64,000 bases of DNA, taken from positions 1 to 64,000 of the forward strand of contig JAOABH010000002.1 in the NCBI GenBank assembly GCA_026418455.1. The letters are read 5' to 3'. This DNA comes from Hydrogenothermaceae bacterium. GTDB lineage: Bacteria > Aquificota > Aquificia > Aquificales > Hydrogenothermaceae. The notes beneath the pieces were generated by a model that worked only from the letters and a program-made list of their open reading frames with translations, did not search any database and had not been told where the DNA came from. Of the stretch, positions 1 to 64,000 are shown one piece after another; position 1 is the stretch's first letter; each line of letters begins with the position of its first letter. A program made the position numbers and the translations under genes.

Positions 1-177
1 TCTTTCTCTCTCTTCTGGTGCTTTGTCTATGTCTCCGTATCCTACGAATTTGGCTAACCCTTTCTTACTTTGTACGTATGTGATAGCCGCTGTTAATGTG
101 GTTTTCCCGTGGTCAACGTGCCCTATTGTACCTACGTTTAGATGCTCTTTTCCTCTTACAAATTTCTCCTTTGCCAT
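1..177 (-). CDS. tuf: Elongation factor Tu, N-terminal part (cut by window edge)
   Basis: This is the first 59 codons of translation elongation factor Tu, the GTPase that delivers aminoacyl-tRNA to the ribosome. The start ATG lies at 177-175 behind a good ribosome site (ggaggt). The visible protein opens [20 protein letters not shown] and contains the P-loop GHVDHGKT, both diagnostic of EF-Tu. It is the last gene of a four-tRNA operon on the minus strand. The rest of the gene lies to the left of the window. Identification is essentially certain. Confidence 0.97.
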
Positions 178-219
178 ATGTTCTTTACCTCCTGATGAGT
201 ATAAACTTTCCCTCTTTTA

Positions 220-292
220 AGCCCAAGACGGGACTTGAACCCGCGACCTCACCCTTACCAAGGGTGTGCTCTGCCGACTGAGCTACCTGGGC
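220..292 (-). tRNA. tRNA-Thr (anticodon GGT)
   Basis: The minus strand folds into a full cloverleaf: a 7-bp acceptor stem (GCCCAGG with CTTGGGC), a D arm, an anticodon loop TTGGTAA giving GGT, and a T arm containing ttcaagt. The 3' CCA is not encoded. It lies directly upstream of tuf and is the fourth tRNA of the operon. Confidence 0.95.
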
Positions 293-361
293 GTATTAAA
301 ACATAAAAAGACGTAAAAAGGCTGATAACCTTCTTACGTCCTTGGAAAATTTAAAGTTTAG

Positions 362-434
362 AGCGGGAGACGGGACTCGAACCCGCGGCCATCTGCTTGG
401 AAGGCAGATGCTCTACCAACTGAGCTACTCCCGC
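362..434 (-). tRNA. tRNA-Gly (anticodon TCC)
   Basis: The minus strand gives a cloverleaf with acceptor stem GCGGGAG/CTCCCGC, anticodon stem TCTGC/GCAGA and loop CTTCCAA, so the anticodon is TCC. The T loop is ttcgagt. No CCA is encoded. It is the third tRNA of the tuf operon. Confidence 0.95.
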
Positions 435-442
435 ATTTTTTA

Positions 443-525
443 TGGAGAGGGACGGATTCGAACCGCCGAAGGCTTTCGCCGGGAGATTTACAGTCTCCTG
501 CCGTTGGCCGCTTGGCTACCTCTCC
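443..525 (-). tRNA. tRNA-Tyr (anticodon GTA)
   Basis: This is an 83-nt class II tRNA with a long variable arm. The acceptor stem is GGAGAGG/CCTCTCC with discriminator A, and the anticodon stem GGAGA/TCTCC encloses loop CTGTAAA, giving GTA. It is the second tRNA of the tuf operon. Confidence 0.95.
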
Positions 526-540
526 TATTCTTCATTTCAA

Positions 541-613
541 AGCCGGCGGTGGGACTTGAACCCACGACCTGGTGATTACAAATCACCTGCTCTGCCGACT
601 GAGCTACACCGGC
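541..613 (-). tRNA. tRNA-Thr (anticodon TGT)
   Basis: The minus strand forms a complete cloverleaf with acceptor GCCGGTG/CGCCGGC and anticodon stem GGTGA/TCACC around loop TTTGTAA, giving TGT. It is the first gene after the promoter at 636-664. Confidence 0.95.
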
Positions 614-635
614 GTTTTCAATTAGTGAGATAAAT

Positions 636-664
636 ATTATATATAAACTTTAACTTCACGTCAA
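636..664 (-). promoter_or_regulatory. Housekeeping promoter of the tRNA-tuf operon
   Basis: On the minus strand a TTGACG -35 box (659-664) and a perfect TATAAT -10 box (636-641) are separated by exactly 17 bp. The predicted start lies about 15 bases before the first tRNA. This is the closest match to the sigma-70-type consensus in the window and suits a highly expressed tRNA/EF-Tu unit. Confidence 0.85.
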
Positions 665-744
665 GAGTTTTTTATTTCCAAAAAACCAGATTTAAAATTA
701 TATGTTAAAATATTTTACACAAAAACAGTTTAACAGGAAAAGTA

Positions 745-1443
745 ATGGAACTCGGTGAGGTTATAAAGAAGAAGAGAGAATCAGCAAGATTAACTATAGA
801 AGATCTTTCGGAAAAAAGTTCTATACCAGTAAAGATTATAGAAAAAATAGAGGAAGATCCAGAGTATATAAAAACTCCTTACGGCAAATTGCAAGCAAAA
901 GCTATCATGAAGTTTTTAAATATAGATTATGACATAAAAATTAATAATACAGACACAGAAGTTTATAAACCTTCAGAAAAGAGATACAGTAACATTCTGA
1001 TAAAATCTGTCAAATTGATTCCACATATAGCTATTTTAGTTATTTTTTCCATATATATACATGCAACCGCTAAAAACAGTCCGTCAGAGCCAAAAGTTTC
1101 ACTAAACAACACAGTAGATATTAAACCAACTTTGGAAAATCAAACAGATACTTCAGATAGTCAAAAGCAGATTATACTGAAATCTAATGGAGATGTTTGG
1201 ATAACTGCATCAATTGATGGAGAGAAAAAGATTTTCAACATAAAAGAAGGTGAAGTGAAAGTTATAACCTTCACGAATAAAATAGCTTTTGAGACCATAG
1301 GAAATGTTCACCAATTGATAATGGTGTTTGACGATAAAGAAATATCTTTAAAAGATAAAGAGATTATTCATAATGTATTTGTAGATGGAGAGGGTATATT
1401 CTATAACGGTTACAATCTACTTAGGGGTATGCCAAAGATTTGA
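745..1443 (+). CDS. RodZ-like membrane HTH protein
   Basis: The 232-residue protein has an N-terminal helix-turn-helix (about residues 3-62), one membrane segment (about 91-108) and a C-terminal beta-rich domain (about 145-232) that looks like the DUF4115 domain of RodZ. RodZ links the MreB cytoskeleton to the elongasome in rod-shaped cells, with the HTH in the cytoplasm. This protein is shorter than E. coli RodZ (337 residues) because the periplasmic linker is short. It opens an operon that continues with ogg, rsmG and a pseudouridine synthase. The architecture supports the call; sequence identity to RodZ cannot be measured here. Confidence 0.7.
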   Translation: MELGEVIKKKRESARLTIEDLSEKSSIPVKIIEKIEEDPEYIKTPYGKLQAKAIMKFLNIDYDIKINNTDTEVYKPSEKRYSNILIKSVKLIPHIAILVIFSIYIHATAKNSPSEPKVSLNNTVDIKPTLENQTDTSDSQKQIILKSNGDVWITASIDGEKKIFNIKEGEVKVITFTNKIAFETIGNVHQLIMVFDDKEISLKDKEIIHNVFVDGEGIFYNGYNLLRGMPKI

Positions 1444-2105
1444 TAGCAGAAGATATAATATTAACGGTTAAACCAGAAGTTGAGCAGTTTGTAAAAGAGA
1501 GAATATCACAGTTTAAAACTTTAAGAGAAAATGGTTTAACTACATTTAGCTTTAAACCTTTCTTGGATATAGAACCTTATCTGGCAGATATATTCTCTGA
1601 AAGTTGTTTTTGTATTTTAACTGCAAACTCTTCAGCTTCCTTAGGTATAAAATTACAGAAAGAGATAGAGATAGAAGGTTTTAGAGAGTATTCCTTTGAG
1701 AAACTTTTTGAAGTTATAAAATCAAAAGGACACAGATTTGCTCAGCAAAGAGCGGAGAGAATAGTTAATTTAAGACAGAAGGTAGAACTGATAGAATCTA
1801 TTAAAAACTACAAAGATAGCAAAGAATTACGGGAAGTTTTGGTAAATAATATCTACGGCTATGGGTATAAAGAAGCATCTCATTTTTTAAGGAATATAGG
1901 ATTTGAAGATGTAGCAATAGTTGATAGGCATATTTACAGATTTTTGGTAGAAACCGGATTGGTCAAAGAGAGAAAAAGTTTAACAAAGAAAGCATATCTT
2001 GAATGTGAAGAGGCATTATCTAAGATCTGTGATAGATTAAGTTTATCTATGGCGGAACTTGACCTATATATCTTTTATATCAAAACAAAAAAGGTGTTAA
2101 AGTAG
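1440..2105 (+). CDS. ogg: N-glycosylase/DNA lyase, archaeal Ogg2-type
   Basis: This is a bifunctional 8-oxoguanine DNA glycosylase/AP lyase of the compact Ogg2 group, removing oxidised guanine in base-excision repair. The helix-hairpin-helix segment near residues 138-165 (YGYGYKEASHFLRN then VAIVDRHI) carries the expected catalytic lysine (about K144) and aspartate (about D162). At 221 residues it fits Ogg2 (about 210). The start is TTG at 1440, overlapping the stop of the RodZ-like gene, so translation is probably coupled. An ATG start is absent in this area. Confidence 0.85.
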   Translation: MIAEDIILTVKPEVEQFVKERISQFKTLRENGLTTFSFKPFLDIEPYLADIFSESCFCILTANSSASLGIKLQKEIEIEGFREYSFEKLFEVIKSKGHRFAQQRAERIVNLRQKVELIESIKNYKDSKELREVLVNNIYGYGYKEASHFLRNIGFEDVAIVDRHIYRFLVETGLVKERKSLTKKAYLECEEALSKICDRLSLSMAELDLYIFYIKTKKVLK

Positions 2106-2707
2106 TGGATATATTAAGGAAGTTGGCTTTTGAAAATGGTATAGAGCTATCACAAAACCAGATAGAGTTTTTTGAAAAATATCTACAACTTTTGCTGAAG
2201 TGGAACAAAGTTTATAATCTCACATCTATAAAGAAAAAAGAAGAAATTATGACTAAACATTTTTTTGACAGTCTTACCTTAGTTAAACTTTTTGAGACGG
2301 TTGGAATAAAGCCAGTCGGTAAAGAGATAGGGGACTTTGGAACAGGAGCAGGATTTCCAGGTGTTCCACTTAAAATATACTATCAAGACAAAATAGACCT
2401 TTACCTTATTGAGTCTGTTGGTAAAAAATGTATGTTTTTGGAAACATTAAAAAGAGAACTAAATTTAGACTTTAAAGTTCTATGCCAAAGAGCAGAGAGT
2501 ATAGAAAGAAAGTTTGATATAGTTGTAAGTAGAGCAACTGGAGAAACATTTGAAGTTTTAAAGATAGGTAAAAATATCCTGAAAGATAACGGTTATATAA
2601 TAATAATGAAAGGAAAAGATGTAGAAGAGGAGCTTAAAAACTTCACAGTTACTTTAAACTTTAAAGGCTTTCCGGAGAGAAAGTTTATAGTTATTCAAAA
2701 AAGATGA
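2105..2707 (+). CDS. rsmG: 16S rRNA (guanine527-N7)-methyltransferase RsmG
   Basis: RsmG (GidB) methylates G527 of 16S rRNA using S-adenosylmethionine. The 200-residue length is typical. The SAM-binding loop GDFGTGAGFPGVPL and the later SRAT motif are clear family marks. The start is GTG at 2105, sharing one base with the TAG stop of ogg. The gene is followed by an ATGA overlap with the next rRNA-modification gene, so both enzymes should be made together. Confidence 0.94.
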   Translation: MDILRKLAFENGIELSQNQIEFFEKYLQLLLKWNKVYNLTSIKKKEEIMTKHFFDSLTLVKLFETVGIKPVGKEIGDFGTGAGFPGVPLKIYYQDKIDLYLIESVGKKCMFLETLKRELNLDFKVLCQRAESIERKFDIVVSRATGETFEVLKIGKNILKDNGYIIIMKGKDVEEELKNFTVTLNFKGFPERKFIVIQKR

Positions 2708-3429
2708 TAAGATTAAATAAATTTTTATCACAATCCGGAGTTTGCTCAAGGAGAAAAGCAGACCAGCTCATACAAGAAGGTAAAGTTAAAGTAAATGGAG
2801 AAGTTGTTAAAGATCTTGGTTTTAAAGTTGACCCTGCCAAAGATACTATAGAAGTTGAAGGTAAAACAGTTAAACCACAGGAGAAAACAGTTTACATAAA
2901 GATATACAAACCCAGAGGATACCTATCTGAACTTGGTAAGGACAAATTCGGTAGGAAAACATTAACAGACCTACTTCAAGAGGTAGGGATAAGAGAGAGA
3001 GTATTTCCGGCAGGTAGATTAGATTATGACAGTGAAGGACTTTTAATCCTTACAAATGATGGTGATGTTGCTTATAAAATTACCCATCCAAAACACGATA
3101 TAAAAAAAGAGTATATCCTACAACTTCAAGGTACAGTAGATAACGAAAAATTTGAGAAAATGAAAGAAGGTACAAACCTTGAAGATGGATTTTTCAAACC
3201 TGATAATATAACAATTTTAAAAAAGGAGAAAAATTCCACCTGGCTAAAAGTAAAAATCCATAGTGGAAAAAAGAGAATACTCAGAAGATACTTTAAGGCT
3301 TTTGGTCATAGAGTTTTAAGGTTAATTAGGGTTAAAATAGGTGATATATCTATCGGAAAACTGAAACCTAAAGAGTATGAATACATTCCTGAATCCGTTA
3401 TTTTGAGTTTAACAAGAGGGTTAGAATGA
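2704..3429 (+). CDS. rluB: RsuA/RluB-family rRNA pseudouridine synthase
   Basis: The 241-residue protein has an N-terminal S4 RNA-binding domain (MIRLNKFLSQSGVCSRRKAD, about residues 1-48) and an RsuA-type catalytic domain with the signature GRLDYDSEGLLILTNDG near residues 102-118; the aspartate in RLD is the catalytic nucleophile. It should isomerise a uridine in large- or small-subunit rRNA. RluB (23S U2605) is the most common match for this layout, but RsuA or RluE specificity cannot be excluded. It overlaps rsmG and the following gene by ATGA junctions. Confidence 0.85.
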   Translation: MIRLNKFLSQSGVCSRRKADQLIQEGKVKVNGEVVKDLGFKVDPAKDTIEVEGKTVKPQEKTVYIKIYKPRGYLSELGKDKFGRKTLTDLLQEVGIRERVFPAGRLDYDSEGLLILTNDGDVAYKITHPKHDIKKEYILQLQGTVDNEKFEKMKEGTNLEDGFFKPDNITILKKEKNSTWLKVKIHSGKKRILRRYFKAFGHRVLRLIRVKIGDISIGKLKPKEYEYIPESVILSLTRGLE

Positions 3430-5348
3430 AAAAAGAGTTAGTTTTAAGTAATGGTAAATTTTTTGTAAATATAGATTCTCACATAACAATAAGAGATTAC
3501 TACTTTCCCTATGTTGGAATGTATAACCATCTAAACTCTAATCCTATATCCATAGGAGTCTGGGCTGATAAAAAGTTCAGCTGGATAGATGACAGTTGGA
3601 ATATAAAGTTCTCTTACAGGGAGAAAAGTTTAGTTGCGGATATAAAAGCTATAAAAGAAGATTTAGGGATAAGTTTAGATATAACAGCAACAATCCATAA
3701 GTACCTTGATGTCCTGATATACAGGATAGATATCAAAAATCTAAATGATAGAGAGATAAACTATAAAATATGCTTTTATCATAGTTTTAATCTAAATGAG
3801 TCAGATATAGGAAATACAGCTTACTATGACCCTAAAATGAGGGGACTTATACATTATAAAGGACAGACTTACATATTTATATCTTCTGAAAATGATGGTT
3901 TTACATATACAACTTCAAAAAGAAATCACACATCTGGGTCTTGGAGAGAGATAGAAGAGGGAAATCTCAAAAAAACTAAGATTATGCAGGGAGAGATAGA
4001 TTCGGCTTGGTGTATAGAAGGAAAATTAGAAGACTTAGGAACAAAAACTGTTTATTACTATCACATTGTAGGCAAAAATTACGAAGAGATACAGAAACTA
4101 AAAGATAAAGTTGAACAAGAAGGTCTTGAACATCTGATAGAAGAAACGGAAGATTTTTGGAACTTCTGGGTTAACACGAAAAAAATAATAACTTCACCTA
4201 TTCCAGTAGAGATGAGAAATCTGTATTATAGAAGTCTTCTTATAACAAGGGCTCATTTCGATAATAACGGTGCAGTCGTTGCAGCAAATGACACATCTAT
4301 TTATAAATTTAATAAAGATCATTACAGTTATCTTTGGACAAGAGACGGAGCTTTTATATCAATCCCTTTGGATAACGCCGGATACACAAATTTAACAAAA
4401 AATTTCTTCAAATTCTGTAAAAAACATATAACTGATGAAGGATTTTTATTACATAAATACTCACCTGATGGAACAGCAGGGTCAAGTTGGCATCCATGGT
4501 GTGATGAAGAAGAAAATTATCAACTTCCGATACAGGAAGATGAGACAAGTTTAGTTATAGTGGCTTTATACAATCATTATTTAAACAGTAAAGATATAGA
4601 GTTTATAGATTACATGTATAACGGTTTTGTAAGGAAAGCTTCAGAATTTATGTGTAGATATATAGACCCTAAAACTAATTTACCTCAACCAAGTTATGAC
4701 CTCTGGGAAGAGAGGAGAGGTATATTCACATACACATCTGCAACAGTTTATGCCGGACTAATATCAGCTTCTAACTTAGCAAAAGTTGTAGGAAACAGAT
4801 CAGAAAGCGTAAAATACAGAGAAACAGCAGAAAAATTAAAGGAATCTATTCTCAACTATCTTTATGATGAAGAATCTGGAAGATTCTTAAGAGGAATATA
4901 TCTAAACAAAGATGGTAGTTTCACAAAAGATAAAACTGTGGAAAGTAGTTTATTACTTCTCTATGAGTTTGGAGTGGTATCTCCAGATGATTACCGGATG
5001 GAAAACACAGTAAAGCAGATAGAGGAAAAACTGTGGATAAGAGAAGGTATAGGGGGACTGGCAAGATATGAAAATGATTACTATCACAAGGTATCTGACA
5101 AATTTCCGGGTAATCCTTGGATAATAACAACCCTGTGGCTTGCAAATTGGTATATGGAACAGGATAGATTGGATAAAGCAATGGACTTGATAAATTGGGT
5201 TGTAAAGAGGAAAAGTCAAGCAGGACTTTTAGCAGAACAGTATGACCCTATATCCGGAGAGCCTCTCTCTGTATGCCCATTAACTTGGTCTCACGCTTCT
5301 TTTGTTTACTCAATCCAAAAACTTAACAAAAAACTTCACAGAGATTAG
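3426..5348 (+). CDS. Glycoside hydrolase family 15 (glucoamylase-like) protein
   Basis: The 640-residue protein has an N-terminal beta-sandwich domain (about 1-250) and a C-terminal (alpha/alpha)6 barrel with GH15 marks: LWTRDGAFISIPLDNAG, the acid motif DLWEERRGIFTYTSATVYAGL, and the base region LLAEQYDP followed by PLTWSHASF. Both catalytic glutamates appear present. There is no signal peptide, so it probably trims alpha-glucans such as glycogen or maltodextrins, or a trehalose-type sugar, in the cytoplasm. The ATGA overlap joins it to rRNA-modification genes, an unrelated operon context. Substrate is not determinable from sequence. Confidence 0.88.
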   Translation: MKKELVLSNGKFFVNIDSHITIRDYYFPYVGMYNHLNSNPISIGVWADKKFSWIDDSWNIKFSYREKSLVADIKAIKEDLGISLDITATIHKYLDVLIYRIDIKNLNDREINYKICFYHSFNLNESDIGNTAYYDPKMRGLIHYKGQTYIFISSENDGFTYTTSKRNHTSGSWREIEEGNLKKTKIMQGEIDSAWCIEGKLEDLGTKTVYYYHIVGKNYEEIQKLKDKVEQEGLEHLIEETEDFWNFWVNTKKIITSPIPVEMRNLYYRSLLITRAHFDNNGAVVAANDTSIYKFNKDHYSYLWTRDGAFISIPLDNAGYTNLTKNFFKFCKKHITDEGFLLHKYSPDGTAGSSWHPWCDEEENYQLPIQEDETSLVIVALYNHYLNSKDIEFIDYMYNGFVRKASEFMCRYIDPKTNLPQPSYDLWEERRGIFTYTSATVYAGLISASNLAKVVGNRSESVKYRETAEKLKESILNYLYDEESGRFLRGIYLNKDGSFTKDKTVESSLLLLYEFGVVSPDDYRMENTVKQIEEKLWIREGIGGLARYENDYYHKVSDKFPGNPWIITTLWLANWYMEQDRLDKAMDLINWVVKRKSQAGLLAEQYDPISGEPLSVCPLTWSHASFVYSIQKLNKKLHRD

Positions 5349-5385
5349 AAAAAATGTATATTTTTAAATTATAAAAATTTTATAG

Positions 5386-7053
<1,668 letters not shown>

Positions 7054-7057
<4 letters not shown>

Positions 7058-7281
7058 TGAAAGTGGTAATAGACATACCAGATGAACTTAAATTAGATGA
7101 AAAAGATGTAAAGACTGCTACAATCATAAAGTTATATGAGCTTGGAAAAATATGCTCCGGAAAAGCTGCAAAAATCTTAGGTATAAAAAGGATTGACTTT
7201 ATAGATCTACTTGGCAAATACGGAGTTCAAATATCTCCAAATATAGAGGAAGAAGTTATCAAGGAAATAAATAATGCGTAA
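7054..7281 (+). CDS. UPF0175 family protein (antitoxin-like)
   Basis: The 75-residue protein has the UPF0175 pattern: a short strand (VVIDIPDEL), then helices with KLYELGKICSGKAAKILGIKRIDFIDLLGKYG, a winged-helix-like DNA-binding fold. The family commonly sits directly before a PIN-like DUF3368 toxin gene and is thought to be the antitoxin. That arrangement is seen here, but the toxin has lost its middle (see 7274-7402). Its start overlaps the lipoprotein stop, so the pair was inserted into, or is read with, a housekeeping operon. A second ATG three bases on could be the true start. Confidence 0.8.
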
Positions 7282-7402
7282 AGTTGTATCAAACACAACT
7301 CCACTAATAGATGAACTCATCCAAAAGGGAAATTACTACGATAAAAATTTCATTAAAATTATTTTAAAAAATGCTGGAGAATTAAATAAAGATGAAGATT
7401 AA
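7274..7402 (+). pseudogene. Internally deleted DUF3368/PIN-like toxin remnant
   Basis: This 42-codon open frame is absent from the ORF track. It begins MRKVVSNTTPLI, the classical N-terminus of DUF3368 PIN-like nucleases including the first catalytic-site aspartate-like region, and then jumps straight to DELIQKGNYYDKNFIKIIL and NAGE, which match the family's C-terminus. About 100 residues from the middle, with the remaining active-site acids, are missing while the frame stays open. It starts 8 bases before the UPF0175 stop, as toxins of this type do, and ends 11 bases inside rlmD. It should not be an active nuclease. The family match is from memory of motifs, not a search. Confidence 0.72.
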
Positions 7403-8651
7403 AATAGAGAAGATTGCTTATGGTGGATTTGGTATTGGATTTTTAGATTCTAAACCTTGCTTTGTACCTTATACATTACCGGAAGAAGAGGTAGAAGTCC
7501 GGATAACAAAAGAGAAGAAAGATTACAATGAATGTAAAGTTATACAGATAATAAACCCAAGCAAAATACGGGTAAATCCTCCTTGCAAATATTACACAGT
7601 TTGTGGTGGTTGCGATTTTCAACATACTGATTACACAAATCAGATTAAAATCAAAACAGAAATCCTAAAAGAACAGCTTTTAAGAATAGGTAAGATAAAA
7701 ACAGATGTTGATGAGGTTATCCCTTCTGAAAATCCGTTTTATTACAGGAATAGAGTACAGTTTAAATTTGATGGTAAAAATTTCGGATTTTATAAAAGAG
7801 ATTCTCACCAAACAGTTGATATAGAAGAATGTTTACTTTTAAAAGAGGATATAAATCAACTTATAAAACCTCTTAAAAAGTTCTTAATTAAATATGGCTT
7901 ACAACCATCAAACATACATATATTTTCCAATACAAAAGATGAAAAAGTTATTAAATTCATCTTTTCTGATGACAGTCAGATTTTAAATGTTATACCTAAA
8001 ATAGAGATAATTCATGAGGAAGTAAGTGAAGATATAAAAGGTGTATCTTTTGAATCCAAGAAAAACAGAATAGATTTAGGACAAAAGTCTATATTTTATA
8101 TGGTAGATAAATATAAATTTAGAGTATCTATGGATAGCTTCTTTCAGGTAAATATATATCAGATACCAAAATTAATAAAAAAAGTTGAAGAGATACTAAA
8201 ACAAAATCTTTCGGAGAGATTACTTGACTTTTATTGCGGTGTAGGAACTTTTTCTATTCCTGCCGGATTTTATGTAAAAGATGTCTTAGGAATAGAACTA
8301 AACGAATCTGCGGTAAAAGATGCCAAATCAAATATAGGACATAATGGTTTAAAAAATGTAAGATTTTTGAAAGCAAAAGCAGAGAAAGGAATAAAGTATG
8401 CTTTGGATTTTAAGCCTGATACAATTATATTTGACCCACCAAGAGCTGGAATAGGTAAAGAAGTTATAAACAGTGTATCAAAAATAGATAGATTAAAACG
8501 TGTAATATACATATCCTGTAATCCTTCCACCTTGGCAAGGGATATAAACTATTTTGAAAACAACGGCTTTAAACTAAAATCTGTAAGTATGATAGATATG
8601 TTTCCAAATACACATCATATAGAGAGTATATCTTTACTGGAAAGAGTATAA
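7392..8651 (+). CDS. rlmD: 23S rRNA (uracil-5-)-methyltransferase RlmD/RumA type
   Basis: The 419-residue protein has an N-terminal TRAM-like RNA-binding domain (about 1-55), an iron-sulfur motif CKYYTVCGGCDF near residues 63-74 plus a later cysteine (about C136), a SAM-binding segment LLDFYCGVGTFSIP, and the catalytic motif IFDPPRAG followed by YISCNPSTLARD with the nucleophilic cysteine. This is the RumA/TrmA-like family that makes 5-methyluridine in rRNA, normally at U1939. Exact target (RlmD or RlmCD) is inferred. Its 3' end overlaps the convergent queH by 37 bases. Confidence 0.92.
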   Translation: MKIKIEKIAYGGFGIGFLDSKPCFVPYTLPEEEVEVRITKEKKDYNECKVIQIINPSKIRVNPPCKYYTVCGGCDFQHTDYTNQIKIKTEILKEQLLRIGKIKTDVDEVIPSENPFYYRNRVQFKFDGKNFGFYKRDSHQTVDIEECLLLKEDINQLIKPLKKFLIKYGLQPSNIHIFSNTKDEKVIKFIFSDDSQILNVIPKIEIIHEEVSEDIKGVSFESKKNRIDLGQKSIFYMVDKYKFRVSMDSFFQVNIYQIPKLIKKVEEILKQNLSERLLDFYCGVGTFSIPAGFYVKDVLGIELNESAVKDAKSNIGHNGLKNVRFLKAKAEKGIKYALDFKPDTIIFDPPRAGIGKEVINSVSKIDRLKRVIYISCNPSTLARDINYFENNGFKLKSVSMIDMFPNTHHIESISLLERV

Positions 8652-9856
8652 AAAACTTTTTCTCCTACTTTTCCACAGTAGTTTGCACCAAGTATAACTA
8701 CTCCTAAATCTCCTTCTTTTATCTGAGTTACATTTTTCTCTATGAAAGAGAAAATCTCAGTTAAACTATATCCACCTTTACCGTAGTAATCAGTATCACT
8801 ATAGAAAAACTCTTTTTTATAGCTGTTTGGATTTCCTATTATTAAGTTCCTTGATTTTAAAGTAGGGTCAAACTCTGTTTTTAACTGAATTTCTATCTTA
8901 TCTTCCGGATTTAAATCCTGTTGAACTATAAAAACCGGGTCAGTGTTGTATCTTAGCTTATCCCAAACAAAGTTATCTATATCCTCTATCTTCCAGATTT
9001 CGACTGTAGATTTATAAAGTTTATAAATAACTTTATTTTCTGTTTCTATTTTTTCCTTTATCTTATCTCTTAAAACTCCTTTTATAGAAACAGAATAAGG
9101 TAAAACCTTGTGGTAAATTTCCTTAGAATTCAATTTTAGAATTGAAGAGATAACTCTCCAACCTATAAATGTAAATTCCTGTTCAAAACAGTTTAATCCT
9201 AAATTTTCAGAAAAAAGTCTTATCTGTTTTATAAACAAAAGCTCCTGTGTAGAACCTGCAAGCCTTCCTTTACTAAAAGATACAAGCTCCGGATAAAACT
9301 CTACATTCTTCTTTTGACCAAAAAGACCGTATATACAGCCACAGTAATTTTGATGGTAAAGTTGAGATTGACGGGAGAGGGTATTCATCTTTTCAGTTCC
9401 ACCGTTTTTTCTAAAATCAAAACTGACAAATTCAATATTATATTTATTAGCTACTCTTTCACCTATCTCTTTTAAAACATCAAAATCTTTTTTAGGACTC
9501 ATCATCAAAACGGTAGTAAGATATTTAGCCCCTATCTGCTTGGCAATTTCTGCAGATTTTTCAAGTCTTAAATCATGACAGATGGTGCATCTTTCTCCTC
9601 TCTCTGGCTCATTTTCATATCCTTTTACTCTCTCCATCCATACATCAACTTCATATTCACCTTTTATACATTCTATGCCCAAACTATCACACACTCTTTT
9701 TGTTTCTATCCAGCGAAGGTTATACTCTTCCTCTGGATGAATGTTTGGATCATAAAAAAAACCTACCGGCTCAGCGGTAGGCATCTGTTCTTTTATATAT
9801 CTTAAAGCATATACACTATCAACTCCACAACATATATGGACTAAAATCTTTTCCAT
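8615..9856 (-). CDS. queH: Epoxyqueuosine reductase QueH with long C-terminal extension
   Basis: QueH performs the last step of queuosine synthesis in tRNA, reducing epoxyqueuosine. The N-terminal ~190 residues carry all family signatures: HICCGVDS, YDPNIHPEEEYNLRW, GERCTICHDLRL, MMSPKKD and QNYCGCIYG, with the cysteines for a 4Fe-4S cluster and an extra iron. At 413 residues it is about twice the minimal QueH length; residues from about 195 on form an unassigned domain. Similar long forms are, from memory, known in Campylobacterota. It is followed by nothing on its strand and preceded, two bases away, by the ferredoxin gene, a plausible electron donor. Confidence 0.9.
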   Translation of the reverse strand: MEKILVHICCGVDSVYALRYIKEQMPTAEPVGFFYDPNIHPEEEYNLRWIETKRVCDSLGIECIKGEYEVDVWMERVKGYENEPERGERCTICHDLRLEKSAEIAKQIGAKYLTTVLMMSPKKDFDVLKEIGERVANKYNIEFVSFDFRKNGGTEKMNTLSRQSQLYHQNYCGCIYGLFGQKKNVEFYPELVSFSKGRLAGSTQELLFIKQIRLFSENLGLNCFEQEFTFIGWRVISSILKLNSKEIYHKVLPYSVSIKGVLRDKIKEKIETENKVIYKLYKSTVEIWKIEDIDNFVWDKLRYNTDPVFIVQQDLNPEDKIEIQLKTEFDPTLKSRNLIIGNPNSYKKEFFYSDTDYYGKGGYSLTEIFSFIEKNVTQIKEGDLGVVILGANYCGKVGEKVFYTLSSKDILSI

Positions 9857-9858
9857 TT

Positions 9859-10185
9859 TTAGAACATTCCCGGTGGTTTTCCCTTTGATACTATTAATCT
9901 CTCAACAGGTTGTCCTTCTATTATATGCTTCTGTATAATCTCTTCAACATCTTCTGGTTTTACATTTCCATACCATATAGCATCTGGATAAACAACCACA
10001 TTTGGGCCAAACATACAAGGTCCAAGACATCCGGTAGGTGTAACTGTCATCTTGTTAAATAGTCCTTTCATCATAAGAGCTTCCTGAAACTTCATAAATA
10101 TCTGATCTGAGCCTTTATCACCACATGATGGCATTCCCGGTGGTTTCCTCTGCATACATACAAAAACGTGTCTAAACTCTGCCAT
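9859..10185 (-). CDS. Thioredoxin-like [2Fe-2S] ferredoxin (Aquifex Fd4 type)
   Basis: The 108-residue protein strongly resembles Aquifex aeolicus ferredoxin 4: it starts MAEFRHVFVCMQRKPPG, contains VTPTGCLGPCMFGPNVVVYPD and YGNVKPEDVEEI, and ends SKGKPPGMF. Cysteines in the first strand, near GMPSCGDKGS, and in TGCLGPC are the expected cluster ligands. It is a soluble one-electron carrier with a thioredoxin fold. It lies two bases upstream of queH in the same operon and could feed electrons to that reductase, which is an inference. A strong ggaggt site precedes ATG 10185. Confidence 0.93.
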   Translation of the reverse strand: MAEFRHVFVCMQRKPPGMPSCGDKGSDQIFMKFQEALMMKGLFNKMTVTPTGCLGPCMFGPNVVVYPDAIWYGNVKPEDVEEIIQKHIIEGQPVERLIVSKGKPPGMF

Positions 10186-10260
10186 AAAAAACCTCCTGGT
10201 TAAAAATTTTTTATTAGTTTACACCAAGAGGTTTAAAACTTTTAATGATTTTGGTTAGGT

Positions 10261-10677
10261 TTAAATAAAGTTTAACAGATACATTGCCGTAACTGTATCC
10301 ATAGTTTGGACATGGTTAATTATCCAAGGTTTAAATGTGTAAAGTAAATAGTCCTTCACAGCTTTAACATCTTTTTTCTCTTTCAAAACTTTTTCTAAAG
10401 ATTTTATTTCATACAAAACTCTATCATGTTCTCCTCTATGCATAGGATATGCAAAAAAATTGTATTTTTCCATAAGTTCCTGTTCAAATCTAAAATGATT
10501 TATAACGTCATTTAAAAATTCATCAAACAGCTTAACAATCTCTTTAAAAGAGTCTTCAGATTCATCATACTGAGATATCTTTTCAAAAAGTTTATTTACA
10601 ATATCAATTTCAACATCATGAACTTCATTCATTTGATTAACAGCAACCTTTGGAATTTCTCCGGTGTTTATAAGCAT
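10261..10677 (-). CDS. Bacteriohemerythrin-like O2-binding protein
   Basis: The protein forms a four-helix bundle with a di-iron site. Visible ligands are NEVHDVEID, VINHFRFEQELM (HxxxE), HRGEHDRV (HxxxH) and INHVQTMDT (HxxxxD). The ORF track begins at TTG 10692, but that codon lies inside the ribosome site; ATG 10677 with ggaggt six bases upstream is the right start, giving 138 residues. Hemerythrins bind or sense oxygen in microaerophiles. It stands alone with its own promoter. No fused signalling domain is present, so O2 storage, delivery or detoxification is likely. Confidence 0.88.
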   Translation of the reverse strand: MLINTGEIPKVAVNQMNEVHDVEIDIVNKLFEKISQYDESEDSFKEIVKLFDEFLNDVINHFRFEQELMEKYNFFAYPMHRGEHDRVLYEIKSLEKVLKEKKDVKAVKDYLLYTFKPWIINHVQTMDTVTAMYLLNFI

Positions 10678-10706
10678 GACAACAACCTCCAAAAAAGATT
10701 TAAGAC

Positions 10707-10735
10707 TATTATATCCTTAATTCTTGAATTTTTTA
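10707..10735 (-). promoter_or_regulatory. Promoter of the hemerythrin gene
   Basis: On the minus strand TTAAAA (10730-10735) and TATAAT (10707-10712) are spaced by 17 bp, about 30 bases upstream of the start codon of the hemerythrin-like gene. The -10 is perfect and the -35 matches four of six consensus bases. Confidence 0.5.
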
Positions 10736-10774
10736 ATGATTAAAATCAATAAAGGCATTGGAATATAAAAAGTT

Positions 10775-11458
10775 TTAAATGTTTATCTCTTCAAAAGAAG
10801 TAATCTGAGGATATGGAAAATTTTCTATATATTCTGCATCTTTTGGTCTTACCAATCTATAAACTTTTATTCCTGATTGAGCCGCTGCTTTTATTTCCTC
10901 AGGATTATCAGATAAAAAGAGTATATTTTCAGGAGATATGCCTATGTTTTCTAAAATCTTTTTGTAAGACTCTGATTCAATTTTGCTACCTATTTTTGTA
11001 TCAAAATATCCGGAAAATAGATAAGTTAAGTCTCCATAATTAGTATGAGAAAAGAGAAGTTTTTGAGCTTTTACAGAGCCGGAAGAGTATACATACAGTT
11101 TTATACCTTTTTCAAACCATTTTTTAAGTTTCTCATAGGCATCAGGGTAGATATAGCCTTTCAGTTCTCCGGATTTATATCCATCTTCCCATATAATTCC
11201 CTGAAGTTGTTTTAAGGGTGTAATTTTTCTATCTTCCTCTATCCATCTTCTCAATGTATTAACAATTTCTTCAAAAGATAAATCTCTTCCCTCTATATGT
11301 TTTATATCTTCTACTATCTTTTTGATTTCTTCTTCTTCCCAGTGATTTTTTAAAAATTCCTCTATTTTTTGATAAGAGTATGGAAATAAAACATCTTTTA
11401 CAAAAGAGATAGGTGTAGTTGTTCCTTCTATATCTGTAATTATTGCCTTTATATCCAT
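10775..11458 (-). CDS. mtnC: Acireductone synthase (enolase-phosphatase E1)
   Basis: MtnC is a HAD-family enzyme of the methionine salvage pathway that enolises and dephosphorylates 2,3-diketomethylthiopentyl-1-phosphate to acireductone. The 227-residue protein starts with the HAD motif IITDIEGTTTPISFV, has motif II VYSSGSV with a downstream lysine, and motif IV LFLSDNPEEIKAA. Length and motifs match the family. It follows radC by eight bases on the same strand. The other salvage genes are not in the window. Confidence 0.94.
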   Translation of the reverse strand: MDIKAIITDIEGTTTPISFVKDVLFPYSYQKIEEFLKNHWEEEEIKKIVEDIKHIEGRDLSFEEIVNTLRRWIEEDRKITPLKQLQGIIWEDGYKSGELKGYIYPDAYEKLKKWFEKGIKLYVYSSGSVKAQKLLFSHTNYGDLTYLFSGYFDTKIGSKIESESYKKILENIGISPENILFLSDNPEEIKAAAQSGIKVYRLVRPKDAEYIENFPYPQITSFEEINI

Positions 11459-11466
11459 ATCATCTC

Positions 11467-12156
11467 CTAAATTAGTCCTTTTTGTGCAAAACTGTAATAA
11501 TCATTTTTTGTAACTATTATATGGTCTAAGAGTTCAAATCCCATCTCATTAGAGAGTTTGGCAAGTTTTTCTGTAAATTCTATATCTTCATCTGAGGGTT
11601 GAGCTTTTCCATTTGGGTGATTGTGAGCTATTATGATGCCGTTACAGTTATACTTCACAGCATAAAAGAGAATATCTCTTGGAAGAACTCTAACCACATT
11701 TAAAGAACCAACAGCTACAACTTGTTTGTGTAATACTTCATTTGAGCTATTTAGATAGATTGCAACCATCATCTCTTGATTTTCTTTTGAGAGAAATTTA
11801 AAGTATCTGTATGCATCATCAACACTGAGTATCTTCTCCTTTTCCTCTGGGTTTTGAGCCCTTTTTATCATCTCACCTATAGCCAGTATCTGTAAAGCCT
11901 TTGCTTTTCCTATACCCTTAATCTTTTGAATATCCTGAAAATTAAGATTTTTTAGGTACTCTATACCTTTTCCCTGTAAAACTTTACCTGCCACACCTAA
12001 AACGTTTAAACCTTTTGTTCCAGAACCTAAGGATAGAGCCAGTAACTCCTCATCTGAAAGTGACTCTATCCCGTAAGTTAATGCCTTCTCTCTTGGTAAA
12101 ACTTCCTTTGGTAGATTTTTGATACTCTTCTTGTAAAGAGTTCTATCCTGTTTCAC
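11467..12156 (-). CDS. radC: RadC family JAB-domain protein
   Basis: The 229-residue protein has the N-terminal UPF0758 helical part with a helix-hairpin-helix (IQKIKGIGKAKALQI, about 78-92) and a C-terminal JAMM metallo-domain containing the RadC signature IIAHNHPNGKAQPSDED. Despite its name, a role in DNA repair is not firmly established; it is a predicted zinc hydrolase or nuclease-associated protein. It lies between the zinc-ribbon gene (six bases upstream) and mtnC. Confidence 0.93.
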   Translation of the reverse strand: MKQDRTLYKKSIKNLPKEVLPREKALTYGIESLSDEELLALSLGSGTKGLNVLGVAGKVLQGKGIEYLKNLNFQDIQKIKGIGKAKALQILAIGEMIKRAQNPEEKEKILSVDDAYRYFKFLSKENQEMMVAIYLNSSNEVLHKQVVAVGSLNVVRVLPRDILFYAVKYNCNGIIIAHNHPNGKAQPSDEDIEFTEKLAKLSNEMGFELLDHIIVTKNDYYSFAQKGLI

Positions 12157-12162
12157 AGTATA

Positions 12163-12639
12163 TCAATCTCTCTCCCAGTAAACTCTCACATACTTCCAGC
12201 CTTCTGGATAATTAAGTTTAAGGTCTCCTTTGTAGGCTCTATGGACAGCCTCTCCTATTCTTCTTGCAAGGTGTTCATAAGTTGTTCTTATTGTAATCTG
12301 ACCATTTTCTTCTTTAATATCAATTATCCTTTCAAGAGGTCTGTATTTTACCTCTTCTTCTTCAATATTTCTGATTAAATTCATTATCTCATCTTTATGT
12401 TTTTCAAGGAAAGAACCTTTTAAATAAACGACACCGCCTTCGTAGTTATCCATTATTCTTCTACAAGCGGGACATATAATCTTCTCAGCATTTTCAGGAA
12501 CAGAATCCATCCACTCAAATATACCGTCATGGAAAACAACTCCACATTTTTCACAGACAGATGGGTCATGGTACTTCTCTTTTGTAAAGTAAGGGTCATG
12601 GATATACTCTTGAATAAGTTTGTCTTTTCTGTTATTCAT
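12163..12639 (-). CDS. BCAM0308-like zinc-ribbon protein
   Basis: The 158-residue protein has two CxxC pairs (CEKCG near residue 29 and CPACR near residue 56) that probably bind zinc, then a C-terminal alpha/beta part ending WKYVRVYWERD. The layout matches the small BCAM0308 family of unknown function, in which the N-terminus reads like an RNA- or ribosome-associated ribbon. It heads a minus-strand operon with radC and mtnC and has a gagagag ribosome site. No function can be assigned. Confidence 0.65.
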   Translation of the reverse strand: MNNRKDKLIQEYIHDPYFTKEKYHDPSVCEKCGVVFHDGIFEWMDSVPENAEKIICPACRRIMDNYEGGVVYLKGSFLEKHKDEIMNLIRNIEEEEVKYRPLERIIDIKEENGQITIRTTYEHLARRIGEAVHRAYKGDLKLNYPEGWKYVRVYWERD

Positions 12640-12691
12640 CGTCTCTCTCCTTTTTTGTTATTATTTTACATTTTACCATAAAAGCAAAACT

Positions 12692-12699
12692 GGTATAAT
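12692..12699 (+). promoter_or_regulatory. Extended -10 promoter of dnaE
   Basis: The sequence TGGTATAAT (from t12691) is an extended -10 element about 38 bases upstream of the dnaE start. No good -35 box is visible, as expected for the extended class. The opposite strand of this 97-bp divergent gap holds a weaker TAAAAT (12670-12675) that could serve the radC operon. Confidence 0.55.
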
Positions 12700-12736
12700 T
12701 TTTATCCTTAAAATTATATTGAAAAAGGTGAGATAA

Positions 12737-15700
12737 ATGTCAAAGGATTTTGTTCATCTACATCTTCACTCCCATTACTCACTGTTAGATGGAGCGATCA
12801 AAATAAAAGATTTAGCACAGAAAGCAGCAGAGTATGGATATAAGGCTGTTGGACTGACTGACCACGGAAATATATTCGGCTCTATAGAGTTCTATCAGGA
12901 GATGAAGAAGGTAGGTGTTAAACCGATAATAGGTATGGAAGCCTACTTTACCAATAATAGATTTGAAAAAAAAGGAGAAGGTTCAGATGATATACTGACA
13001 GATAAAAATTATCACCTAATACTACATGCAAAGGACAAAACCGGGTTCAAAAATCTTATGAAACTTTCTTCTATTGCATACACGGAAGGATTTTACTATA
13101 AGCCGAGGATAGATTGGGAGTTACTTGAAAAGTATAACGAAGGGTTAATCTGTCAGACAGCCTGTCTTAAAGGTTTTGTTCCTCATCTAATTGCAACCGG
13201 AAGACTTAACGAAGCAAAAGAGTATGCTAAGAGACTTAAAGATATATTTGGAGAGGACTTATATCTTGAAATTCAGAATAACGGACTTGAAGAGCAGAAT
13301 ATAGCAAACGAAGGAATAATAAAGATAGCAAAAGAGTTAGGTATAAAAGTTGTGGCTACGAACGATTCCCACTATCTCAATGAAGAGGATGCCGCAGCCC
13401 ACGATGTTATAAAAGCTCTACAGATGAAAACTACATTAAAGGATTTAAAAGAAAAGGGAAAAGCTTTTAAAGTAAGAGGGCTTCACTTTACAAGACCAGA
13501 AGAGATGTATCAGAAATTCAAAGGATATGAAGAGTACCTTTTGAATACGATGGAGATAGCAGAAAAGTGTAATTTAGAGATAGATACAGTAGAAACGAGA
13601 GGTTATCTGTTTCCTAAATTTGAGATACCAGAAGAGTTTGGAGATTTAACTCCCGCCGAATACTTTGAAAAACTGTCAAGAGATGGTTTAGAGAGGATTT
13701 TAGAAAAGGAGAAAAATCTTTCTCAAGAAAAGATAGACCAGTATAGAGAGAGATTGAATTATGAGATAAATGTTATAAAAAATATGGGATTTTCAGAGTA
13801 TTTCCTTATAGTTCAGGATTTTATTAACTATGCAAAGAAGAATGGCATTCCAGTGGGACCCGGAAGAGGAAGTGCAGCAGGTTCTTTGGTTGCTTATGCT
13901 CTTGGTATAACCGAAGTTGACCCGTTGAAACATGGACTTATCTTTGAAAGATTCTTAAATCCAGATAGGATATCCATGCCGGATATTGATGTTGATTTCT
14001 GTATGGATAACAGAGATAAAGTCATTGACTATGTTAGAGAAAAATATGGAAAAGAATCTGTCGCTCAGATAATAACCTTTAACTTTATGAAATCAAAGAT
14101 GGTTATAAGGGATGTTGCAAGAGTTTTGGGATTTCCCTATCAGGAAGCCGATAAAATAGCAAAGATGATACTTCCCGGACCAATTCAAGGTTCAACTTTA
14201 ACAATAAAAGAAAACTTAGAAGCCCATCCGGATTTCAAAAAGCTTTACGAAACAGATCCAAAAGTAAAGGAGCTTTTAGATCTATCAATGAAACTTGAAG
14301 GGTCAGCAAGGCACACAGGAATCCATGCAGCCGGAATTGTTATAGCTCCTGGTCCTCTTGATGATTTTGTCCCTGTTTATAGAGATAAAAACTCAGATGT
14401 TGCAACCCAGTTTGAGATGAAGACCCTAGAACAACTTGGTCTTGTAAAGATGGACTTTCTTGGACTTAAAACCCTTACAGAACTAAATCAGATGAAAAAT
14501 CTTATAAAAGAAAGACATGGTATAGATGTAGATTATAAATCTCTCTCTTTTGATGATGAAAATGTTTATAAACTTCTACAGTCAGGAAAAACAACTGGTG
14601 TATTTCAGCTTGAAAGTAAAGGTATGCAGGACCTACTTGTAAGACTAAAACCTAACCACTTTGATGAAATTATAGCAATTCTTGCCCTATTCAGACCAGG
14701 ACCTTTGATGAGTGGAATGGTTGATGAGTATATAGAGAGAAAACACGGAAGGAAGGAGATAGTTTATCCTTTTGACGAAGTTAAGGATATACTTGCAGAA
14801 ACTTATGGACTTATAGTTTACCAAGAGCAGATAATGTTTATAGCTAACATCTTATCTGGATTTAGTATGGCAGAAGCTGACACCCTCCGTAAAGCAATAG
14901 GTAAGAAAAATCCAGAGACTATGGCTAAAATGAAAAATAGATTTATAGAGAGAGCGGTAGAGAGAGGATTTGACAGAGAAAAAATAACAAAACTGTGGGA
15001 AGATATAGAGAAGTTTGCATCTTACTCATTTAACAAATCTCACTCAACAGCCTATGCTTACCTGTCATACTGGACAGCTTGGGTTAAAACATACTATCCG
15101 GAAGAGTTCTTTACAGTTAAACTTTCAACAGAGAATAACGACACTAAATTTTTAAACATATTAAACGATATGGAAAACTTCGATATAAAACTACTTCCTC
15201 CTGATATAAATAAAAGTAAATCAAATTTCCATATAGAAAGTGATAAAAAAATAAGATTTGGACTTGCACGGATAAAAGGTGTTGGAGAACAGTCAGCTCA
15301 AAAGATAGTAGAGGAGAGAGAAAAGAATGGTGATTATATAGATATGTTTAACTTATGTGAAAGAACTGACTCTAAAACCGTAAATAAAAAAGTCCTTGAA
15401 GCCCTCATAAAAGCCGGGGCATTTGATTTTGAAGGTGTAGATAGAGGAGTTCTCCTTGAAAATGTAGATAAAGCACTATCCCATGGTCAAAAGGTAAAAG
15501 AGACAAAACAAGCAGGACAGAGCTCTCTCTTTGGTATGATGGTAACACAGAATCTACCAGTAAAACATATCTATGACAGTAAAACTAAATTGACAGAGAA
15601 AGAAAAATTAAAGTTAGAAAAGGAAGTTTTAGGATTTTATCTATCAGGACATCCTCTATCCGTATATAAAAAAGAGCTAAGAGGAAAAGTACTCACAATA

Positions 15701-16246
15701 GACCAACTTTTCGACGGAGTTTTTGTTTCCGGAAAATTACAATCTGGTTCAAAAGTTATGATAGCTGGAGTTATAGACAATCTAAAAATGAAAAAAACAA
15801 AATCAGGAAACACGATGATGGTATTTACACTATCCGATGAAACAGGACAGATAGATATAAGGGCTTTTCCAGAGAAGCTTGAGAACAGACATATCATACA
15901 AGATGATACATTAGTAGCTATAGAAGGAATAATAGATGTTGATGAAGAACAGGAGATTATAACCATGACAGCAAACAACATAATAGAAATAGAGAGATTT
16001 ACAAAAGATTTAAAAGGCATAAAGATAAAAATCCACAAAGATAAAGCATTAAACGGTGTAGCAAAAAAATTAAAAGAACTATTTACACACTACAGAGGAG
16101 ATAAAGAAGTTGTCCTATGTATATATGAAAACGGTAGATTTCAGTGTGAAATAATGCTACATTCAGATTTTCATGTAGATTACAACGATGAGTTTAAACA
16201 CCAGCTTTTTAGAGTAATCTCAGAAAATGATGTGGAGGTTTACTGA
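12737..16246 (+). CDS. dnaE: DNA polymerase III alpha subunit
   Basis: This is the replicative DNA polymerase catalytic subunit, 1169 residues, the usual DnaE1 length. The N-terminal PHP domain starts [14 protein letters not shown]; the palm has [16 protein letters not shown] and the catalytic aspartates in PDIDVDFC; the fingers include [15 protein letters not shown] as a helix-hairpin-helix; the C-terminal OB fold begins near [12 protein letters not shown]. The intact PHP histidines leave room for metal-dependent proofreading. The gene shares one base with ridA downstream. Confidence 0.97.
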
Positions 16247-16620
16247 TGCAAATTATACAGACAGAAAAAGCACCTCAAGCTATAGGTCCTTACTCACAGG
16301 CTATTAAGTATGAAAATTTAGTTTTTATATCTGGACAGATAGCAATAGACCCAGCTACCAACCAATTTATAGGTGGAGATATAAAAGAGCAAACAGTTAG
16401 AGTCCTTGAAAACATCAAAGCAATACTGGAAGAAGCAGGCTTAAATCTAAATCATGTTATAAAAACAACCATATACCTTAAGAATCTTGAAGATTTTCAA
16501 ACAGTAAATCAGATATACGGAGAATATTTTAAAGAACATAAACCTGCAAGAGCCACAGTAGAAGTCAGCAGACTTCCAAAAGATGCACTTATAGAGATTG
16601 AAGTTATTGCCGGACTTTAA
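16246..16620 (+). CDS. ridA: RidA family enamine/imine deaminase
   Basis: RidA hydrolyses reactive 2-aminoacrylate and related imines released by PLP enzymes. The 124-residue protein has the family pattern: [13 protein letters not shown] at the start, LVFISGQI, and [13 protein letters not shown] with the substrate-binding arginine near residue 104, then IEIEVIAG. It is coupled to dnaE by a TGATG junction, and its last 17 bases overlap the convergent murJ. Confidence 0.95.
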
Positions 16621-18121
16621 CTTTTCTTTTTAAGATATTTAGAAACATTATACTGTTTTCATCTTTTAAAAGTGTATTGACAACAAAATATACAGCCGAA
16701 GATATGAATATACTTAAAAATACTACAACTATCTTTGAAGCAATAGCAAACTTTATAAACTCTATACTCAACACCATAAAACCAACAGCTATAAAGTTCT
16801 TTAAAAAAGATATAGATATATCCTTTATATCTATATCAAAATGGGACCTAAAATAGAGGTAGGCTACATTTAAAAATCCACCTAAGGATGAGGCAAAAGC
16901 CAGCCCAAAAACACCCCAGTTAAACGCAAAAGTAAAAAGCAGAGCAAAAATAATACTACCAAAGACACCAAAAGCCGTAGAGATAAGAGGTGTTTTAGTA
17001 TCACCTTTTGCAAAGTATCCACTCTTAAAAGGTCTTGTGAGAGCATATCCTAAAAAGCCCACACTATAACCAACCAAAGCATAGTATGTAATCAAAGCAT
17101 CATAGGGAGAAAAATTACCTCTTACAAGTAAAACATCAACAATCTCTCTTCCTAAGAAAACCATACCGGCTGTTGCAGGAAGAGATATAAATATAGAAAA
17201 CTTTATACCTGTTTGAATACTGGTATAGAACTCTCTGAGATTACCATCTGAATAATGTTTTGACAGAGATACTAAAAGAGCATTACCAAGACCTATTATA
17301 AAAACTCCTAAAGGAAGTTGAAATATTCTGTTTCCATAGTAAAGATATGTGATAGCTCCGGTAGCAAGGAAAGAGGCAATTATCGTGTCTATAACAAACG
17401 AAAACTGACTTACTCCAAATGCAGCAAAAGCTGGAACCATTCTCTTTAAGGTAGTTTTTATCTGTGGGTGAGGTTTTAAAGTGGGTTTAAAAATAAGACC
17501 TTCCTTAAAAGCTTGAGGCATTTGAACTAAAAACTGAAGTAATCCTCCTATCAAAGCACCGTAAGCAAGAGCGTATATACCAAATCTATCAACAAAAAAA
17601 ACAGAGCTAAATATAAAGGAAAGGTTTAAAAGAGCCGGAGATACAGCAGGTATAAAAAACTTGTCCCTTGTATTCAAAAGAGCCATAAAAAAAGATGTCC
17701 AACCTATAAGTATAAGATAAGGAAACACTATCCTGACAAGCTCTGTAGCAACCTCAAAACCTTCTCCCTTTGAAATACCAGGTGCTATAATCTTCACAAA
17801 GTAAGGAGCAAAAAGTATAACTAAACCGGTAATGAGAGACAGTATTAAAGTGTAGTAACTAAAAAGAGAGGAAGCATAAAGTTTTGCATTTTCGATAGAC
17901 TGTCTTTCCTGTTGAGAGTAAATAGGAATAAATGCTGCATTAAAACTTCCTTCACCTATAAGTTGCCTAAGTGTGTTTGGAAGTCTCCAAGCAACATAAA
18001 AAGCATCGGTTAATACGTTTGCTCCAAAGTAGTATGCTACCGTAGCATCCCTTATATACCCTAAGATACGACTTATAAGTGTAGCTACAGAAAATATGAT
18101 AGTATTCTTAATGAAGTTCAT
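16604..18121 (-). CDS. murJ: Lipid II flippase MurJ
   Basis: MurJ moves the peptidoglycan precursor lipid II across the inner membrane. The 505-residue protein is almost entirely hydrophobic, consistent with 14 membrane helices, and begins with the family signature [20 protein letters not shown], followed by [22 protein letters not shown]. Both are characteristic of MviN/MurJ, including the essential arginines. It shares one base with the upstream BsuPI-like gene. It converges on ridA with overlapping 3' ends. Confidence 0.95.
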
Positions 18122-18543
18122 CAGAAATTTATCCTAAAGATAGCTTTCTTGAAAAAAGAGTTTCCTTTATCATCAAAAAATGTGATCCTTATATAGTATT
18201 CTCCAGATGGAACTTCTTTCCCTTCAATATCTTTCTGATTCCAGCACCACTTTTTCTTTTCGGAAGGCTTGACTATCGTAATAACTTGAACTGACAGAGG
18301 AGAATATACAGCCATCTCTGGCTTATCCTTAGAGAAAACAGCCCAAGGAGCAGCAGAAGGGAGATATATCTGTTTTGAAGATCTGTTTTCAAATACAAAA
18401 CATACTTCTTCCCCTTTATGATAATCAGATTTTAAGGTATAAAATTTAACTTCTGGTTCATTTACAGGGCTTTCCTTTGTTTTATTTGAAAATCCAAAAG
18501 CTTGAGATATAATTATTAATCCCAAAAAAATTATAAACTTCAT
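18121..18543 (-). CDS. Exported BsuPI-like immunoglobulin-fold protein
   Basis: The 140-residue protein has an N-terminal signal peptide (MKFIIFLGLIIISQAFG) and a single beta-sandwich domain with YHKGEEVCFVFENRSSKQIYL and VPSGEYYIRITFFDDKGN. This resembles the BsuPI-type domain found in intracellular proteinase inhibitors and many periplasmic proteins. It is translationally coupled to murJ, which suggests but does not prove a cell-envelope role. No enzymatic motif is visible. Confidence 0.55.
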   Translation of the reverse strand: MKFIIFLGLIIISQAFGFSNKTKESPVNEPEVKFYTLKSDYHKGEEVCFVFENRSSKQIYLPSAAPWAVFSKDKPEMAVYSPLSVQVITIVKPSEKKKWCWNQKDIEGKEVPSGEYYIRITFFDDKGNSFFKKAIFRINF

Positions 18544-18594
18544 CAGATTACTCCTTTGGTGAAAGTTTAAAAGATTATTATAACAGGAGAGAAG

Positions 18595-19932
18595 ATGTTT
18601 AGAGTAGCAATAGTAGGAAGACCAAACGTAGGCAAATCATCACTTTTCAACAGAATTATAGGGAAGAGAAAATCCATAGTGGAAGATATACCTGGTGTAA
18701 CGAGAGACAGAATAATATCTACAGCAGATTGGAGAGGAGTAAAGTTTGAGGTTGTTGACACCGGAGGATACATAACAGATGACCAAGATAAGTTTGCACC
18801 TTATATAAGAAAACAGGTAGAGAAAGAACTTGACCTCTCAGATATGTTTGTGTTTGTTGTTGATGGAAGACAAGGTTTAACAGAACTTGACAGAGAGATA
18901 GCAAACATTCTGCGAAGAACCCAAAAACCAGTTGTAGTCGCAGTAAATAAGATAGATGACCCTGAGAAGGAAAAGTTAGCTTACGAATTTTATGAACTTG
19001 GATTTGATAATGTTATACCTATATCTACCATACAAAAGTTAGGAGTTGCAGATCTTTTAGACAAAATATATGAGTGTATTCCGGAGTATGAAAAAGAGAT
19101 AGAAGAACAAGAGGAAGAAGAAACAGACCAAGAATATATAAAAGTTGCTATAGTAGGAAAACCTAATGCCGGAAAATCTTCACTTTTAAATGCCATACTT
19201 GGAGAAGAAAGAGCGTTGGTATCAGATATTCCTGGAACAACCAGAGATACAGTTGATACAGTATTTGAAAAAGATGGAGACAGATATCTATTTATAGATA
19301 CAGCTGGAATTAGGAAAAGATCAAAAGTAGATTATGGTGTAGAGTTTTTCTCTGTAGGAAGAAGTATAGAAGCTATAGAGAGAGCAGATGTAGTTGTCCT
19401 CGTTATAGATGCTACAGAAGGAGCAACAGAACAGGACACTAAGATAGCAGGACTTATTCAGAGGAGATACAAGCCAGCAGTAATTGTTTTAAACAAGATT
19501 GACAAACTAAACCAAAAAGAACTTGAAAAAGCTATTCAAAAAACAAAAAAGAAACTTTATTTCTTAGATTATGCCCCTATCATTTTAACTTCAACGGTCA
19601 AGAGAGTTGGAATAGATGAACTTCTCAAAAAGATAAAAGATGTATATCAACAAGCATTTAAGAGAGTATCAACAGGTCAGTTAAACAGAGCTATTAAACA
19701 GATAACATCTCTAAGACAGCCCCCTTCATATCAAGGAAAACCACTTAAAATATACTATGCGACACAACTTGACGGAAAACCACCGGCATTCTTACTTTTT
19801 GTAAACAAAAAAGAAGGTTTTAAAGAAAACTATCTTAGATTTTTAGAGAACAATCTCCGGACTATATTGGGATTTGAAAACAGCCCAATAAAACTTATAC
19901 TTCGTGGCAAAGAAGAAGAGGAAAATGATTGA
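18595..19932 (+). CDS. der: Ribosome biogenesis GTPase Der
   Basis: Der (EngA) is the double GTPase needed for 50S subunit maturation. The 445-residue protein has two complete G domains: the first with GRPNVGKSSLFN, DTGGY and NKID, the second with GKPNAGKSSLLN, DTAGIRKR and NKID, plus a C-terminal KH-like domain (about 355-440). The start ATG 18595 has an aggagag site. The stop overlaps the start of the nucleotidyltransferase gene. Confidence 0.97.
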   Translation: MFRVAIVGRPNVGKSSLFNRIIGKRKSIVEDIPGVTRDRIISTADWRGVKFEVVDTGGYITDDQDKFAPYIRKQVEKELDLSDMFVFVVDGRQGLTELDREIANILRRTQKPVVVAVNKIDDPEKEKLAYEFYELGFDNVIPISTIQKLGVADLLDKIYECIPEYEKEIEEQEEEETDQEYIKVAIVGKPNAGKSSLLNAILGEERALVSDIPGTTRDTVDTVFEKDGDRYLFIDTAGIRKRSKVDYGVEFFSVGRSIEAIERADVVVLVIDATEGATEQDTKIAGLIQRRYKPAVIVLNKIDKLNQKELEKAIQKTKKKLYFLDYAPIILTSTVKRVGIDELLKKIKDVYQQAFKRVSTGQLNRAIKQITSLRQPPSYQGKPLKIYYATQLDGKPPAFLLFVNKKEGFKENYLRFLENNLRTILGFENSPIKLILRGKEEEEND

Positions 19933-20365
19933 AACAGTATTTTACAAAAATTTGGTAAATAAACTAAACTTCCTGATAGAAAAGATTAAAAATTGCTATG
20001 GTAGCAATCTTAAATCTATAGTTATATTTGGATCTGCTGCAAGAGGAGATTTAACTTCAACTTCTGATATTGATATACTTATAATAGTTTCAGATTCTAA
20101 GCTTTCTTTGAAAAAAAGAATAGAAGAATTTTATTCAAAATGCGGATATGAGTTTGAAGGACATTTTTTAAGTCCTATAATCATTTCCCAGCAAGAATCA
20201 ACTAAATTTCATCCGTTTTATTTGGGTATCTTTGAAAATCATAAAATAATTTACGACGTGGACAGTATAGCAAAAAAGATGTTAAAAATGGTAGAGAAGT
20301 TAATAACTTCTGGGAAAATTTCTAAAAAAAATGATTATTGGAAAATAAGCTATGAGAAGATATAA
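19925..20365 (+). CDS. MNT-type nucleotidyltransferase (antitoxin-like)
   Basis: The protein has the minimal nucleotidyltransferase signature IVIFGSAARGDLTSTSDIDILII near residues 35-57, with the GS motif and the DxD metal ligands. The ORF track starts at GTG 19904, but ATG 19925, overlapping the der stop, is the more likely start, giving 146 residues. MNT proteins of this kind commonly pair with a HEPN protein as an AMP-transferring antitoxin. A HEPN-like fragment follows directly with a 14-base overlap, supporting that reading. The C-terminal part beyond residue 100 is longer than a minimal MNT. Confidence 0.75.
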   Translation: MIETVFYKNLVNKLNFLIEKIKNCYGSNLKSIVIFGSAARGDLTSTSDIDILIIVSDSKLSLKKRIEEFYSKCGYEFEGHFLSPIIISQQESTKFHPFYLGIFENHKIIYDVDSIAKKMLKMVEKLITSGKISKKNDYWKISYEKI

Positions 20366-20510
20366 ACTTATAAAAGACTATCTTTTTAGAACAGATAAAA
20401 GATTGCAAGCCATAGAATTTTTAAAAGAGGAAGCTTCAAAAGCTATTGAAGATGCAAAATTTATAAAAACCATAGTTGAAAATGCTTTAAAAGAGTTAGG
20501 AATTGATTGA
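20352..20510 (+). pseudogene. Truncated HEPN-like partner of the MNT gene
   Basis: This 52-codon ORF is missing from the ORF track. It reads MRRYKLIKDYLFRTDKRLQA and later ENALKELGID, which resembles the first two helices of HEPN domains (a KDYL..R..RL.A pattern and a VVE.ALK.LL pattern). A stop then cuts off the rest, including the RxxxxH motif that HEPN RNases need. It overlaps the MNT gene by 14 bases, as real MNT-HEPN pairs do. It is probably a decayed toxin, though a functional mini-protein cannot be ruled out. Confidence 0.5.
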
Positions 20511-20515
20511 AAATA

Positions 20516-20524
20516 TGATATAAT
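20516..20524 (+). promoter_or_regulatory. Extended -10 promoter of rplS
   Basis: The sequence TGATATAAT is an extended -10 element 33 bases upstream of the rplS start codon. The -35 position (about 20496-20501, ttagga) is a poor match. It begins six bases after the stop of the HEPN-like fragment. Confidence 0.5.
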
Positions 20525-20557
20525 TTTTAGCTAAATTTTTTAAATGGAGGAAGTATT

Positions 20558-20971
20558 ATGCACCAGCTTATAAGAGAGATTGAGCAAAAGTATATTCCAC
20601 AGGACATTCCGGAGTTTAGACCGGGAGACACAGTAAGATTACACCTAAAAGTAAAAGAAGGTGAAAAAGAGAGAACACAGATATTTGAAGGATTGGTTAT
20701 AAGAGTGAAAGGATCTGGACTTGGAAAAACCTTTACAGTAAGAAAAGTATCTTACGGCGTAGGAATGGAGAGAATATTCCCTATAGCATGTCCATCTATC
20801 CAAAAGATAGAAGTAGTTAAAAGAGGTGTTGTCAGAAGAGCTAAACTATACTACGTCAGAAATCTCAAAGGTAAAGCTGCTAAAATTAGAGAACTCAAAG
20901 AGTGGGAAATTAAGAAGAGAGCTGCTGAGTCTAAAGCTGCTACAGAAAACAAAAATAATGGACAGTCTTGA
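20558..20971 (+). CDS. rplS: 50S ribosomal protein L19
   Basis: L19 sits at the interface of the two ribosomal subunits. The protein contains the core motifs [31 protein letters not shown] and [11 protein letters not shown]. At 137 residues it carries a basic, alanine/lysine-rich C-terminal tail of about 20 residues beyond the usual 115. A strong ggagga ribosome site precedes ATG 20558. The 3' end overlaps rnhB by 14 bases. Confidence 0.97.
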
Positions 20972-21545
20972 GAGAGAGTTATACGGTAAAGGTTATGAAA
21001 GAATTGTCGGAATAGATGAGGCAGGCAGGGGACCTTTAGCAGGTCCCGTTGTTGCTGCTGCTGTTATTCTTCCCAAAAATCAAAAACCATTCTTAACGAA
21101 AGACTCAAAAAAGACATCAGAAAAAGATAGAGAAAAGCTTTTTGAAATCATAGTAGAAAATGGATATGTAGGCATAGGTATTGCTTCAGCTCAGGAGATA
21201 GACCAACTAAATATACTAAATGCAACAAAACTTGCATCAAAGAGAGCCTTAGAAAATCTTAAATTAACTTTTGATGTAGTTATCACAGATTATTTAGATT
21301 TGGGGATTGAAAATCAAATATCACTAAAAAAAGCCGATGAAACAGTTCACTGTGTTGCAGCAGCAAGTATAGTTGCAAAAGTAACGAGAGATAAAATCAT
21401 GAGAGATTATAAACAGCTTTATCCGGAGTTTTCCTTTGATAAACATAAAGGCTATCCAACAGAGCTTCATTACCGAGAGATAGAAAAGTATGGTATAACA
21501 CCTATCCATAGAAAAAGTTTTAAACTATACAGAGGGGAAAAATGA
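20958..21545 (+). CDS. rnhB: Ribonuclease HII
   Basis: RNase HII removes ribonucleotides and RNA primers from RNA-DNA hybrids. The signature [20 protein letters not shown] supplies two catalytic acids, and later ITDYLDLG and [19 protein letters not shown] complete the active site. The ORF track starts at 20826 deep inside rplS; the true start is ATG 20958 ([14 protein letters not shown]), giving 195 residues, the normal length. The overlap with rplS and the ATGA with trpD point to one operon. Confidence 0.95.
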
Positions 21546-22552
21546 TTAAAGAGTATATAAACAAATTAGTTAACCGAGAAGACCTTTCTGCCAAAGAGAT
21601 GGAAGATTTATTCAATAACATAATGGAAGGGAATTTAACTGATGCTCAAATAGGAGCTATACTTATTGCGTTAAAGATGAAAGGTGAAAGTATAGAGGAA
21701 ATTGTAGCTGCTACAAAAGTGATGAGAGAGAAGGCTGTAAAAGTTGAAGTTAAGGATAGATCTAAACTTGTAGATACCTGTGGAACAGGAGGGGATAAAG
21801 TAGATACATTTAACGTCTCAACTATATCAGCCTTTGTAGTTGCAGCATCTGGAGGAAAAGTGGCAAAACATGGAAATAGGTCTGTATCATCAAAATGTGG
21901 AAGTGCAGATATAATGCAAGCATTGGGAGTAAATATAGAGATGTCTCCTGAGAAAGTTGCCGAAAGTATAGAAAAGATAGGACTTGGTTTTCTGTTTGCA
22001 CCTATTTTCCATCCAGCAATGAAGAATGTTATAAAACAGAGAAGAGAAATTGGAGTTAGGACTATTTTTAACATCCTTGGACCTCTATCTAATCCAGCCA
22101 AAACAGATTACCAACTTATAGGTGTTTATGACGAGAACTTAGTTAAACCTATAACAGAAGTTTTAAAAGAGTTAGGTTTAAAAAGAGCCTATGTCGTTCA
22201 TGGGCTTGAAGGACTTGACGAAGTCTCCATCACTACAAAAACATTGGTAGGTAAACTAAATAACGGAGAAATAGATATATTCACAGTAGAGCCAGAGGAT
22301 TTTGGATTAAAGAAAGCAGATTTAAAAGATCTTGAAGGTGGAGACATAGAGATAAATAAAAAGATAGCTTTAGATATATTAACAGGTCAAGACAGAACAG
22401 CAAAAACTGACTTTGTAGCTTTAAATTCGGCATTTTCTTTACATCTTATAGGTGTAGTTGATTCAATAAAAGAAGGTATAGAACTTGCAAAAGAAAGTAT
22501 ATACAGCAAAAAAGCTTATGAAGTTTTAGAAAAATTAAGAAATTTTGGCTAA
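21542..22552 (+). CDS. trpD: Anthranilate phosphoribosyltransferase
   Basis: TrpD transfers phosphoribosyl from PRPP to anthranilate in tryptophan synthesis. The 336-residue protein has the PRPP-binding motif [38 protein letters not shown], and the DE motif GLDEVS. It overlaps rnhB by ATGA. The tryptophan genes are scattered: trpF lies 10 kb away in another operon. Confidence 0.96.
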
Positions 22553-22588
22553 TGATATAATATTTACCAAAAAATCAGAGGTGAGTAA

Positions 22589-23374
22589 ATGAGTTGTAAG
22601 CCACTGGAAGGGAAGTTAGCATTTGTTACAGGAGCAAGTAGAGGAATAGGTAGAGCTATAGCATTAAAACTTGCATCTATGGGGGCAGATGTAATTGTCA
22701 ACTACTACAAAAATAAAGAAAAAGCTGAAGAAGTAGCAAGAGAGATAGAAAATCTTGGGAGAAAAAGTTATGTAATACAGGGAGATTTTGGTGTAAAAGA
22801 GGAGATTGATAGGGTTTTTGATGAGATTACAGAAAAGTTTGGATATCTCGATATATTTGTAAGCAATGCTGTGGCTTCCGGAAGAGAAGTTGTTGGAGGA
22901 TTTGCTCCATTTTTAAGGTTAAAAGAGAAAGGGACATTAAGAATATATAACATCACTACCTTTGGTTTTATATGGTCTTCCCAAAGAGCAGTAAAACTTA
23001 TGGAAGGAAGGAAAGGTAAGATAGTAGCTATATCATCAACTGGAACAACAGACTATATGCCAAACTATGCCATACACGGCTCTGCAAAAGCAGCACTTCA
23101 AACATTAGTAAGATATCTTGCAGTAGAAGTCGGTCCAATGGGAATAAATGTAAACTGTGTCTCCGGAGGCCCGATAGATACAGAAGCTATTCAGCTTTTC
23201 CCTAACTATGAGGAAGTAAAGGAAGGAACTATAAAACTTACTCCTCTCGGGAGAATGGGTCAGCCTGAGGATATAGCTGATGTAGTTGGATTTTTATGTA
23301 CCGAAGATGCAAAGTGGATTCAAGGTCAAACCATTATAGTTGATGGTGGGCTATCTTTAGTAAGAGGTAGATAA
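22589..23374 (+). CDS. fabL: FabL-like NADPH-dependent enoyl-ACP reductase (SDR)
   Basis: The 261-residue protein is a short-chain dehydrogenase with cofactor motif VTGASRGIG. Instead of the common YxxxK it has Y-x6-K in NYAIHGSAKAAL, the spacing of enoyl-ACP reductases. The C-terminal stretch VNCVSGGPIDTEAI with LFPN and GQTIIVDGGLSL reads like Bacillus subtilis FabL. It probably reduces the enoyl double bond in the last step of type II fatty-acid elongation. The arginine in ASRGIG favours NADPH. A separate FabI elsewhere cannot be excluded. Confidence 0.78.
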   Translation: MSCKPLEGKLAFVTGASRGIGRAIALKLASMGADVIVNYYKNKEKAEEVAREIENLGRKSYVIQGDFGVKEEIDRVFDEITEKFGYLDIFVSNAVASGREVVGGFAPFLRLKEKGTLRIYNITTFGFIWSSQRAVKLMEGRKGKIVAISSTGTTDYMPNYAIHGSAKAALQTLVRYLAVEVGPMGINVNCVSGGPIDTEAIQLFPNYEEVKEGTIKLTPLGRMGQPEDIADVVGFLCTEDAKWIQGQTIIVDGGLSLVRGR

Positions 23375-23860
23375 TCAATTAAAGTATATACCTTTTTTTG
23401 ATATCTCTGAGAGGTGTCCTAACAACGAGGATACCTCTCTTAAATTATCTGCCACATCTAAAGAAAAACTTTTAAGTGTATTGGTATTTGACGCTATATT
23501 TTCAAGCTCCATCAAGTTATAAGCTAAATAATCAAGAATATCTTTATCCTTTATTGTAAAGTTTTCTGGAAACAGGTTTGTGTATATCTCTAAGGTAGGA
23601 AGAGTATATATAATCCATCCAACAGTATTTAAAGATATCTCAAATATATCTATCAGTTTATCTCTGTTTTCTATCTCTACTATTTTACTTAGTAAATTAG
23701 AAATCTTACTTAAACTATCCGCAAGATATTTGAATATCTGACTTGAATCTTCCAGTGATAACATATCCTTATCTTGAATTAACTTGTCTATCTTCCTCTG
23801 TTGAAAATATATAAAAGACTCAGCATCTGCTATCAGTATATTTATCTGCTCTTCTGTCAT
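23375..23860 (-). CDS. All-helical protein of unknown function, coupled to fliA
   Basis: I do not recognise this 161-residue protein. It is predicted to be almost wholly helical with amphipathic heptad-like stretches (ADSLSKISNLLSKIVEI, then LSEISKKG at the end) and has no signal peptide, membrane segment or cysteine-rich site. Its start overlaps the fliA stop by four bases, so it is translated with the flagellar sigma factor. A flagellar export chaperone or sigma-factor partner is conceivable from context alone; the sequence does not show it. Confidence 0.5.
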   Translation of the reverse strand: MTEEQINILIADAESFIYFQQRKIDKLIQDKDMLSLEDSSQIFKYLADSLSKISNLLSKIVEIENRDKLIDIFEISLNTVGWIIYTLPTLEIYTNLFPENFTIKDKDILDYLAYNLMELENIASNTNTLKSFSLDVADNLREVSSLLGHLSEISKKGIYFN

Positions 23861-24591
23861 CTTACCTCTTTGTAAAGATATTTAGAAATTTCCTTTCTTA
23901 ATTTTAACATAATTTTTGTATGCATTTGAGATATTCTTGACTCAGTTAAATTTAAAACATAAGCTATTTCCTTCATAGATAGTTCTTCATAGTAGTAAAG
24001 TGTTATTATCAATCTCTCTTTATCATCAAGTTTGCTTTTAATAATATCTATCAATATATCTCTTAACTCATTTTCTTCAACTATCTTATCCGGCGTATCA
24101 TCGGAAGTTGCTATAAACTGCCACAGATGCTGTTCTTCACCTTCTTCATCTTTTACACTACTGTCTAAAGATACAAGTATCTTATTCATAACACCTTCTG
24201 CATACTTCATATATTCATCTACATCCATACCTAAGTACTGTGCTATCTCTTCTGTTTTAGCCTGTCTTCCTAAGTTAGTTTCTAACTCTGTAATCTTGTT
24301 TTCTAAGTTTTTAAGTTTAGATCTCACACTTCTTGGTATCCAGTCAAGTTCTCTTAGATGGTCTATTATATGTCCTCTTATTCTCATCTCAGCATACGTT
24401 GCCAACTTCACGCCTTTTGAAGGATCATATTTATTTATCGCATCTATTAACCCCAAAACCCCCACCTGAATTAAGTCCTCCTCATCCACTATAGGAGGGA
24501 GATTTTCATGTTTTAAACTTTTCACTATATAGCCAATTTTTGGTAAAAACTCCTTTATTATCTGGTTTCTATCTATATTTTCAACTCTCAT
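23857..24591 (-). CDS. fliA: Flagellar sigma factor FliA (sigma-28)
   Basis: FliA directs RNA polymerase to late flagellar and chemotaxis genes. The protein has sigma region 2 (DEEDLIQVGVLGLIDAINKYDP then TYAEMRIRGHIIDHLRELDWIPRSVR, the FliA-type linker), region 3, and region 4 (LSMKEIAYVLNLTESRISQMHTKIM). The ORF track starts at TTG 24630, but ATG 24591 with ggaggg five bases upstream is the better start, giving 244 residues. A sigma-54-type promoter lies just upstream. No other flagellar structural gene is in the window. Confidence 0.93.
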   Translation of the reverse strand: MRVENIDRNQIIKEFLPKIGYIVKSLKHENLPPIVDEEDLIQVGVLGLIDAINKYDPSKGVKLATYAEMRIRGHIIDHLRELDWIPRSVRSKLKNLENKITELETNLGRQAKTEEIAQYLGMDVDEYMKYAEGVMNKILVSLDSSVKDEEGEEQHLWQFIATSDDTPDKIVEENELRDILIDIIKSKLDDKERLIITLYYYEELSMKEIAYVLNLTESRISQMHTKIMLKLRKEISKYLYKEVR

Positions 24592-24625
24592 GACATCCCT
24601 CCATACTCCATTTTGCTTTTTGTAT

Positions 24626-24641
24626 GGCAAAAATCATGCCA
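24626..24641 (-). promoter_or_regulatory. Probable sigma-54 promoter of fliA
   Basis: The minus strand reads TGGCATGATTTTTGCC, matching the -24/-12 consensus TGGCACGN4TTGCW with the essential GG and GC dinucleotides exactly 10 bases apart. The predicted start is about 24615, leaving a short leader with a good ribosome site before ATG 24591. Sigma-54 control of flagellar genes is well known in other groups. The element is also a 5-bp inverted repeat (TGGCA/TGCCA), so a repressor operator is an alternative reading. Confidence 0.6.
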
Positions 24642-24701
24642 AATGAAAAGAGATTTATTTACAATATAATGTAAAAAAAGGTATGCATTCTGAAGTTTGC
24701 A

Positions 24702-25070
24702 TTAATATAGAATGACAAAGACAGATGCTATAGAGAAATCTTCCTCATGAGATAAAGAAATATCTACAAAACAATCACTTAGCAACTCTCTATAAGTATG
24801 CAGAAAAATTACTGCAGGCTCCCCGGATTTTCCTAAAATTTCTATATCTTTAAAGTGTAAAACTATACCTTTAGCTTTATAAAAGGCTTTAATAGTAGCC
24901 TCTTTTGCTGCAAACCTTGCAGAGATACAACTTATAAAATCCGTTTTTGATTTACAATATTCAATTTCGGCATCTGTATATACTTTCTTTAAAAATCTAT
25001 CACCAAATTTTTTGTATGCTTTTTCTATTCTTGAATTTTTTACTATATCTATTCCAGTAAATATCTTCAT
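24702..25070 (-). CDS. acpS: Holo-[acyl-carrier-protein] synthase
   Basis: AcpS transfers 4'-phosphopantetheine from CoA to apo-ACP. The 122-residue length is typical. Signatures are GIDIVKNSRIEK near the start (metal-binding aspartate) and ISARFAAKEATIKAF with the catalytic glutamate. It overlaps aroK by four bases. Confidence 0.94.
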   Translation of the reverse strand: MKIFTGIDIVKNSRIEKAYKKFGDRFLKKVYTDAEIEYCKSKTDFISCISARFAAKEATIKAFYKAKGIVLHFKDIEILGKSGEPAVIFLHTYRELLSDCFVDISLSHEEDFSIASVFVILY

Positions 25071-25564
25071 CTTTTCAATTTTTTATGAATTTCTTCAAAT
25101 ATCTGGAGAGGTGTTTTACCATCAGTATGGATATGTAAATCGGCTAATCTGTAAACTTCTCTCCTTCCTTCATATAACTCTATAATTTTTTCATAAGGTA
25201 GTTTTAACAGTGGTCTATCTGTATCATTCTGACATCTATTTAGAATCTCTTCAAGAGATGCATCTATCCATATCACAACTCCTGAGGACTTCATTAACTC
25301 CATCATCTGCTTATCAGCTCCTAATCCTCCGCCGGTTGATATAACGTATCCAGATTTATCTATAAACTCTTTAAGTTTTTCTTTCTCTAAATTTCTAAAA
25401 TACTGTTCTCCAAATTTTTCAAAGATTTCCCTAATTGTTATACCCTCTTGATTTTCAACTTCCTTATCTATATCAACAAATCTATAACCTAACTCTTGAG
25501 ATATAAGTTTACCTACTGTTGATTTACCACTTCCCATAAAACCAACTAAATAAACATTTCTCAA
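25067..25564 (-). CDS. aroK: Shikimate kinase
   Basis: AroK phosphorylates shikimate in aromatic amino-acid synthesis. The 165-residue protein starts with the P-loop LVGFMGSGKSTVGKLIS, then FVDIDKEVE (shikimate-binding aspartate), STGGG, and the lid arginine region NDTDRPLL. It overlaps genes on both sides by ATGA-type junctions (acpS downstream, the JAMM protease upstream). Confidence 0.95.
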   Translation of the reverse strand: MRNVYLVGFMGSGKSTVGKLISQELGYRFVDIDKEVENQEGITIREIFEKFGEQYFRNLEKEKLKEFIDKSGYVISTGGGLGADKQMMELMKSSGVVIWIDASLEEILNRCQNDTDRPLLKLPYEKIIELYEGRREVYRLADLHIHTDGKTPLQIFEEIHKKLKR

Positions 25565-25980
25565 ATTACTTTTACCTCTTCTTCCTCAAATTTTTTATCT
25601 TTCAAATACCAGCTTCTAAAACTTTCTGCTTTTCCGTTTTTAACAGACAGAATTATATAGGACATATCTTCCAAAGCATACATCAGGTCTGTTTGAGACG
25701 GTCTATCAGGATGATCCGGATGGGAGTGGTATATCCCTACTATCTGTAATCCCTTTGAATCAGCATAACTTTCAACCTTCACATAATCTTTTGGTGATAT
25801 ATCAAATCTATCATTTGCCCTCTCTTTATTTTGATTTTCCACTTGGATAACTTCTACAACTTCTCTAACTCCATTGTTGTAATCCATTTTTCCTATCATA
25901 AACCCACATATCTCAAATGGATAACCTTCTTCTCCCTGTTTTTTTATAATATCTAAAAGTTCAGCTGGTATTATAAGCAT
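25561..25980 (-). CDS. M67-family JAMM metallopeptidase
   Basis: The 139-residue protein has the JAMM zinc motif GIYHSHPDHPDRPSQTD (HxH, ten residues, D) with an upstream glutamate in YPFEICGFM, so the catalytic set is complete. Bacterial stand-alone JAMM proteins cleave the C-terminus of ubiquitin-like sulfur carriers or related peptides. No sulfur-carrier gene is adjacent, so the substrate is open. It lies four bases after trpS in a trpS-JAMM-aroK-acpS operon. Confidence 0.88.
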   Translation of the reverse strand: MLIIPAELLDIIKKQGEEGYPFEICGFMIGKMDYNNGVREVVEVIQVENQNKERANDRFDISPKDYVKVESYADSKGLQIVGIYHSHPDHPDRPSQTDLMYALEDMSYIILSVKNGKAESFRSWYLKDKKFEEEEVKVI

Positions 25981-25984
25981 CTTT

Positions 25985-27157
25985 TTACTCCTGCCATAGA
26001 TTCATAGCTTTTCTCACTTCTTCCATTGTTTTAACAGCCTTTTCCCTTGCTTTTCTATTTCCTTCCAAGAGAATATCCTTTACCTGACTATCAGATATGT
26101 TTTCTCTTTTCTCTCTTATAGGTTCAAGGAAACTATTTAAACTTTCTGCAAGGATCTTTTTACACTCAACACATCCTATCTGTGCCTGTCTACATTTTGA
26201 ATCTATCTGGCTAACTACCCCTCTATCAGTAAAGATGTTATGGTATGTAAAGACATTGCAGATTTCCGGTCTTCCCGGGTCTGTCTTTTTAATTCTTTGA
26301 GGGTCTGTCTTCATTGACATAACTTTCTTTGAAACTTCCTCTTTACTTTCTGACAGATATATAGCGTTGTTATAAGATTTTGACATCTTTCTACCATCTA
26401 TACCAAGTATTTTTGGAGTTTGTGTAAGTATAGCCTTTGGTTCTAAAAATACTTCACCGTAAAATCTGTTAAACCTCCTTGCAAGCTCTCTTGTTATCTC
26501 TATATGTGGAAGTTGGTCTTCTCCAACAGGAACACCCTCTGCTTTGTATATCAGGATATCAGCAGCCATAAGAACCGGATAACCAAAAAATCCAAATGTG
26601 TCTATCTCTTTTCCAATCTCACCATCTTTTATATTAAAGATAATCTCCTTTATATTTTCAGAATCAAGTCCTATCTTTAACAGATCTTCTTCTAATCCTT
26701 CAAAATCTATATCTTTTTTATGATAAAAGGCTTTATGGACTATATCCCTAATAACATCTTCTGATATTTTCAAGCCTTTGCCGTAAATAAAATCTCTCAC
26801 ATACTGGAAAAACAGATTAAACTTTAAATCTTTATAAGATGGATTAAGTTCAAGCCAGCTTTTTGGTGTTATCATACCAAGAAGAAGTGCTAACTCACTA
26901 TGCTCTTTAACGGCAGACTGAACAAATACAGTACTTTTGTTTGGGTCTATTCCACATGCAAACCAATCTTTAACAAGCTCTATTATATTTTGCTGTAATT
27001 CTTTTGTATCTGTGTATTTATTGGTGAGAGCATGCCAATCTGCAACAAAAAACATACATTCATTAGAGTTCTGATAGTCAAGCCAGTTTTTAATTACACC
27101 TAAATAATGCCCTAAGTGTAATTTTCCGGTAGGTCTCATTCCACTGACAATCTTCAA
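25985..27157 (-). CDS. trpS: Tryptophanyl-tRNA synthetase with a probable [4Fe-4S] site
   Basis: The 390-residue class I synthetase carries HIGH-type RPTGKLHLGHYLG and GRKMSKSYNN. It is longer than E. coli TrpS (334) through an insert near residues 150-190. In the anticodon-binding region four cysteines have spacing C-x21-C-x6-C-x2-C (from EICN to GCVECKK), nearly the C-x22-C-x6-C-x2-C motif that binds a 4Fe-4S cluster in Thermotoga maritima TrpRS. It heads a minus-strand operon with the JAMM, aroK and acpS genes. A perfect TATAAT (27186-27191, minus) lies about 30 bases upstream. Confidence 0.96.
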   Translation of the reverse strand: MKIVSGMRPTGKLHLGHYLGVIKNWLDYQNSNECMFFVADWHALTNKYTDTKELQQNIIELVKDWFACGIDPNKSTVFVQSAVKEHSELALLLGMITPKSWLELNPSYKDLKFNLFFQYVRDFIYGKGLKISEDVIRDIVHKAFYHKKDIDFEGLEEDLLKIGLDSENIKEIIFNIKDGEIGKEIDTFGFFGYPVLMAADILIYKAEGVPVGEDQLPHIEITRELARRFNRFYGEVFLEPKAILTQTPKILGIDGRKMSKSYNNAIYLSESKEEVSKKVMSMKTDPQRIKKTDPGRPEICNVFTYHNIFTDRGVVSQIDSKCRQAQIGCVECKKILAESLNSFLEPIREKRENISDSQVKDILLEGNRKAREKAVKTMEEVRKAMNLWQE

Positions 27158-27265
27158 ACCTAAACCTCCTTGCTTTTCTATAAAAATTATACCTTATAAA
27201 CTCTCATAGGAAGATTTATATTTTTAGGATATAATATTTTTATTATCACTTTGGAGGCAAGAAAG

Positions 27266-27766
27266 TTGGCTATAAAAGGAAGAGTTTGGAAGTTTAAAGA
27301 TGATGTCGATACAGATGCTATAATACCTGCAAGATATTTAGTTACAACAGACCCAAAAGAACTTGCAAAACACGTTATGGAAGATGCAGATCCAACCTTC
27401 CCATCAAAAGTAAAAGAAGGTGATATTATTGTTGCTGGTAAAAATTTCGGTTGTGGTTCTTCAAGAGAACATGCACCTCTTGCAATTAAAGGAGCTGGAA
27501 TATCTGCAGTTATAGCAGAATCCTTTGCAAGGATATTTTTTAGAAATGCTATTAACCTTGGGCTTCTCATAATAGAATCTCCTCAAGCTGCAAAAGAGAT
27601 AAATGAAGGAGATGAAGTAGAGATAGATGTTGATAAAGGTATAATAAGAAATATCACAACAGGCAAAGAATACACATTCAGACCACTTCCAGAAAGTCTT
27701 CAAAATATAATGAAAGCCGGTGGATTAATGGAATACGCAAAGGAAAAACTTAAAAATGCTGGATAA
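27266..27766 (+). CDS. leuD: 3-isopropylmalate dehydratase, small subunit
   Basis: LeuD supplies the swivelling domain of isopropylmalate isomerase in leucine synthesis. The protein begins AIKGRVWKFKDDVDTDAIIPARYL and contains the conserved loop KNFGCGSSREHAPLAIKGAG. It is the short archaeal-type form, 166 residues. The ORF track begins at TTG 27251, but that codon overlaps the ggagg ribosome site; TTG 27266, eight bases after it, is the better start. A TATAAT at 27230-27235 is a likely -10 box. The large subunit leuC is not in the window. Confidence 0.94.
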   Translation: MAIKGRVWKFKDDVDTDAIIPARYLVTTDPKELAKHVMEDADPTFPSKVKEGDIIVAGKNFGCGSSREHAPLAIKGAGISAVIAESFARIFFRNAINLGLLIIESPQAAKEINEGDEVEIDVDKGIIRNITTGKEYTFRPLPESLQNIMKAGGLMEYAKEKLKNAG

Positions 27767-28622
27767 ATTACTACTTCCGATAGATTTAACGGAAAGCTCA
27801 GAAATAGGCTTCAAAACTGTAGAAAGCCTCTCCAAAAAGTTAAATCCGGAACTTTTTTTACTGTATGTTTTAGAACCTATTAAAGACATTCCTTTTGATA
27901 TATTTGAAGAGGAAATTCAGCATCTTCACGACCTAAAATATAAACTTAAAGAAGAAGCAGAGAAAACTTTAAGTAGATATGTAGAGATTCTAATTTCTGA
28001 AAACATAAAGAGTTCTTACAGCATAGTAGAAGGAGATGAGGTAGAGTCCATATTAGATTTTACTCAAAAAAACAAAATAGATCTTATAGTTATTCCTGCC
28101 CATAAAAAAACCAAAGTAGAGTATAAAGCATTAGGAAGTGTATCTTTAAGAGTTGCTTCAAAAGCTACATCATCGGTTTTGGTTGTTAAGCAAAAACCAG
28201 TTTTAGATATAAAAAATATTCTTGTAAATTATGACTTTTTACCTTCTTCTATAAAAGCATTGGAAAAAGCTGTATATTTAGCTAAAAATTTTGGAAGCTC
28301 TATCAAAGTTATCCATGTTGATAACGATGAACATTATACACATTTTAAATCTGTATATCAGAAAGTTATTGAGAAGAAATTAAAATTACTGGAAGAGATA
28401 AAGGAGAGATACAAAAATATAGATATATCAACTACCTTAATAAAAGGCAATCCAAAAGAGGAGATACTTAAAGAGATACATTCAAACGGATATGACCTTG
28501 TGGTAATGGGTAAGAGAAACCCGGTTAATAAATCACGTATATTTATAGGAAGTTTGGCTCTGGAGATTTTAAGAGAGTCTCCAATTTCTGTCCTTATATC
28601 AAGAGGAGAATATGAAGAATAA
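27756..28622 (+). CDS. Tandem universal stress protein
   Basis: The 288-residue protein has two UspA folds. The first (about 1-145) has KNKIDLIVIPAHKK and a degenerate loop; the second (about 148-288) has the ATP-binding pattern VVMGKRNPVNKSRIFIGSLALEIL followed by SPISVLIS. Tandem UspA proteins act as nucleotide-binding stress modulators. It overlaps leuD by 11 bases and the TPR gene by 11 bases, so the three are co-translated. The specific stress is not shown. Confidence 0.9.
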   Translation: MLDKLLLPIDLTESSEIGFKTVESLSKKLNPELFLLYVLEPIKDIPFDIFEEEIQHLHDLKYKLKEEAEKTLSRYVEILISENIKSSYSIVEGDEVESILDFTQKNKIDLIVIPAHKKTKVEYKALGSVSLRVASKATSSVLVVKQKPVLDIKNILVNYDFLPSSIKALEKAVYLAKNFGSSIKVIHVDNDEHYTHFKSVYQKVIEKKLKLLEEIKERYKNIDISTTLIKGNPKEEILKEIHSNGYDLVVMGKRNPVNKSRIFIGSLALEILRESPISVLISRGEYEE

Positions 28623-30282
28623 AATATTATCTATATTTACCGTAATATCTGTGGCGACATCATCATATGGACTAAACATAACAAAAAGTTCAAACAATCC
28701 TCTCTTTTACTATGGAGTTTGTAAGGTAGCCAGAGATAATAATGATATGAAAACAGCTTATGAATACTGTAAAAGAGCCTTAGAAATGGCTCCAGATACA
28801 CCTTCTCTTTATAGAGAAACTGTAATGATAGCTCTATCCTTAGGTAAGAAAGAGGAAGCTGATAAGTTAGTAAAAGAGTATGTTGAAAAATTTAAGGATA
28901 GTCCAGACAGTTATCTGTTTGCTTCTGTATATTACTCAATAACAAAGGAAAATCAAAGAGCCTTAGATATTTTAAACAAAGCTTTTACGAAATTTCCAGA
29001 TAACGAAAAAGTTTTAACAGCTCTTGCTGATACATATATAGAAAATAAAGATCTTGATAAAGCAGTTGAGATACTTGACAAACTTGCAAAGATAAAGAAA
29101 GATGACCCTTCAATTTACTATCGTATAGCAAGAATATACCTATTTAAGAACCAGATAGACAGAGCCATTGAAAATCTCAAAAAATCCCTTGAGATATCAA
29201 AATCATACAGACAGAGCTGGTCTTTACTTGGTGAGATTTATAGACAGAGTAGAAGTTATGATGAAGCTATACAACTTTACCAATCGGTTTTAAAAGAAGA
29301 TCCAACTAATCTCGAAGCTCTCAACAGACTGTTTCAAGTTTATGTAGATAAAGATGATTTTGAAAATGCTTCAAAGGTTATAGATAAAATCATACTTTTA
29401 AATCCAAGTGATAAAGATGCCCTTTTAAAGAAATTCCTCCTTTATTTAAAAGCTGGAAAAATAAAAGATATAATATCCCAAATAGAGCAGTCTGTAAAAG
29501 AAAATCCAGATAACTACTACATGAAATTTATACTCGGCATGGCTTATGAATCAGATGGCAACCTCCAAAAAGCAAAAGAGATTTATGAAGAGTTATACAA
29601 AACAAATCCAGATCAGGAGATTGTAGACAGATTAGCACAGGTTTATATAAACTTGAAAGAGTATGATAAAGCCCTTGATATATACAACAAACTTTATCTG
29701 TCAAATCCACAAGATTACAGAATACTTTTAGCAATGGCAGATATAGAAGATAAAAGAGGTAACACAAAAGAGGCTTTAAAGTTAGTTGAAGAAGCTCAAA
29801 AGATAAAAGAAGATGACCCAACTATCTATTTCGTAAAAGCTATATACCTTGATAAACTTGGAAACTGGAAAGAAGCAGAGAAATCTCTATTGAAAGCATT
29901 GGATCTAAGAAGAGATTTTCCAGATGCTCTTAACTATTTAGGTTATACATACATAGACAGAGATTTAAATATAGATAAAGGTATTGAGCTTGTAAAAAAA
30001 GCATTAGAGTTGGTTCCTGATAGTCCAGCATATTTAGACAGCTTAGGTTGGGGATACTATAAAAAAGGAGATTACCAAAAAGCTTTTGAATATATAAAGA
30101 AAGCCCTTGAGAAGATGCCAGATGACCCGGTTTTGAACGAACATTTTGCAGATATACTCATTAAACTCGGAAAAAAAGAAGAAGCTTTAGAGTATTATAA
30201 AAAATCTCTAAAATTGATAGAAGAAAAAGGAGAAGGGGAGCCAGGACAAAAAAGTAGAGTTTTGAAAAAGTTAAAACAGTGA
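28612..30282 (+). CDS. Exported TPR-repeat protein
   Basis: The 556-residue protein has an N-terminal signal peptide (MKNKILSIFTVISVATSSYG) and then about 14 tetratricopeptide repeats to the C-terminus, visible as recurring units such as DNLIEAL-like YYRIARIYLFKNQIDRAIEN and PAYLDSLGWGYYKKGDYQKA. Such solenoids mediate protein-protein contacts in the periplasm or at the outer membrane. The next gene is a lipoprotein with a LolB-like look, so an outer-membrane assembly scaffold is a reasonable guess. No enzymatic domain is seen. Confidence 0.85.
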   Translation: MKNKILSIFTVISVATSSYGLNITKSSNNPLFYYGVCKVARDNNDMKTAYEYCKRALEMAPDTPSLYRETVMIALSLGKKEEADKLVKEYVEKFKDSPDSYLFASVYYSITKENQRALDILNKAFTKFPDNEKVLTALADTYIENKDLDKAVEILDKLAKIKKDDPSIYYRIARIYLFKNQIDRAIENLKKSLEISKSYRQSWSLLGEIYRQSRSYDEAIQLYQSVLKEDPTNLEALNRLFQVYVDKDDFENASKVIDKIILLNPSDKDALLKKFLLYLKAGKIKDIISQIEQSVKENPDNYYMKFILGMAYESDGNLQKAKEIYEELYKTNPDQEIVDRLAQVYINLKEYDKALDIYNKLYLSNPQDYRILLAMADIEDKRGNTKEALKLVEEAQKIKEDDPTIYFVKAIYLDKLGNWKEAEKSLLKALDLRRDFPDALNYLGYTYIDRDLNIDKGIELVKKALELVPDSPAYLDSLGWGYYKKGDYQKAFEYIKKALEKMPDDPVLNEHFADILIKLGKKEEALEYYKKSLKLIEEKGEGEPGQKSRVLKKLKQ

Positions 30283-30292
30283 GGTGAGTTCC

Positions 30293-30916
30293 TTGAAGAG
30301 ATATTTTTATCTTCTATCAATTTCCTTATTTATGTTTTTATACTCTTGTGCTCCAACAGTTTTTCAACCTGGATACTGTGAAAATAAATTTAAAGAACAA
30401 AAAAACATTGATAACTCAATACCAGAAACATTTTCCTTTTCAGGTTCTGCTCTTGTATCAGGACTTCCTGTTCTTTTAAAGGGTAAATTTAGTAATGATA
30501 CAGAAGTTATCCAACTATCAAATCCTTTTGGTAAAACAATGCTAACTATAGAAAGAAAAGATGGCAATCTATGCTTAAATGGTTATGGTATAAAGTCCTG
30601 TGATGCAGACCAGATTTTATCTCTTGTATCTCTATATATGCCACAAGCTAAGCCTCTAACAGATATAAATCTTTTGAAAAGTCTCGTATCTAAAAAGTTT
30701 TATCTAAACGAAGGTGATAAATATGAATGTGATATCAAACAGCTTAAAGTGATAAGAAAAGATTACACACTTGTATATGAAGATAAGGACTTGAGTAAGA
30801 TAATTTATAAAGATTACACAGTTGAATACGGACTTAATAATCAAATAGAGATAAAAAATGGTGGACAATCAATTGCTAAAATAAACTTGTCAACCTTAAA
30901 TTTTGAAAGAAATTAA
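30293..30916 (+). CDS. Lipoprotein, possibly LolB-like
   Basis: The protein opens with a lipoprotein signal MKRYFYLLSISLFMFLYSC. The mature part (about 190 residues) looks like a half-barrel that binds lipid: FSGSALVSGLPVLLKGKF, IQLSNPFGKTMLTIERK, and a closing strand near the C-terminus. This order is reminiscent of LolB or DUF4292 proteins that insert lipoproteins in the outer membrane, but the match is weak. The ORF track starts at GTG 30284; TTG 30293, six bases after gaggtg, is more likely. It follows the TPR gene closely. Confidence 0.6.
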   Translation: MKRYFYLLSISLFMFLYSCAPTVFQPGYCENKFKEQKNIDNSIPETFSFSGSALVSGLPVLLKGKFSNDTEVIQLSNPFGKTMLTIERKDGNLCLNGYGIKSCDADQILSLVSLYMPQAKPLTDINLLKSLVSKKFYLNEGDKYECDIKQLKVIRKDYTLVYEDKDLSKIIYKDYTVEYGLNNQIEIKNGGQSIAKINLSTLNFERN

Positions 30917-30933
30917 AATTGGAGGTGTAAAAC

Positions 30934-31785
30934 TTGACAGATTTTGAAAATTTAAAGCAGATAGCAAAACAGCTCAGAAGAGAGATTGTCACGATGGTCT
31001 ATAATGCTCAATCCGGACACCCGGGAGGTTCTCTCTCGGCAATAGATATACTTACAGTTTTATATTTCGGCGGAATATTAAGATACGATCCTAAAAATCC
31101 AGATTGGGAAGATAGAGATAGGTTTATACTATCAAAGGGACATGCTTCACCGGCTCTATACTCAGTTTTAGCTTATGCCGGATACTTCCCAAAAGAAGAA
31201 CTTTTAACATACAGAAAAACAAAAGGATATGCTCCTGACGGATACAGCAGACTTCAGGGACATCCTGCATGGCAACACAATAAACACGGAGCTCCGGGAG
31301 TAGAAGCTTCTACAGGCTCACTTGGACAAGGTTTATCTGTTGCTATAGGACAAGCTTTATCTTTAAAACTTTGGGGAAAAGATAGTAGAGTTTATGTTAT
31401 GCTGGGAGATGGTGAAATTCAAGAAGGTATGATATGGGAAGCAGCAATGTTTGCCGGACACCACAAAATAGACAATCTCTGTGCAATCCTTGATAATAAC
31501 AACCTTCAGATAGATGGTGATGTTAGGGAGATTATCAACATACATCCATTAAAAGAAAAGTTTGAAGCTTTCAGATGGAATGTAATAGAGATAGATGGAC
31601 ATGATTACAAACAGATATATGATGCTTTTATTCGAGCAAAAAACACAAAAGGAAAACCTACAATTATAATAGCTCACACAGTTAAAGGAAAAGGCGTATC
31701 TTTCATGGAAAACAACTTTAAATGGCACGGTGTAGCCCCAAATAAAGAAGACTACGAAAAAGCAATTGCAGAGTTAATGGCATAG
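30934..31785 (+). CDS. Transketolase, N-terminal subunit
   Basis: The 283-residue protein is the thiamine-diphosphate-binding half of a split transketolase. It shows SGHPGGSLSAIDILTVLYF, KGHASPALYSVLA, and the ThDP motif VMLGDGEIQEG with later NNNLQIDG. Together with the C-terminal subunit it would move two-carbon ketol units in the pentose phosphate and related sugar pathways. The start is TTG 30934 with ggaggtg upstream. Split transketolases are known in archaea and several deep-branching bacteria. Confidence 0.94.
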   Translation: MTDFENLKQIAKQLRREIVTMVYNAQSGHPGGSLSAIDILTVLYFGGILRYDPKNPDWEDRDRFILSKGHASPALYSVLAYAGYFPKEELLTYRKTKGYAPDGYSRLQGHPAWQHNKHGAPGVEASTGSLGQGLSVAIGQALSLKLWGKDSRVYVMLGDGEIQEGMIWEAAMFAGHHKIDNLCAILDNNNLQIDGDVREIINIHPLKEKFEAFRWNVIEIDGHDYKQIYDAFIRAKNTKGKPTIIIAHTVKGKGVSFMENNFKWHGVAPNKEDYEKAIAELMA

Positions 31786-31797
31786 GAGGTGATGAAA

Positions 31798-32772
31798 GTG
31801 ATGACAGTTATAGATATTAAAAATGCACCTAAGAAAGCTATAAGAGATACATACGGAGAAGTTTTAGTTGAACTTGGGAAAATGGATCCGGATATGGTCG
31901 TTTTAGATGCAGATCTTTCAGAATCTACAAGAACCCACAAATTCCACCTTGCATATCCAGAAAGATTTTTTAATGCCGGAATAGCAGAGCAGAATATGAT
32001 AGGTATTGCAGCAGGATTTGCATATACAGGAAGGACTGTGTATGCTTCTTCTTTTGCAATATTTTTATCCGGAAGAGCTTGGGAGATCATTCGTCAACAG
32101 ATAGCTTACAACAAACTAAATGTTAAATTAGTAGCATCTCACGGAGGTGTTTCTGTTGGACAAGATGGAGCATCTCACCAGATGAATGAAGATATCTCTC
32201 TTATGAGGTCTTTACCTAACATGAATGTCATAGTACCAGCTGATAGTGTAGAGATGGAGAAAGTTTTAAAGAAAGTCCACTATATAAAAGAGCCGTTTTA
32301 TATAAGAATGGGAAGAGAAAAATTTCCTGTAATAATGCCTTCCGATTATGAGTTTGAGGTAGGTAAAGGTTATACTTTAAAAGAAGGCAGTGATGTTTCT
32401 ATTATAGCTTGCGGTGTTATGGTGTCAATAGCATTGCAAACTGCCTACGAACTTGAAGAAGAAGGCATATCCGTGGAAGTTATAAACATGGCTTCAATAA
32501 AACCTATAGATAAAGAGCTTATAATACAGACGGCCAATAAAACAGGAGCTGTGGTAACTTCAGAAGAGCACTCCGTAATCGGAGGTCTTGGAAGTGCAGT
32601 GGCTGAGGTTCTTTCAGAAGAAGGATGTAATGCGGTCCTCGTAAGACATGGAGTAGAAGATAGATTTGCACTTTCCGGACCAGCTTGGGAAGTTATGGAA
32701 GAGCTTGGATTATCTGTCGAAGGATTAAAATCAAAGGTAAAATATGCTTTAGAGAAGAAATGCCAAAAGTAA
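31798..32772 (+). CDS. Transketolase, C-terminal subunit
   Basis: This is the pyrimidine-binding half and C-terminal domain of split transketolase (about 324 residues). Features are VVLDADLSESTRTHKF, FFNAGIAEQNMIGIAAGFAYTG (with the catalytic glutamate), SHGGVSVGQDGASHQ and the C-terminal VTSEEHSVIGGLGSAVAEV. The ORF track starts at GTG 31789, inside the aggaggt ribosome site; GTG 31798 or ATG 31801 fits the spacing better. The last 13 bases overlap trpF. Confidence 0.94.
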   Translation: MMTVIDIKNAPKKAIRDTYGEVLVELGKMDPDMVVLDADLSESTRTHKFHLAYPERFFNAGIAEQNMIGIAAGFAYTGRTVYASSFAIFLSGRAWEIIRQQIAYNKLNVKLVASHGGVSVGQDGASHQMNEDISLMRSLPNMNVIVPADSVEMEKVLKKVHYIKEPFYIRMGREKFPVIMPSDYEFEVGKGYTLKEGSDVSIIACGVMVSIALQTAYELEEEGISVEVINMASIKPIDKELIIQTANKTGAVVTSEEHSVIGGLGSAVAEVLSEEGCNAVLVRHGVEDRFALSGPAWEVMEELGLSVEGLKSKVKYALEKKCQK

Positions 32773-33374
32773 AGATATGTGGTATAACTCAACCTCAGCA
32801 GGCAAGGGAGATATCTCTTGCTGGAGCTGACTATATAGGAGTAGTTTTATACCCGAAAAGTCCAAGATATACTGATTTAGAAAAAGTAAAAGAGATAAAA
32901 AAAGCAGTTGTAGAGCCAACTAAACTGGTTGCCGTAGTTGTAAATCCGGATTTAGACCTGTGTAAAAGATTGTTAGAATTAGTTGATATAATACAGTTTC
33001 ACGGAGATGAAGATTTAGAGTTTATAAAACAGTTTCCAAAAGATAGAGTTATAAAAGCATTTAGAATAAAAGATGAGAAAGATATAGAGAAATTAAAACC
33101 TTTTATAGAAGAAGGATATTTAATACTTATAGATGCATATAAAGATGGAGAATACGGCGGAACAGGAAATCAGGTAGATTTGGGACTTCTAAAGGAAGTA
33201 TGCAGTGTGTCCGATAAGATTATTGTAGCCGGAGGATTATCTGACGAAAATATAGGTAACATTTTAAGAGAGATTAATCCTTTTGGAGTAGATGCTTCTT
33301 CCAAACTTGAAATATCTCCTGGTATAAAAGATATAGATAGAGTAAAGAGGTTTATAAAGGTAATAAAAGGATGA
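32760..33374 (+). CDS. trpF: Phosphoribosylanthranilate isomerase
   Basis: TrpF catalyses the Amadori rearrangement of phosphoribosylanthranilate in tryptophan synthesis. The TIM-barrel protein starts PKVKICGITQPQQA (catalytic cysteine) and has VVLYPKSPRY, IQFHGDE, LIDAYKDGEYGGTG (catalytic aspartate) and FGVDASSKLEISPGIKD. The true start is ATG 32760, 25 codons after the ORF-track start, giving 204 residues. It overlaps the transketolase gene and has an ATGA junction with the next one. Confidence 0.95.
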   Translation: MPKVKICGITQPQQAREISLAGADYIGVVLYPKSPRYTDLEKVKEIKKAVVEPTKLVAVVVNPDLDLCKRLLELVDIIQFHGDEDLEFIKQFPKDRVIKAFRIKDEKDIEKLKPFIEEGYLILIDAYKDGEYGGTGNQVDLGLLKEVCSVSDKIIVAGGLSDENIGNILREINPFGVDASSKLEISPGIKDIDRVKRFIKVIKG

Positions 33375-33949
33375 GTCAGTTTATAAAGAATTTAAAACCC
33401 ATTTGGGAAGAGAGAGTTTCTCCTGTTGTAGATACATTTTACAAAGTAAATATAACACCTAATGCTTTAACTATAACGGGCTTAATATTTATCTTTATTG
33501 GATCTTACTTTATTATACTAAGAGAGTTTATCATAGCTGGAATTTTCATCCTTATAGGAAACCTATTTGATGCATTAGACGGTATATTAGCAAGAAAGTA
33601 TAATCTTACATCAAAATTTGGAGCCTTTTTAGACTCTGTAATAGATAGATACTCTGATGCTATTCCTTTATTTGCTATTTTGATTATCTTTACACAAAAT
33701 GAGTTTTATTACTATGCTACAATCCTGTCGTTACTAGGCTCTTTCATGACAAGTTATGTAAAAGCAAGAGCAGAGGGATTAGGTATAGAGTGTAATGTAG
33801 GATTGTTTGAGAGACCAGAGAGATCAATAGTTTTAATCCTCGGACTCCTATTTACATTGCCTTCTATATCTGTAATCATAATTGCAGTAGCTTCAAATAT
33901 CACAGTTATTCAAAGAGTTATACACGTTTATAAAAACTCTCAGCAGTAA
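33371..33949 (+). CDS. CDP-alcohol phosphatidyltransferase family membrane enzyme
   Basis: The 192-residue protein has about six membrane helices and the full catalytic motif of the family: DALDGILARKYN, eight residues later GAFLDSVIDRYSD. It joins a CDP-activated lipid to an alcohol, for example glycerol 3-phosphate or inositol phosphate. The family includes PgsA-like and archaetidylinositol-phosphate-like members, and this sequence does not settle which. It is the last gene of the transketolase-trpF operon. Confidence 0.88.
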   Translation: MSQFIKNLKPIWEERVSPVVDTFYKVNITPNALTITGLIFIFIGSYFIILREFIIAGIFILIGNLFDALDGILARKYNLTSKFGAFLDSVIDRYSDAIPLFAILIIFTQNEFYYYATILSLLGSFMTSYVKARAEGLGIECNVGLFERPERSIVLILGLLFTLPSISVIIIAVASNITVIQRVIHVYKNSQQ

Positions 33950-33986
33950 AAATCTAATTAAGATCATAATTTTATAAAGTTACATC

Positions 33987-34015
33987 TTGACATATGAATA
34001 ATTATTCATTTACCA
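33987..34015 (+). promoter_or_regulatory. Promoter with a 16-bp perfect palindrome upstream of the DUF302 gene
   Basis: A perfect -35 box TTGACA (33987-33992) is followed at 18 bp by taccat (34011-34016), a four-of-six -10. The spacer holds ATGAATAATTATTCAT (33994-34009), a perfect 16-bp palindrome that would place a dimeric repressor on the promoter. The palindrome resembles Fur/PerR-type boxes in its AATAATTATT core, but the regulator is not known. The remaining gap (33950-34087) holds only AT-rich DNA and the ribosome site. Confidence 0.5.
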
Positions 34016-34087
34016 TATTTAATATCATTGCAATGTTTAATATATTTTTTATTTTTATAAATAAAACTAAAGTAGGAGGTATGTATC

Positions 34088-34591
34088 GTGAAGTTGTTGA
34101 AATTCATTTTTGGGATTCTATTTTTTGCACTGGGTTTTGCTTCTGCTGAAAATTTTGGAGAAGTAACATTTGAAAAAGGTTATTACTATGTTATCATCAA
34201 AGATGCAAAATTTGATGCTGTAAACAATGTTCTTCAAAGTGAAATTAAAAATCACAAATGGGGAGTAATTCATACTATGAATGTAGATAAAACCATCAAC
34301 TCTCCCATTCCTCACAAAACTTATTTACTCTGCAGAAGTGATTATCTATCTCAAGGTATAAGATTTAACAAAGATATAGTTAGTGTAATCATTCCTTGTA
34401 GGATATCTATCTATCAAGATAAGAATGATGTTAAAATTTTAGTGGAAGATGTAGGAGCCTATACACAGATTTTTGGCATAAATGATCCAAAGTTTAAAGG
34501 ATTCTTAAACCAGGTATCCGATGAGATGAAGTCTATACTCCAAAAAACTGCTGATCATTTTGGTAAAAAACAGAATTTCCCTAGTATGTAA
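34088..34591 (+). CDS. Exported DUF302 family protein
   Basis: The 167-residue protein has a signal peptide (MKLLKFIFGILFFALGFASA) and one DUF302 domain with KFDAVNNVLQSEIKNHKWGVIHTMNVDKT and VLVEDVGAYTQIFG-like ILVEDVGAYTQIFG. DUF302 proteins are small periplasmic proteins of unknown function often found near sulfur or redox genes. The start is GTG 34088 with aggaggt upstream. It is a single-gene unit with its own regulated-looking promoter. Confidence 0.75.
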   Translation: MKLLKFIFGILFFALGFASAENFGEVTFEKGYYYVIIKDAKFDAVNNVLQSEIKNHKWGVIHTMNVDKTINSPIPHKTYLLCRSDYLSQGIRFNKDIVSVIIPCRISIYQDKNDVKILVEDVGAYTQIFGINDPKFKGFLNQVSDEMKSILQKTADHFGKKQNFPSM

Positions 34592-34602
34592 TTAGATTAT
34601 AA

Positions 34603-34623
34603 GGGAGTGTTAATCGCACTCCC
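34603..34623. terminator. Possible hairpin between convergent genes
   Basis: A perfect 7-bp inverted repeat GGGAGTG/CACTCCC with a 7-base loop lies between the DUF302 gene and the convergent response regulator, and it spans the latter's stop codon. No clear U-run follows on either strand, so termination efficiency is doubtful. Confidence 0.4.
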
Positions 34624-35299
34624 ATTTATATCCTACACCTCTAACCGTTTTTATACATTTTCCATAATTTCCGAGTATATCTCTTAACTTTTTTATATGA
34701 ACATCTATTGTCCTATCGTATATATCCTTTTCCCATTTCCAGATATTATCAAGTATGTACTCTCTTGACAGGACTTTTCCTTCTGCATTTATCAGAGCCA
34801 TAAGAAGTTTAAACTGGGTAGTTGTTATATTTATCGGCTTTCCTTCCAAGATAACCTCAAACTTATCCGGAATTATTCTTAAATCTCCAAACTTATACTC
34901 TTTTTTAACAGAAACAAAATTAATATTTTTAGTTCTCCTTAAAATAGCTCTAACCCTTGCAAGTAGCTCTCTGAAAGAGAATGGTTTTGTGACATAATCA
35001 TCAGCTCCAAGCTCAAGACCTACAATTTTGTCTATCTCAGTACTTTTAGCTGTTAGCATTATAAGAGGTATATGCTTAATCTCATCATCAGATTTTACCA
35101 ACTTACAAAATTCAAGACCATCCATCTGTGGCATCATCAGATCTAACACTACCACATCCGGCATATCTTTTTTTATATTTTCAAAAGCTACTTTACCATT
35201 TGGAAAAGATTTCACCTCAAAACCTTCTTTTTTAAAGTTATAACTGAGCAACTCATTGATGTCTTCATCATCCTCAATAACATAGATCTTAGTATTCAT
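34610..35299 (-). CDS. OmpR/PhoB-family response regulator
   Basis: The 229-residue protein has a receiver domain with acidic pair EDDED, phospho-acceptor VVLDLMMPQMDG (about D53), the switch threonine in LTAKS and lysine in VTKPFSF, and a C-terminal winged helix ending TVRGVGYKWECD. This is the PhoB/OmpR layout. It lies six bases after the psiE-like gene, so a role in phosphate control is plausible. No histidine kinase is adjacent; it may answer to a kinase elsewhere. Confidence 0.9.
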   Translation of the reverse strand: MNTKIYVIEDDEDINELLSYNFKKEGFEVKSFPNGKVAFENIKKDMPDVVVLDLMMPQMDGLEFCKLVKSDDEIKHIPLIMLTAKSTEIDKIVGLELGADDYVTKPFSFRELLARVRAILRRTKNINFVSVKKEYKFGDLRIIPDKFEVILEGKPINITTTQFKLLMALINAEGKVLSREYILDNIWKWEKDIYDRTIDVHIKKLRDILGNYGKCIKTVRGVGYKWECD

Positions 35300-35304
35300 A
35301 ACCC

Positions 35305-35733
35305 TTACTCCTGAATATATTTATTTGGTGAAAATTTTAAAGCTATAACTCTTACTATTATGAGTAAAAATATTATAAAAGTTAATGTTAAAGCAAACAT
35401 ATCATGGATGTTGTGTTGGTAAATTCCTAAGATAAGTTCTCTTAAAATAATTATTATTGATATATCTATCATTAGATATACTCTCACCCTTTTGTACTTA
35501 AAATAATCATTTATACTCTTTATTATCTCTATGGCCACAAATAAAGAGAGAGTATGATGTATAAAATCTTTAAACATCTCTTTTGTATCCGGATAACTTT
35601 GATACATAGTAAATATAAGATTGTATAACCCTAAAAAAAGTCCTACCGATATAACTATCTCCAATAAAAATAGTATGAGGTTAACAACATTATCTAGTAT
35701 ATTGATTTTTACTAAAATATTTAACTTTTCCAT
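35305..35733 (-). CDS. PsiE-like membrane protein
   Basis: The 142-residue protein has four predicted membrane helices (about 14-40, 60-75, 86-105, 112-130) and the PsiE pattern LSLFVAIEIIKSINDYFKYKRVRVYLMIDISIIIILRELI. PsiE is phosphate-starvation-inducible in enterobacteria with unknown biochemical role. The gene is read with the PhoB-like regulator and lies behind 11-bp direct repeats. No ribosome site is visible before ATG 35733, so the message may be leaderless. Confidence 0.75.
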   Translation of the reverse strand: MEKLNILVKINILDNVVNLILFLLEIVISVGLFLGLYNLIFTMYQSYPDTKEMFKDFIHHTLSLFVAIEIIKSINDYFKYKRVRVYLMIDISIIIILRELILGIYQHNIHDMFALTLTFIIFLLIIVRVIALKFSPNKYIQE

Positions 35734-35744
35734 AAAAGTAGTTT

Positions 35745-35783
35745 ATGATAAAGAAGTTAAGAGAATATTAACACTGTGTTAAG
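35745..35783 (-). promoter_or_regulatory. Three 11-bp-spaced TTAA repeats and -10 box of the psiE-regulator operon
   Basis: Three related heptamers start every 11 bp on the minus strand: CTTAACA, GTTAATA and CTTAACT (35755-35783 overall). They are followed by TATCAT (35745-35750) as a -10 box, 11 bases before the start codon. Direct repeats at one helical turn are the hallmark of PhoB/PhoP-type regulators, and TTAACA is the B. subtilis PhoP half-site. This suggests the operon's own regulator binds here. Confidence 0.5.
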
Positions 35784-35802
35784 GATATTTAATATTTTAT
35801 TA

Positions 35803-35894
35803 TCGGGACTTACTCCGGCATAGGAGAGTCGGCTTATCCTTGCTTCCTTCCGGACCTGGGGAGGTTCACCGTCTCCTACCCGGAGGGTCCCGAG
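35803..35894 (-). ncRNA. ffs: Signal recognition particle 4.5S RNA
   Basis: The minus strand carries the universal SRP domain IV, with GGTGAACCTCCCCAGGTCCG, then GAAGGAAGCAAGG (GGAA tetraloop) and ATAAGCC. Outer pairing of CTCGGGACCCTCCGG with the 3' CCGGAGTAAGTCCCGA closes a single ~92-nt hairpin. This is the short bacterial form without an Alu domain. It lies 19 bases after tRNA-Ser and is probably co-transcribed with it. Confidence 0.93.
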
Positions 35895-35913
35895 TTTTAC
35901 TTTCTGGCACAAG

Positions 35914-36003
35914 CGGATGGGGCGGGATTCGAACCCGCGGTACAGGGATTACCCGTACACAGCATTTCCAGTGCTGCTCCTTCGGCCTCTCGGACACCCA
36001 TCC
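35914..36003 (-). tRNA. tRNA-Ser (anticodon GGA)
   Basis: A 90-nt class II tRNA with acceptor GGATGGG/CCCATCC, discriminator G (typical of serine), anticodon stem CAGCA/TGCTG and loop CTGGAAA giving GGA, plus a long variable arm (tacgggtaatccctgta). It is directly upstream of the SRP RNA. Confidence 0.95.
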
Positions 36004-36023
36004 AAATCCGAGATAGATAATAT

Positions 36024-36044
36024 ATTATACTACAATAATTATTG
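36024..36044 (-). promoter_or_regulatory. -10 box and small palindrome of the tRNA-Ser/SRP RNA unit
   Basis: On the minus strand TATAAT (36024-36029) lies 20 bases upstream of the tRNA 5' end. Just above it is CAATAATTATTG (36033-36044), a perfect 12-bp palindrome, with no good -35 box. In this AT-rich context the palindrome could be chance. Confidence 0.4.
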
Positions 36045-36151
36045 CAAATTTAAAATTCGACAGATTCTACCTATAAAAAATAAAATACAATTAAACAAAA
36101 TGTGATAAAATATGAATTATCAGGTTTATATAGTGAAATATTCGTGAAGCG

Positions 36152-37111
36152 ATGAAAAGGTTTGTATTTTTAATTTTAGTAATTGGGGTTTTTGTAGGAT
36201 TCACATACTATATATGGATTAGTATGTCTAAATTAGAAAGGGAACATTTAAAAATAGGAACTAACTTTTGGATAGGATATGAGATAATTTACCTTGCAAA
36301 AGAACTTGGATATCTTGATAATACAAAAATTGTAGAATATAACTCAAATGCTGAAGTTTTAAGAGGACTTAAAACAGGAGTTATAAACGCCGGAACTTTA
36401 ACATTGGATGAGGCTTTAAGGGGATTAAACAGAGGTATGGATTACCGTATTGTGTTGGTTTTTGATTACTCTAACGGAGCTGATTCTATCATTGCTAAAG
36501 ATTACATTAAGAAACCTGCAGATCTTATAGGCAAAAGAATAGGTGTTGAAGACTCAGCCCTTGGTAAATATATGCTTAAAAGATTTTTAGAAAAAACAGG
36601 TTTAAAGAGAGAAGATATAATAGTAGATTACCTTGAACTTAACGAACATGTAGAAGCTTTTTTGAGATCTAAAGTTGATGCCATCATAACATTCGAACCA
36701 GAAAAATCAAAAATACTCAAAAAAGAGGGTTGGGTCATTTTTTCAAGTAAAGATATACCCATGGAGATAGTAGATGTTCTTGTTGTAAAAACAGAACTTT
36801 TAGACGAAAACAGAGAAGACATAAAGAAATTGATAGACGGATACTATAAAGCTTTTGACTATTTTCAAAAAAATAAAGAACTGGCTTTTAATATGATATC
36901 AAAAAGGCAACACATCACTAAAGAAGAAGTAGAAAGAGCTTTTCAAGAAATATATCTACCCAGTAAAGAAGAAGTACTAAAGAGCATTCCCCAAATCGAA
37001 AGATCAATAGATAAAGTCTGTAACATACTTAAAGAAGAGGAGATTATAAATGAGAATTTAAACTGTAATAAAATGTTTGACAGAGAGATGTTCAAGGAGT
37101 TATACAGATGA
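36152..37111 (+). CDS. Membrane-anchored NMT1/SsuA-like substrate-binding protein
   Basis: The 319-residue protein has an N-terminal membrane anchor (about 4-24) and a type II periplasmic-binding fold: LKIGTNFWIGYEIIYLAKELGY, NSNAEVLRGLKTGVINAGTL, and IGVEDSALGKYMLKRFLEKTG. This is the aliphatic-sulfonate/nitrate/thiamine-precursor type. No ABC permease or ATPase follows; instead it overlaps the GGDEF gene by ATGA. It is therefore more likely the periplasmic sensor for that enzyme than a transporter part. The ligand is unknown. Confidence 0.8.
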   Translation: MKRFVFLILVIGVFVGFTYYIWISMSKLEREHLKIGTNFWIGYEIIYLAKELGYLDNTKIVEYNSNAEVLRGLKTGVINAGTLTLDEALRGLNRGMDYRIVLVFDYSNGADSIIAKDYIKKPADLIGKRIGVEDSALGKYMLKRFLEKTGLKREDIIVDYLELNEHVEAFLRSKVDAIITFEPEKSKILKKEGWVIFSSKDIPMEIVDVLVVKTELLDENREDIKKLIDGYYKAFDYFQKNKELAFNMISKRQHITKEEVERAFQEIYLPSKEEVLKSIPQIERSIDKVCNILKEEEIINENLNCNKMFDREMFKELYR

Positions 37112-38121
37112 TAAAAATAAGAAACTTGCTCCTTCGTTATCCTATAAAATACACATTTTTAGTAATTTTACTAATAACAGCTATACTGTCCAGTATTGTA
37201 ATAATCCTTATAGACATAAAAATATCCACTTCATCTATAAGGAGAGAAGAATTAGAGGAAAGTTTAATAATATCTGATAATATATTCCAACTATCTGAAT
37301 ATCTTTTAAACAAAGGAGATGTTTATAGTTTACAGAAAATTTTAACTACATACTCTGCTCATGCGGATATAGATGAAATTAATATAACAGACAAAGAAAA
37401 GCGAATTATTCTCTCAACAAAAAGGTCAAATATAGGTAATATAGAAAAAATACCAAACTTTGAGGGCTGTAGATATACATCAATTACTAAGATCGATTGT
37501 CATTTTACAATTGAATCTAAAGAAAATTATCATCTTATTATTAGATACGATATATCCGATTATCTTAAAGATTACGGGATAAAAATGATTAAAAAGTATA
37601 TGATTTTTCTTTTTATCTTTGCTCTCACAATTGAAATTATAAATTTGGCTTTCTTTAATTTAATAGGAGAAAAAATAGAAAAGATAGTTAGATATTTAAA
37701 GGAGATTAAATCCGGGACAAAGATAAACCCTCTCCATATCTACGGTCGAAATGAGCTTTCTATAATAGCAGACAGTATAACCGATGCATACAAAAGATTG
37801 TGGGAACTTATAAATTTAGATAGATTAACAAAAATACCAAACAGATTCTATCTGGAAAAAGAATTCTCCAAACATAAAAATCATATTTCCAAAGTAAAAT
37901 TTTTAGCAATAATTGATTTAGATAACTTTAAGGAACTTAACGACTTCTTCGGACACGATTTCGGAGATAGGGTTTTAATGGAATTTGCAAAAAAATTAGA
38001 AAATATATGTGAAGGCTACTCATATATATGTGGCAGATTAGGAGGAGATGAGTTTCTAGTTTTCGGCTGTGAAGAAGATTCTTCAAAAATAGAGAACTAT
38101 TTATGGTTTATCAGCCTATAG
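37108..38121 (+). CDS. Membrane GGDEF protein, C-terminus lost (5' part of a broken GGDEF-EAL gene)
   Basis: The 337-residue protein has membrane helices at about 15-37 and 163-186 with a periplasmic domain between, a HAMP-like stretch, and a diguanylate-cyclase domain starting LDRLTKIPNRFYLEKEF. The metal aspartate IDLDNFKELND and the motif GRLGGDEF (312-316) are intact, but the domain ends about 20 residues later at WFISL, roughly 75 residues short. No RxxD inhibitory site is seen. The next ORF continues in another frame as an EAL domain. It is probably inactive as a cyclase unless a frameshift rejoins the parts. Confidence 0.8.
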   Translation: MIKIRNLLLRYPIKYTFLVILLITAILSSIVIILIDIKISTSSIRREELEESLIISDNIFQLSEYLLNKGDVYSLQKILTTYSAHADIDEINITDKEKRIILSTKRSNIGNIEKIPNFEGCRYTSITKIDCHFTIESKENYHLIIRYDISDYLKDYGIKMIKKYMIFLFIFALTIEIINLAFFNLIGEKIEKIVRYLKEIKSGTKINPLHIYGRNELSIIADSITDAYKRLWELINLDRLTKIPNRFYLEKEFSKHKNHISKVKFLAIIDLDNFKELNDFFGHDFGDRVLMEFAKKLENICEGYSYICGRLGGDEFLVFGCEEDSSKIENYLWFISL

Positions 38122-38783
38122 TAGATTACAGAACGGGACAGATAATATCTTACGAATCTCTTGTCAGATGGAACTCAAGAAGTTTTGGACTTGTATCTCC
38201 GGGAGACTTTATACCTTACCTCGAAACAACCGGAGAAATAATAAAAGTGGGTAAATACATAATTCAAGAAGTTACTGAGGCAATACCTCTTATCAAAAAA
38301 CCTATCCATGTCAATATATCCTCAAAGCAGTTGTTTGAAAAAGATTTTGCAGATTTTGTTAATAATCTGTTAAAAGAAAAAGGTATAAATTCGGATATGT
38401 TGTATATAGAAATAACAGAAACTCAGGATATTCCAAAGGATCCTATTGTTTTTGAAAATCTTTCAAAACTCTCAAACTTCGGAATAAGGACATCTCTTGA
38501 TGACTTTGGAACAGGATACTCTAATCTCTACACTATTAGTCAGATAAAACCAAAGAGTATAAAAATAGATATATTCCTGATAAGAAATATAGATAAAGAT
38601 ACGACATCGTTGAACATAGTAAAAGCTATAAAAAATATGGCAGATGCGGTTGGACTTGAGGTAATTGCAGAAGGTGTTGAAAGTAAACAGATAGCAGATA
38701 TCCTTGACGAGATAGGGATACATATTATGCAAGGCTACTATTTTTCCAAGCCTTTAAAACTTGAAGAGATACTTAAGGGGTGA
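38103..38783 (+). CDS. EAL-domain phosphodiesterase (3' part of a broken GGDEF-EAL gene)
   Basis: The 226-residue ORF begins directly at VYQPIVDYRTGQIISYESLVRW, the first strand of an EAL domain, and runs to the end of the domain. Residues for c-di-GMP hydrolysis appear present: ESLVR (the EAL position), HVNISSKQL, IEITE, LDDFGTGYS, IKIDIF, AEGVES and QGYYFSKP. It overlaps the GGDEF ORF by 19 bases in a different frame and has no ribosome site of its own. It is therefore either translated weakly by coupling or is a relic. ATG 38103 is the only reasonable start. Confidence 0.75.
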   Translation: MVYQPIVDYRTGQIISYESLVRWNSRSFGLVSPGDFIPYLETTGEIIKVGKYIIQEVTEAIPLIKKPIHVNISSKQLFEKDFADFVNNLLKEKGINSDMLYIEITETQDIPKDPIVFENLSKLSNFGIRTSLDDFGTGYSNLYTISQIKPKSIKIDIFLIRNIDKDTTSLNIVKAIKNMADAVGLEVIAEGVESKQIADILDEIGIHIMQGYYFSKPLKLEEILKG

Positions 38784-38788
38784 TTAAG

Positions 38789-41272
38789 ATGTTAAATTTA
38801 ACGGTAGGACAGATAGTGGATAATAATCAACCTGTGGTTGATTATACAGTGAGCATGAGAGAGTGTATAGAGAAGATGATACACTACAATAAAGGATATG
38901 TTGTGATTCTAAAGTCAACAATTCCTGTAGGGATTTTGACAGAGAGGGATATTCTTAACCTCATTGGTAAAGACATAGATATGGAGAAAAGTTGCCTTGA
39001 ATACGCAACGAAGAACATAGTATCTATTCCTCCGGATAGAAATATATACTTCGCTATTAATATAATGCTTGATAATAATATCAGAAGGGTGGTTGTAGCT
39101 GACAAAAGTGGAAACTTTATTGGATCTTTGACATTAAAAGAAATACTGTTCTATCTGGAAGAGGATCACTTCAAGAAGAATATAAAACTTAAAGACATTT
39201 TACCAAAGAGAAGTCCTATAACAATCTTTCCGGATACAACCTTAGGTGATGCTGTAGAGATTATGAATAATTACAATATTGGTTCTTTACCTGTGGTAGA
39301 TAAAAACAGTTATAAACCTGTCGGTATCATAACAGAAAGAGATATCCTGAATTTAGCACTGAACTATAATCCATCTGAACCAGTCAAAAAATTTATGACT
39401 TCAAACCTGATAACGGTAGAAGATAGTATATCTGTTTATGAAGCTATAAAAATAATGGAGGAGAATAAAATAAGCAGACTGGTAATTGTAAAAGATTCAG
39501 CTATTGTTGGTATAATAAACTACAGAGATATTGTGAAATTATTGGAAGAGAACCACAAGAGTATCTTAGAAAAAAAGTTAAAACATGCAAAAGAACTTTT
39601 AGACTTACTTCCCGAGATGATGATAGAAATAGCAGATGATATAGACCAGCAGATTATAATGTGGGCTAACAAGGTAGCAAAGAGTGAGTTTGGAAACATA
39701 GTAGGGACCTCTATCTATACAATAGTACCAAAAGATTACTGGTTAGTAATATACTCAAAGCTACTACACGATAAAGTGGTAGAAAAGTATAAATTTGAAA
39801 ACAACGGAAAGACATATCAGATATCCGCAACGTATCTTCTCCTTAACAACGAGCTGGGAAAGGGTAGAATAAAAGCACTTATAACTAATATAACCAAAGA
39901 AGAAGACAATCTAAAACATATAGACAAAGAGCTTAGGACATACAAAAAGATAATAAATCACGCTGAAGATCTAATAATAATATACGAGGCAAATACAGGA
40001 AAGATAAAACTATACAACGATGCAGTTTTGAAAAAGTTAGGTTATACTTCGGATGAAATGGAAGATATGACCATATTCGATATAGTTGAAGAGGATAAAA
40101 ACGTTATTCAGGAAAATATAGAGAAGATTTTAAGGAAAAATATTGTAGTAAAAGGCAGAAGATTCTATAGGGAAGTCTATGGAGAAAAACTTCCTGTAGA
40201 GATCGTAGCAACAAGAGTTGATTTTAACTCTGTTCCTCATATTCTCATAGTTGCCAGGGATTTATCAGAAGAGATAAAACTGGAAGAAGAGATAAGAAGA
40301 AAAAATTTCCAGATGCAAAAAACAACAGAGTTTATAATAAACCTTAACAAGGCAACATCTGAAGAAGAAGCTTACAATATACTATCTTATATGCTTATAA
40401 ATGTCATTGGAGTAGATAGTTTAGTTGTGTATAAGATCAATCCATCATTAAACAGAGTTGTTGAAACTCTATACTTTGGTGAAAAGATAGAAAATTATAA
40501 GGAATGTCTAAACGGCGAGCTAAATCAATGTAAGGTTATAATCACAAACCAACCTTTTTTGGTAGAGAACCTCCGATCTTATAAATGTAGTAAATTTCAG
40601 GGGAATTACGGTTCTCATTTCTGTATAAATATCGTTTCTACAGGAAAAGTTATAGCTGTAGTAAGTATGGTATCTAAAGAAGAAAATTTCTTTACGGAAG
40701 AGAGAAAGAGATTTATAGAAAACATGATAAATGCATTTTCTCCTTTCGTATCCAATTTAAGATTAATTGAGCTAAACCGTGAACTGTCCATAAGAGATAG
40801 TTTAACCGGCTTATACAACAGAAGATTTATATACGAATATTGGGATAAGAAAGCTTCAGAATCTATGAGAAAACAAGAAAAAATAGGTGTTTTACTTATA
40901 GATGCAGATAACTTTAAGAAGATAAATGACATATACGGACATGAAATTGGAGATTTGGCACTGAAAGCGTTAGCTGAGGCAATAAAAAATTCTGTAAGAG
41001 ATATGGATATAGTAGGTGGATGGGGAGGAGAAGAGTTTGTAGTAATTTTACCATCAGTAAAAGATGATAGTGGTATAATAGCTGAGAGAATAAGAGAAAA
41101 TGTAAATAGAAAGGTTGTTTATAGTAAAGATGGAAAACCTGTAAACTTATCTGTAAGTATAGGAGGAGCTACGTATCCGGATGATGGAGAAGATTTAGAT
41201 AAGATTATATCTATAGCTGACGAAAAGTTATATATGGCAAAGAGAGAAGGCAAAAATAAAGTTATAATTTAA
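38789..41272 (+). CDS. 4xCBS-PAS-GAF-GGDEF diguanylate cyclase
   Basis: The ~827-residue protein has four CBS repeats in two Bateman pairs (about 1-260, e.g. [14 protein letters not shown] and [11 protein letters not shown]), one or two PAS domains (about 265-490; [21 protein letters not shown]), a GAF-like domain with cysteines (about 515-660), and a C-terminal GGDEF domain ([16 protein letters not shown]; motif GGWGGEEF). An RDMD inhibitory site lies five residues before the GGEEF. It should make c-di-GMP in response to adenine nucleotides and a redox or small-molecule cue; it is soluble. GTG 38780 is possible, but ATG 38789 fits the ribosome site better. Confidence 0.87.
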
Positions 41273-41288
41273 TAGGGAGGTAAAGGCT

Positions 41289-42794
41289 ATGTTTTGGAAG
41301 AAAAACAACAGTGAGGCAGATTACTATCAACAGCCAGCTGTACAACAGCAGTCACAGATCAATGATCTGGAGGTAGAGAATCTAAAAAGAGAGTTAATGG
41401 AGGAGAAGGAGAAAACACACATCTACAAACAGATAATTGAAAATCTTAGAATGGAAGGTGTTTTTCTTGCTGATAATCAGTTTAAACCCGGCAAAGAGGG
41501 TAACAATATTGTCTATGTTAACAGAAGAGGTAAAGAGATCATAGATAATGCATCTTCTGAGATAAAGAGAACCTTCGGATACGATATAAACGGGTCAAAT
41601 ATAGAGGGAAGGTCAATACATACATTTCACAAAGACCCTGACAGGATAAAGCAGTTACTTAAAGATACAAAACCCGGAGAGATAAAGAAAAATGCAGATA
41701 TTCCAGTGGGAAATATAGTTATAGAGTCAAACAGGTCAGCAATAACAGATCTTAACGGTAATGTGAAGTATTATCTCACAACATGGATAGATGCAACCTG
41801 GAACAGATTTGTAGATAATCTTGTGTTTGAATCAATAGAGGAACTTGCAGTAAGTTACTATGAAACAGCAAAATCATTCTCTATATCTGACCTTCTCAGG
41901 GAATACATAGAAAGAGAGCTTTACGAATTGGTTAAAAATCTCCAAAGTAATGTTAGTGATCTTGAAAATGTTAAGATATCAACTGAAAGCACAAAAACGA
42001 AGATAAAAGATATAGAGAATATCCTTCAACTCATACTAAGTATATCAGATCAGACAAATCTTCTCTCTCTAAATGCAGCAATAGAGGCAGCAAGAGCCGG
42101 AGAGATGGGAAGAGGTTTTGCTGTTGTTGCAGATGAGATAAGAAAACTTGCGGAGAGAACAGCGGAAAGCACAAACCAGGTAAGAACTGTTATAGATAAA
42201 GTGGTCAACGATGTGTCTCAAACTACAAACGGTATAGATAGATTTTACAGTGAGATAATATCTACTTCAAACAGTTTTCAGACCATATTCAACAATATAT
42301 CATCAATTTTATTAACAAATACTGAAGCTGCAAGATCAACACTTAACAACATAAAAACGGCGATGGAGATAACCTTTAAAGCAGGAGATATTTCAAACGA
42401 TACAGCCATAAAAGATTATGTCTTTGTAGCGAGAAGATTGATAGATCATGCAAACTTTATAATAAAGTTTGTTGAGAAGTTGAATCAAAAGGATTATACA
42501 GCCATGGCAGACCATACCCAATGTGATTTAGGTAAGTGGTATTACTCTGTAGGTGGAGATGCTATGAAAAAGTATGGTGATGAATGTTATCTGGCATACA
42601 AAGAGTTAGAACAGGAACATATAAGATTTCACTCTACTGCAAACAGTATATTGGAAGATGTGAGAAAAGGTAATTCTGCGAACCTGATAAAAGAAACTTT
42701 AGAGTTTATTAAGTCCTCATCATCTACTATAAATGATATTCAGAAGATGCTTGAATGTATAAAAAAGAACAGACACTTAGTAAAAGGAGGATAA
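41289..42794 (+). CDS. Cytosolic PAS chemoreceptor with CZB zinc-binding domain
   Basis: The 501-residue protein lacks membrane segments. It starts with a coiled coil (about 18-55), a PAS-like sensor (about 56-175, ending [12 protein letters not shown]), a short receptor signalling domain whose tip reads [20 protein letters not shown], and a C-terminal CZB domain. The zinc ligands are visible in [19 protein letters not shown] and [12 protein letters not shown] domains sense zinc or oxidants such as hypochlorous acid. It opens the chemotaxis part of the cluster and has an excellent agggaggt site. Confidence 0.88.
42070..42130. repeat. 61-bp perfect repeat in receptor tip, copy 1
   Basis: The bases encoding the receptor tip here are identical over 61 positions to 50965-51025 in the haem-type receptor 8.9 kb downstream. 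Flanking codons differ at once on both sides. Identity at all third positions is more than protein conservation requires. Confidence 0.85.
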
Positions 42795-42795
42795 C

Positions 42796-43317
42796 ATGGC
42801 AAGGTTTAGACCAGAGCCAAAAAATGTAGAAAAAGTAGTCTCATCTGACAAGTTTCTCGTTTCAAAGACAGATACAAAAGGTATAATCACCTATGTAAAT
42901 CCAGTTTTCGTAGAGATATCCGGCTACACGGAAGATGAGCTTGTCGGTGCAAACCACAATATAATAAGACACCCGGATATGCCAAGAACAGTTTTTAGAA
43001 TTCTTTGGCAGACAATTCAGCAGGGTGAAGAGGTTTTTGCTTTTGTAAAAAATCTATCAAAAGATGGTAGCTTTTACTGGGTGTTTGCCCATGTCACTCC
43101 AACCTTTGACACTACAGGGAAGATAGTAGGCTATCAGTCTGACAGAAGACCTGTGAGAAAGAGAGAAGTTTTATCCACAGTGATAGAGCCCCTATATGCG
43201 AAACTAAGGGAGATAGAAAGTAGTCAGGGTATAGATACAGCTGTAAATTACTTAAACAGTCTGTTAAAAGAGAAAGAGATGACAGAATACAATCAATTTA
43301 TACTAAGTTTGTATTAA
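42796..43317 (+). CDS. Aer-like stand-alone PAS protein
   Basis: The 173-residue protein is a single PAS domain with the Aer-type flavin-binding pattern: [40 protein letters not shown], then [17 protein letters not shown] and [13 protein letters not shown]. In E. coli Aer this domain binds FAD and is fused to a receptor. Here it ends in a short helix and the receptor part is the next gene, 11 bases away. It probably senses redox state or oxygen and signals to the neighbouring receptor in trans. FAD binding is inferred. Confidence 0.85.
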
Positions 43318-43328
43318 GGAGGCAGAAG

Positions 43329-44792
43329 ATGAGAACTTCGAGTTTAACAAAGATACAGTATGCAAATATGCTATCCATAGGTATATTTTCTGTTGCGCTG
43401 GTTGTAGAGGTATACAAACATGGATTTGATTTTATCCGGATTTTAAACATTATCAACTTTTTAACGGCGTGGTATATTTTCATAAATATAAGAAAAGTCC
43501 AAGGTTTTATAAAGAGAGCCTCCCATGTAATCAAAGAAGCTGAAAGGGGCAACCTTGAAAACAGACTTGTTAGAGAGAGAGAAGGTGGGGAGCTTTTACA
43601 ACTTGCTTATGATATTAACTACTTGCTTGATCAGGTGGAAGTTTTTATGAGAGAGATAAAATCACCTATAGAGAAGGCTTCTCAGAGGAAGTACTGGAGA
43701 AAAGTGATAAGTGATGGTTTTACTGGTGTATTTAGGAATTTAGCGGAAGCGCTAAAATCACCTTTATCAGCCATAGAAAATAATGATAGATTTATAGAAA
43801 AAACATTACTCAATGAGCAGTTAGGTAAGTTGGGTGGGGGTATATCGGCAAACTTACTTATTATTAATCAAGACTTAAATAAAGTGGTAAAAGATATAGA
43901 AGAGATAAAGAAAGACAGCCAAAAAACTTCACAGATATCAAAGGAAGGTATAAAACAGGTTGACAGTATTGTTAAGGACCTTCAAGGTGTTATAGATATG
44001 ATTAACCAATCAAATAAAGTTATAGTGGCGTTAGCAGAAAAAACCACAAACATAACAGAGATAGTCAATCTCATAAAAGATATAGCGGATCAGACAAACT
44101 TACTGGCTTTAAATGCAGCAATAGAAGCTGCAAGAGCCGGAGAGATGGGAAGGGGTTTTGCGGTTGTTGCAGATGAAGTGAGGAAACTGGCTGAGAGAAC
44201 TCAGAAGGCTACAGAAGAAGTATCTAAGGTAATAGGAGAACTTCAAGATCAATCAAGAGAGACAGCCAGAGAGTCAGAAAAGATGGTTAATACGGCACAG
44301 TCAGCAACAAAAGAGATAGAAAAATTTAGAAACATCATCTCAGAATTTGAGAAATCTGCAGACTCAACTGCACAACTAGCAACAGTTATATCAGATGAAG
44401 CTTTCCTATCGGCAAGGAAACTTGACCATATAATCTTTAAAAACAAGGTCTATTCTTCTGTAATTAATGAAAATGTAGAAGAAGAGTTTAAAGATCATAC
44501 ACAGTGTGCCTTTGGAAAGTGGTATTACTCTGATCTATCTAAGAAGTTCCAAACAGTCCCTTCGTTTAAACGTATAGAAGAGCCCCACAGACAGTTCCAT
44601 GAAGTCTTACTTGATGTCGTTAAGCTTGTTCAAAGTGGAGAAGATTTACTTAAACATAAGGAGTTTGTTGTTGAGAAATTATCAAAAGCGGAAGATATAT
44701 CTCAAAATCTGTTTAAGATTTTAGATTCAATAATCGTTGAGGAACTGGAAAGTCAGAAAGATTTAAATAAGGAGGGAATAAGCCATGCATGA
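43329..44792 (+). CDS. Membrane-tethered chemoreceptor with CZB domain (Aer partner)
   Basis: The 487-residue protein has a short hydrophobic hairpin at residues about 13-57 with almost no periplasmic part, a HAMP-like linker, the signalling tip [21 protein letters not shown], and a C-terminal CZB domain ([36 protein letters not shown]). The membrane hairpin without sensor domain resembles the middle of Aer, so it likely receives the redox signal from the PAS protein upstream. Potential methylation helices are present, though no CheR or CheB lies nearby. It overlaps the next gene by eight bases. Confidence 0.87.
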
Positions 44793-45030
44793 AGAGTTTA
44801 ACCAACTTAATCAACTTATAGAGCAGATAAGAAAGATAGCAAAACAGAGTAATTTACTGGCTTTAAATGCAGCAATAGAGGCTGCAAGGGTAGGGGAGGT
44901 TGGAAAGGGATTCTCTGTAGTTGCAAGTGAGTTTAGAAAACTTGCCGATAACACAAATAAGATAGCCTTTGAGATAGAATCAGCTGTGGATAAGCTAAAG
45001 GAGAAGTTAGAGAACTGTAAGGAGGGGTAA
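44785..45030 (+). CDS. Stand-alone 81-residue chemoreceptor tip
   Basis: The whole protein is little more than the receptor hairpin that contacts CheA and Che[21 protein letters not shown] (about 15-34), [23 protein letters not shown], then a short coiled coil. There is no sensor, membrane segment, HAMP or methylation helix. It is open, has its own ggaggg ribosome site and overlaps the preceding receptor gene, so it appears functional and not a relic. It may bind CheA/CheW as a competitor or structural spacer in the array. Confidence 0.8.
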
Positions 45031-45032
45031 TG

Positions 45033-45977
45033 ATGCAAGATTATGGACTTCCGGAGATACTGAAAACCGGCCAGAACGAACTCGAGATAATAGATTTTAG
45101 ATTATACGAAGACAGAGAAGAGGGTATCTACGAGTGGATACTTGGGGTCAATGTTGCCAAGGTGAGAGAAGTTTTGAGAATGCCTACCTTGACGAGGGTC
45201 CCAAATATGCCAAAAGAGATAGAAGGTATGGCAGAGATAAGGGGAGAACTCATACCAGTTATAAGTCTTGCAAAATGGATGGGAGTTCCTGAACCCATAG
45301 AAAGGAAGAGATATCTTCTCTTTATGGAGTTTTTAAGGGAGAAAGTAGGAGTCATTATCCACAGAGCTAACAGAATAAGAAGGATATCCTGGCAGGATAT
45401 AAAAAAAGCTCCGGATGTTTTAAATAGTAGATTAAACGGAAGGATTACAGGAGTTGTAGATGTAGAAGATGGATTGTTACTTGTCCTTGACTTTGAAGGA
45501 ATACTCAACGATATGAATCTTCTTCAGGTCTTTAATCTACCTACACAACAAGAAAAGAGAGAAGCAAGGGAAAAACTCAGGATATTAGTTGCAGAAGATT
45601 CAGCAGTTGCAAGGAAGATAATAAAAGATATTTTGGAATCCGCAGGACACGAAGTTATCTCGACAGAAAGTGGAAAACAGGCTTGGGAAAAGTTAAATCA
45701 GATGTTCCAAGAGGCAAGTGGTTATGGAAAAAATATAAGGGATTACATAGATCTGGTATTAACAGACATAGAGATGCCGGAGATGGACGGACTTACTCTT
45801 ACAAAACTGATAAAGGAAACTCCGGGATTTCTTAACTTACCTGTAATCGTAAATACAACCTTGTCAGATGAAGCAAATCAACAGAAAGCAAAGACAGTAG
45901 GTGCAGATGACTATCTTGTTAAATTTGATGCAAAACATCTACTTGAACTTGTAGAGAAGTATGGAGGTGGGCAATGA
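45033..45977 (+). CDS. cheV: CheV-type coupling protein (CheW-receiver fusion)
   Basis: The 314-residue protein joins a CheW-like domain (about 10-165; ILGVNVAKVREVLRMP, VPNMPKEIEGMAEIRGELIPVISL) to a receiver domain (about 185-310; VAEDSAVARKII, phospho-acceptor in LVLTDIEMPEMDG, NTTLSDE, VKFDAK). CheV couples receptors to CheA and dampens signalling when phosphorylated, giving adaptation. ATG 45030 and 45033 are both possible; 45033 has the better spacing from ggagg. It overlaps cheA by ATGA. Confidence 0.92.
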   Translation: MQDYGLPEILKTGQNELEIIDFRLYEDREEGIYEWILGVNVAKVREVLRMPTLTRVPNMPKEIEGMAEIRGELIPVISLAKWMGVPEPIERKRYLLFMEFLREKVGVIIHRANRIRRISWQDIKKAPDVLNSRLNGRITGVVDVEDGLLLVLDFEGILNDMNLLQVFNLPTQQEKREAREKLRILVAEDSAVARKIIKDILESAGHEVISTESGKQAWEKLNQMFQEASGYGKNIRDYIDLVLTDIEMPEMDGLTLTKLIKETPGFLNLPVIVNTTLSDEANQQKAKTVGADDYLVKFDAKHLLELVEKYGGGQ

Positions 45978-47911
45978 TACCTGATGAACTTAGAGAGATC
46001 TTCGAAGAGTTTATAGTAGAAGCAAATGAACATCTTGAAAGTTTAGAAGCGAAACTGTTGGAACTTGAGAAGGATCCAGAAAATCAAGATCTAATAAATG
46101 CTGCATTTAGAAGTATGCATACACTAAAAGGTGGAGCTGGTTTTTTAGGGTTAACGGCTATAGTAGAAACAGCCCATAAGGCAGAGGATCTACTTGGTAA
46201 GATAAAAGAGGGAAAGTTAAAGTTTAGTCATGAGATATCTGAAGCATTACTTAAAACAGTTGACTTTATCAAAGAAGCTATAAGATTCTATGAAGATGGA
46301 GAATCCGTAGAGGCACCAAAAGATCTTATAAATCACCTACTAAAACTTCAAAATGAACAACCTATTGAAGAAACTGAAAATGGCGATATAACCCTTGATA
46401 ATCTACTTGATAAATACGGACTATCAAATCTAAAAGGAAAACCCATTGAAGATATCTTAGAGGAACTTGTATTACTTCCTCCAAACAAAAGACCACAGGA
46501 GATAGTAGATTTTATAGATAAGATGATATCCTCACCTCAACCTGCTCCTGCTGATTTAGTCCAAAAACTTGAGGAAGAAACGGCTCAACAGATGCTTCAG
46601 ATAGTAGAGGAAGAGATAGTAGAAAGAAGCTTAAAAGAAGAACCACAGGAAGAGGAAGATATCAAACCTAAACAAAAAGAAGAGACAGCTAAACCGGCAG
46701 AACCTCAGAAAAAAGATGTAAAAAGAGAGGAAGAAGAGAGGGTTTTAAGGATAGATGTCCAAAAGATAGAAAATCTTATGAACTTAGTAGGAGAACTTGT
46801 CCTTGACAGAAACAGGCTTATAAGAACAGTAAATGAGATGGTTCAAAATACAGCACCAAACAAATACACAGAAGAGATAGAGTCTATAGCATCTTCCATA
46901 GATAAGATAGTAGGAGATCTTCAACTTGCGGTTATGAAAACCAGAATGCAACCTGTTAAAAGACTATTCCAAAAATTCAGCAGAGTTGTAAGAGATCTCT
47001 CGAAGGTAGTAGGAAAAGAAGTGGAGCTTATTATACAAGGTGAAGATACAGAAATGGATAAGTCCATATTAGAAAAACTTGAGGAGCCACTGGTTCATCT
47101 TGTTAGAAACTCCCTTGACCACGGACTTGAAACTCCGGAAGAGAGAAAAGTATTAGGTAAACCTCCAGTAGGAAAACTTATATTGAGAGCTTACTATCAG
47201 GGAGATAGAGTTTATCTGGAAGTAGAAGATGACGGAAGAGGTATAGACCCTGCAAAAGTTGCCCAGAAAGCCCTTGAAAAAGGACTTGTTACAAAGGAAC
47301 AACTGGAGAAAATGACAGAGAAAGATATACTAAGATTAGTATTTATACCAGGATTTTCCACAAAAGAACAGGTATCGGAGATATCAGGAAGAGGGGTAGG
47401 TATGGATGCCGTTATGAACACAGTCCTTAACTTCAGAGGAACCATAGATATATGGAGTGAAAAAGGAAAAGGAACAAAGATATCAATGGCATTCCCGCTT
47501 ACAGTTGGAATAATAAGGTCTTTACTTGTCTCTGTAAGTGGAAGGAGATTTGCCATACCTATATTCCTCGTTACAGAGATAATACCTGCAGAAACAGCTG
47601 AAGTAAAATCTCTATCAGGGAAAAATGTTTTAATACTAAGAAACCATGCTCTTCCTCTTATCAATATATACGAGATGCTTCATATACCACCTTCAAATAC
47701 CGGTTATATTATAGTATGTCTTATAGGAAACCAAAGGATAGCCTTCACTGTTGAGGATCTTTTCGGAGATGAGGAGATTGTTGTCAAACCTCTGGGTAAA
47801 ATATTCGGAGATTTACACGGCATATCCGGAGCCACAATAACCGGAGATGGGAAAATAGTCCTTATATTGGATATAGTGGAACTTTTAAAGAATAGGAATT
47901 TCAGAGTGTAA
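45974..47911 (+). CDS. cheA: Chemotaxis histidine kinase CheA
   Basis: The 645-residue protein shows the P1 phosphotransfer domain with MHTLKGGAGFLG (phospho-histidine near H49), a linker with a small helical segment (about 128-190) in place of a typical P2, the P3 dimer helices (IENLMNLVGELVLDRNRL), the P4 kinase domain (LVRNSLDHGLE, VEDDGRGIDP, GFSTKEQVSEISGRGVGMD) and the P5 CheW-like domain. It phosphorylates CheY and CheV. The weak P2 may lower CheY recruitment. All kinase motifs are intact. Confidence 0.96.
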   Translation: MIPDELREIFEEFIVEANEHLESLEAKLLELEKDPENQDLINAAFRSMHTLKGGAGFLGLTAIVETAHKAEDLLGKIKEGKLKFSHEISEALLKTVDFIKEAIRFYEDGESVEAPKDLINHLLKLQNEQPIEETENGDITLDNLLDKYGLSNLKGKPIEDILEELVLLPPNKRPQEIVDFIDKMISSPQPAPADLVQKLEEETAQQMLQIVEEEIVERSLKEEPQEEEDIKPKQKEETAKPAEPQKKDVKREEEERVLRIDVQKIENLMNLVGELVLDRNRLIRTVNEMVQNTAPNKYTEEIESIASSIDKIVGDLQLAVMKTRMQPVKRLFQKFSRVVRDLSKVVGKEVELIIQGEDTEMDKSILEKLEEPLVHLVRNSLDHGLETPEERKVLGKPPVGKLILRAYYQGDRVYLEVEDDGRGIDPAKVAQKALEKGLVTKEQLEKMTEKDILRLVFIPGFSTKEQVSEISGRGVGMDAVMNTVLNFRGTIDIWSEKGKGTKISMAFPLTVGIIRSLLVSVSGRRFAIPIFLVTEIIPAETAEVKSLSGKNVLILRNHALPLINIYEMLHIPPSNTGYIIVCLIGNQRIAFTVEDLFGDEEIVVKPLGKIFGDLHGISGATITGDGKIVLILDIVELLKNRNFRV

Positions 47912-47918
47912 GGGGGAT

Positions 47919-48392
47919 ATGATGGAACTTGTAAAATCACAGGAGAAAAAGCCGGTAATATACGGACAGGAAACAATTAAAATACATGAATTTTTAGGTG
48001 TAAAGCTTGAAGGTGAGTTTATGGGAATATCTCTGAAACATGTCCTTGAAATATCAAAAAATTTAGAAATATTTCCTGTTCCACTGACTCCGTCTTACAT
48101 AAAAGGTGTTGTAAATTTAAGAGGTGAGATACTTCCAGTAGTATCAATAAAAGAGATGATAGGAATGCCTCAACATACAGAAACCACTAGACTCATAATC
48201 CTTGAAACAAAACTTGGAAAACTTGCAGTAGAGGTTGACTCAGTCTATGGAGTAGTAAGGATAAAGGAAGACCAGCTTGAACCAAACCCTATGAACACAA
48301 TATACAGTGATTATCTCTCAAATGTAGCTCAGATTAAAGAAGGATTTATAAGTATAATAGATTTAGAAAAACTTTTCCCTGAAAGGGAGTAG
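47919..48392 (+). CDS. cheW: Chemotaxis coupling protein CheW
   Basis: The 157-residue protein has the CheW fold: FMGISLKHVLEISKNLEIFPVPLTPSYIKGVVNLRGEILPVVSI, then VEVDSVYGVVRI and FISIIDLEKLF. It bridges receptors and CheA. An N-terminal extension of about 25 residues is unusual. The start may be ATG 47919 or the adjacent ATG 47922. The stop is immediately followed by the start codon of the J-domain gene. Confidence 0.94.
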   Translation: MMELVKSQEKKPVIYGQETIKIHEFLGVKLEGEFMGISLKHVLEISKNLEIFPVPLTPSYIKGVVNLRGEILPVVSIKEMIGMPQHTETTRLIILETKLGKLAVEVDSVYGVVRIKEDQLEPNPMNTIYSDYLSNVAQIKEGFISIIDLEKLFPERE

Positions 48393-48872
48393 ATGAGTAG
48401 CCTCTTTATGAGAAAGATGGTAGAGTTTATAAGTTATAAAAGGATGGAACTTTTTCAGGGGATGTTTTATAAACTTTTTGAGAAGTATAACGGAGATTGG
48501 GATAGGTTTGTAGATGATTGGTTTGAAAAATACTCCTATATAACATTAAAAGAGTATTTTATAGAAGATACTTTTAAAGAAGATTTTGAAGATTTTTACA
48601 AAAAAAGAAAAAATGTTTTGAAGGCATACATAAAAGCTTATTGGTCTTTTTGTATGAATCCTCAAAGCAAACCGGCTCATATTAAATCCTCAATGGAGTT
48701 CTTTGGTTTAGAAAAATTAGATGAAAAAGAGTTAAAGAAGAAGTATAGGGAGATGGTAAAACAGTATCATCCGGATACTCACCCAGATAAAAAATTTGCA
48801 ACCCAGAAGATGGTAGAGATAAACCATCATTATCAGATATTAAAAGCTTTTATTAAAAAGGTTGGAGGATAA
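48393..48872 (+). CDS. J-domain protein inside the chemotaxis operon
   Basis: The 159-residue protein has an N-terminal helical part (about 1-105) that I do not recognise, and a C-terminal J domain, LDEKELKKKYREMVKQYHPD with the HPD triad at about 126-128, followed by helix III (FATQKMVEINHHYQILKAF). The HPD means it should stimulate an Hsp70 ATPase. It starts at the base after the cheW stop and precedes cheZ by one base, so it is a fixed part of the operon. It may target DnaK to receptors, the array or the flagellar switch. Confidence 0.82.
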   Translation: MSSLFMRKMVEFISYKRMELFQGMFYKLFEKYNGDWDRFVDDWFEKYSYITLKEYFIEDTFKEDFEDFYKKRKNVLKAYIKAYWSFCMNPQSKPAHIKSSMEFFGLEKLDEKELKKKYREMVKQYHPDTHPDKKFATQKMVEINHHYQILKAFIKKVGG

Positions 48873-48873
48873 C

Positions 48874-49431
48874 ATGGAAGATGTAAAAAAGATCCTATCA
48901 AGCATCCTAAACGAGGCAAAAGTACTTGAAGAGAAGATAGAACAGATAGGTGCTGCTGCAAGACGTACCGGAGAAGTGGTTGCTCCTTCTGCATCTGAAA
49001 GTCTAAGAGAAGTTATTAAATTTACAGAAGAAAGTGCCAACAAGATAATACAGCAGATAGACAAAGTAGAACAGAACTGTCACGAGATAGATAAAACAGT
49101 AGAGGAACTGTTATCCCTAAACCCTATAAACTCAATTAAAGAAAAGTTAAACTTAATAAAAGAAAAAAATCAAGAGAACATGAATATACTCATCAAAGTT
49201 TATGAGCTTTTCTCTTTCCAAGATTTATCAGCTCAACAGATAAAGGAAGTTATAAATATCCTTGAAGAGACTAAAAAACAACTTCTTGCCTTAGCTGTCA
49301 ATTCAATTGAGTCCTCTAATTTACCTCAGGAAACAAAAGAGATGGCTAAGGGTAAGGTTCACGAAATTCTCTCAGGAGATAGAATCTTCCAGGAAGATGT
49401 TGATAGACTTTTAGAAGAATTAGGACTATAA
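48874..49431 (+). CDS. cheZ: CheY-P phosphatase CheZ
   Basis: The 185-residue all-helical protein ends EDVDRLLEELGL, the CheY-binding tail of CheZ, and has the catalytic segment LFSFQDLSAQQIKEVI with the aspartate and glutamine (about D117 and Q121) in CheZ spacing (D143/Q147 of E. coli). The ORF track starts at TTG 48862; ATG 48874, five bases after ggagga, is the real start. It removes phosphate from CheY just downstream. CheZ outside Proteobacteria and Campylobacterota is less common. Confidence 0.85.
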   Translation: MEDVKKILSSILNEAKVLEEKIEQIGAAARRTGEVVAPSASESLREVIKFTEESANKIIQQIDKVEQNCHEIDKTVEELLSLNPINSIKEKLNLIKEKNQENMNILIKVYELFSFQDLSAQQIKEVINILEETKKQLLALAVNSIESSNLPQETKEMAKGKVHEILSGDRIFQEDVDRLLEELGL

Positions 49432-49443
49432 AGGAGGAAGAAG

Positions 49444-49839
49444 ATGGGATTTCCAACAAATGCAAAGATATTAACAGTAGATGATATGGCAACTATGAGA
49501 AAGATAATAAAGAGTTTACTTACACAACTTGGATATACTGATGTAGAGGAAGCAGAAAACGGAAAAGATGCACTTTATAAACTTAAACAAAACAAGTATG
49601 ACCTCGTTTTACTTGATTGGAATATGCCGGAGATGGACGGCATAACATTTCTTCAAGAGATAAGGAAAGACCCAGAACTTAAAAATATACCGGTTATAAT
49701 GGTAACTGCAGAGGCAAAAAAGGAAAATGTCCTCCTTGCAATCCAAAGCGGTGCAAACAACTACATAGTCAAGCCTTTTACAGCAGAAACATTAAAAGAG
49801 AAGATGGATAAAGTATGGCAACAGATCAATGGAGGTTAA
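49444..49839 (+). CDS. cheY: Chemotaxis response regulator CheY
   Basis: This 131-residue single receiver domain has the acidic pair VDDMATMRK, phospho-acceptor [11 protein letters not shown] (about D58), MVTAEA and VKPFTAETL. It is the flagellar switch regulator phosphorylated by CheA. It has an aaggagg ribosome site 12 bases after cheZ. Confidence 0.95.
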
Positions 49840-49844
49840 CAGCC

Positions 49845-51422
49845 TTGAAAACAATTAAATCAAAAGTTATTGTGGGCTTTATAGTTTTGCTTACAATCGG
49901 TGGTATAGCTAATTTAACATTTATAAAAAACCTAACAGATGAACTTGAGAAAAAAAACTATACAAAGTATCTGAGTATAATCTCAGATCTCGCGTTTATG
50001 GAACTCCGTGAAGCAATGAATACAGGAGACCCAGCTGTTGTAGAAAAAACTGTAGAAAGACTTAGACACAAAGATTTAAAAAGGCTTGAAGTTTATAAAT
50101 CTACAAAGATTGAGCAACTATTCAATATACCTAAAACACAGATAGATGACTCAGAGGTTGAAAAAATATTCAGAAATAACATTTCAAAGGATGTTTTTTA
50201 TCAAAGAGGAGATGATATAACTTTATACAAACCTATACCTGCCTCTTCTTCTTGCTTAGCTTGTCATACGAATGTATCCGAAGGAGAAATCCTCGGTGTT
50301 ATAAAAATAACAAAATCTTTAAAAAATGAGTATGAGTTTGTAAAAACTAGCCTCATCTATTTCTCTGGATTTGTTGTGTTAGCATCAGTTATTGGGCTTT
50401 TTGTAATAATCACATTCTTAACTATATACATTTTGAAACCTCTTTCCAATTTAAGAGATCTTTCGAAAGATCTTTCTGAAGGAGAAGGAGATCTAACAAA
50501 AAGACTTAACGTAGACAGGGAAGATGAAATTGGTGACGTTGCTAAATATATTAATAGATTTATAGAAAAAGTTCAAAACAGCATATCTCTTATAAAAGAA
50601 GAGGTCTCAACTTTATATAGAGAAACATCTCAAATATCTACTTCCTCAAATCTCATAGATGAAAATGCGGTTAAACAGTATTCTGCAGTAAATAATTTAA
50701 AATCAATTATGGATAAAGTGTTAGCAAAATCTATCGAAGCAAAAGATGTAGCAGAAACGACATATTTGACAACATCGGAAAGTATAAGTAACATTCAACC
50801 TGTATTCACAGATCTATCAGAAATAGCAAAACAGATGAATAAGACAGCTTATGAAGAAAAGCAGTTAGCGGCAGAAGTTAAAAGTATGATAGATACAACT
50901 GGTAATATTAAAAATATTCTTGAGATAATTAAATCTATTTCCGAACAGACAAACCTCTTGGCCTTAAATGCAGCAATAGAGGCAGCAAGAGCCGGAGAGA
51001 TGGGAAGAGGTTTTGCTGTTGTTGCGGAAGAAGTAAGAAAATTATCAGAGAAAACTCAAAATAGCATAGCAGAGATAGAAAAAACAATAGAGTTCGTAGT
51101 ATCTAAGATAGTTAATGTGAGCTCTAATATATTACAGAACGTTGAGAATGTTGAAGTTATAAACAATAAAATCTCTCAAATTATGGTAAAAATTGACGAT
51201 ATAAAAGTTAAATTACAGGAAATATTAGAGAAATCTAAAGTATCCTTAAACTCTTCAGAAGAGGTATTTAGAAGTATAAAAGAGGCTTCTATGGAGATAG
51301 AAGAGATATCAAAACTGGCTACTTTGACAAAAGAAGAGTCCGACACTTTGAAAGAAGTAGCAAATCAGCTTCTTAACCTAAGTAATCAACTTAATAAAGA
51401 GATATCAAAATTTAAAACTTAA
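49845..51422 (+). CDS. Chemoreceptor with a periplasmic CxxCH haem-type motif
   Basis: The 525-residue protein has membrane helices at about 8-28 and 165-190, a periplasmic sensor (about 30-162), a HAMP domain ([24 protein letters not shown]) and a signalling domain with tip [21 protein letters not shown]. The sensor contains SSCLACH with Cys137, Cys140 and His141, a covalent haem c site, in a Tll0287/DUF3365-like setting. It should sense redox, O2 or NO in the periplasm. The ORF-track start at 49815 lies inside cheY; TTG 49845, nine bases after ggagg, is the real start. Confidence 0.88.
50965..51025. repeat. 61-bp perfect repeat in receptor tip, copy 2
   Basis: Identical over 61 bases to 42070-42130. 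A third receptor (44110-44170) differs at several third positions, which shows that synonymous change in this motif is tolerated. Confidence 0.85.
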
Positions 51423-51432
51423 GGAGTTTGAG

Positions 51433-53292
51433 ATGGGATTGTTTGGTTTTGGAGGAAAGAAAGAAGAGCCCAAAAAAACAGAAGAAAAAAAATCCGCAAT
51501 AGAGATAGATGATAGATGGAATAGATACTATTTAAAAGATATCCAAGCTTCTGATGTGGGAAGTATAGTTTATATTACAAAAAACGTGGCTTATATAAAG
51601 ACATTTAAAGAAAATAAAGAACTTAAACCGGGAATGTTTCTTCATCTTGAACTAAACGGTAAAAAGTATAAAACTCAGATAGTTGATTCTTCAGAAACAG
51701 ATATAACAGCAGGATTTTTAGAAGAGTTTAATGATATAGAATTTATAAAAAAACATACAAACTTGATTCAAGAAAAAAAACCTATAAAAAAAATATCTAT
51801 AACAGCAAAAGATATAGAAAACGAAAAGATATCTTCAGATTTAATAACACTTTTCAACCTACTTACAGAGATTGAAGATCCAAATACAGATGCAATTCAT
51901 CTAAAACTTCTCTTTGATCTTTTACCACCCTTAAGAAATAAAGTTATAGAGATTGCAAATAGTGTATCAGAGGGAGCTACAGAAGAGATAAAAGATATAG
52001 AAACTGCAATTTTAAGATTAGGATTTGACAAATTAAAGAAAGTAGTAAGTGAGTACTTTGATTTATTTATCGCTAACTACAAACCCCAAATAGAGAATTT
52101 TGAAAATATGAGCCAACTTAATTTAACAAAAGTTGAAGCGTATAAAAGAGTCGCTCCGTATCTATCTTTCCAGATAAAGAGAAAAGCCGGAATAATACTT
52201 TTTCTCTTAGATGTTGTCTCTTCCGCAGCAACAATTTTTGCAAAGAAAGACGAAAATTATAAAAATATACTTAAAAACAGTGTTTATTTTTACTCCTATC
52301 CATTGCGTCAGTATGAGAGAAATATATTTGGAGAAGACTTTTTACATACAAACTATGAGTTTATCAAATCAAAAATAAAACCATTGGTAGAAGTATATGA
52401 CAGTTATAAATTAGGACATGTCTTTATGTATCCATTTCTAACAGTAGAAAAAGAGGCTTTAAATTTTTCAAATAGAAATCTAAAGAGAGCATATATCTAT
52501 TATCTCTCTTTCCTTATGGTGAACAATCTTGTATATAACGACAAAAAAAGTGGTTATATACTCTACAATAGACTCAGAAGATTTGGAATGTCGGTAAATG
52601 AAGCAGTGGATTTCTTAAACGAGATTGTGTTTACTGTAAATAAAGCTTTATCAAACATAGGAATAAAGCCATTTTTAAGGTCTCCATCTCCACCATCTTA
52701 CACATTGGATGTCACTAAAGTATTCCCTGAAACGTCGGATTTCAAAAACTTGATAGATAATTACAAAAAAATAGCTCAAGGTAAAGAGAATAGATTAGTA
52801 ATCAGAACTCAAGATATAAATTTCTCTTCACTACTCTTTTGGTATCTGACAAATGACAACAGTATAGGGCTTTCAGCCAAAACTTTTGCAGTAATTCCAG
52901 CAAGGTCTATCCAAAATCCTGATAGTTTACTTGTTGAGAACCTTTCATCTTTTGACATACTTTACTTTAAAGGTATAGATGAACTTGACCCAACTCTTTA
53001 CAGAGAGTTTTATAAACTTTGGAAAAATTTTGAAGGTGTAATAATAACAGATTTCTCTTACTATTCTTTTATGGATTATGACTCCCAGAAAATACAGCTC
53101 TTTCACATATTAAAAGACAAAAAAATAGATGCCCCACTTTTAACGGAAAACAGGAAAGCATATGAGTTTATGGTTAAATATATATTAGATGAATATACAT
53201 GGCTTACCGGTAAAACAGACTATAAAAATTTAGAAAATGTATATAAGATAATTTATAGTATGGACTCTGTGTGGACAGAAATCTTTGAATGA
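51433..53292 (+). CDS. Large protein with PilZ-like and divergent HDOD-like segments
   Basis: I do not recognise this 619-residue protein as a whole. Residues 30-105 look like a small beta barrel (GSIVYITKNVAYIKTF, LKPGMFLHLELNGKKYKTQIV), possibly a degenerate PilZ without its RxxxR motif. Residues about 130-210 resemble HDOD, with LLPPLRNKVIEIANS and IKDIETAILRLGFDKLKKVV. The remaining 400 residues are soluble alpha/beta sequence without known motifs. It starts 10 bases after the receptor gene and closes the chemosensory cluster, so a role as an output or c-di-GMP/array partner is likely from context. Confidence 0.6.
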   Translation: MGLFGFGGKKEEPKKTEEKKSAIEIDDRWNRYYLKDIQASDVGSIVYITKNVAYIKTFKENKELKPGMFLHLELNGKKYKTQIVDSSETDITAGFLEEFNDIEFIKKHTNLIQEKKPIKKISITAKDIENEKISSDLITLFNLLTEIEDPNTDAIHLKLLFDLLPPLRNKVIEIANSVSEGATEEIKDIETAILRLGFDKLKKVVSEYFDLFIANYKPQIENFENMSQLNLTKVEAYKRVAPYLSFQIKRKAGIILFLLDVVSSAATIFAKKDENYKNILKNSVYFYSYPLRQYERNIFGEDFLHTNYEFIKSKIKPLVEVYDSYKLGHVFMYPFLTVEKEALNFSNRNLKRAYIYYLSFLMVNNLVYNDKKSGYILYNRLRRFGMSVNEAVDFLNEIVFTVNKALSNIGIKPFLRSPSPPSYTLDVTKVFPETSDFKNLIDNYKKIAQGKENRLVIRTQDINFSSLLFWYLTNDNSIGLSAKTFAVIPARSIQNPDSLLVENLSSFDILYFKGIDELDPTLYREFYKLWKNFEGVIITDFSYYSFMDYDSQKIQLFHILKDKKIDAPLLTENRKAYEFMVKYILDEYTWLTGKTDYKNLENVYKIIYSMDSVWTEIFE

Positions 53293-53366
53293 TAAATCTA
53301 CTTGAAAAGAAACAGTTTATAATTTTATAATTGACAATTAAATCTAAATAGGTGTAAATAGAAAGA

Positions 53367-54494
53367 TTGAGGATATTACAAGATAGTTATTGGAAAAGCT
53401 TTGAAAAATGGAAAAATATAGACAGAGATAACTGGTTTAACTGGAAGTGGCAAACTGCAAATAGAATTAAAAGTTTAGAAGATTTAAAAAGTATAGTTAA
53501 ATGGGTAGATGAAAGAGAATTTTATCAGGTAAATACTCTATTTCACTTTGCAACAACCCCCTATTACTTATCATTAGCTGATATAACTAACCCAGAAGAT
53601 CCGATATTAAAACAAGTAATACCATCGAAACAAGAGATAGATGAAGAATACCAAAAAGAAGCTGAATTAGACCCTTTTTTAGAAGATATAAAAAGTCCAG
53701 TTCCTGGACTAACATACAGATATCCTGATAGAGTTTTGATGAGGACAACAAATGTTTGTAGTGTGTATTGTAGACACTGCATGAGAAAAAGAATGTTTTT
53801 AGAAGAGGAGCGGGCAAAAACAAAAGAAGAATTTGAAATTATGTTTGAATATATAAAGAAAAATAAGAATATAAAAGAAGTTCTAATTTCCGGAGGAGAC
53901 CCACTCACCCTTCCTAATAAAAAAATAGATTATATACTTGAAAACTTACAATATATAGACCATATAGATGTTATCCGTATTGGGACAAGGGATGTTGTTG
54001 TAAACCCTTTCAGATTTTTTGATGAAAATTTATTAGAGATACTTTCAAAATACGATAAAATTTGGATAGTGACACATTTTAACCATCCAAATGAAATAAC
54101 AAACTACACAAAACAAGCCGTAAAAAATATTCTTCAAACCGGAATCCCTGTTTTAAATCAGACGGTTTTACTAAAAGGAGTAAATGATGATAAATTTTTA
54201 ATAGAAGAATTGATGAGAGACCTTTTAAAAGTTAAGATAAAACCTTACTACCTATTTCACTGTGACCCTGTAAAAGGAGTGTATCATTTTAAAACAGGTA
54301 TAGATAAAGGACTTGAGATAATGGAACATTTAAGAGGAAGATTGTCAGGAATAGGTATTCCTACCTTTGCATTAGACTTAAATGGAGGACTTGGAAAGAT
54401 TCCATTACTTCCGGAATACATAGTAGAAAAAGGGGGAAAATATATTAAATTTAGGAATTATGAAAACAAGGAAGTTATAATTAAAAATTTGTAA
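53367..54494 (+). CDS. Lysine 2,3-aminomutase-like radical SAM protein (KamA family)
   Basis: The 375-residue protein has the radical SAM motif CSVYCRHC (Cys131, Cys135, Cys138), GGDPLTL, and a PLP-lysine site DLNGGLGKIPLLPEY that mirrors the PGGGGK motif of lysine 2,3-aminomutase. The substrate-binding aspartates (HCDPVKG and ALDLNGG) are kept. It should convert an alpha- to a beta-amino acid, probably lysine or glutamate; an EpmB-like role in EF-P modification is possible. The start is TTG 53367 with a weak ribosome site (aggtg 12 bases away). It is a single-gene unit. Confidence 0.88.
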   Translation: MRILQDSYWKSFEKWKNIDRDNWFNWKWQTANRIKSLEDLKSIVKWVDEREFYQVNTLFHFATTPYYLSLADITNPEDPILKQVIPSKQEIDEEYQKEAELDPFLEDIKSPVPGLTYRYPDRVLMRTTNVCSVYCRHCMRKRMFLEEERAKTKEEFEIMFEYIKKNKNIKEVLISGGDPLTLPNKKIDYILENLQYIDHIDVIRIGTRDVVVNPFRFFDENLLEILSKYDKIWIVTHFNHPNEITNYTKQAVKNILQTGIPVLNQTVLLKGVNDDKFLIEELMRDLLKVKIKPYYLFHCDPVKGVYHFKTGIDKGLEIMEHLRGRLSGIGIPTFALDLNGGLGKIPLLPEYIVEKGGKYIKFRNYENKEVIIKNL

Positions 54495-54513
54495 TTTTTA
54501 AAGATATATTTTA

Positions 54514-54522
54514 TGTTATAAT
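54514..54522 (+). promoter_or_regulatory. Extended -10 promoter of the small lipoprotein gene
   Basis: TGTTATAAT is an extended -10 element, 37 bases upstream of the start codon. The -35 region is only T-rich. A strong aggaggt ribosome site follows at 54546-54552. Confidence 0.5.
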
Positions 54523-54559
54523 TTTATCATTAAATACTTTTTATAGGAGGTATAGCCCA

Positions 54560-54769
54560 ATGAAAAAATTAGTTCTTGGAGTTTCTGCAGCTGTATTATC
54601 TGCATCTTTACTTTTCAGCTGCCAAAAAAAAGAAGAGCAACCAGCTGAGCAACCAGCTCCTGCTGAGCAACAAGCTGCACCAGCTCCTGCTGAGCAAGCA
54701 GCTCCTGCAGCTCCTGCTGGCGAACAACAAGCAGCTCCTGCAGCTCCTGCTGGCGAACAGAAGAAGTAA
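54560..54769 (+). CDS. Small Ala/Pro/Gln-rich repeat lipoprotein
   Basis: The 69-residue protein has a lipoprotein signal (MKKLVLGVSAAVLSASLLFS before Cys21), then QKKEEQPAEQPAPAEQQ and two perfect copies of QAAPAAPAGEQ. The mature part has no fold and is only 49 residues. Its strong ribosome site, own promoter and own terminator suggest high expression, as for small structural or surface lipoproteins. Function is unknown. The GC-rich repeats stand out from the AT-rich surroundings because of alanine and proline codons. Confidence 0.8.
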   Translation: MKKLVLGVSAAVLSASLLFSCQKKEEQPAEQPAPAEQQAAPAPAEQAAPAAPAGEQQAAPAAPAGEQKK

Positions 54770-54777
54770 TATCAATA

Positions 54778-54806
54778 AAAAGGTGGCACCTCGTGTGCCA
54801 CTTTTA
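54778..54806 (+). terminator. Rho-independent terminator of the lipoprotein gene
   Basis: A 7-bp perfect GTGGCAC/GTGCCAC stem with a 5-base loop is preceded by an A-run and followed by cttttaa. It lies nine bases after the stop codon. Confidence 0.85.
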
Positions 54807-54983
54807 AAATCTCTAAATCTTCTTTAAATCTTATAAAATATAGAAAAAGATACTTAATGATAAAATCTCTTCTATCTAATTATTAAGAAATTTACAGGTC
54901 TTCTTACTAATCTCATATTTTCATAAAAAAAGAGGGAAAAAGCTAAAAAATTAAGAGATAGAGAAATCTAATCTATAAAGTTA

Positions 54984-55127
54984 ATGGATTACTTAGTCTG
55001 GTATAATACAGAGAAGTCACATAAGAGCTTAAATTGGAAAGCACCTTTAGAATACTATGTAAGTCTCGTTGAGACTGAATTTTCTAATGGTGTGTCTAAA
55101 ATGATATGGACTTCTACAAGGTATTGA
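54984..55127 (+). mobile_element. C-terminal remnant of an rve/DDE integrase-type transposase
   Basis: This 47-codon frame reads MDYLVWYNTEKSHKSLNWKA then PLEYY and ends KMIWTSTRY, the C-terminal tail of integrase-core transposases such as the IS3/IS481 group (YN..R.H.SL, P..Y, WT.T). A stop codon lies ten codons upstream in frame and no other part of the element, nor its inverted repeats, is visible. It is a dead fragment inside the 398-base gap between the lipoprotein gene and the tRNA operon; the rest of that gap (54807-54983) is AT-rich with nothing recognisable. Confidence 0.8.
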
Positions 55128-55152
55128 AATTTTCAGTGTATTAAGATATAAT
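55124..55152 (+). promoter_or_regulatory. Promoter of the tRNA Lys-Glu-Leu operon
   Basis: TTGAAA (55124-55129) and TATAAT (55147-55152) are exactly 17 bp apart, 15 bases before tRNA-Lys. The -35 box includes the stop codon of the transposase remnant. Confidence 0.8.
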
Positions 55153-55167
55153 ATTTCTCTACTTTGT

Positions 55168-55240
55168 GAGTCGCTAGCTCAGTCGGTAGAGCACCGGTCT
55201 TTTAAACCGGTGGTCCTGGGTTCGATTCCCAGGCGACTCA
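55168..55240 (+). tRNA. tRNA-Lys (anticodon TTT)
   Basis: Complete cloverleaf with acceptor GAGTCGC/GCGACTC, discriminator A, anticodon stem CCGGT/ACCGG and loop CTTTTAA giving TTT, T loop ttcgatt. First of three tandem tRNAs. No CCA encoded. Confidence 0.95.
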
Positions 55241-55253
55241 CTCAATATAATAT

Positions 55254-55328
<75 letters not shown>

Positions 55329-55351
55329 TTTCTCTTTTTTATCACTAAATT

Positions 55352-55435
55352 GCGAGTGTGGCGGAATTGGCAGACGCGCGGGACTTAGGATCCCGTGGTG
55401 GCAACACCGTGTGGGTTCAACTCCCACCACTCGCA
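55352..55435 (+). tRNA. tRNA-Leu (anticodon TAG)
   Basis: An 84-nt class II tRNA with acceptor GCGAGTG/CACTCGC, discriminator A, anticodon loop CTTAGGA giving TAG, and a variable arm tggtggcaacacc. Third of the tandem tRNAs. Confidence 0.95.
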
Positions 55436-55508
55436 TTAACAATATCATTAAATAAATATTTTGTGTATCTTTCATTTTCGGATTTACAATTTTTAAAAAT
55501 TACAAAGA

Positions 55509-55555
55509 TGTAATCTTTTTGTAATCTTTCTGTAATCTTAATTTAGTAATATATT
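55509..55555 (+). promoter_or_regulatory. PhoB-box-like triple direct repeat and -10 box
   Basis: TGTAATC occurs three times at exact 11-bp intervals (55509, 55520, 55531), each followed by TTT or TTA. Written as 7+4 units they are ATGTAAT-cttt, TTGTAAT-cttt and CTGTAAT-ctta, close to the E. coli Pho box CTGTCAT with its 4-bp spacer. A -10 (TAATAT 55547-55552 or TATATT 55550-55555) follows at the distance seen in PhoB-activated promoters, with no normal -35. It drives the small secreted protein at 55585. The upstream part of the 149-base gap is AT-rich with two further ttacaa copies. Confidence 0.6.
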
Positions 55556-55584
55556 AATGTAAATTTTATTTTAGGAGGTATAAC

Positions 55585-55794
55585 ATGAAGAAGTTAGTAG
55601 TAGCAGCTCTTTCAGCATCAGTTTTAGGTCTTGGATTTGCTGGAGCAGAAGAAGCTAAGAAAGAAGAGGCTCCAAAAGCAGAAGCTAAACAAGAAGCTCC
55701 TGCAAAAGCTGAGAAGAAGGCTCATAACAAAGCTCACAAGAAAGCTGAGAAGAAAGAAGAGAAAAAAGAAGAACAAAAAGAAGAGAAGAAGTAA
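55585..55794 (+). CDS. Small secreted Lys/Glu/Ala-rich protein
   Basis: The 69-residue protein has a signal peptide (MKKLVVAALSASVLGLGFAGA, probable cleavage before EE). The mature ~48 residues are only Lys, Glu, Ala, Gln, Pro with two His and one Asn: PKAEAKQEAPAKAEKKAHNK and a closing KKEEKKEEQKEEKK. It should be a highly charged disordered or helical periplasmic peptide. It has a strong aggaggt site, its own terminator and a Pho-box-like promoter. Function is unknown; binding of anions or membranes is conceivable. Confidence 0.75.
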   Translation: MKKLVVAALSASVLGLGFAGAEEAKKEEAPKAEAKQEAPAKAEKKAHNKAHKKAEKKEEKKEEQKEEKK

Positions 55795-55808
55795 TCTCTT
55801 CATCAAAA

Positions 55809-55829
55809 GGGGTGGCTTTTTGCCATCCC
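55809..55829 (+). terminator. Terminator of the Lys/Glu/Ala-rich protein gene
   Basis: An 8-bp stem (GGGGTGGC with GCCATCCC, one G-T pair) closes a 5-base T loop, 14 bases after the stop codon. The downstream tail ttctctat is only partly U-rich. Confidence 0.7.
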
Positions 55830-55848
55830 TTCTCTATATTCTCAACTC

Positions 55849-55878
55849 TTGAAATCATAATAAAATCTATAATATAAT
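55849..55878 (+). promoter_or_regulatory. Promoter of the PHP-PAP2 pair
   Basis: TTGAAA (55849-55854) and TATAAT (55873-55878) are spaced 18 bp. A perfect ggagg ribosome site follows at 55893-55897. Confidence 0.6.
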
Positions 55879-55904
55879 CTTTACAAAAATCCGGAGGTTT
55901 AGGA

Positions 55905-56984
55905 ATAATTTTCATCCTCTCAATCCTTTTAACTATTATTCTATATTTAGAATTTTATCCAATAAAAATCTTCAGATTATCTAATAAAAAAAATGACAAT
56001 CTAAATAGAACTATTAATTCAGAAAAATTATACAGGTATAAAGTTATAACCCATGTACATACCCAGTTTTCTTTTGACTCTCTTGGTAAACCTTCTGATA
56101 TAAAAAAAGCCATGGAAGAAAATGGTATAGATTTTGTTTTTATAACAGATCATAACAATGATGATTATAAATATTTTGAAGATGAAAAGATATTTGCTGG
56201 GGTTGAAAAAAACACTCCTGATGGTAGGTTACTACTTTTAGGAAATTCCTTAGAAGTTATATCCCATCCCCATAACTTTGACTTTGACCATTATAAATGG
56301 CAAGGGGAATTTAAGGAAGGATATCTTTATGAATTTATAGATCCAAAAGATGTTATAGTTTGGAATAAAGTTAAAACCGGATTAATTTTACTAAAAAATC
56401 TTTTTTTATATCCTTTCATGAGAAATATAACCAGAAAATGGAACTGTCTTATTCCAATAGATAAATGGAGGGAACTATACTATACAAGAGCAAAAAATCT
56501 TAACATAATTGGTGGTCTTGACCTTCATGTAAAGTTTGTATATCAGGAAAAAACCCATGGAATCCTCATTCCTTCATATAAAGCTGGATTTAAGTGGCTG
56601 ATAAATATAGTATATTCAAGAACTCCTTTAAAAAGTAAAGAAGAAGTTTTAAAAAGCTTAAAAAAAGGTAATCTATACTTATCAATAAACCAAAATTTTG
56701 TAGATATTTTTGGAGAAGACATTGAAGGTATAAAACTTATCGGAGAAAATATAAAAAAGGGTGGGAAAATTTGTATAGAAATCCCTCAAAAAAATAGATT
56801 AGTAAAATTAATAAAGGATAATGTTGAGATATTTATAACTAATAGGAATCAGGTAGAGTATAATTTAGATTCCACAGGACAGTATTGGATTGAAATATAT
56901 GAGTATGATTTTAAGATTTTTAATATATACTTTGGTGTTAGACCTGTTATTATAACAAACAGTTTTAGAGTGGAAGATGAGTAG
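55905..56984 (+). CDS. Membrane-anchored PHP-domain phosphoesterase with no canonical start codon
   Basis: The ORF track shows only 56112-56984, but the frame is open from 55878 and includes a membrane anchor (GIIFILSILLTIILYLEF) and the essential PHP histidine motif ITHVHTQFSFDS, with FVFITDHNN after it. No ATG, GTG or TTG occurs in frame between 55878 and 56112. A perfect ggagg lies seven bases before ATA 55905 and ten before ATT 55908, so one of these is the likely start, or ATA is a mutated ATG. Starting at 56112 would remove the metal site. It is probably a phosphoesterase near the membrane, paired with a PAP2 phosphatase. Confidence 0.7.
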   Translation: MIFILSILLTIILYLEFYPIKIFRLSNKKNDNLNRTINSEKLYRYKVITHVHTQFSFDSLGKPSDIKKAMEENGIDFVFITDHNNDDYKYFEDEKIFAGVEKNTPDGRLLLLGNSLEVISHPHNFDFDHYKWQGEFKEGYLYEFIDPKDVIVWNKVKTGLILLKNLFLYPFMRNITRKWNCLIPIDKWRELYYTRAKNLNIIGGLDLHVKFVYQEKTHGILIPSYKAGFKWLINIVYSRTPLKSKEEVLKSLKKGNLYLSINQNFVDIFGEDIEGIKLIGENIKKGGKICIEIPQKNRLVKLIKDNVEIFITNRNQVEYNLDSTGQYWIEIYEYDFKIFNIYFGVRPVIITNSFRVEDE

Positions 56985-57507
56985 AGATTGGGAAATAAGA
57001 ATAAAATGGAATGTTAAGCTTTTTTATCTTATTAATTCCAAAAGATCAAAACTATTAGATAATTTTTATAGGAAATTTTTTTATATGGGGAAAACATACT
57101 CTTTACCTATATACCTTATTATCTTTTGGGTATTTTCATTACCAAAGCAAGTATATATTCACTTGATAATTAGCCTTTTATTGACAGGAATAATGATGCC
57201 AACAATTAAATATATATTCCGACATAAAAGACCTTCTTCATTACTTAATAATGTAAATCTATTAGAACCTGTATCTTTGAAAAGTTTTCCTTCAGCTGAC
57301 AGTGCTTATGTATTTACAATATTCTCTGTTTCCATATTTTATCCATATCCGCTGTTATGGTTTATACTTCTACTTATTGCTATCATAATAGGATATGGTA
57401 GAGTTTATATGGGAGCACACTTTCCACTTGATGTGATAGCTGGTTATATCTTTGGTTTTATCTCTGGCTTATCTGGATTTTATATTTTAAAAAATCTTGT
57501 TTTATAA
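56977..57507 (+). CDS. PAP2-family membrane phosphatase
   Basis: The 176-residue protein has about five membrane helices and the three PAP2 motifs: KYIFRHKRPSS, SFPSADSAYVF and YGRVYMGAHFPLDVIAGY. Motif 2 has PSAD where the family usually has PSGH, so the general-acid histidine is replaced by aspartate; motif 3 keeps its nucleophilic histidine. It may dephosphorylate lipid phosphates such as undecaprenyl-PP or phosphatidylglycerol phosphate. It overlaps the PHP gene by eight bases and the convergent cusA by 50 bases. Confidence 0.85.
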   Translation: MSRDWEIRIKWNVKLFYLINSKRSKLLDNFYRKFFYMGKTYSLPIYLIIFWVFSLPKQVYIHLIISLLLTGIMMPTIKYIFRHKRPSSLLNNVNLLEPVSLKSFPSADSAYVFTIFSVSIFYPYPLLWFILLLIAIIIGYGRVYMGAHFPLDVIAGYIFGFISGLSGFYILKNLVL

Positions 57508-60500
57508 AATAGAATGCTGGAATAATAAACAGAGAAGTGATAAAAGAGGTTATCACTCCACCTACCATAGGTACAGCTATCCTTGATATAACTTCGCTTC
57601 CCGTTCCGGAAAGTAAAACAGCTGGTATTAAACTTAAAGATATTGCAAAGAATGTCATTAACTTAGGTCTTATTCTTTTTACTGCACCTTCATATACTGC
57701 AGCTTCAAATGGATATGAACTATCTACTCTTTTTAAAGAGTTCATTATATATACAAGCATTATAATTGACATTTCAGCACTTATACCTAAAAGAGATAAA
57801 AAACCTGCTATAGAAGCTATGGATAGTTTATACCCCATAATATACATCAGTAGCAATCCCCCTATTACAGAAGAAGGTAAAGTAATTAAAACTATAAAAG
57901 TCTCAAAAATCCTTCCTAAAGCTAGATATACAAGTATAATTATAGATATTAAAACTATAGGTACTATAAATTTCAAATCATTTAAAGCCCCCTGATAATA
58001 TTGATACTCACCACTCCATGTATAGTAGTATCCTACAGGTAGATTTACCATCTGTTTTATTTTTCTCTCTGCTTCTTGAACAATCTTTGTAATATCTGCA
58101 TCAGACTTTGGAGTAATATAGAGATATGAAACAAACAATCCATTTTCTGACTTTATCTCTGCAAGATCATATACCTTTTTTATATCAGCTATAGATGTTA
58201 ACGGGATTAATTTTCCCAATACAGGAATCTTTATATCTTCTATATTCTGTCTGTAATCCCTAGGTATACCTAAGGTAATTGAATATCTTTCTCTTCCAGA
58301 GATATAGGTTGTTATCGGTTTATTTGCAAATAAAAGTTCTATGTAGTCAGTTAAATCTCTTTCTGAAATTCCGTAGTAGTATAGCTTATTTCTATCCGGA
58401 GTAATAGTTATATATGTAGAGAGGTTTGATCGTTCTGCATAAACAGATGCTATACCATCAACATCTGATATTACCTTTTCTATCTCTTTAGAAATTTTTA
58501 CTATCTGTGGTATATCGTCACCATATACTTTTATTCCTAAGGGTGTTCTTATACCAGTTGTTATCATATCTATTCTACCTTTTATAGGCATAGTCCAGCT
58601 ATTTACTACACCGGGGAAAGTTAATGCTTTGTCTAGTTCAGAGATTAGAGTTTCGTAGTTAACTCCTTCTCTCCACATTTCTTGAGGTTTTAGTGTTATT
58701 ATGGTTTCTATCATAGAGAGAGGGGCAGGATCTGTTGGGCTGTCTGATCTTCCGGCTTTTCCGAAAACTGTTTCAACTTCTGGAAAACTTTTTATTATTC
58801 TATCCTGTATAGTTAATAATCTTTGAGCTTCAGATATAGAAATCCCTGGAATAATTATAGGCATATACATTAAACTTCCTTCCCTTAAGGGAGGCATAAA
58901 TTCCTTCTCAAGATTTTTAGATAGTAAAAATCCTACCGGTATAGTTAAGAAGGATAGGATAATTAACAGATATCTGTAAGTTATAATCTTTGAAAATACC
59001 ATACTATAAAACTTTACTACATACCTTACTATGAAGTTATCTTCTTTGAAAGAAGTTTTATATTTGCCAAAATAATAAAGAAGTATTGGGATAAGTAGAA
59101 AAGTTAAAACAGAGGCTATCAACATGGATATAGTTTTTGTAAAAACCAAAGGTGTGAAAAGCTTTCCCGCCTGTCCTTTCAGAAAAAACATAGGCACAAA
59201 AGAGACAGCAACTATAAGTAAAGCAAAAAATATAGGTTTTATAACTTCCTTAGAAGAGTCTATAACTGCTTTTTCTAAAGATACTCCTTCCTCTCTCTTC
59301 TTTACAAAGTTTTCTATTATAACTATACAAGCATCTACCATTGTTCCTATTGCTATGACAATACCGGCAAGTGACATTATGTTTGATGTTACTCCAAAAA
59401 GCCATATAACTATGAATGTTATCAAAAGAGATAAAACTAAGAATATAACAACAATAAAACCAAACAAGAAGAAGGATAAAAAGAGAGTTATTATTAGAAT
59501 AACAACAATAGATTCTTCAGCTATAACTTTTTTCAGATAATTTATAGATCTTTCTATAAGATCAGACCTATCATATACAGGGACAATTACTACATCTTCC
59601 GGAAGACCATTTTTTATCTGATTTAACTTTTCTTTCACTTCCTGTAATGTTTTGTAAACGTTGGCTCCCTGTCTAACTATAACTATACCACCGACCGTGT
59701 TACCTTCCCCGTTTAAATCCCCTGTTCCCATCCTTAAAGCTGGAGTTTCTATTACTCTTCCTAAATCTTTTAGTCTAATCGGTATTCCATTTATATCTTT
59801 TACAACACTGTTTTCTATTTCTTCTTTATCTTTTATATAGTTTCCAGATTTTATCAGAAATTCTCTACCATTTATCTCTATATACTTCCCACCTGTTTCT
59901 ATATTGGAACTATTTATAGCCTTTACAACTTCTTCTAATGAGATGTTATAGTAGTTTAACTTTTCAGGATTTAGGATAAATCTATACTCCTTTTCAAAAC
60001 CACCGACAGATGCAACCTCTGCCACATTCTCTACAGATTGAAGTTGATATTTTATATAAAAGTTCTGAATGCTCCACAGCTCATCGAGGGATCTCTTTTT
60101 TGAATACAGAGCATACTGATAAATCCATCCCACACCAGTAGCATCAGGTCCTAATTTTATTTGAGCTTCATCAGGAAGTTGATTTCTTATAGTGGAAAGT
60201 TTCTCTAATACTCTTGACCTACACCAGTATAGATCTACACCTTCTTCAAATATAACATAAACAAGATTGTAATTTGCCATCGAAAATGATCTAACAGTTT
60301 TTACTTTTGGAAGTCCTATCATACTTGTTACAAGCGGATAAGCAAGTTGTTGCTCTATAACAGAAGGAGTTTGTCCTTTCCATTCTGAATATATTATCAC
60401 TTGGTTATCTGTTAAATCCGGAATAGCATCGATAGGAACATTCTTAAAAGAGTAATACCCATAAATGGAAATAGATAAAAAAAGTAGTATAAATACAAGC

Positions 60501-60535
60501 CTATATCTAAGTAAAAAATTTATAAACCTTTCCAT
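57458..60535 (-). CDS. cusA: CusA/CzcA-family heavy-metal RND efflux pump
   Basis: The 1025-residue inner-membrane pump has 12 membrane helices and two large periplasmic loops. It starts NFLLRYRLVFILLFLSISIYGYYSFKNVPIDAIPDLTDNQVIIYSE, the HME-RND signature, and has IGTMVDACIVIIENF in helix 4 with the proton-relay aspartate, and EFMPPLREGSLMYMP. It extrudes Cu(I)/Ag(I) or divalent metals with CusB and TolC. NosL next door points to copper. The 3' end runs 50 bases into the convergent PAP2 gene. Confidence 0.95.
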   Translation of the reverse strand: MERFINFLLRYRLVFILLFLSISIYGYYSFKNVPIDAIPDLTDNQVIIYSEWKGQTPSVIEQQLAYPLVTSMIGLPKVKTVRSFSMANYNLVYVIFEEGVDLYWCRSRVLEKLSTIRNQLPDEAQIKLGPDATGVGWIYQYALYSKKRSLDELWSIQNFYIKYQLQSVENVAEVASVGGFEKEYRFILNPEKLNYYNISLEEVVKAINSSNIETGGKYIEINGREFLIKSGNYIKDKEEIENSVVKDINGIPIRLKDLGRVIETPALRMGTGDLNGEGNTVGGIVIVRQGANVYKTLQEVKEKLNQIKNGLPEDVVIVPVYDRSDLIERSINYLKKVIAEESIVVILIITLFLSFFLFGFIVVIFLVLSLLITFIVIWLFGVTSNIMSLAGIVIAIGTMVDACIVIIENFVKKREEGVSLEKAVIDSSKEVIKPIFFALLIVAVSFVPMFFLKGQAGKLFTPLVFTKTISMLIASVLTFLLIPILLYYFGKYKTSFKEDNFIVRYVVKFYSMVFSKIITYRYLLIILSFLTIPVGFLLSKNLEKEFMPPLREGSLMYMPIIIPGISISEAQRLLTIQDRIIKSFPEVETVFGKAGRSDSPTDPAPLSMIETIITLKPQEMWREGVNYETLISELDKALTFPGVVNSWTMPIKGRIDMITTGIRTPLGIKVYGDDIPQIVKISKEIEKVISDVDGIASVYAERSNLSTYITITPDRNKLYYYGISERDLTDYIELLFANKPITTYISGRERYSITLGIPRDYRQNIEDIKIPVLGKLIPLTSIADIKKVYDLAEIKSENGLFVSYLYITPKSDADITKIVQEAERKIKQMVNLPVGYYYTWSGEYQYYQGALNDLKFIVPIVLISIIILVYLALGRIFETFIVLITLPSSVIGGLLLMYIMGYKLSIASIAGFLSLLGISAEMSIIMLVYIMNSLKRVDSSYPFEAAVYEGAVKRIRPKLMTFFAISLSLIPAVLLSGTGSEVISRIAVPMVGGVITSFITSLFIIPAFYFIKQDFLKYKIQISQR

Positions 60536-60538
60536 ACA

Positions 60539-60970
60539 TCAATGTATATGGTCTGTCTTTAGTTCTTCTAAAAGTTTTGGAGTGATATCCTTAAACTGGT
60601 ATATCTTAGAACCTTTAGAAAACTTCTGAGCTTCAATTTTGCTACCAAAAGCTAAGAAATCTCTTCCCATTGGTCCATTTTCATTTATGATATAGAAGGC
60701 ATTTTCTGCCGGTATCCATTTCCCAGTTTTATAATCTTTTACATAAAGTTGAGATACTCTATCTTTGTTAGCAAAGTAAAACTCAAAAAGATGCAGAGGA
60801 GCTTCGGTGTATTTAATTGAACCATCCTTTAACTTTGCAGCTGAGAGTGTCTTTTTAAAAGGTTTTAAATCCATATTACATACTACACATTTTTCTGAAC
60901 CAGAAGGTTCAGGAACTTGAGCAAAAACCAGAGAGAAAGAAAGAAAGAGCAAGAAAAATAACTTCTTCAT
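60539..60970 (-). CDS. nosL: NosL-like copper-binding protein
   Basis: The protein has a signal peptide (MKKLFFLLFLSFSLVFA), then CVVCNMDL, the Cu-binding CxxCxM motif of NosL, and the family segment ENGPMGRDFLAFGSKIEAQKFSK. NosL is a periplasmic Cu(I) chaperone best known for nitrous oxide reductase. The ORF track starts at 61036; ATG 60970 with ggaggt upstream is the real start (143 residues). No nos genes are present; it sits between CusB and CusA, so it probably feeds or guards the efflux pump. Unlike many NosL proteins it has no lipobox. Confidence 0.88.
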   Translation of the reverse strand: MKKLFFLLFLSFSLVFAQVPEPSGSEKCVVCNMDLKPFKKTLSAAKLKDGSIKYTEAPLHLFEFYFANKDRVSQLYVKDYKTGKWIPAENAFYIINENGPMGRDFLAFGSKIEAQKFSKGSKIYQFKDITPKLLEELKTDHIH

Positions 60971-60986
60971 AATACACCTCCTAAAT

Positions 60987-62294
60987 TTAGTATAATCCTC
61001 TAAGTTGAGCTTCTGAATCAAGTAAGAAATTTCCATTAACTACTATCTCTTCTCCTTCTTGTAATCCATCAACAATCTCATAGTAGTTATTAAACTTCTT
61101 ACCTAACTTAACAATTCTCGGCTGAAAAGAACCATCACCTTCTTTAACGAAGACTATCTGTTTTTTCCCAGTATCTATAACAGCTTCTTCAGGAATAGCT
61201 ATTACAGATGTAGATTTATTTTCTATATAAACAGATAGAAGTTGATTTATTTTTAACTTTCTATTTTTAGAAGACACTCTAACTTTTAGAGTTCTACTGT
61301 CTTTATCCATAACTGGAAATATATAGTCTATATAACCTGTAAAACTTTCTTGGCTACCAACAGGAGTTATGAGAACCTCTAAACCTTTTTTTACTCTATC
61401 TACATACTCCTGAGGAACATCAGCAATAATCCATAAGTTAGAAGTATCTATAATCTTATATGCTACTTCTCCACTTTTAATCATAGATCCTTCTGATACA
61501 TTTTTTTCAACAATGATACCGTTAACTGGTGATTTTATTATATTACTACCTCTTAGATACATAACTTTCTGTTTTGTTAGATCTGCTAAATCCTCTTTTC
61601 CACTTTCTTTAAGAATTTTTAATTCTTGGTTTGCTATTTCTAAATCTGGATTTAACACTTTTAAGAGGTTAGTTCCTTTTGTTATATACTCTCCTTCAAA
61701 TCTTCCAAAAGTATCAACAACCCAACCATCAGACCTTAACGTTATAATGTGGATTTTAGAACTATCAAAAGAGACATAACCTACAACTTCAAATCCATCT
61801 GTTAAATCTAATCTTTTAACTGTATCTGTCTTTATCCCAATAAGTTTTAGCTTTTGACTATCAATATCTATACCCTTTTTAGAAATTTTAGATTCTCCTG
61901 ATTTTAAAGGTACAGATATATTTACTTTATACTCTTTCAAGTCAATGTTAGCAACTACCTGCCACCCTCCAGCCATTGAGATATTAACAACTCCCTCATA
62001 TAAACCATCATCTAACTTCTTAATGCTTACATCTTCCCTCATCTCACCCATCCCTGGCATTGGTGGCATATAGAAATACATAGATTTTAATTCTTTACCT
62101 TTTGGCACCTTTATATAGATAATGTTCTTACCTACATCTAAAACTCCGGTTTTTGAGTAAACTGATATATCTTCTGTTATAGAGAATAGAGGTTTATAAG
62201 CTATCTCTTTTATATTTTCTTTCTTTTTAGAGAATATATAAGCAGTAATAAAAACTATAATCAAAATAAAACCAAAAAGAGCTAACTTTTTCAT
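60987..62294 (-). CDS. cusB: CusB-like efflux adaptor with an N-terminal YtkA/FixH-like domain
   Basis: The 435-residue protein has a membrane anchor (about 5-22), an N-terminal beta domain (about 40-135) with FYMPPMPGMGEM and MAGGWQVVANI, typical of YtkA/FixH-like domains that bind copper, then the adaptor core: barrel-sandwich (SDGWVVDTFGRFEGEYITKGTNLL), hairpin, beta-barrel (VPQEYVDRVKKGLEVLI) and membrane-proximal domain (IPEEAVIDTGKKQIVFV). It links CusA and TolC. The methionines in MPPMPGM could bind Cu(I). It overlaps the tolC stop by four bases. Confidence 0.92.
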   Translation of the reverse strand: MKKLALFGFILIIVFITAYIFSKKKENIKEIAYKPLFSITEDISVYSKTGVLDVGKNIIYIKVPKGKELKSMYFYMPPMPGMGEMREDVSIKKLDDGLYEGVVNISMAGGWQVVANIDLKEYKVNISVPLKSGESKISKKGIDIDSQKLKLIGIKTDTVKRLDLTDGFEVVGYVSFDSSKIHIITLRSDGWVVDTFGRFEGEYITKGTNLLKVLNPDLEIANQELKILKESGKEDLADLTKQKVMYLRGSNIIKSPVNGIIVEKNVSEGSMIKSGEVAYKIIDTSNLWIIADVPQEYVDRVKKGLEVLITPVGSQESFTGYIDYIFPVMDKDSRTLKVRVSSKNRKLKINQLLSVYIENKSTSVIAIPEEAVIDTGKKQIVFVKEGDGSFQPRIVKLGKKFNNYYEIVDGLQEGEEIVVNGNFLLDSEAQLRGLY

Positions 62295-63481
62295 AAAATT
62301 GCCTCTATCTTAGGTTTTACCTTTAAAATCTCACCTTTCAGCTGAAGAATTTCAAGCTGTATATTTAAAATTTCTTGATATAGAAGTAGTATCTCTTTTA
62401 AATTAACTTTACCGTATTTATAGGCTACCTTTAATGATTGAAGTTGCAACTCTTTTTCTTTATATAATTTTTTGTAAATATCTAAACTTTCTAAATCTTT
62501 TTTATACTCTATATTAAGTTCTTCTAAAATCTGTTTCAGTCTTAAAATCTCCTGCTGAAGTTCCACATTTTTAATAGAATATTCATTCTTTTTTTGTAAA
62601 ACCACTAAATCTTCTTTCTTTGATTTAAAAATTGGCAAACTTAATCCTATTTTAAAGGAGAACATATCCGGTAATATATTCCTCTTCATATATTCAAACA
62701 TAAACTCAACATCTGGAATGTATTCCAGTGATTTTCTACCTATCTCCGCCTGTAGAATATCCATCTGCCTTTTTATATAAACGATATAAGGACTTTGCAT
62801 CAAATCTTTGTGACCTTCTAACTGAGAAAAATTCTCTGCTAAATCAACTTTTGATATGCTAACTGAAGACCCACATAGGTAATCTATCTTGCTTTTTGTT
62901 ATTAACTGCTCTTTTTGAGTTTGAGATATTAATCTCTCTGTCTGTAATATTAGAGCTTGAATTTCAAAGATATCTGATAAGGTTGCTCTGTTAAATTTAT
63001 ACTCATTTTCTACTGACTTTTTAAGAATCTCTAAATCTAACTTGATACTCTCTAAGACTTTCTCCTTTTCTGCAAAAATCTGCCAATCATAGTAAAACTG
63101 TCTTAAAGAAGATACAACTTCCCTCTTTTTTATATCCTTTAATATATTGATAGTATCTCCATTTAAACTAAATATTGTTGATTCTCTTTCTCTTTTTACA
63201 GGTAAAGTATAAACCTGAGAAAAACCAAGGAGATAACTTGACATTGGGTTTGAAGGAGAAGGATAAAAATTTTTAGTCTCTACATTTAAAAGTCCAAAGT
63301 AAATATTTGGATTAGGAAGTACTTTTGCAACTTTAGATTGAATTGAGTATATATCTAATTGATAGTCAAAACTTTTCAGTAAAGGAGAGTTTTCTAAAGC
63401 AAACTGAATTAATTCTTTCTCCTGCAGATCTTCCCCATATGTAAATGTAAAAAGAAAAAGGATAACAATATATTTCTTCAT
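62291..63481 (-). CDS. TolC-family outer-membrane efflux protein
   Basis: The 396-residue protein has a signal peptide (MKKYIVILFLFTFTYG) and two long helical repeats with the outer-membrane-factor pattern, for example LIQFALENSPLLKSFDYQLD and KVAYKYGKVNLKEILLLYQE. It is the exit duct for the CusBA pump and is the first gene of the operon. There is no clear ribosome site before ATG 63481. Its length is a little under that of E. coli CusC (about 440 mature). Confidence 0.9.
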   Translation of the reverse strand: MKKYIVILFLFTFTYGEDLQEKELIQFALENSPLLKSFDYQLDIYSIQSKVAKVLPNPNIYFGLLNVETKNFYPSPSNPMSSYLLGFSQVYTLPVKRERESTIFSLNGDTINILKDIKKREVVSSLRQFYYDWQIFAEKEKVLESIKLDLEILKKSVENEYKFNRATLSDIFEIQALILQTERLISQTQKEQLITKSKIDYLCGSSVSISKVDLAENFSQLEGHKDLMQSPYIVYIKRQMDILQAEIGRKSLEYIPDVEFMFEYMKRNILPDMFSFKIGLSLPIFKSKKEDLVVLQKKNEYSIKNVELQQEILRLKQILEELNIEYKKDLESLDIYKKLYKEKELQLQSLKVAYKYGKVNLKEILLLYQEILNIQLEILQLKGEILKVKPKIEAIL

Positions 63482-63521
63482 AATAATGAAATTTTAATAT
63501 CTAACTATGTTAATTGCAATG

Positions 63522-63551
63522 ATTATATTTAACTTATAATTTCTAAGTTAA
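63522..63551 (-). promoter_or_regulatory. Promoter and 8-bp inverted repeat of the metal-efflux operon
   Basis: On the minus strand TTAACT (63546-63551) and TATAAT (63522-63527) are 18 bp apart. A perfect inverted repeat TTAACTTA-N7-TAAGTTAA (63529-63551) covers the -35 box and the spacer. A dyad with a 7-bp centre in a slightly long spacer is the pattern of MerR-type or other metal-regulator operators. It lies 11 bases after tyrS, and its AT-rich stem makes a terminator unlikely. Confidence 0.55.
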
Positions 63552-63562
63552 TTTAACATAAA

Positions 63563-64000
63563 CTATGGAACGACCTTAACAAACTTCCTTTTACCTACCT
63601 GTATTATGTAATCTTTATCAAGGGTTATCTCTCTTTGAAAATCTTCAACCTTTTCACCATTTACTTTCACTCCCCCTTGTTTTATCAATCTTTTAGCTTC
63701 TGATTTTGTAGGTACTAAATTTAATAGATATATAAGTTCAAAAAGTTCTATACTGTTTGAAGGTAAATTTAGGGATTTTATACTGATTTGGTTGATATCT
63801 TCTGGAATCTCTTTTTTGGAAAACACTTTTTCAAAATGTTCTTTTGCAACTACGGCAGCCTCTTTACCGTGAAATCTCTCAACTATATACATTGCAAGCT
63901 GTTTCTTTACCTCCATAGGATGAACTTTCCCTTCTTCTACATCTTTTTTTAGTTTTTCTATCTCCTGAAGTGTTAAATCTGTTAAAAGCTCCCAATAGTT
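63563..64000 (-). CDS. tyrS: Tyrosyl-tRNA synthetase, C-terminal part (cut by window edge)
   Basis: The visible 145 codons are the end of TyrS: TLQEIEKLKKDVEEGKVHPMEVKKQLA, then RFHGKEAAVVAKEHFEKVF, a linker, and a C-terminal S4 RNA-binding domain (KSEAKRLIKQGGVKVNGEKVEDF) ending GKRKFVKVVP. The ORF track shows only a part from an internal ATG; the frame is open to the window edge. The HIGH and KMSKS motifs lie outside. Confidence 0.94.
   Translation of the reverse strand, partial: NYWELLTDLTLQEIEKLKKDVEEGKVHPMEVKKQLAMYIVERFHGKEAAVVAKEHFEKVFSKKEIPEDINQISIKSLNLPSNSIELFELIYLLNLVPTKSEAKRLIKQGGVKVNGEKVEDFQREITLDKDYIIQVGKRKFVKVVP

Follow-up and report, generated by a model that had tools for sequence, protein, structure and literature searches.

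The window, by which we mean the whole 64,000-nucleotide stretch of Hydrogenothermaceae DNA analysed here, encodes a 619-residue protein that joins a degenerate N-terminal PilZ-like barrel, a central HDOD domain and a C-terminal part with a predicted AAA+ fold. Each part is known and the architecture is new; the literature searched, which offers limited evidence on this point, held no protein with all three parts, and the function is one that we infer. Our preferred explanation, to which we give about an even chance of being correct, is a non-enzymatic adaptor that belongs to the c-di-GMP network and serves the control of surface behaviour or motility, its gene lying secondarily in the che operon here. 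HDOD domains are common, but how they work is not established (PMC6543031); a fusion of PilZ, HDOD and a dead AAA+ domain would offer a concrete way to study what HDOD transmits. Useful natural variants exist as well, namely copies with a lost sensor site and one species in which the gene was lost along with those for flagella and chemotaxis.

Coding status and gene surroundings

The gene is a 619-codon ORF at 51433-53292 (+) with an ATG start and no internal stop, and the opposite strand has many stops in the same register. We regard the ORF as securely protein-coding, since it has homologs at 54% identity and pairs of close relatives give dN/dS values of about 0.06-0.19; purifying selection on the gene is shown by the same comparison. 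The features of the region are:

37108..41272, + strand: GGDEF, EAL and CBS-PAS-GGDEF genes, immediately 5' of the che cluster (Pfam)
45030..49839, + strand: genes for CheV-like (CheW-REC), CheA, CheW, DnaJ-domain protein, CheZ and CheY (Pfam)
49815..51422, + strand: chemoreceptor with CxxCH motif, HAMP and MCP signalling domain, upstream of the 619-aa gene (Pfam)
51421..51426, + strand: Shine-Dalgarno sequence AAGGAG, about 6 bases 5' of the ATG and overlapping the MCP stop (sequence)
51433..53292, + strand: PilZ-HDOD-(AAA+-like) protein, 619 aa (ORF; homologs; dN/dS)
53302..53331, + strand: promoter-like site TTGAAA-18-TATAAT, 3' of the 619-aa gene (scan; 11 of 12, consensus match only)

The stop of the CxxCH chemoreceptor gene is followed after 10 bases by the ATG of the 619-aa gene. 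A first-pass annotation of this DNA took the spacing to tie the protein to the receptor. The gap is real, but the sister species G014 does not share the spacing: there the receptor is absent, and the homolog begins some 12 nt downstream of cheY. Downstream, 74 bp separate the gene from the next, unrelated gene, and because of this gap and the promoter-like site within it, the earlier proposal that the gene closes the chemotaxis operon is plausible. In its own genus, the gene is presumably made together with the che operon.

Domain architecture

AlphaFold2 was run on the whole chain with a 19-row alignment and gave a model with a mean pLDDT of 87 and a pTM of 0.87, in which strands at residues 32-95 and helices up to residue 408 are followed by an alpha/beta domain at 428-619. 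When the whole model was searched with Foldseek, SadB ranked first among solved structures, ahead of AAA+ proteins and other HDOD proteins. The segments were assigned as follows:

51505..51732, + strand: PilZ-like barrel, residues 25-100, c-di-GMP motifs lost (DRWNRY, YITKNV) (AlphaFold2 strands; profile; motif table)
51805..52467, + strand: HDOD domain, residues ~125-345 (Pfam, PDB profile matches, Foldseek)
52468..52713, + strand: helical segment, residues 346-427, with conserved D370 and NRLxRxG (379-385) (AlphaFold2; conservation)
52714..53289, + strand: predicted AAA+-like domain, residues 428-619, without Walker A/B, with invariant R454, R458 and D461 (AlphaFold2, Foldseek against the PDB, motif scan)

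Pfam PF08668 (HDOD) matches residues 141-227 of the window protein with 26.1 bits against a cutoff of 22.9. Pfam also finds HDOD in 18 of the 19 homologs, the nineteenth presumably being a contig-edge fragment. The family profile matched the HDOD structures 3m1t (4.7e-6) and 3i7a (1.3e-5) in the PDB, and the predicted fold is HDOD-like and helical, with Foldseek matches to SadB, MmoQ, CJ0248, 3i7a and 3m1t. The divergent HDOD-like part and the degenerate PilZ-like barrel that the first-pass annotation had suspected are both borne out. It was wrong in part about 400 residues without known motif, a region that includes HDOD sequence and the AAA+-like fold.

The N-terminal barrel has six strands at 32-95 in the model, and the N-terminal profile of the family aligned with the two canonical PilZ proteins encoded in the same genome (hhalign, 87%, E 3.8e-6). 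Pfam PilZ matches were weak, with E-values of 0.004-0.07 in six fragment scans. The motifs RxxxR and [DN]xSxxG are both present in ten homologs and are mostly kept beyond the window's own genus and Sulfurihydrogenibium; a motif scan found them absent from the window copy and the Sulfurihydrogenibium copies. Since these copies form one supported clade in the protein tree, the simplest reading is a single loss in their ancestor, and the homolog L039 has lost the motifs separately. With the RxxxR and [DN]xSxxG residues lost, c-di-GMP binding by the window copy is unlikely; relatives with intact motifs would be expected to bind it.

The C-terminal third is predicted to adopt an AAA+ (ASCE P-loop) fold without catalytic motifs. 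Modelled alone, residues 428-619 reached a pLDDT of 93.3, and this predicted structure gave 42 Foldseek matches in the PDB at E<=0.001, nearly all of them to AAA+ proteins. The top TM-scores (0.68-0.70) belonged to the sigma54-activator domains of FlrC (0.70), ZraR, NtrC1 and VpsR; Hda had the best E-value (2e-5), and RFC and RuvB matched too. The alternating strands and helices noticed earlier in this part therefore stand as an alpha/beta domain, but a generic Rossmann fold was rejected because the matches are AAA+ proteins. Neither Walker A nor Walker B was found by motif scan in any of the 19 homologs. R454, R458 and D461 are invariant across the family at the P-loop position, which would point to a conserved contact and not to the use of ATP. 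A profile comparison of the family with the sigma54 activators of its own genome was not significant (hhalign, E 0.062, probability 0.9%), PF00158 was absent from the Pfam matches of the homologs, and no GAFTGA loop or DNA-binding domain was recognised in the protein. The AAA+ assignment is one of predicted fold, for which sequence profiles do not favour bEBP ancestry over another AAA+ clade.

A metabolic enzyme was rejected, as HDOD was the sole match above cutoff in Pfam or NCBIfam, and an NCBIfam HAD-IA match (E 0.03, one member, under cutoff) is attributed to chance. A match to a metabolic family, which the first-pass annotation had named as speaking against its description, was not found. 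Searches of viral structures and plasmids yielded nothing useful for this protein.

Distribution and gene neighbourhoods

Among the 136 Aquificota genomes searched for the family, 20 carry a copy that is intact or appears so (a few of these are split or truncated by the end of a contig), and in one further genome, G014, the copy is broken; other matches came via HDOD only. A low-sensitivity pattern scan of other phyla returned only a Sulfurihydrogenibium record. The gene neighbourhood is conserved, at most, within individual genera. The gene adjoins the che cluster in its own genus and rplU-rpmA in Sulfurihydrogenibium (g9); it follows hypD in family f5, ispD-type genes in most genomes of genus g14, and pilB (MshEN-T2SSE) and pilC, in one run, in G012.

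In the protein tree, the Hydrogenothermaceae copies of g4 (L031-L035, L046) fall with those of family f5, apart from the window clade (support 91/95), a placement that may reflect horizontal transfer or an old duplication.

Functional predictions and alternatives

We propose that the protein is a cytosolic regulatory adaptor in which the PilZ and HDOD domains precede an AAA+ part that has lost the motifs for binding and hydrolysing ATP. In most relatives PilZ would sense c-di-GMP, and this input would alter the docking of the HDOD and pseudo-AAA+ parts on a partner that we infer to control surface or motility behaviour through flagellar or pilus regulation. In its own genus and Sulfurihydrogenibium, the dead PilZ site may leave the module fixed in one state, or the input may arrive through HDOD or the partner. 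In its own genus the gene lies in the che operon, by our reading a secondary placement. The sequence and fold evidence for the three parts, the missing Walker motifs, the published motility roles of SadB and other HDOD proteins, the GGDEF and EAL genes adjoining the che cluster and the decay of the gene in G014 support the adaptor. Neighbours that vary between genera, a weak FlhA association and the AAA+ profile E-value of 0.062 count against it.

Known proteins resemble parts of this arrangement. SadB of Pseudomonas, an HDOD protein that binds c-di-GMP and acts upstream of FleQ in c-di-GMP-linked motility regulation (PMC6543031), is the top structural match, but it has an N-terminal YbaK-like domain, no PilZ and no AAA+ part, and it superposes poorly over the whole chain (TMq 0.27). 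Other HDOD proteins also alter motility (PMC11004494). The motility proteins GsmR and CJ0248 share the HDOD core, with the CJ0248 structure 1vqr among the fold matches, but PilZ or AAA+ parts are not described for them in the literature searched. PilZ proteins of the YcgR/FlgZ type share the PilZ domain, whereas in the 619-aa protein it is N-terminal, has lost the canonical motifs and is fused to HDOD and AAA+-like parts. Residues 428-619 resemble the AAA+ domains of the bEBPs FlrC, FleQ and VpsR in predicted fold; unlike these, the protein lacks Walker A/B, a recognised GAFTGA and a DNA-binding domain, and its AAA+ part is C-terminal.

A dedicated chemotaxis component, an adaptor or output joining the CheA/CheY/CheZ machinery of its own genus, is a rather unlikely alternative. 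The gene is the tightly coupled final one of the che cluster, its G014 homolog lies directly after cheY and decays with cheA and cheV, and CheA is present in 16 of the 20 genomes with an intact copy. However, CheA also occurs in 68 of the 115 genomes that lack the gene, and che genes never adjoin it outside its own genus in the loci read. CheA was not found in G034, G036, G037 and G070, and because these four genomes carry the gene, it does not appear to be a dedicated chemotaxis part. The gene is intact in the Sulfurihydrogenibium genome G037 (100% complete), and comparison with a close relative gives a dN/dS of 0.11-0.14. This genome retains FlhA and FliG, lacks both CheA and CheW, and has MCPs as fragments only; G070 retains one CheW. 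The first-pass proposal of an adaptor between chemotaxis and c-di-GMP has partial support. Relatives possess the canonical PilZ motif that is lost here, but the phylogenetic profile that the proposal called for revealed no tie to che genes, given unrelated neighbourhoods and intact copies without CheA. A recent, genus-specific recruitment to chemotaxis is possible. As species without CheA keep the gene, we consider a role in flagellar or pilus control likelier than one in chemotaxis itself, in line with the motility adaptor that we prefer.

The sister species (locus L027, G014:C26:40400-60300) bears on the flagellar side of this adaptor role. FlhA and FliG were not found in G014, which appears to have lost flagellar motility recently. 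Its che cluster is mostly broken by stops and frameshifts, with CheY and the DnaJ-domain protein still open, and its homolog, with five in-frame stops and a frameshift, is a pseudogene. Within this genus, the gene seems to have fallen out of use along with the motility genes. Since the genes lie in one run, this joint decay is suggestive and falls short of proof. Across the genomes, FlhA is present in 19 of 20 with the gene and 85 of 115 without it (Fisher p 0.03, uncorrected for kinship), a weak association. The Sulfurihydrogenibium genome G034 (99% complete) speaks against a purely flagellar role: it keeps as much of the gene as is visible and has FlhA, and FliG, CheA and CheW were not found.

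A type IV pilus regulator controlling PilB/PilC is a still less probable alternative. It would account for the G012 locus and for the g9 genomes G034 and G036, poor in flagellar and che genes, which keep the gene and an MshEN protein. Yet pil linkage was seen in G012 only, co-occurrence is uninformative because MshEN proteins are found in 130 of the 136 genomes, and G014 retains MshEN (pilus or secretion ATPase) proteins though its copy is dead.

We consider it improbable that the pseudo-AAA+ part acts as a dead subunit that enters or caps a bEBP ring to inhibit or modulate transcription: the top TM-scores, some nine strong sigma54-activator domains in the genome and the position of SadB upstream of the bEBP FleQ (PMC6543031) favour it, but Hda, RFC and RuvB match too, with Hda giving the best E-value, the sigma54-activator profile comparison was not significant, and neither GAFTGA loop nor DNA-binding domain was recognised. 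Just as doubtful is a c-di-GMP-gated pseudo-AAA+ regulator, with PilZ and HDOD parts governing a dead AAA+ subunit that docks on sigma54-activator rings, its c-di-GMP input lost and its gene captured by the che operon in this lineage; if true, it would unite in one chain the roles of SadB and FleQ, elsewhere separate proteins.

Other observations in the che region

At 37108-38783, a GGDEF ORF stops twice midway through the domain, and an EAL ORF in another frame starts 18 nt before its end; the pair looks like the remains of a GGDEF-EAL gene whose reading frame was shifted by an internal deletion. An 81-aa ORF at 44785-45030 consists of the MCP signalling tip only; the otherwise decayed che cluster of G014 has a copy that matches it at 92% identity across 66 aligned residues. 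The DnaJ-domain protein gene at 48393-48872, between cheW and cheZ, is open in both species.
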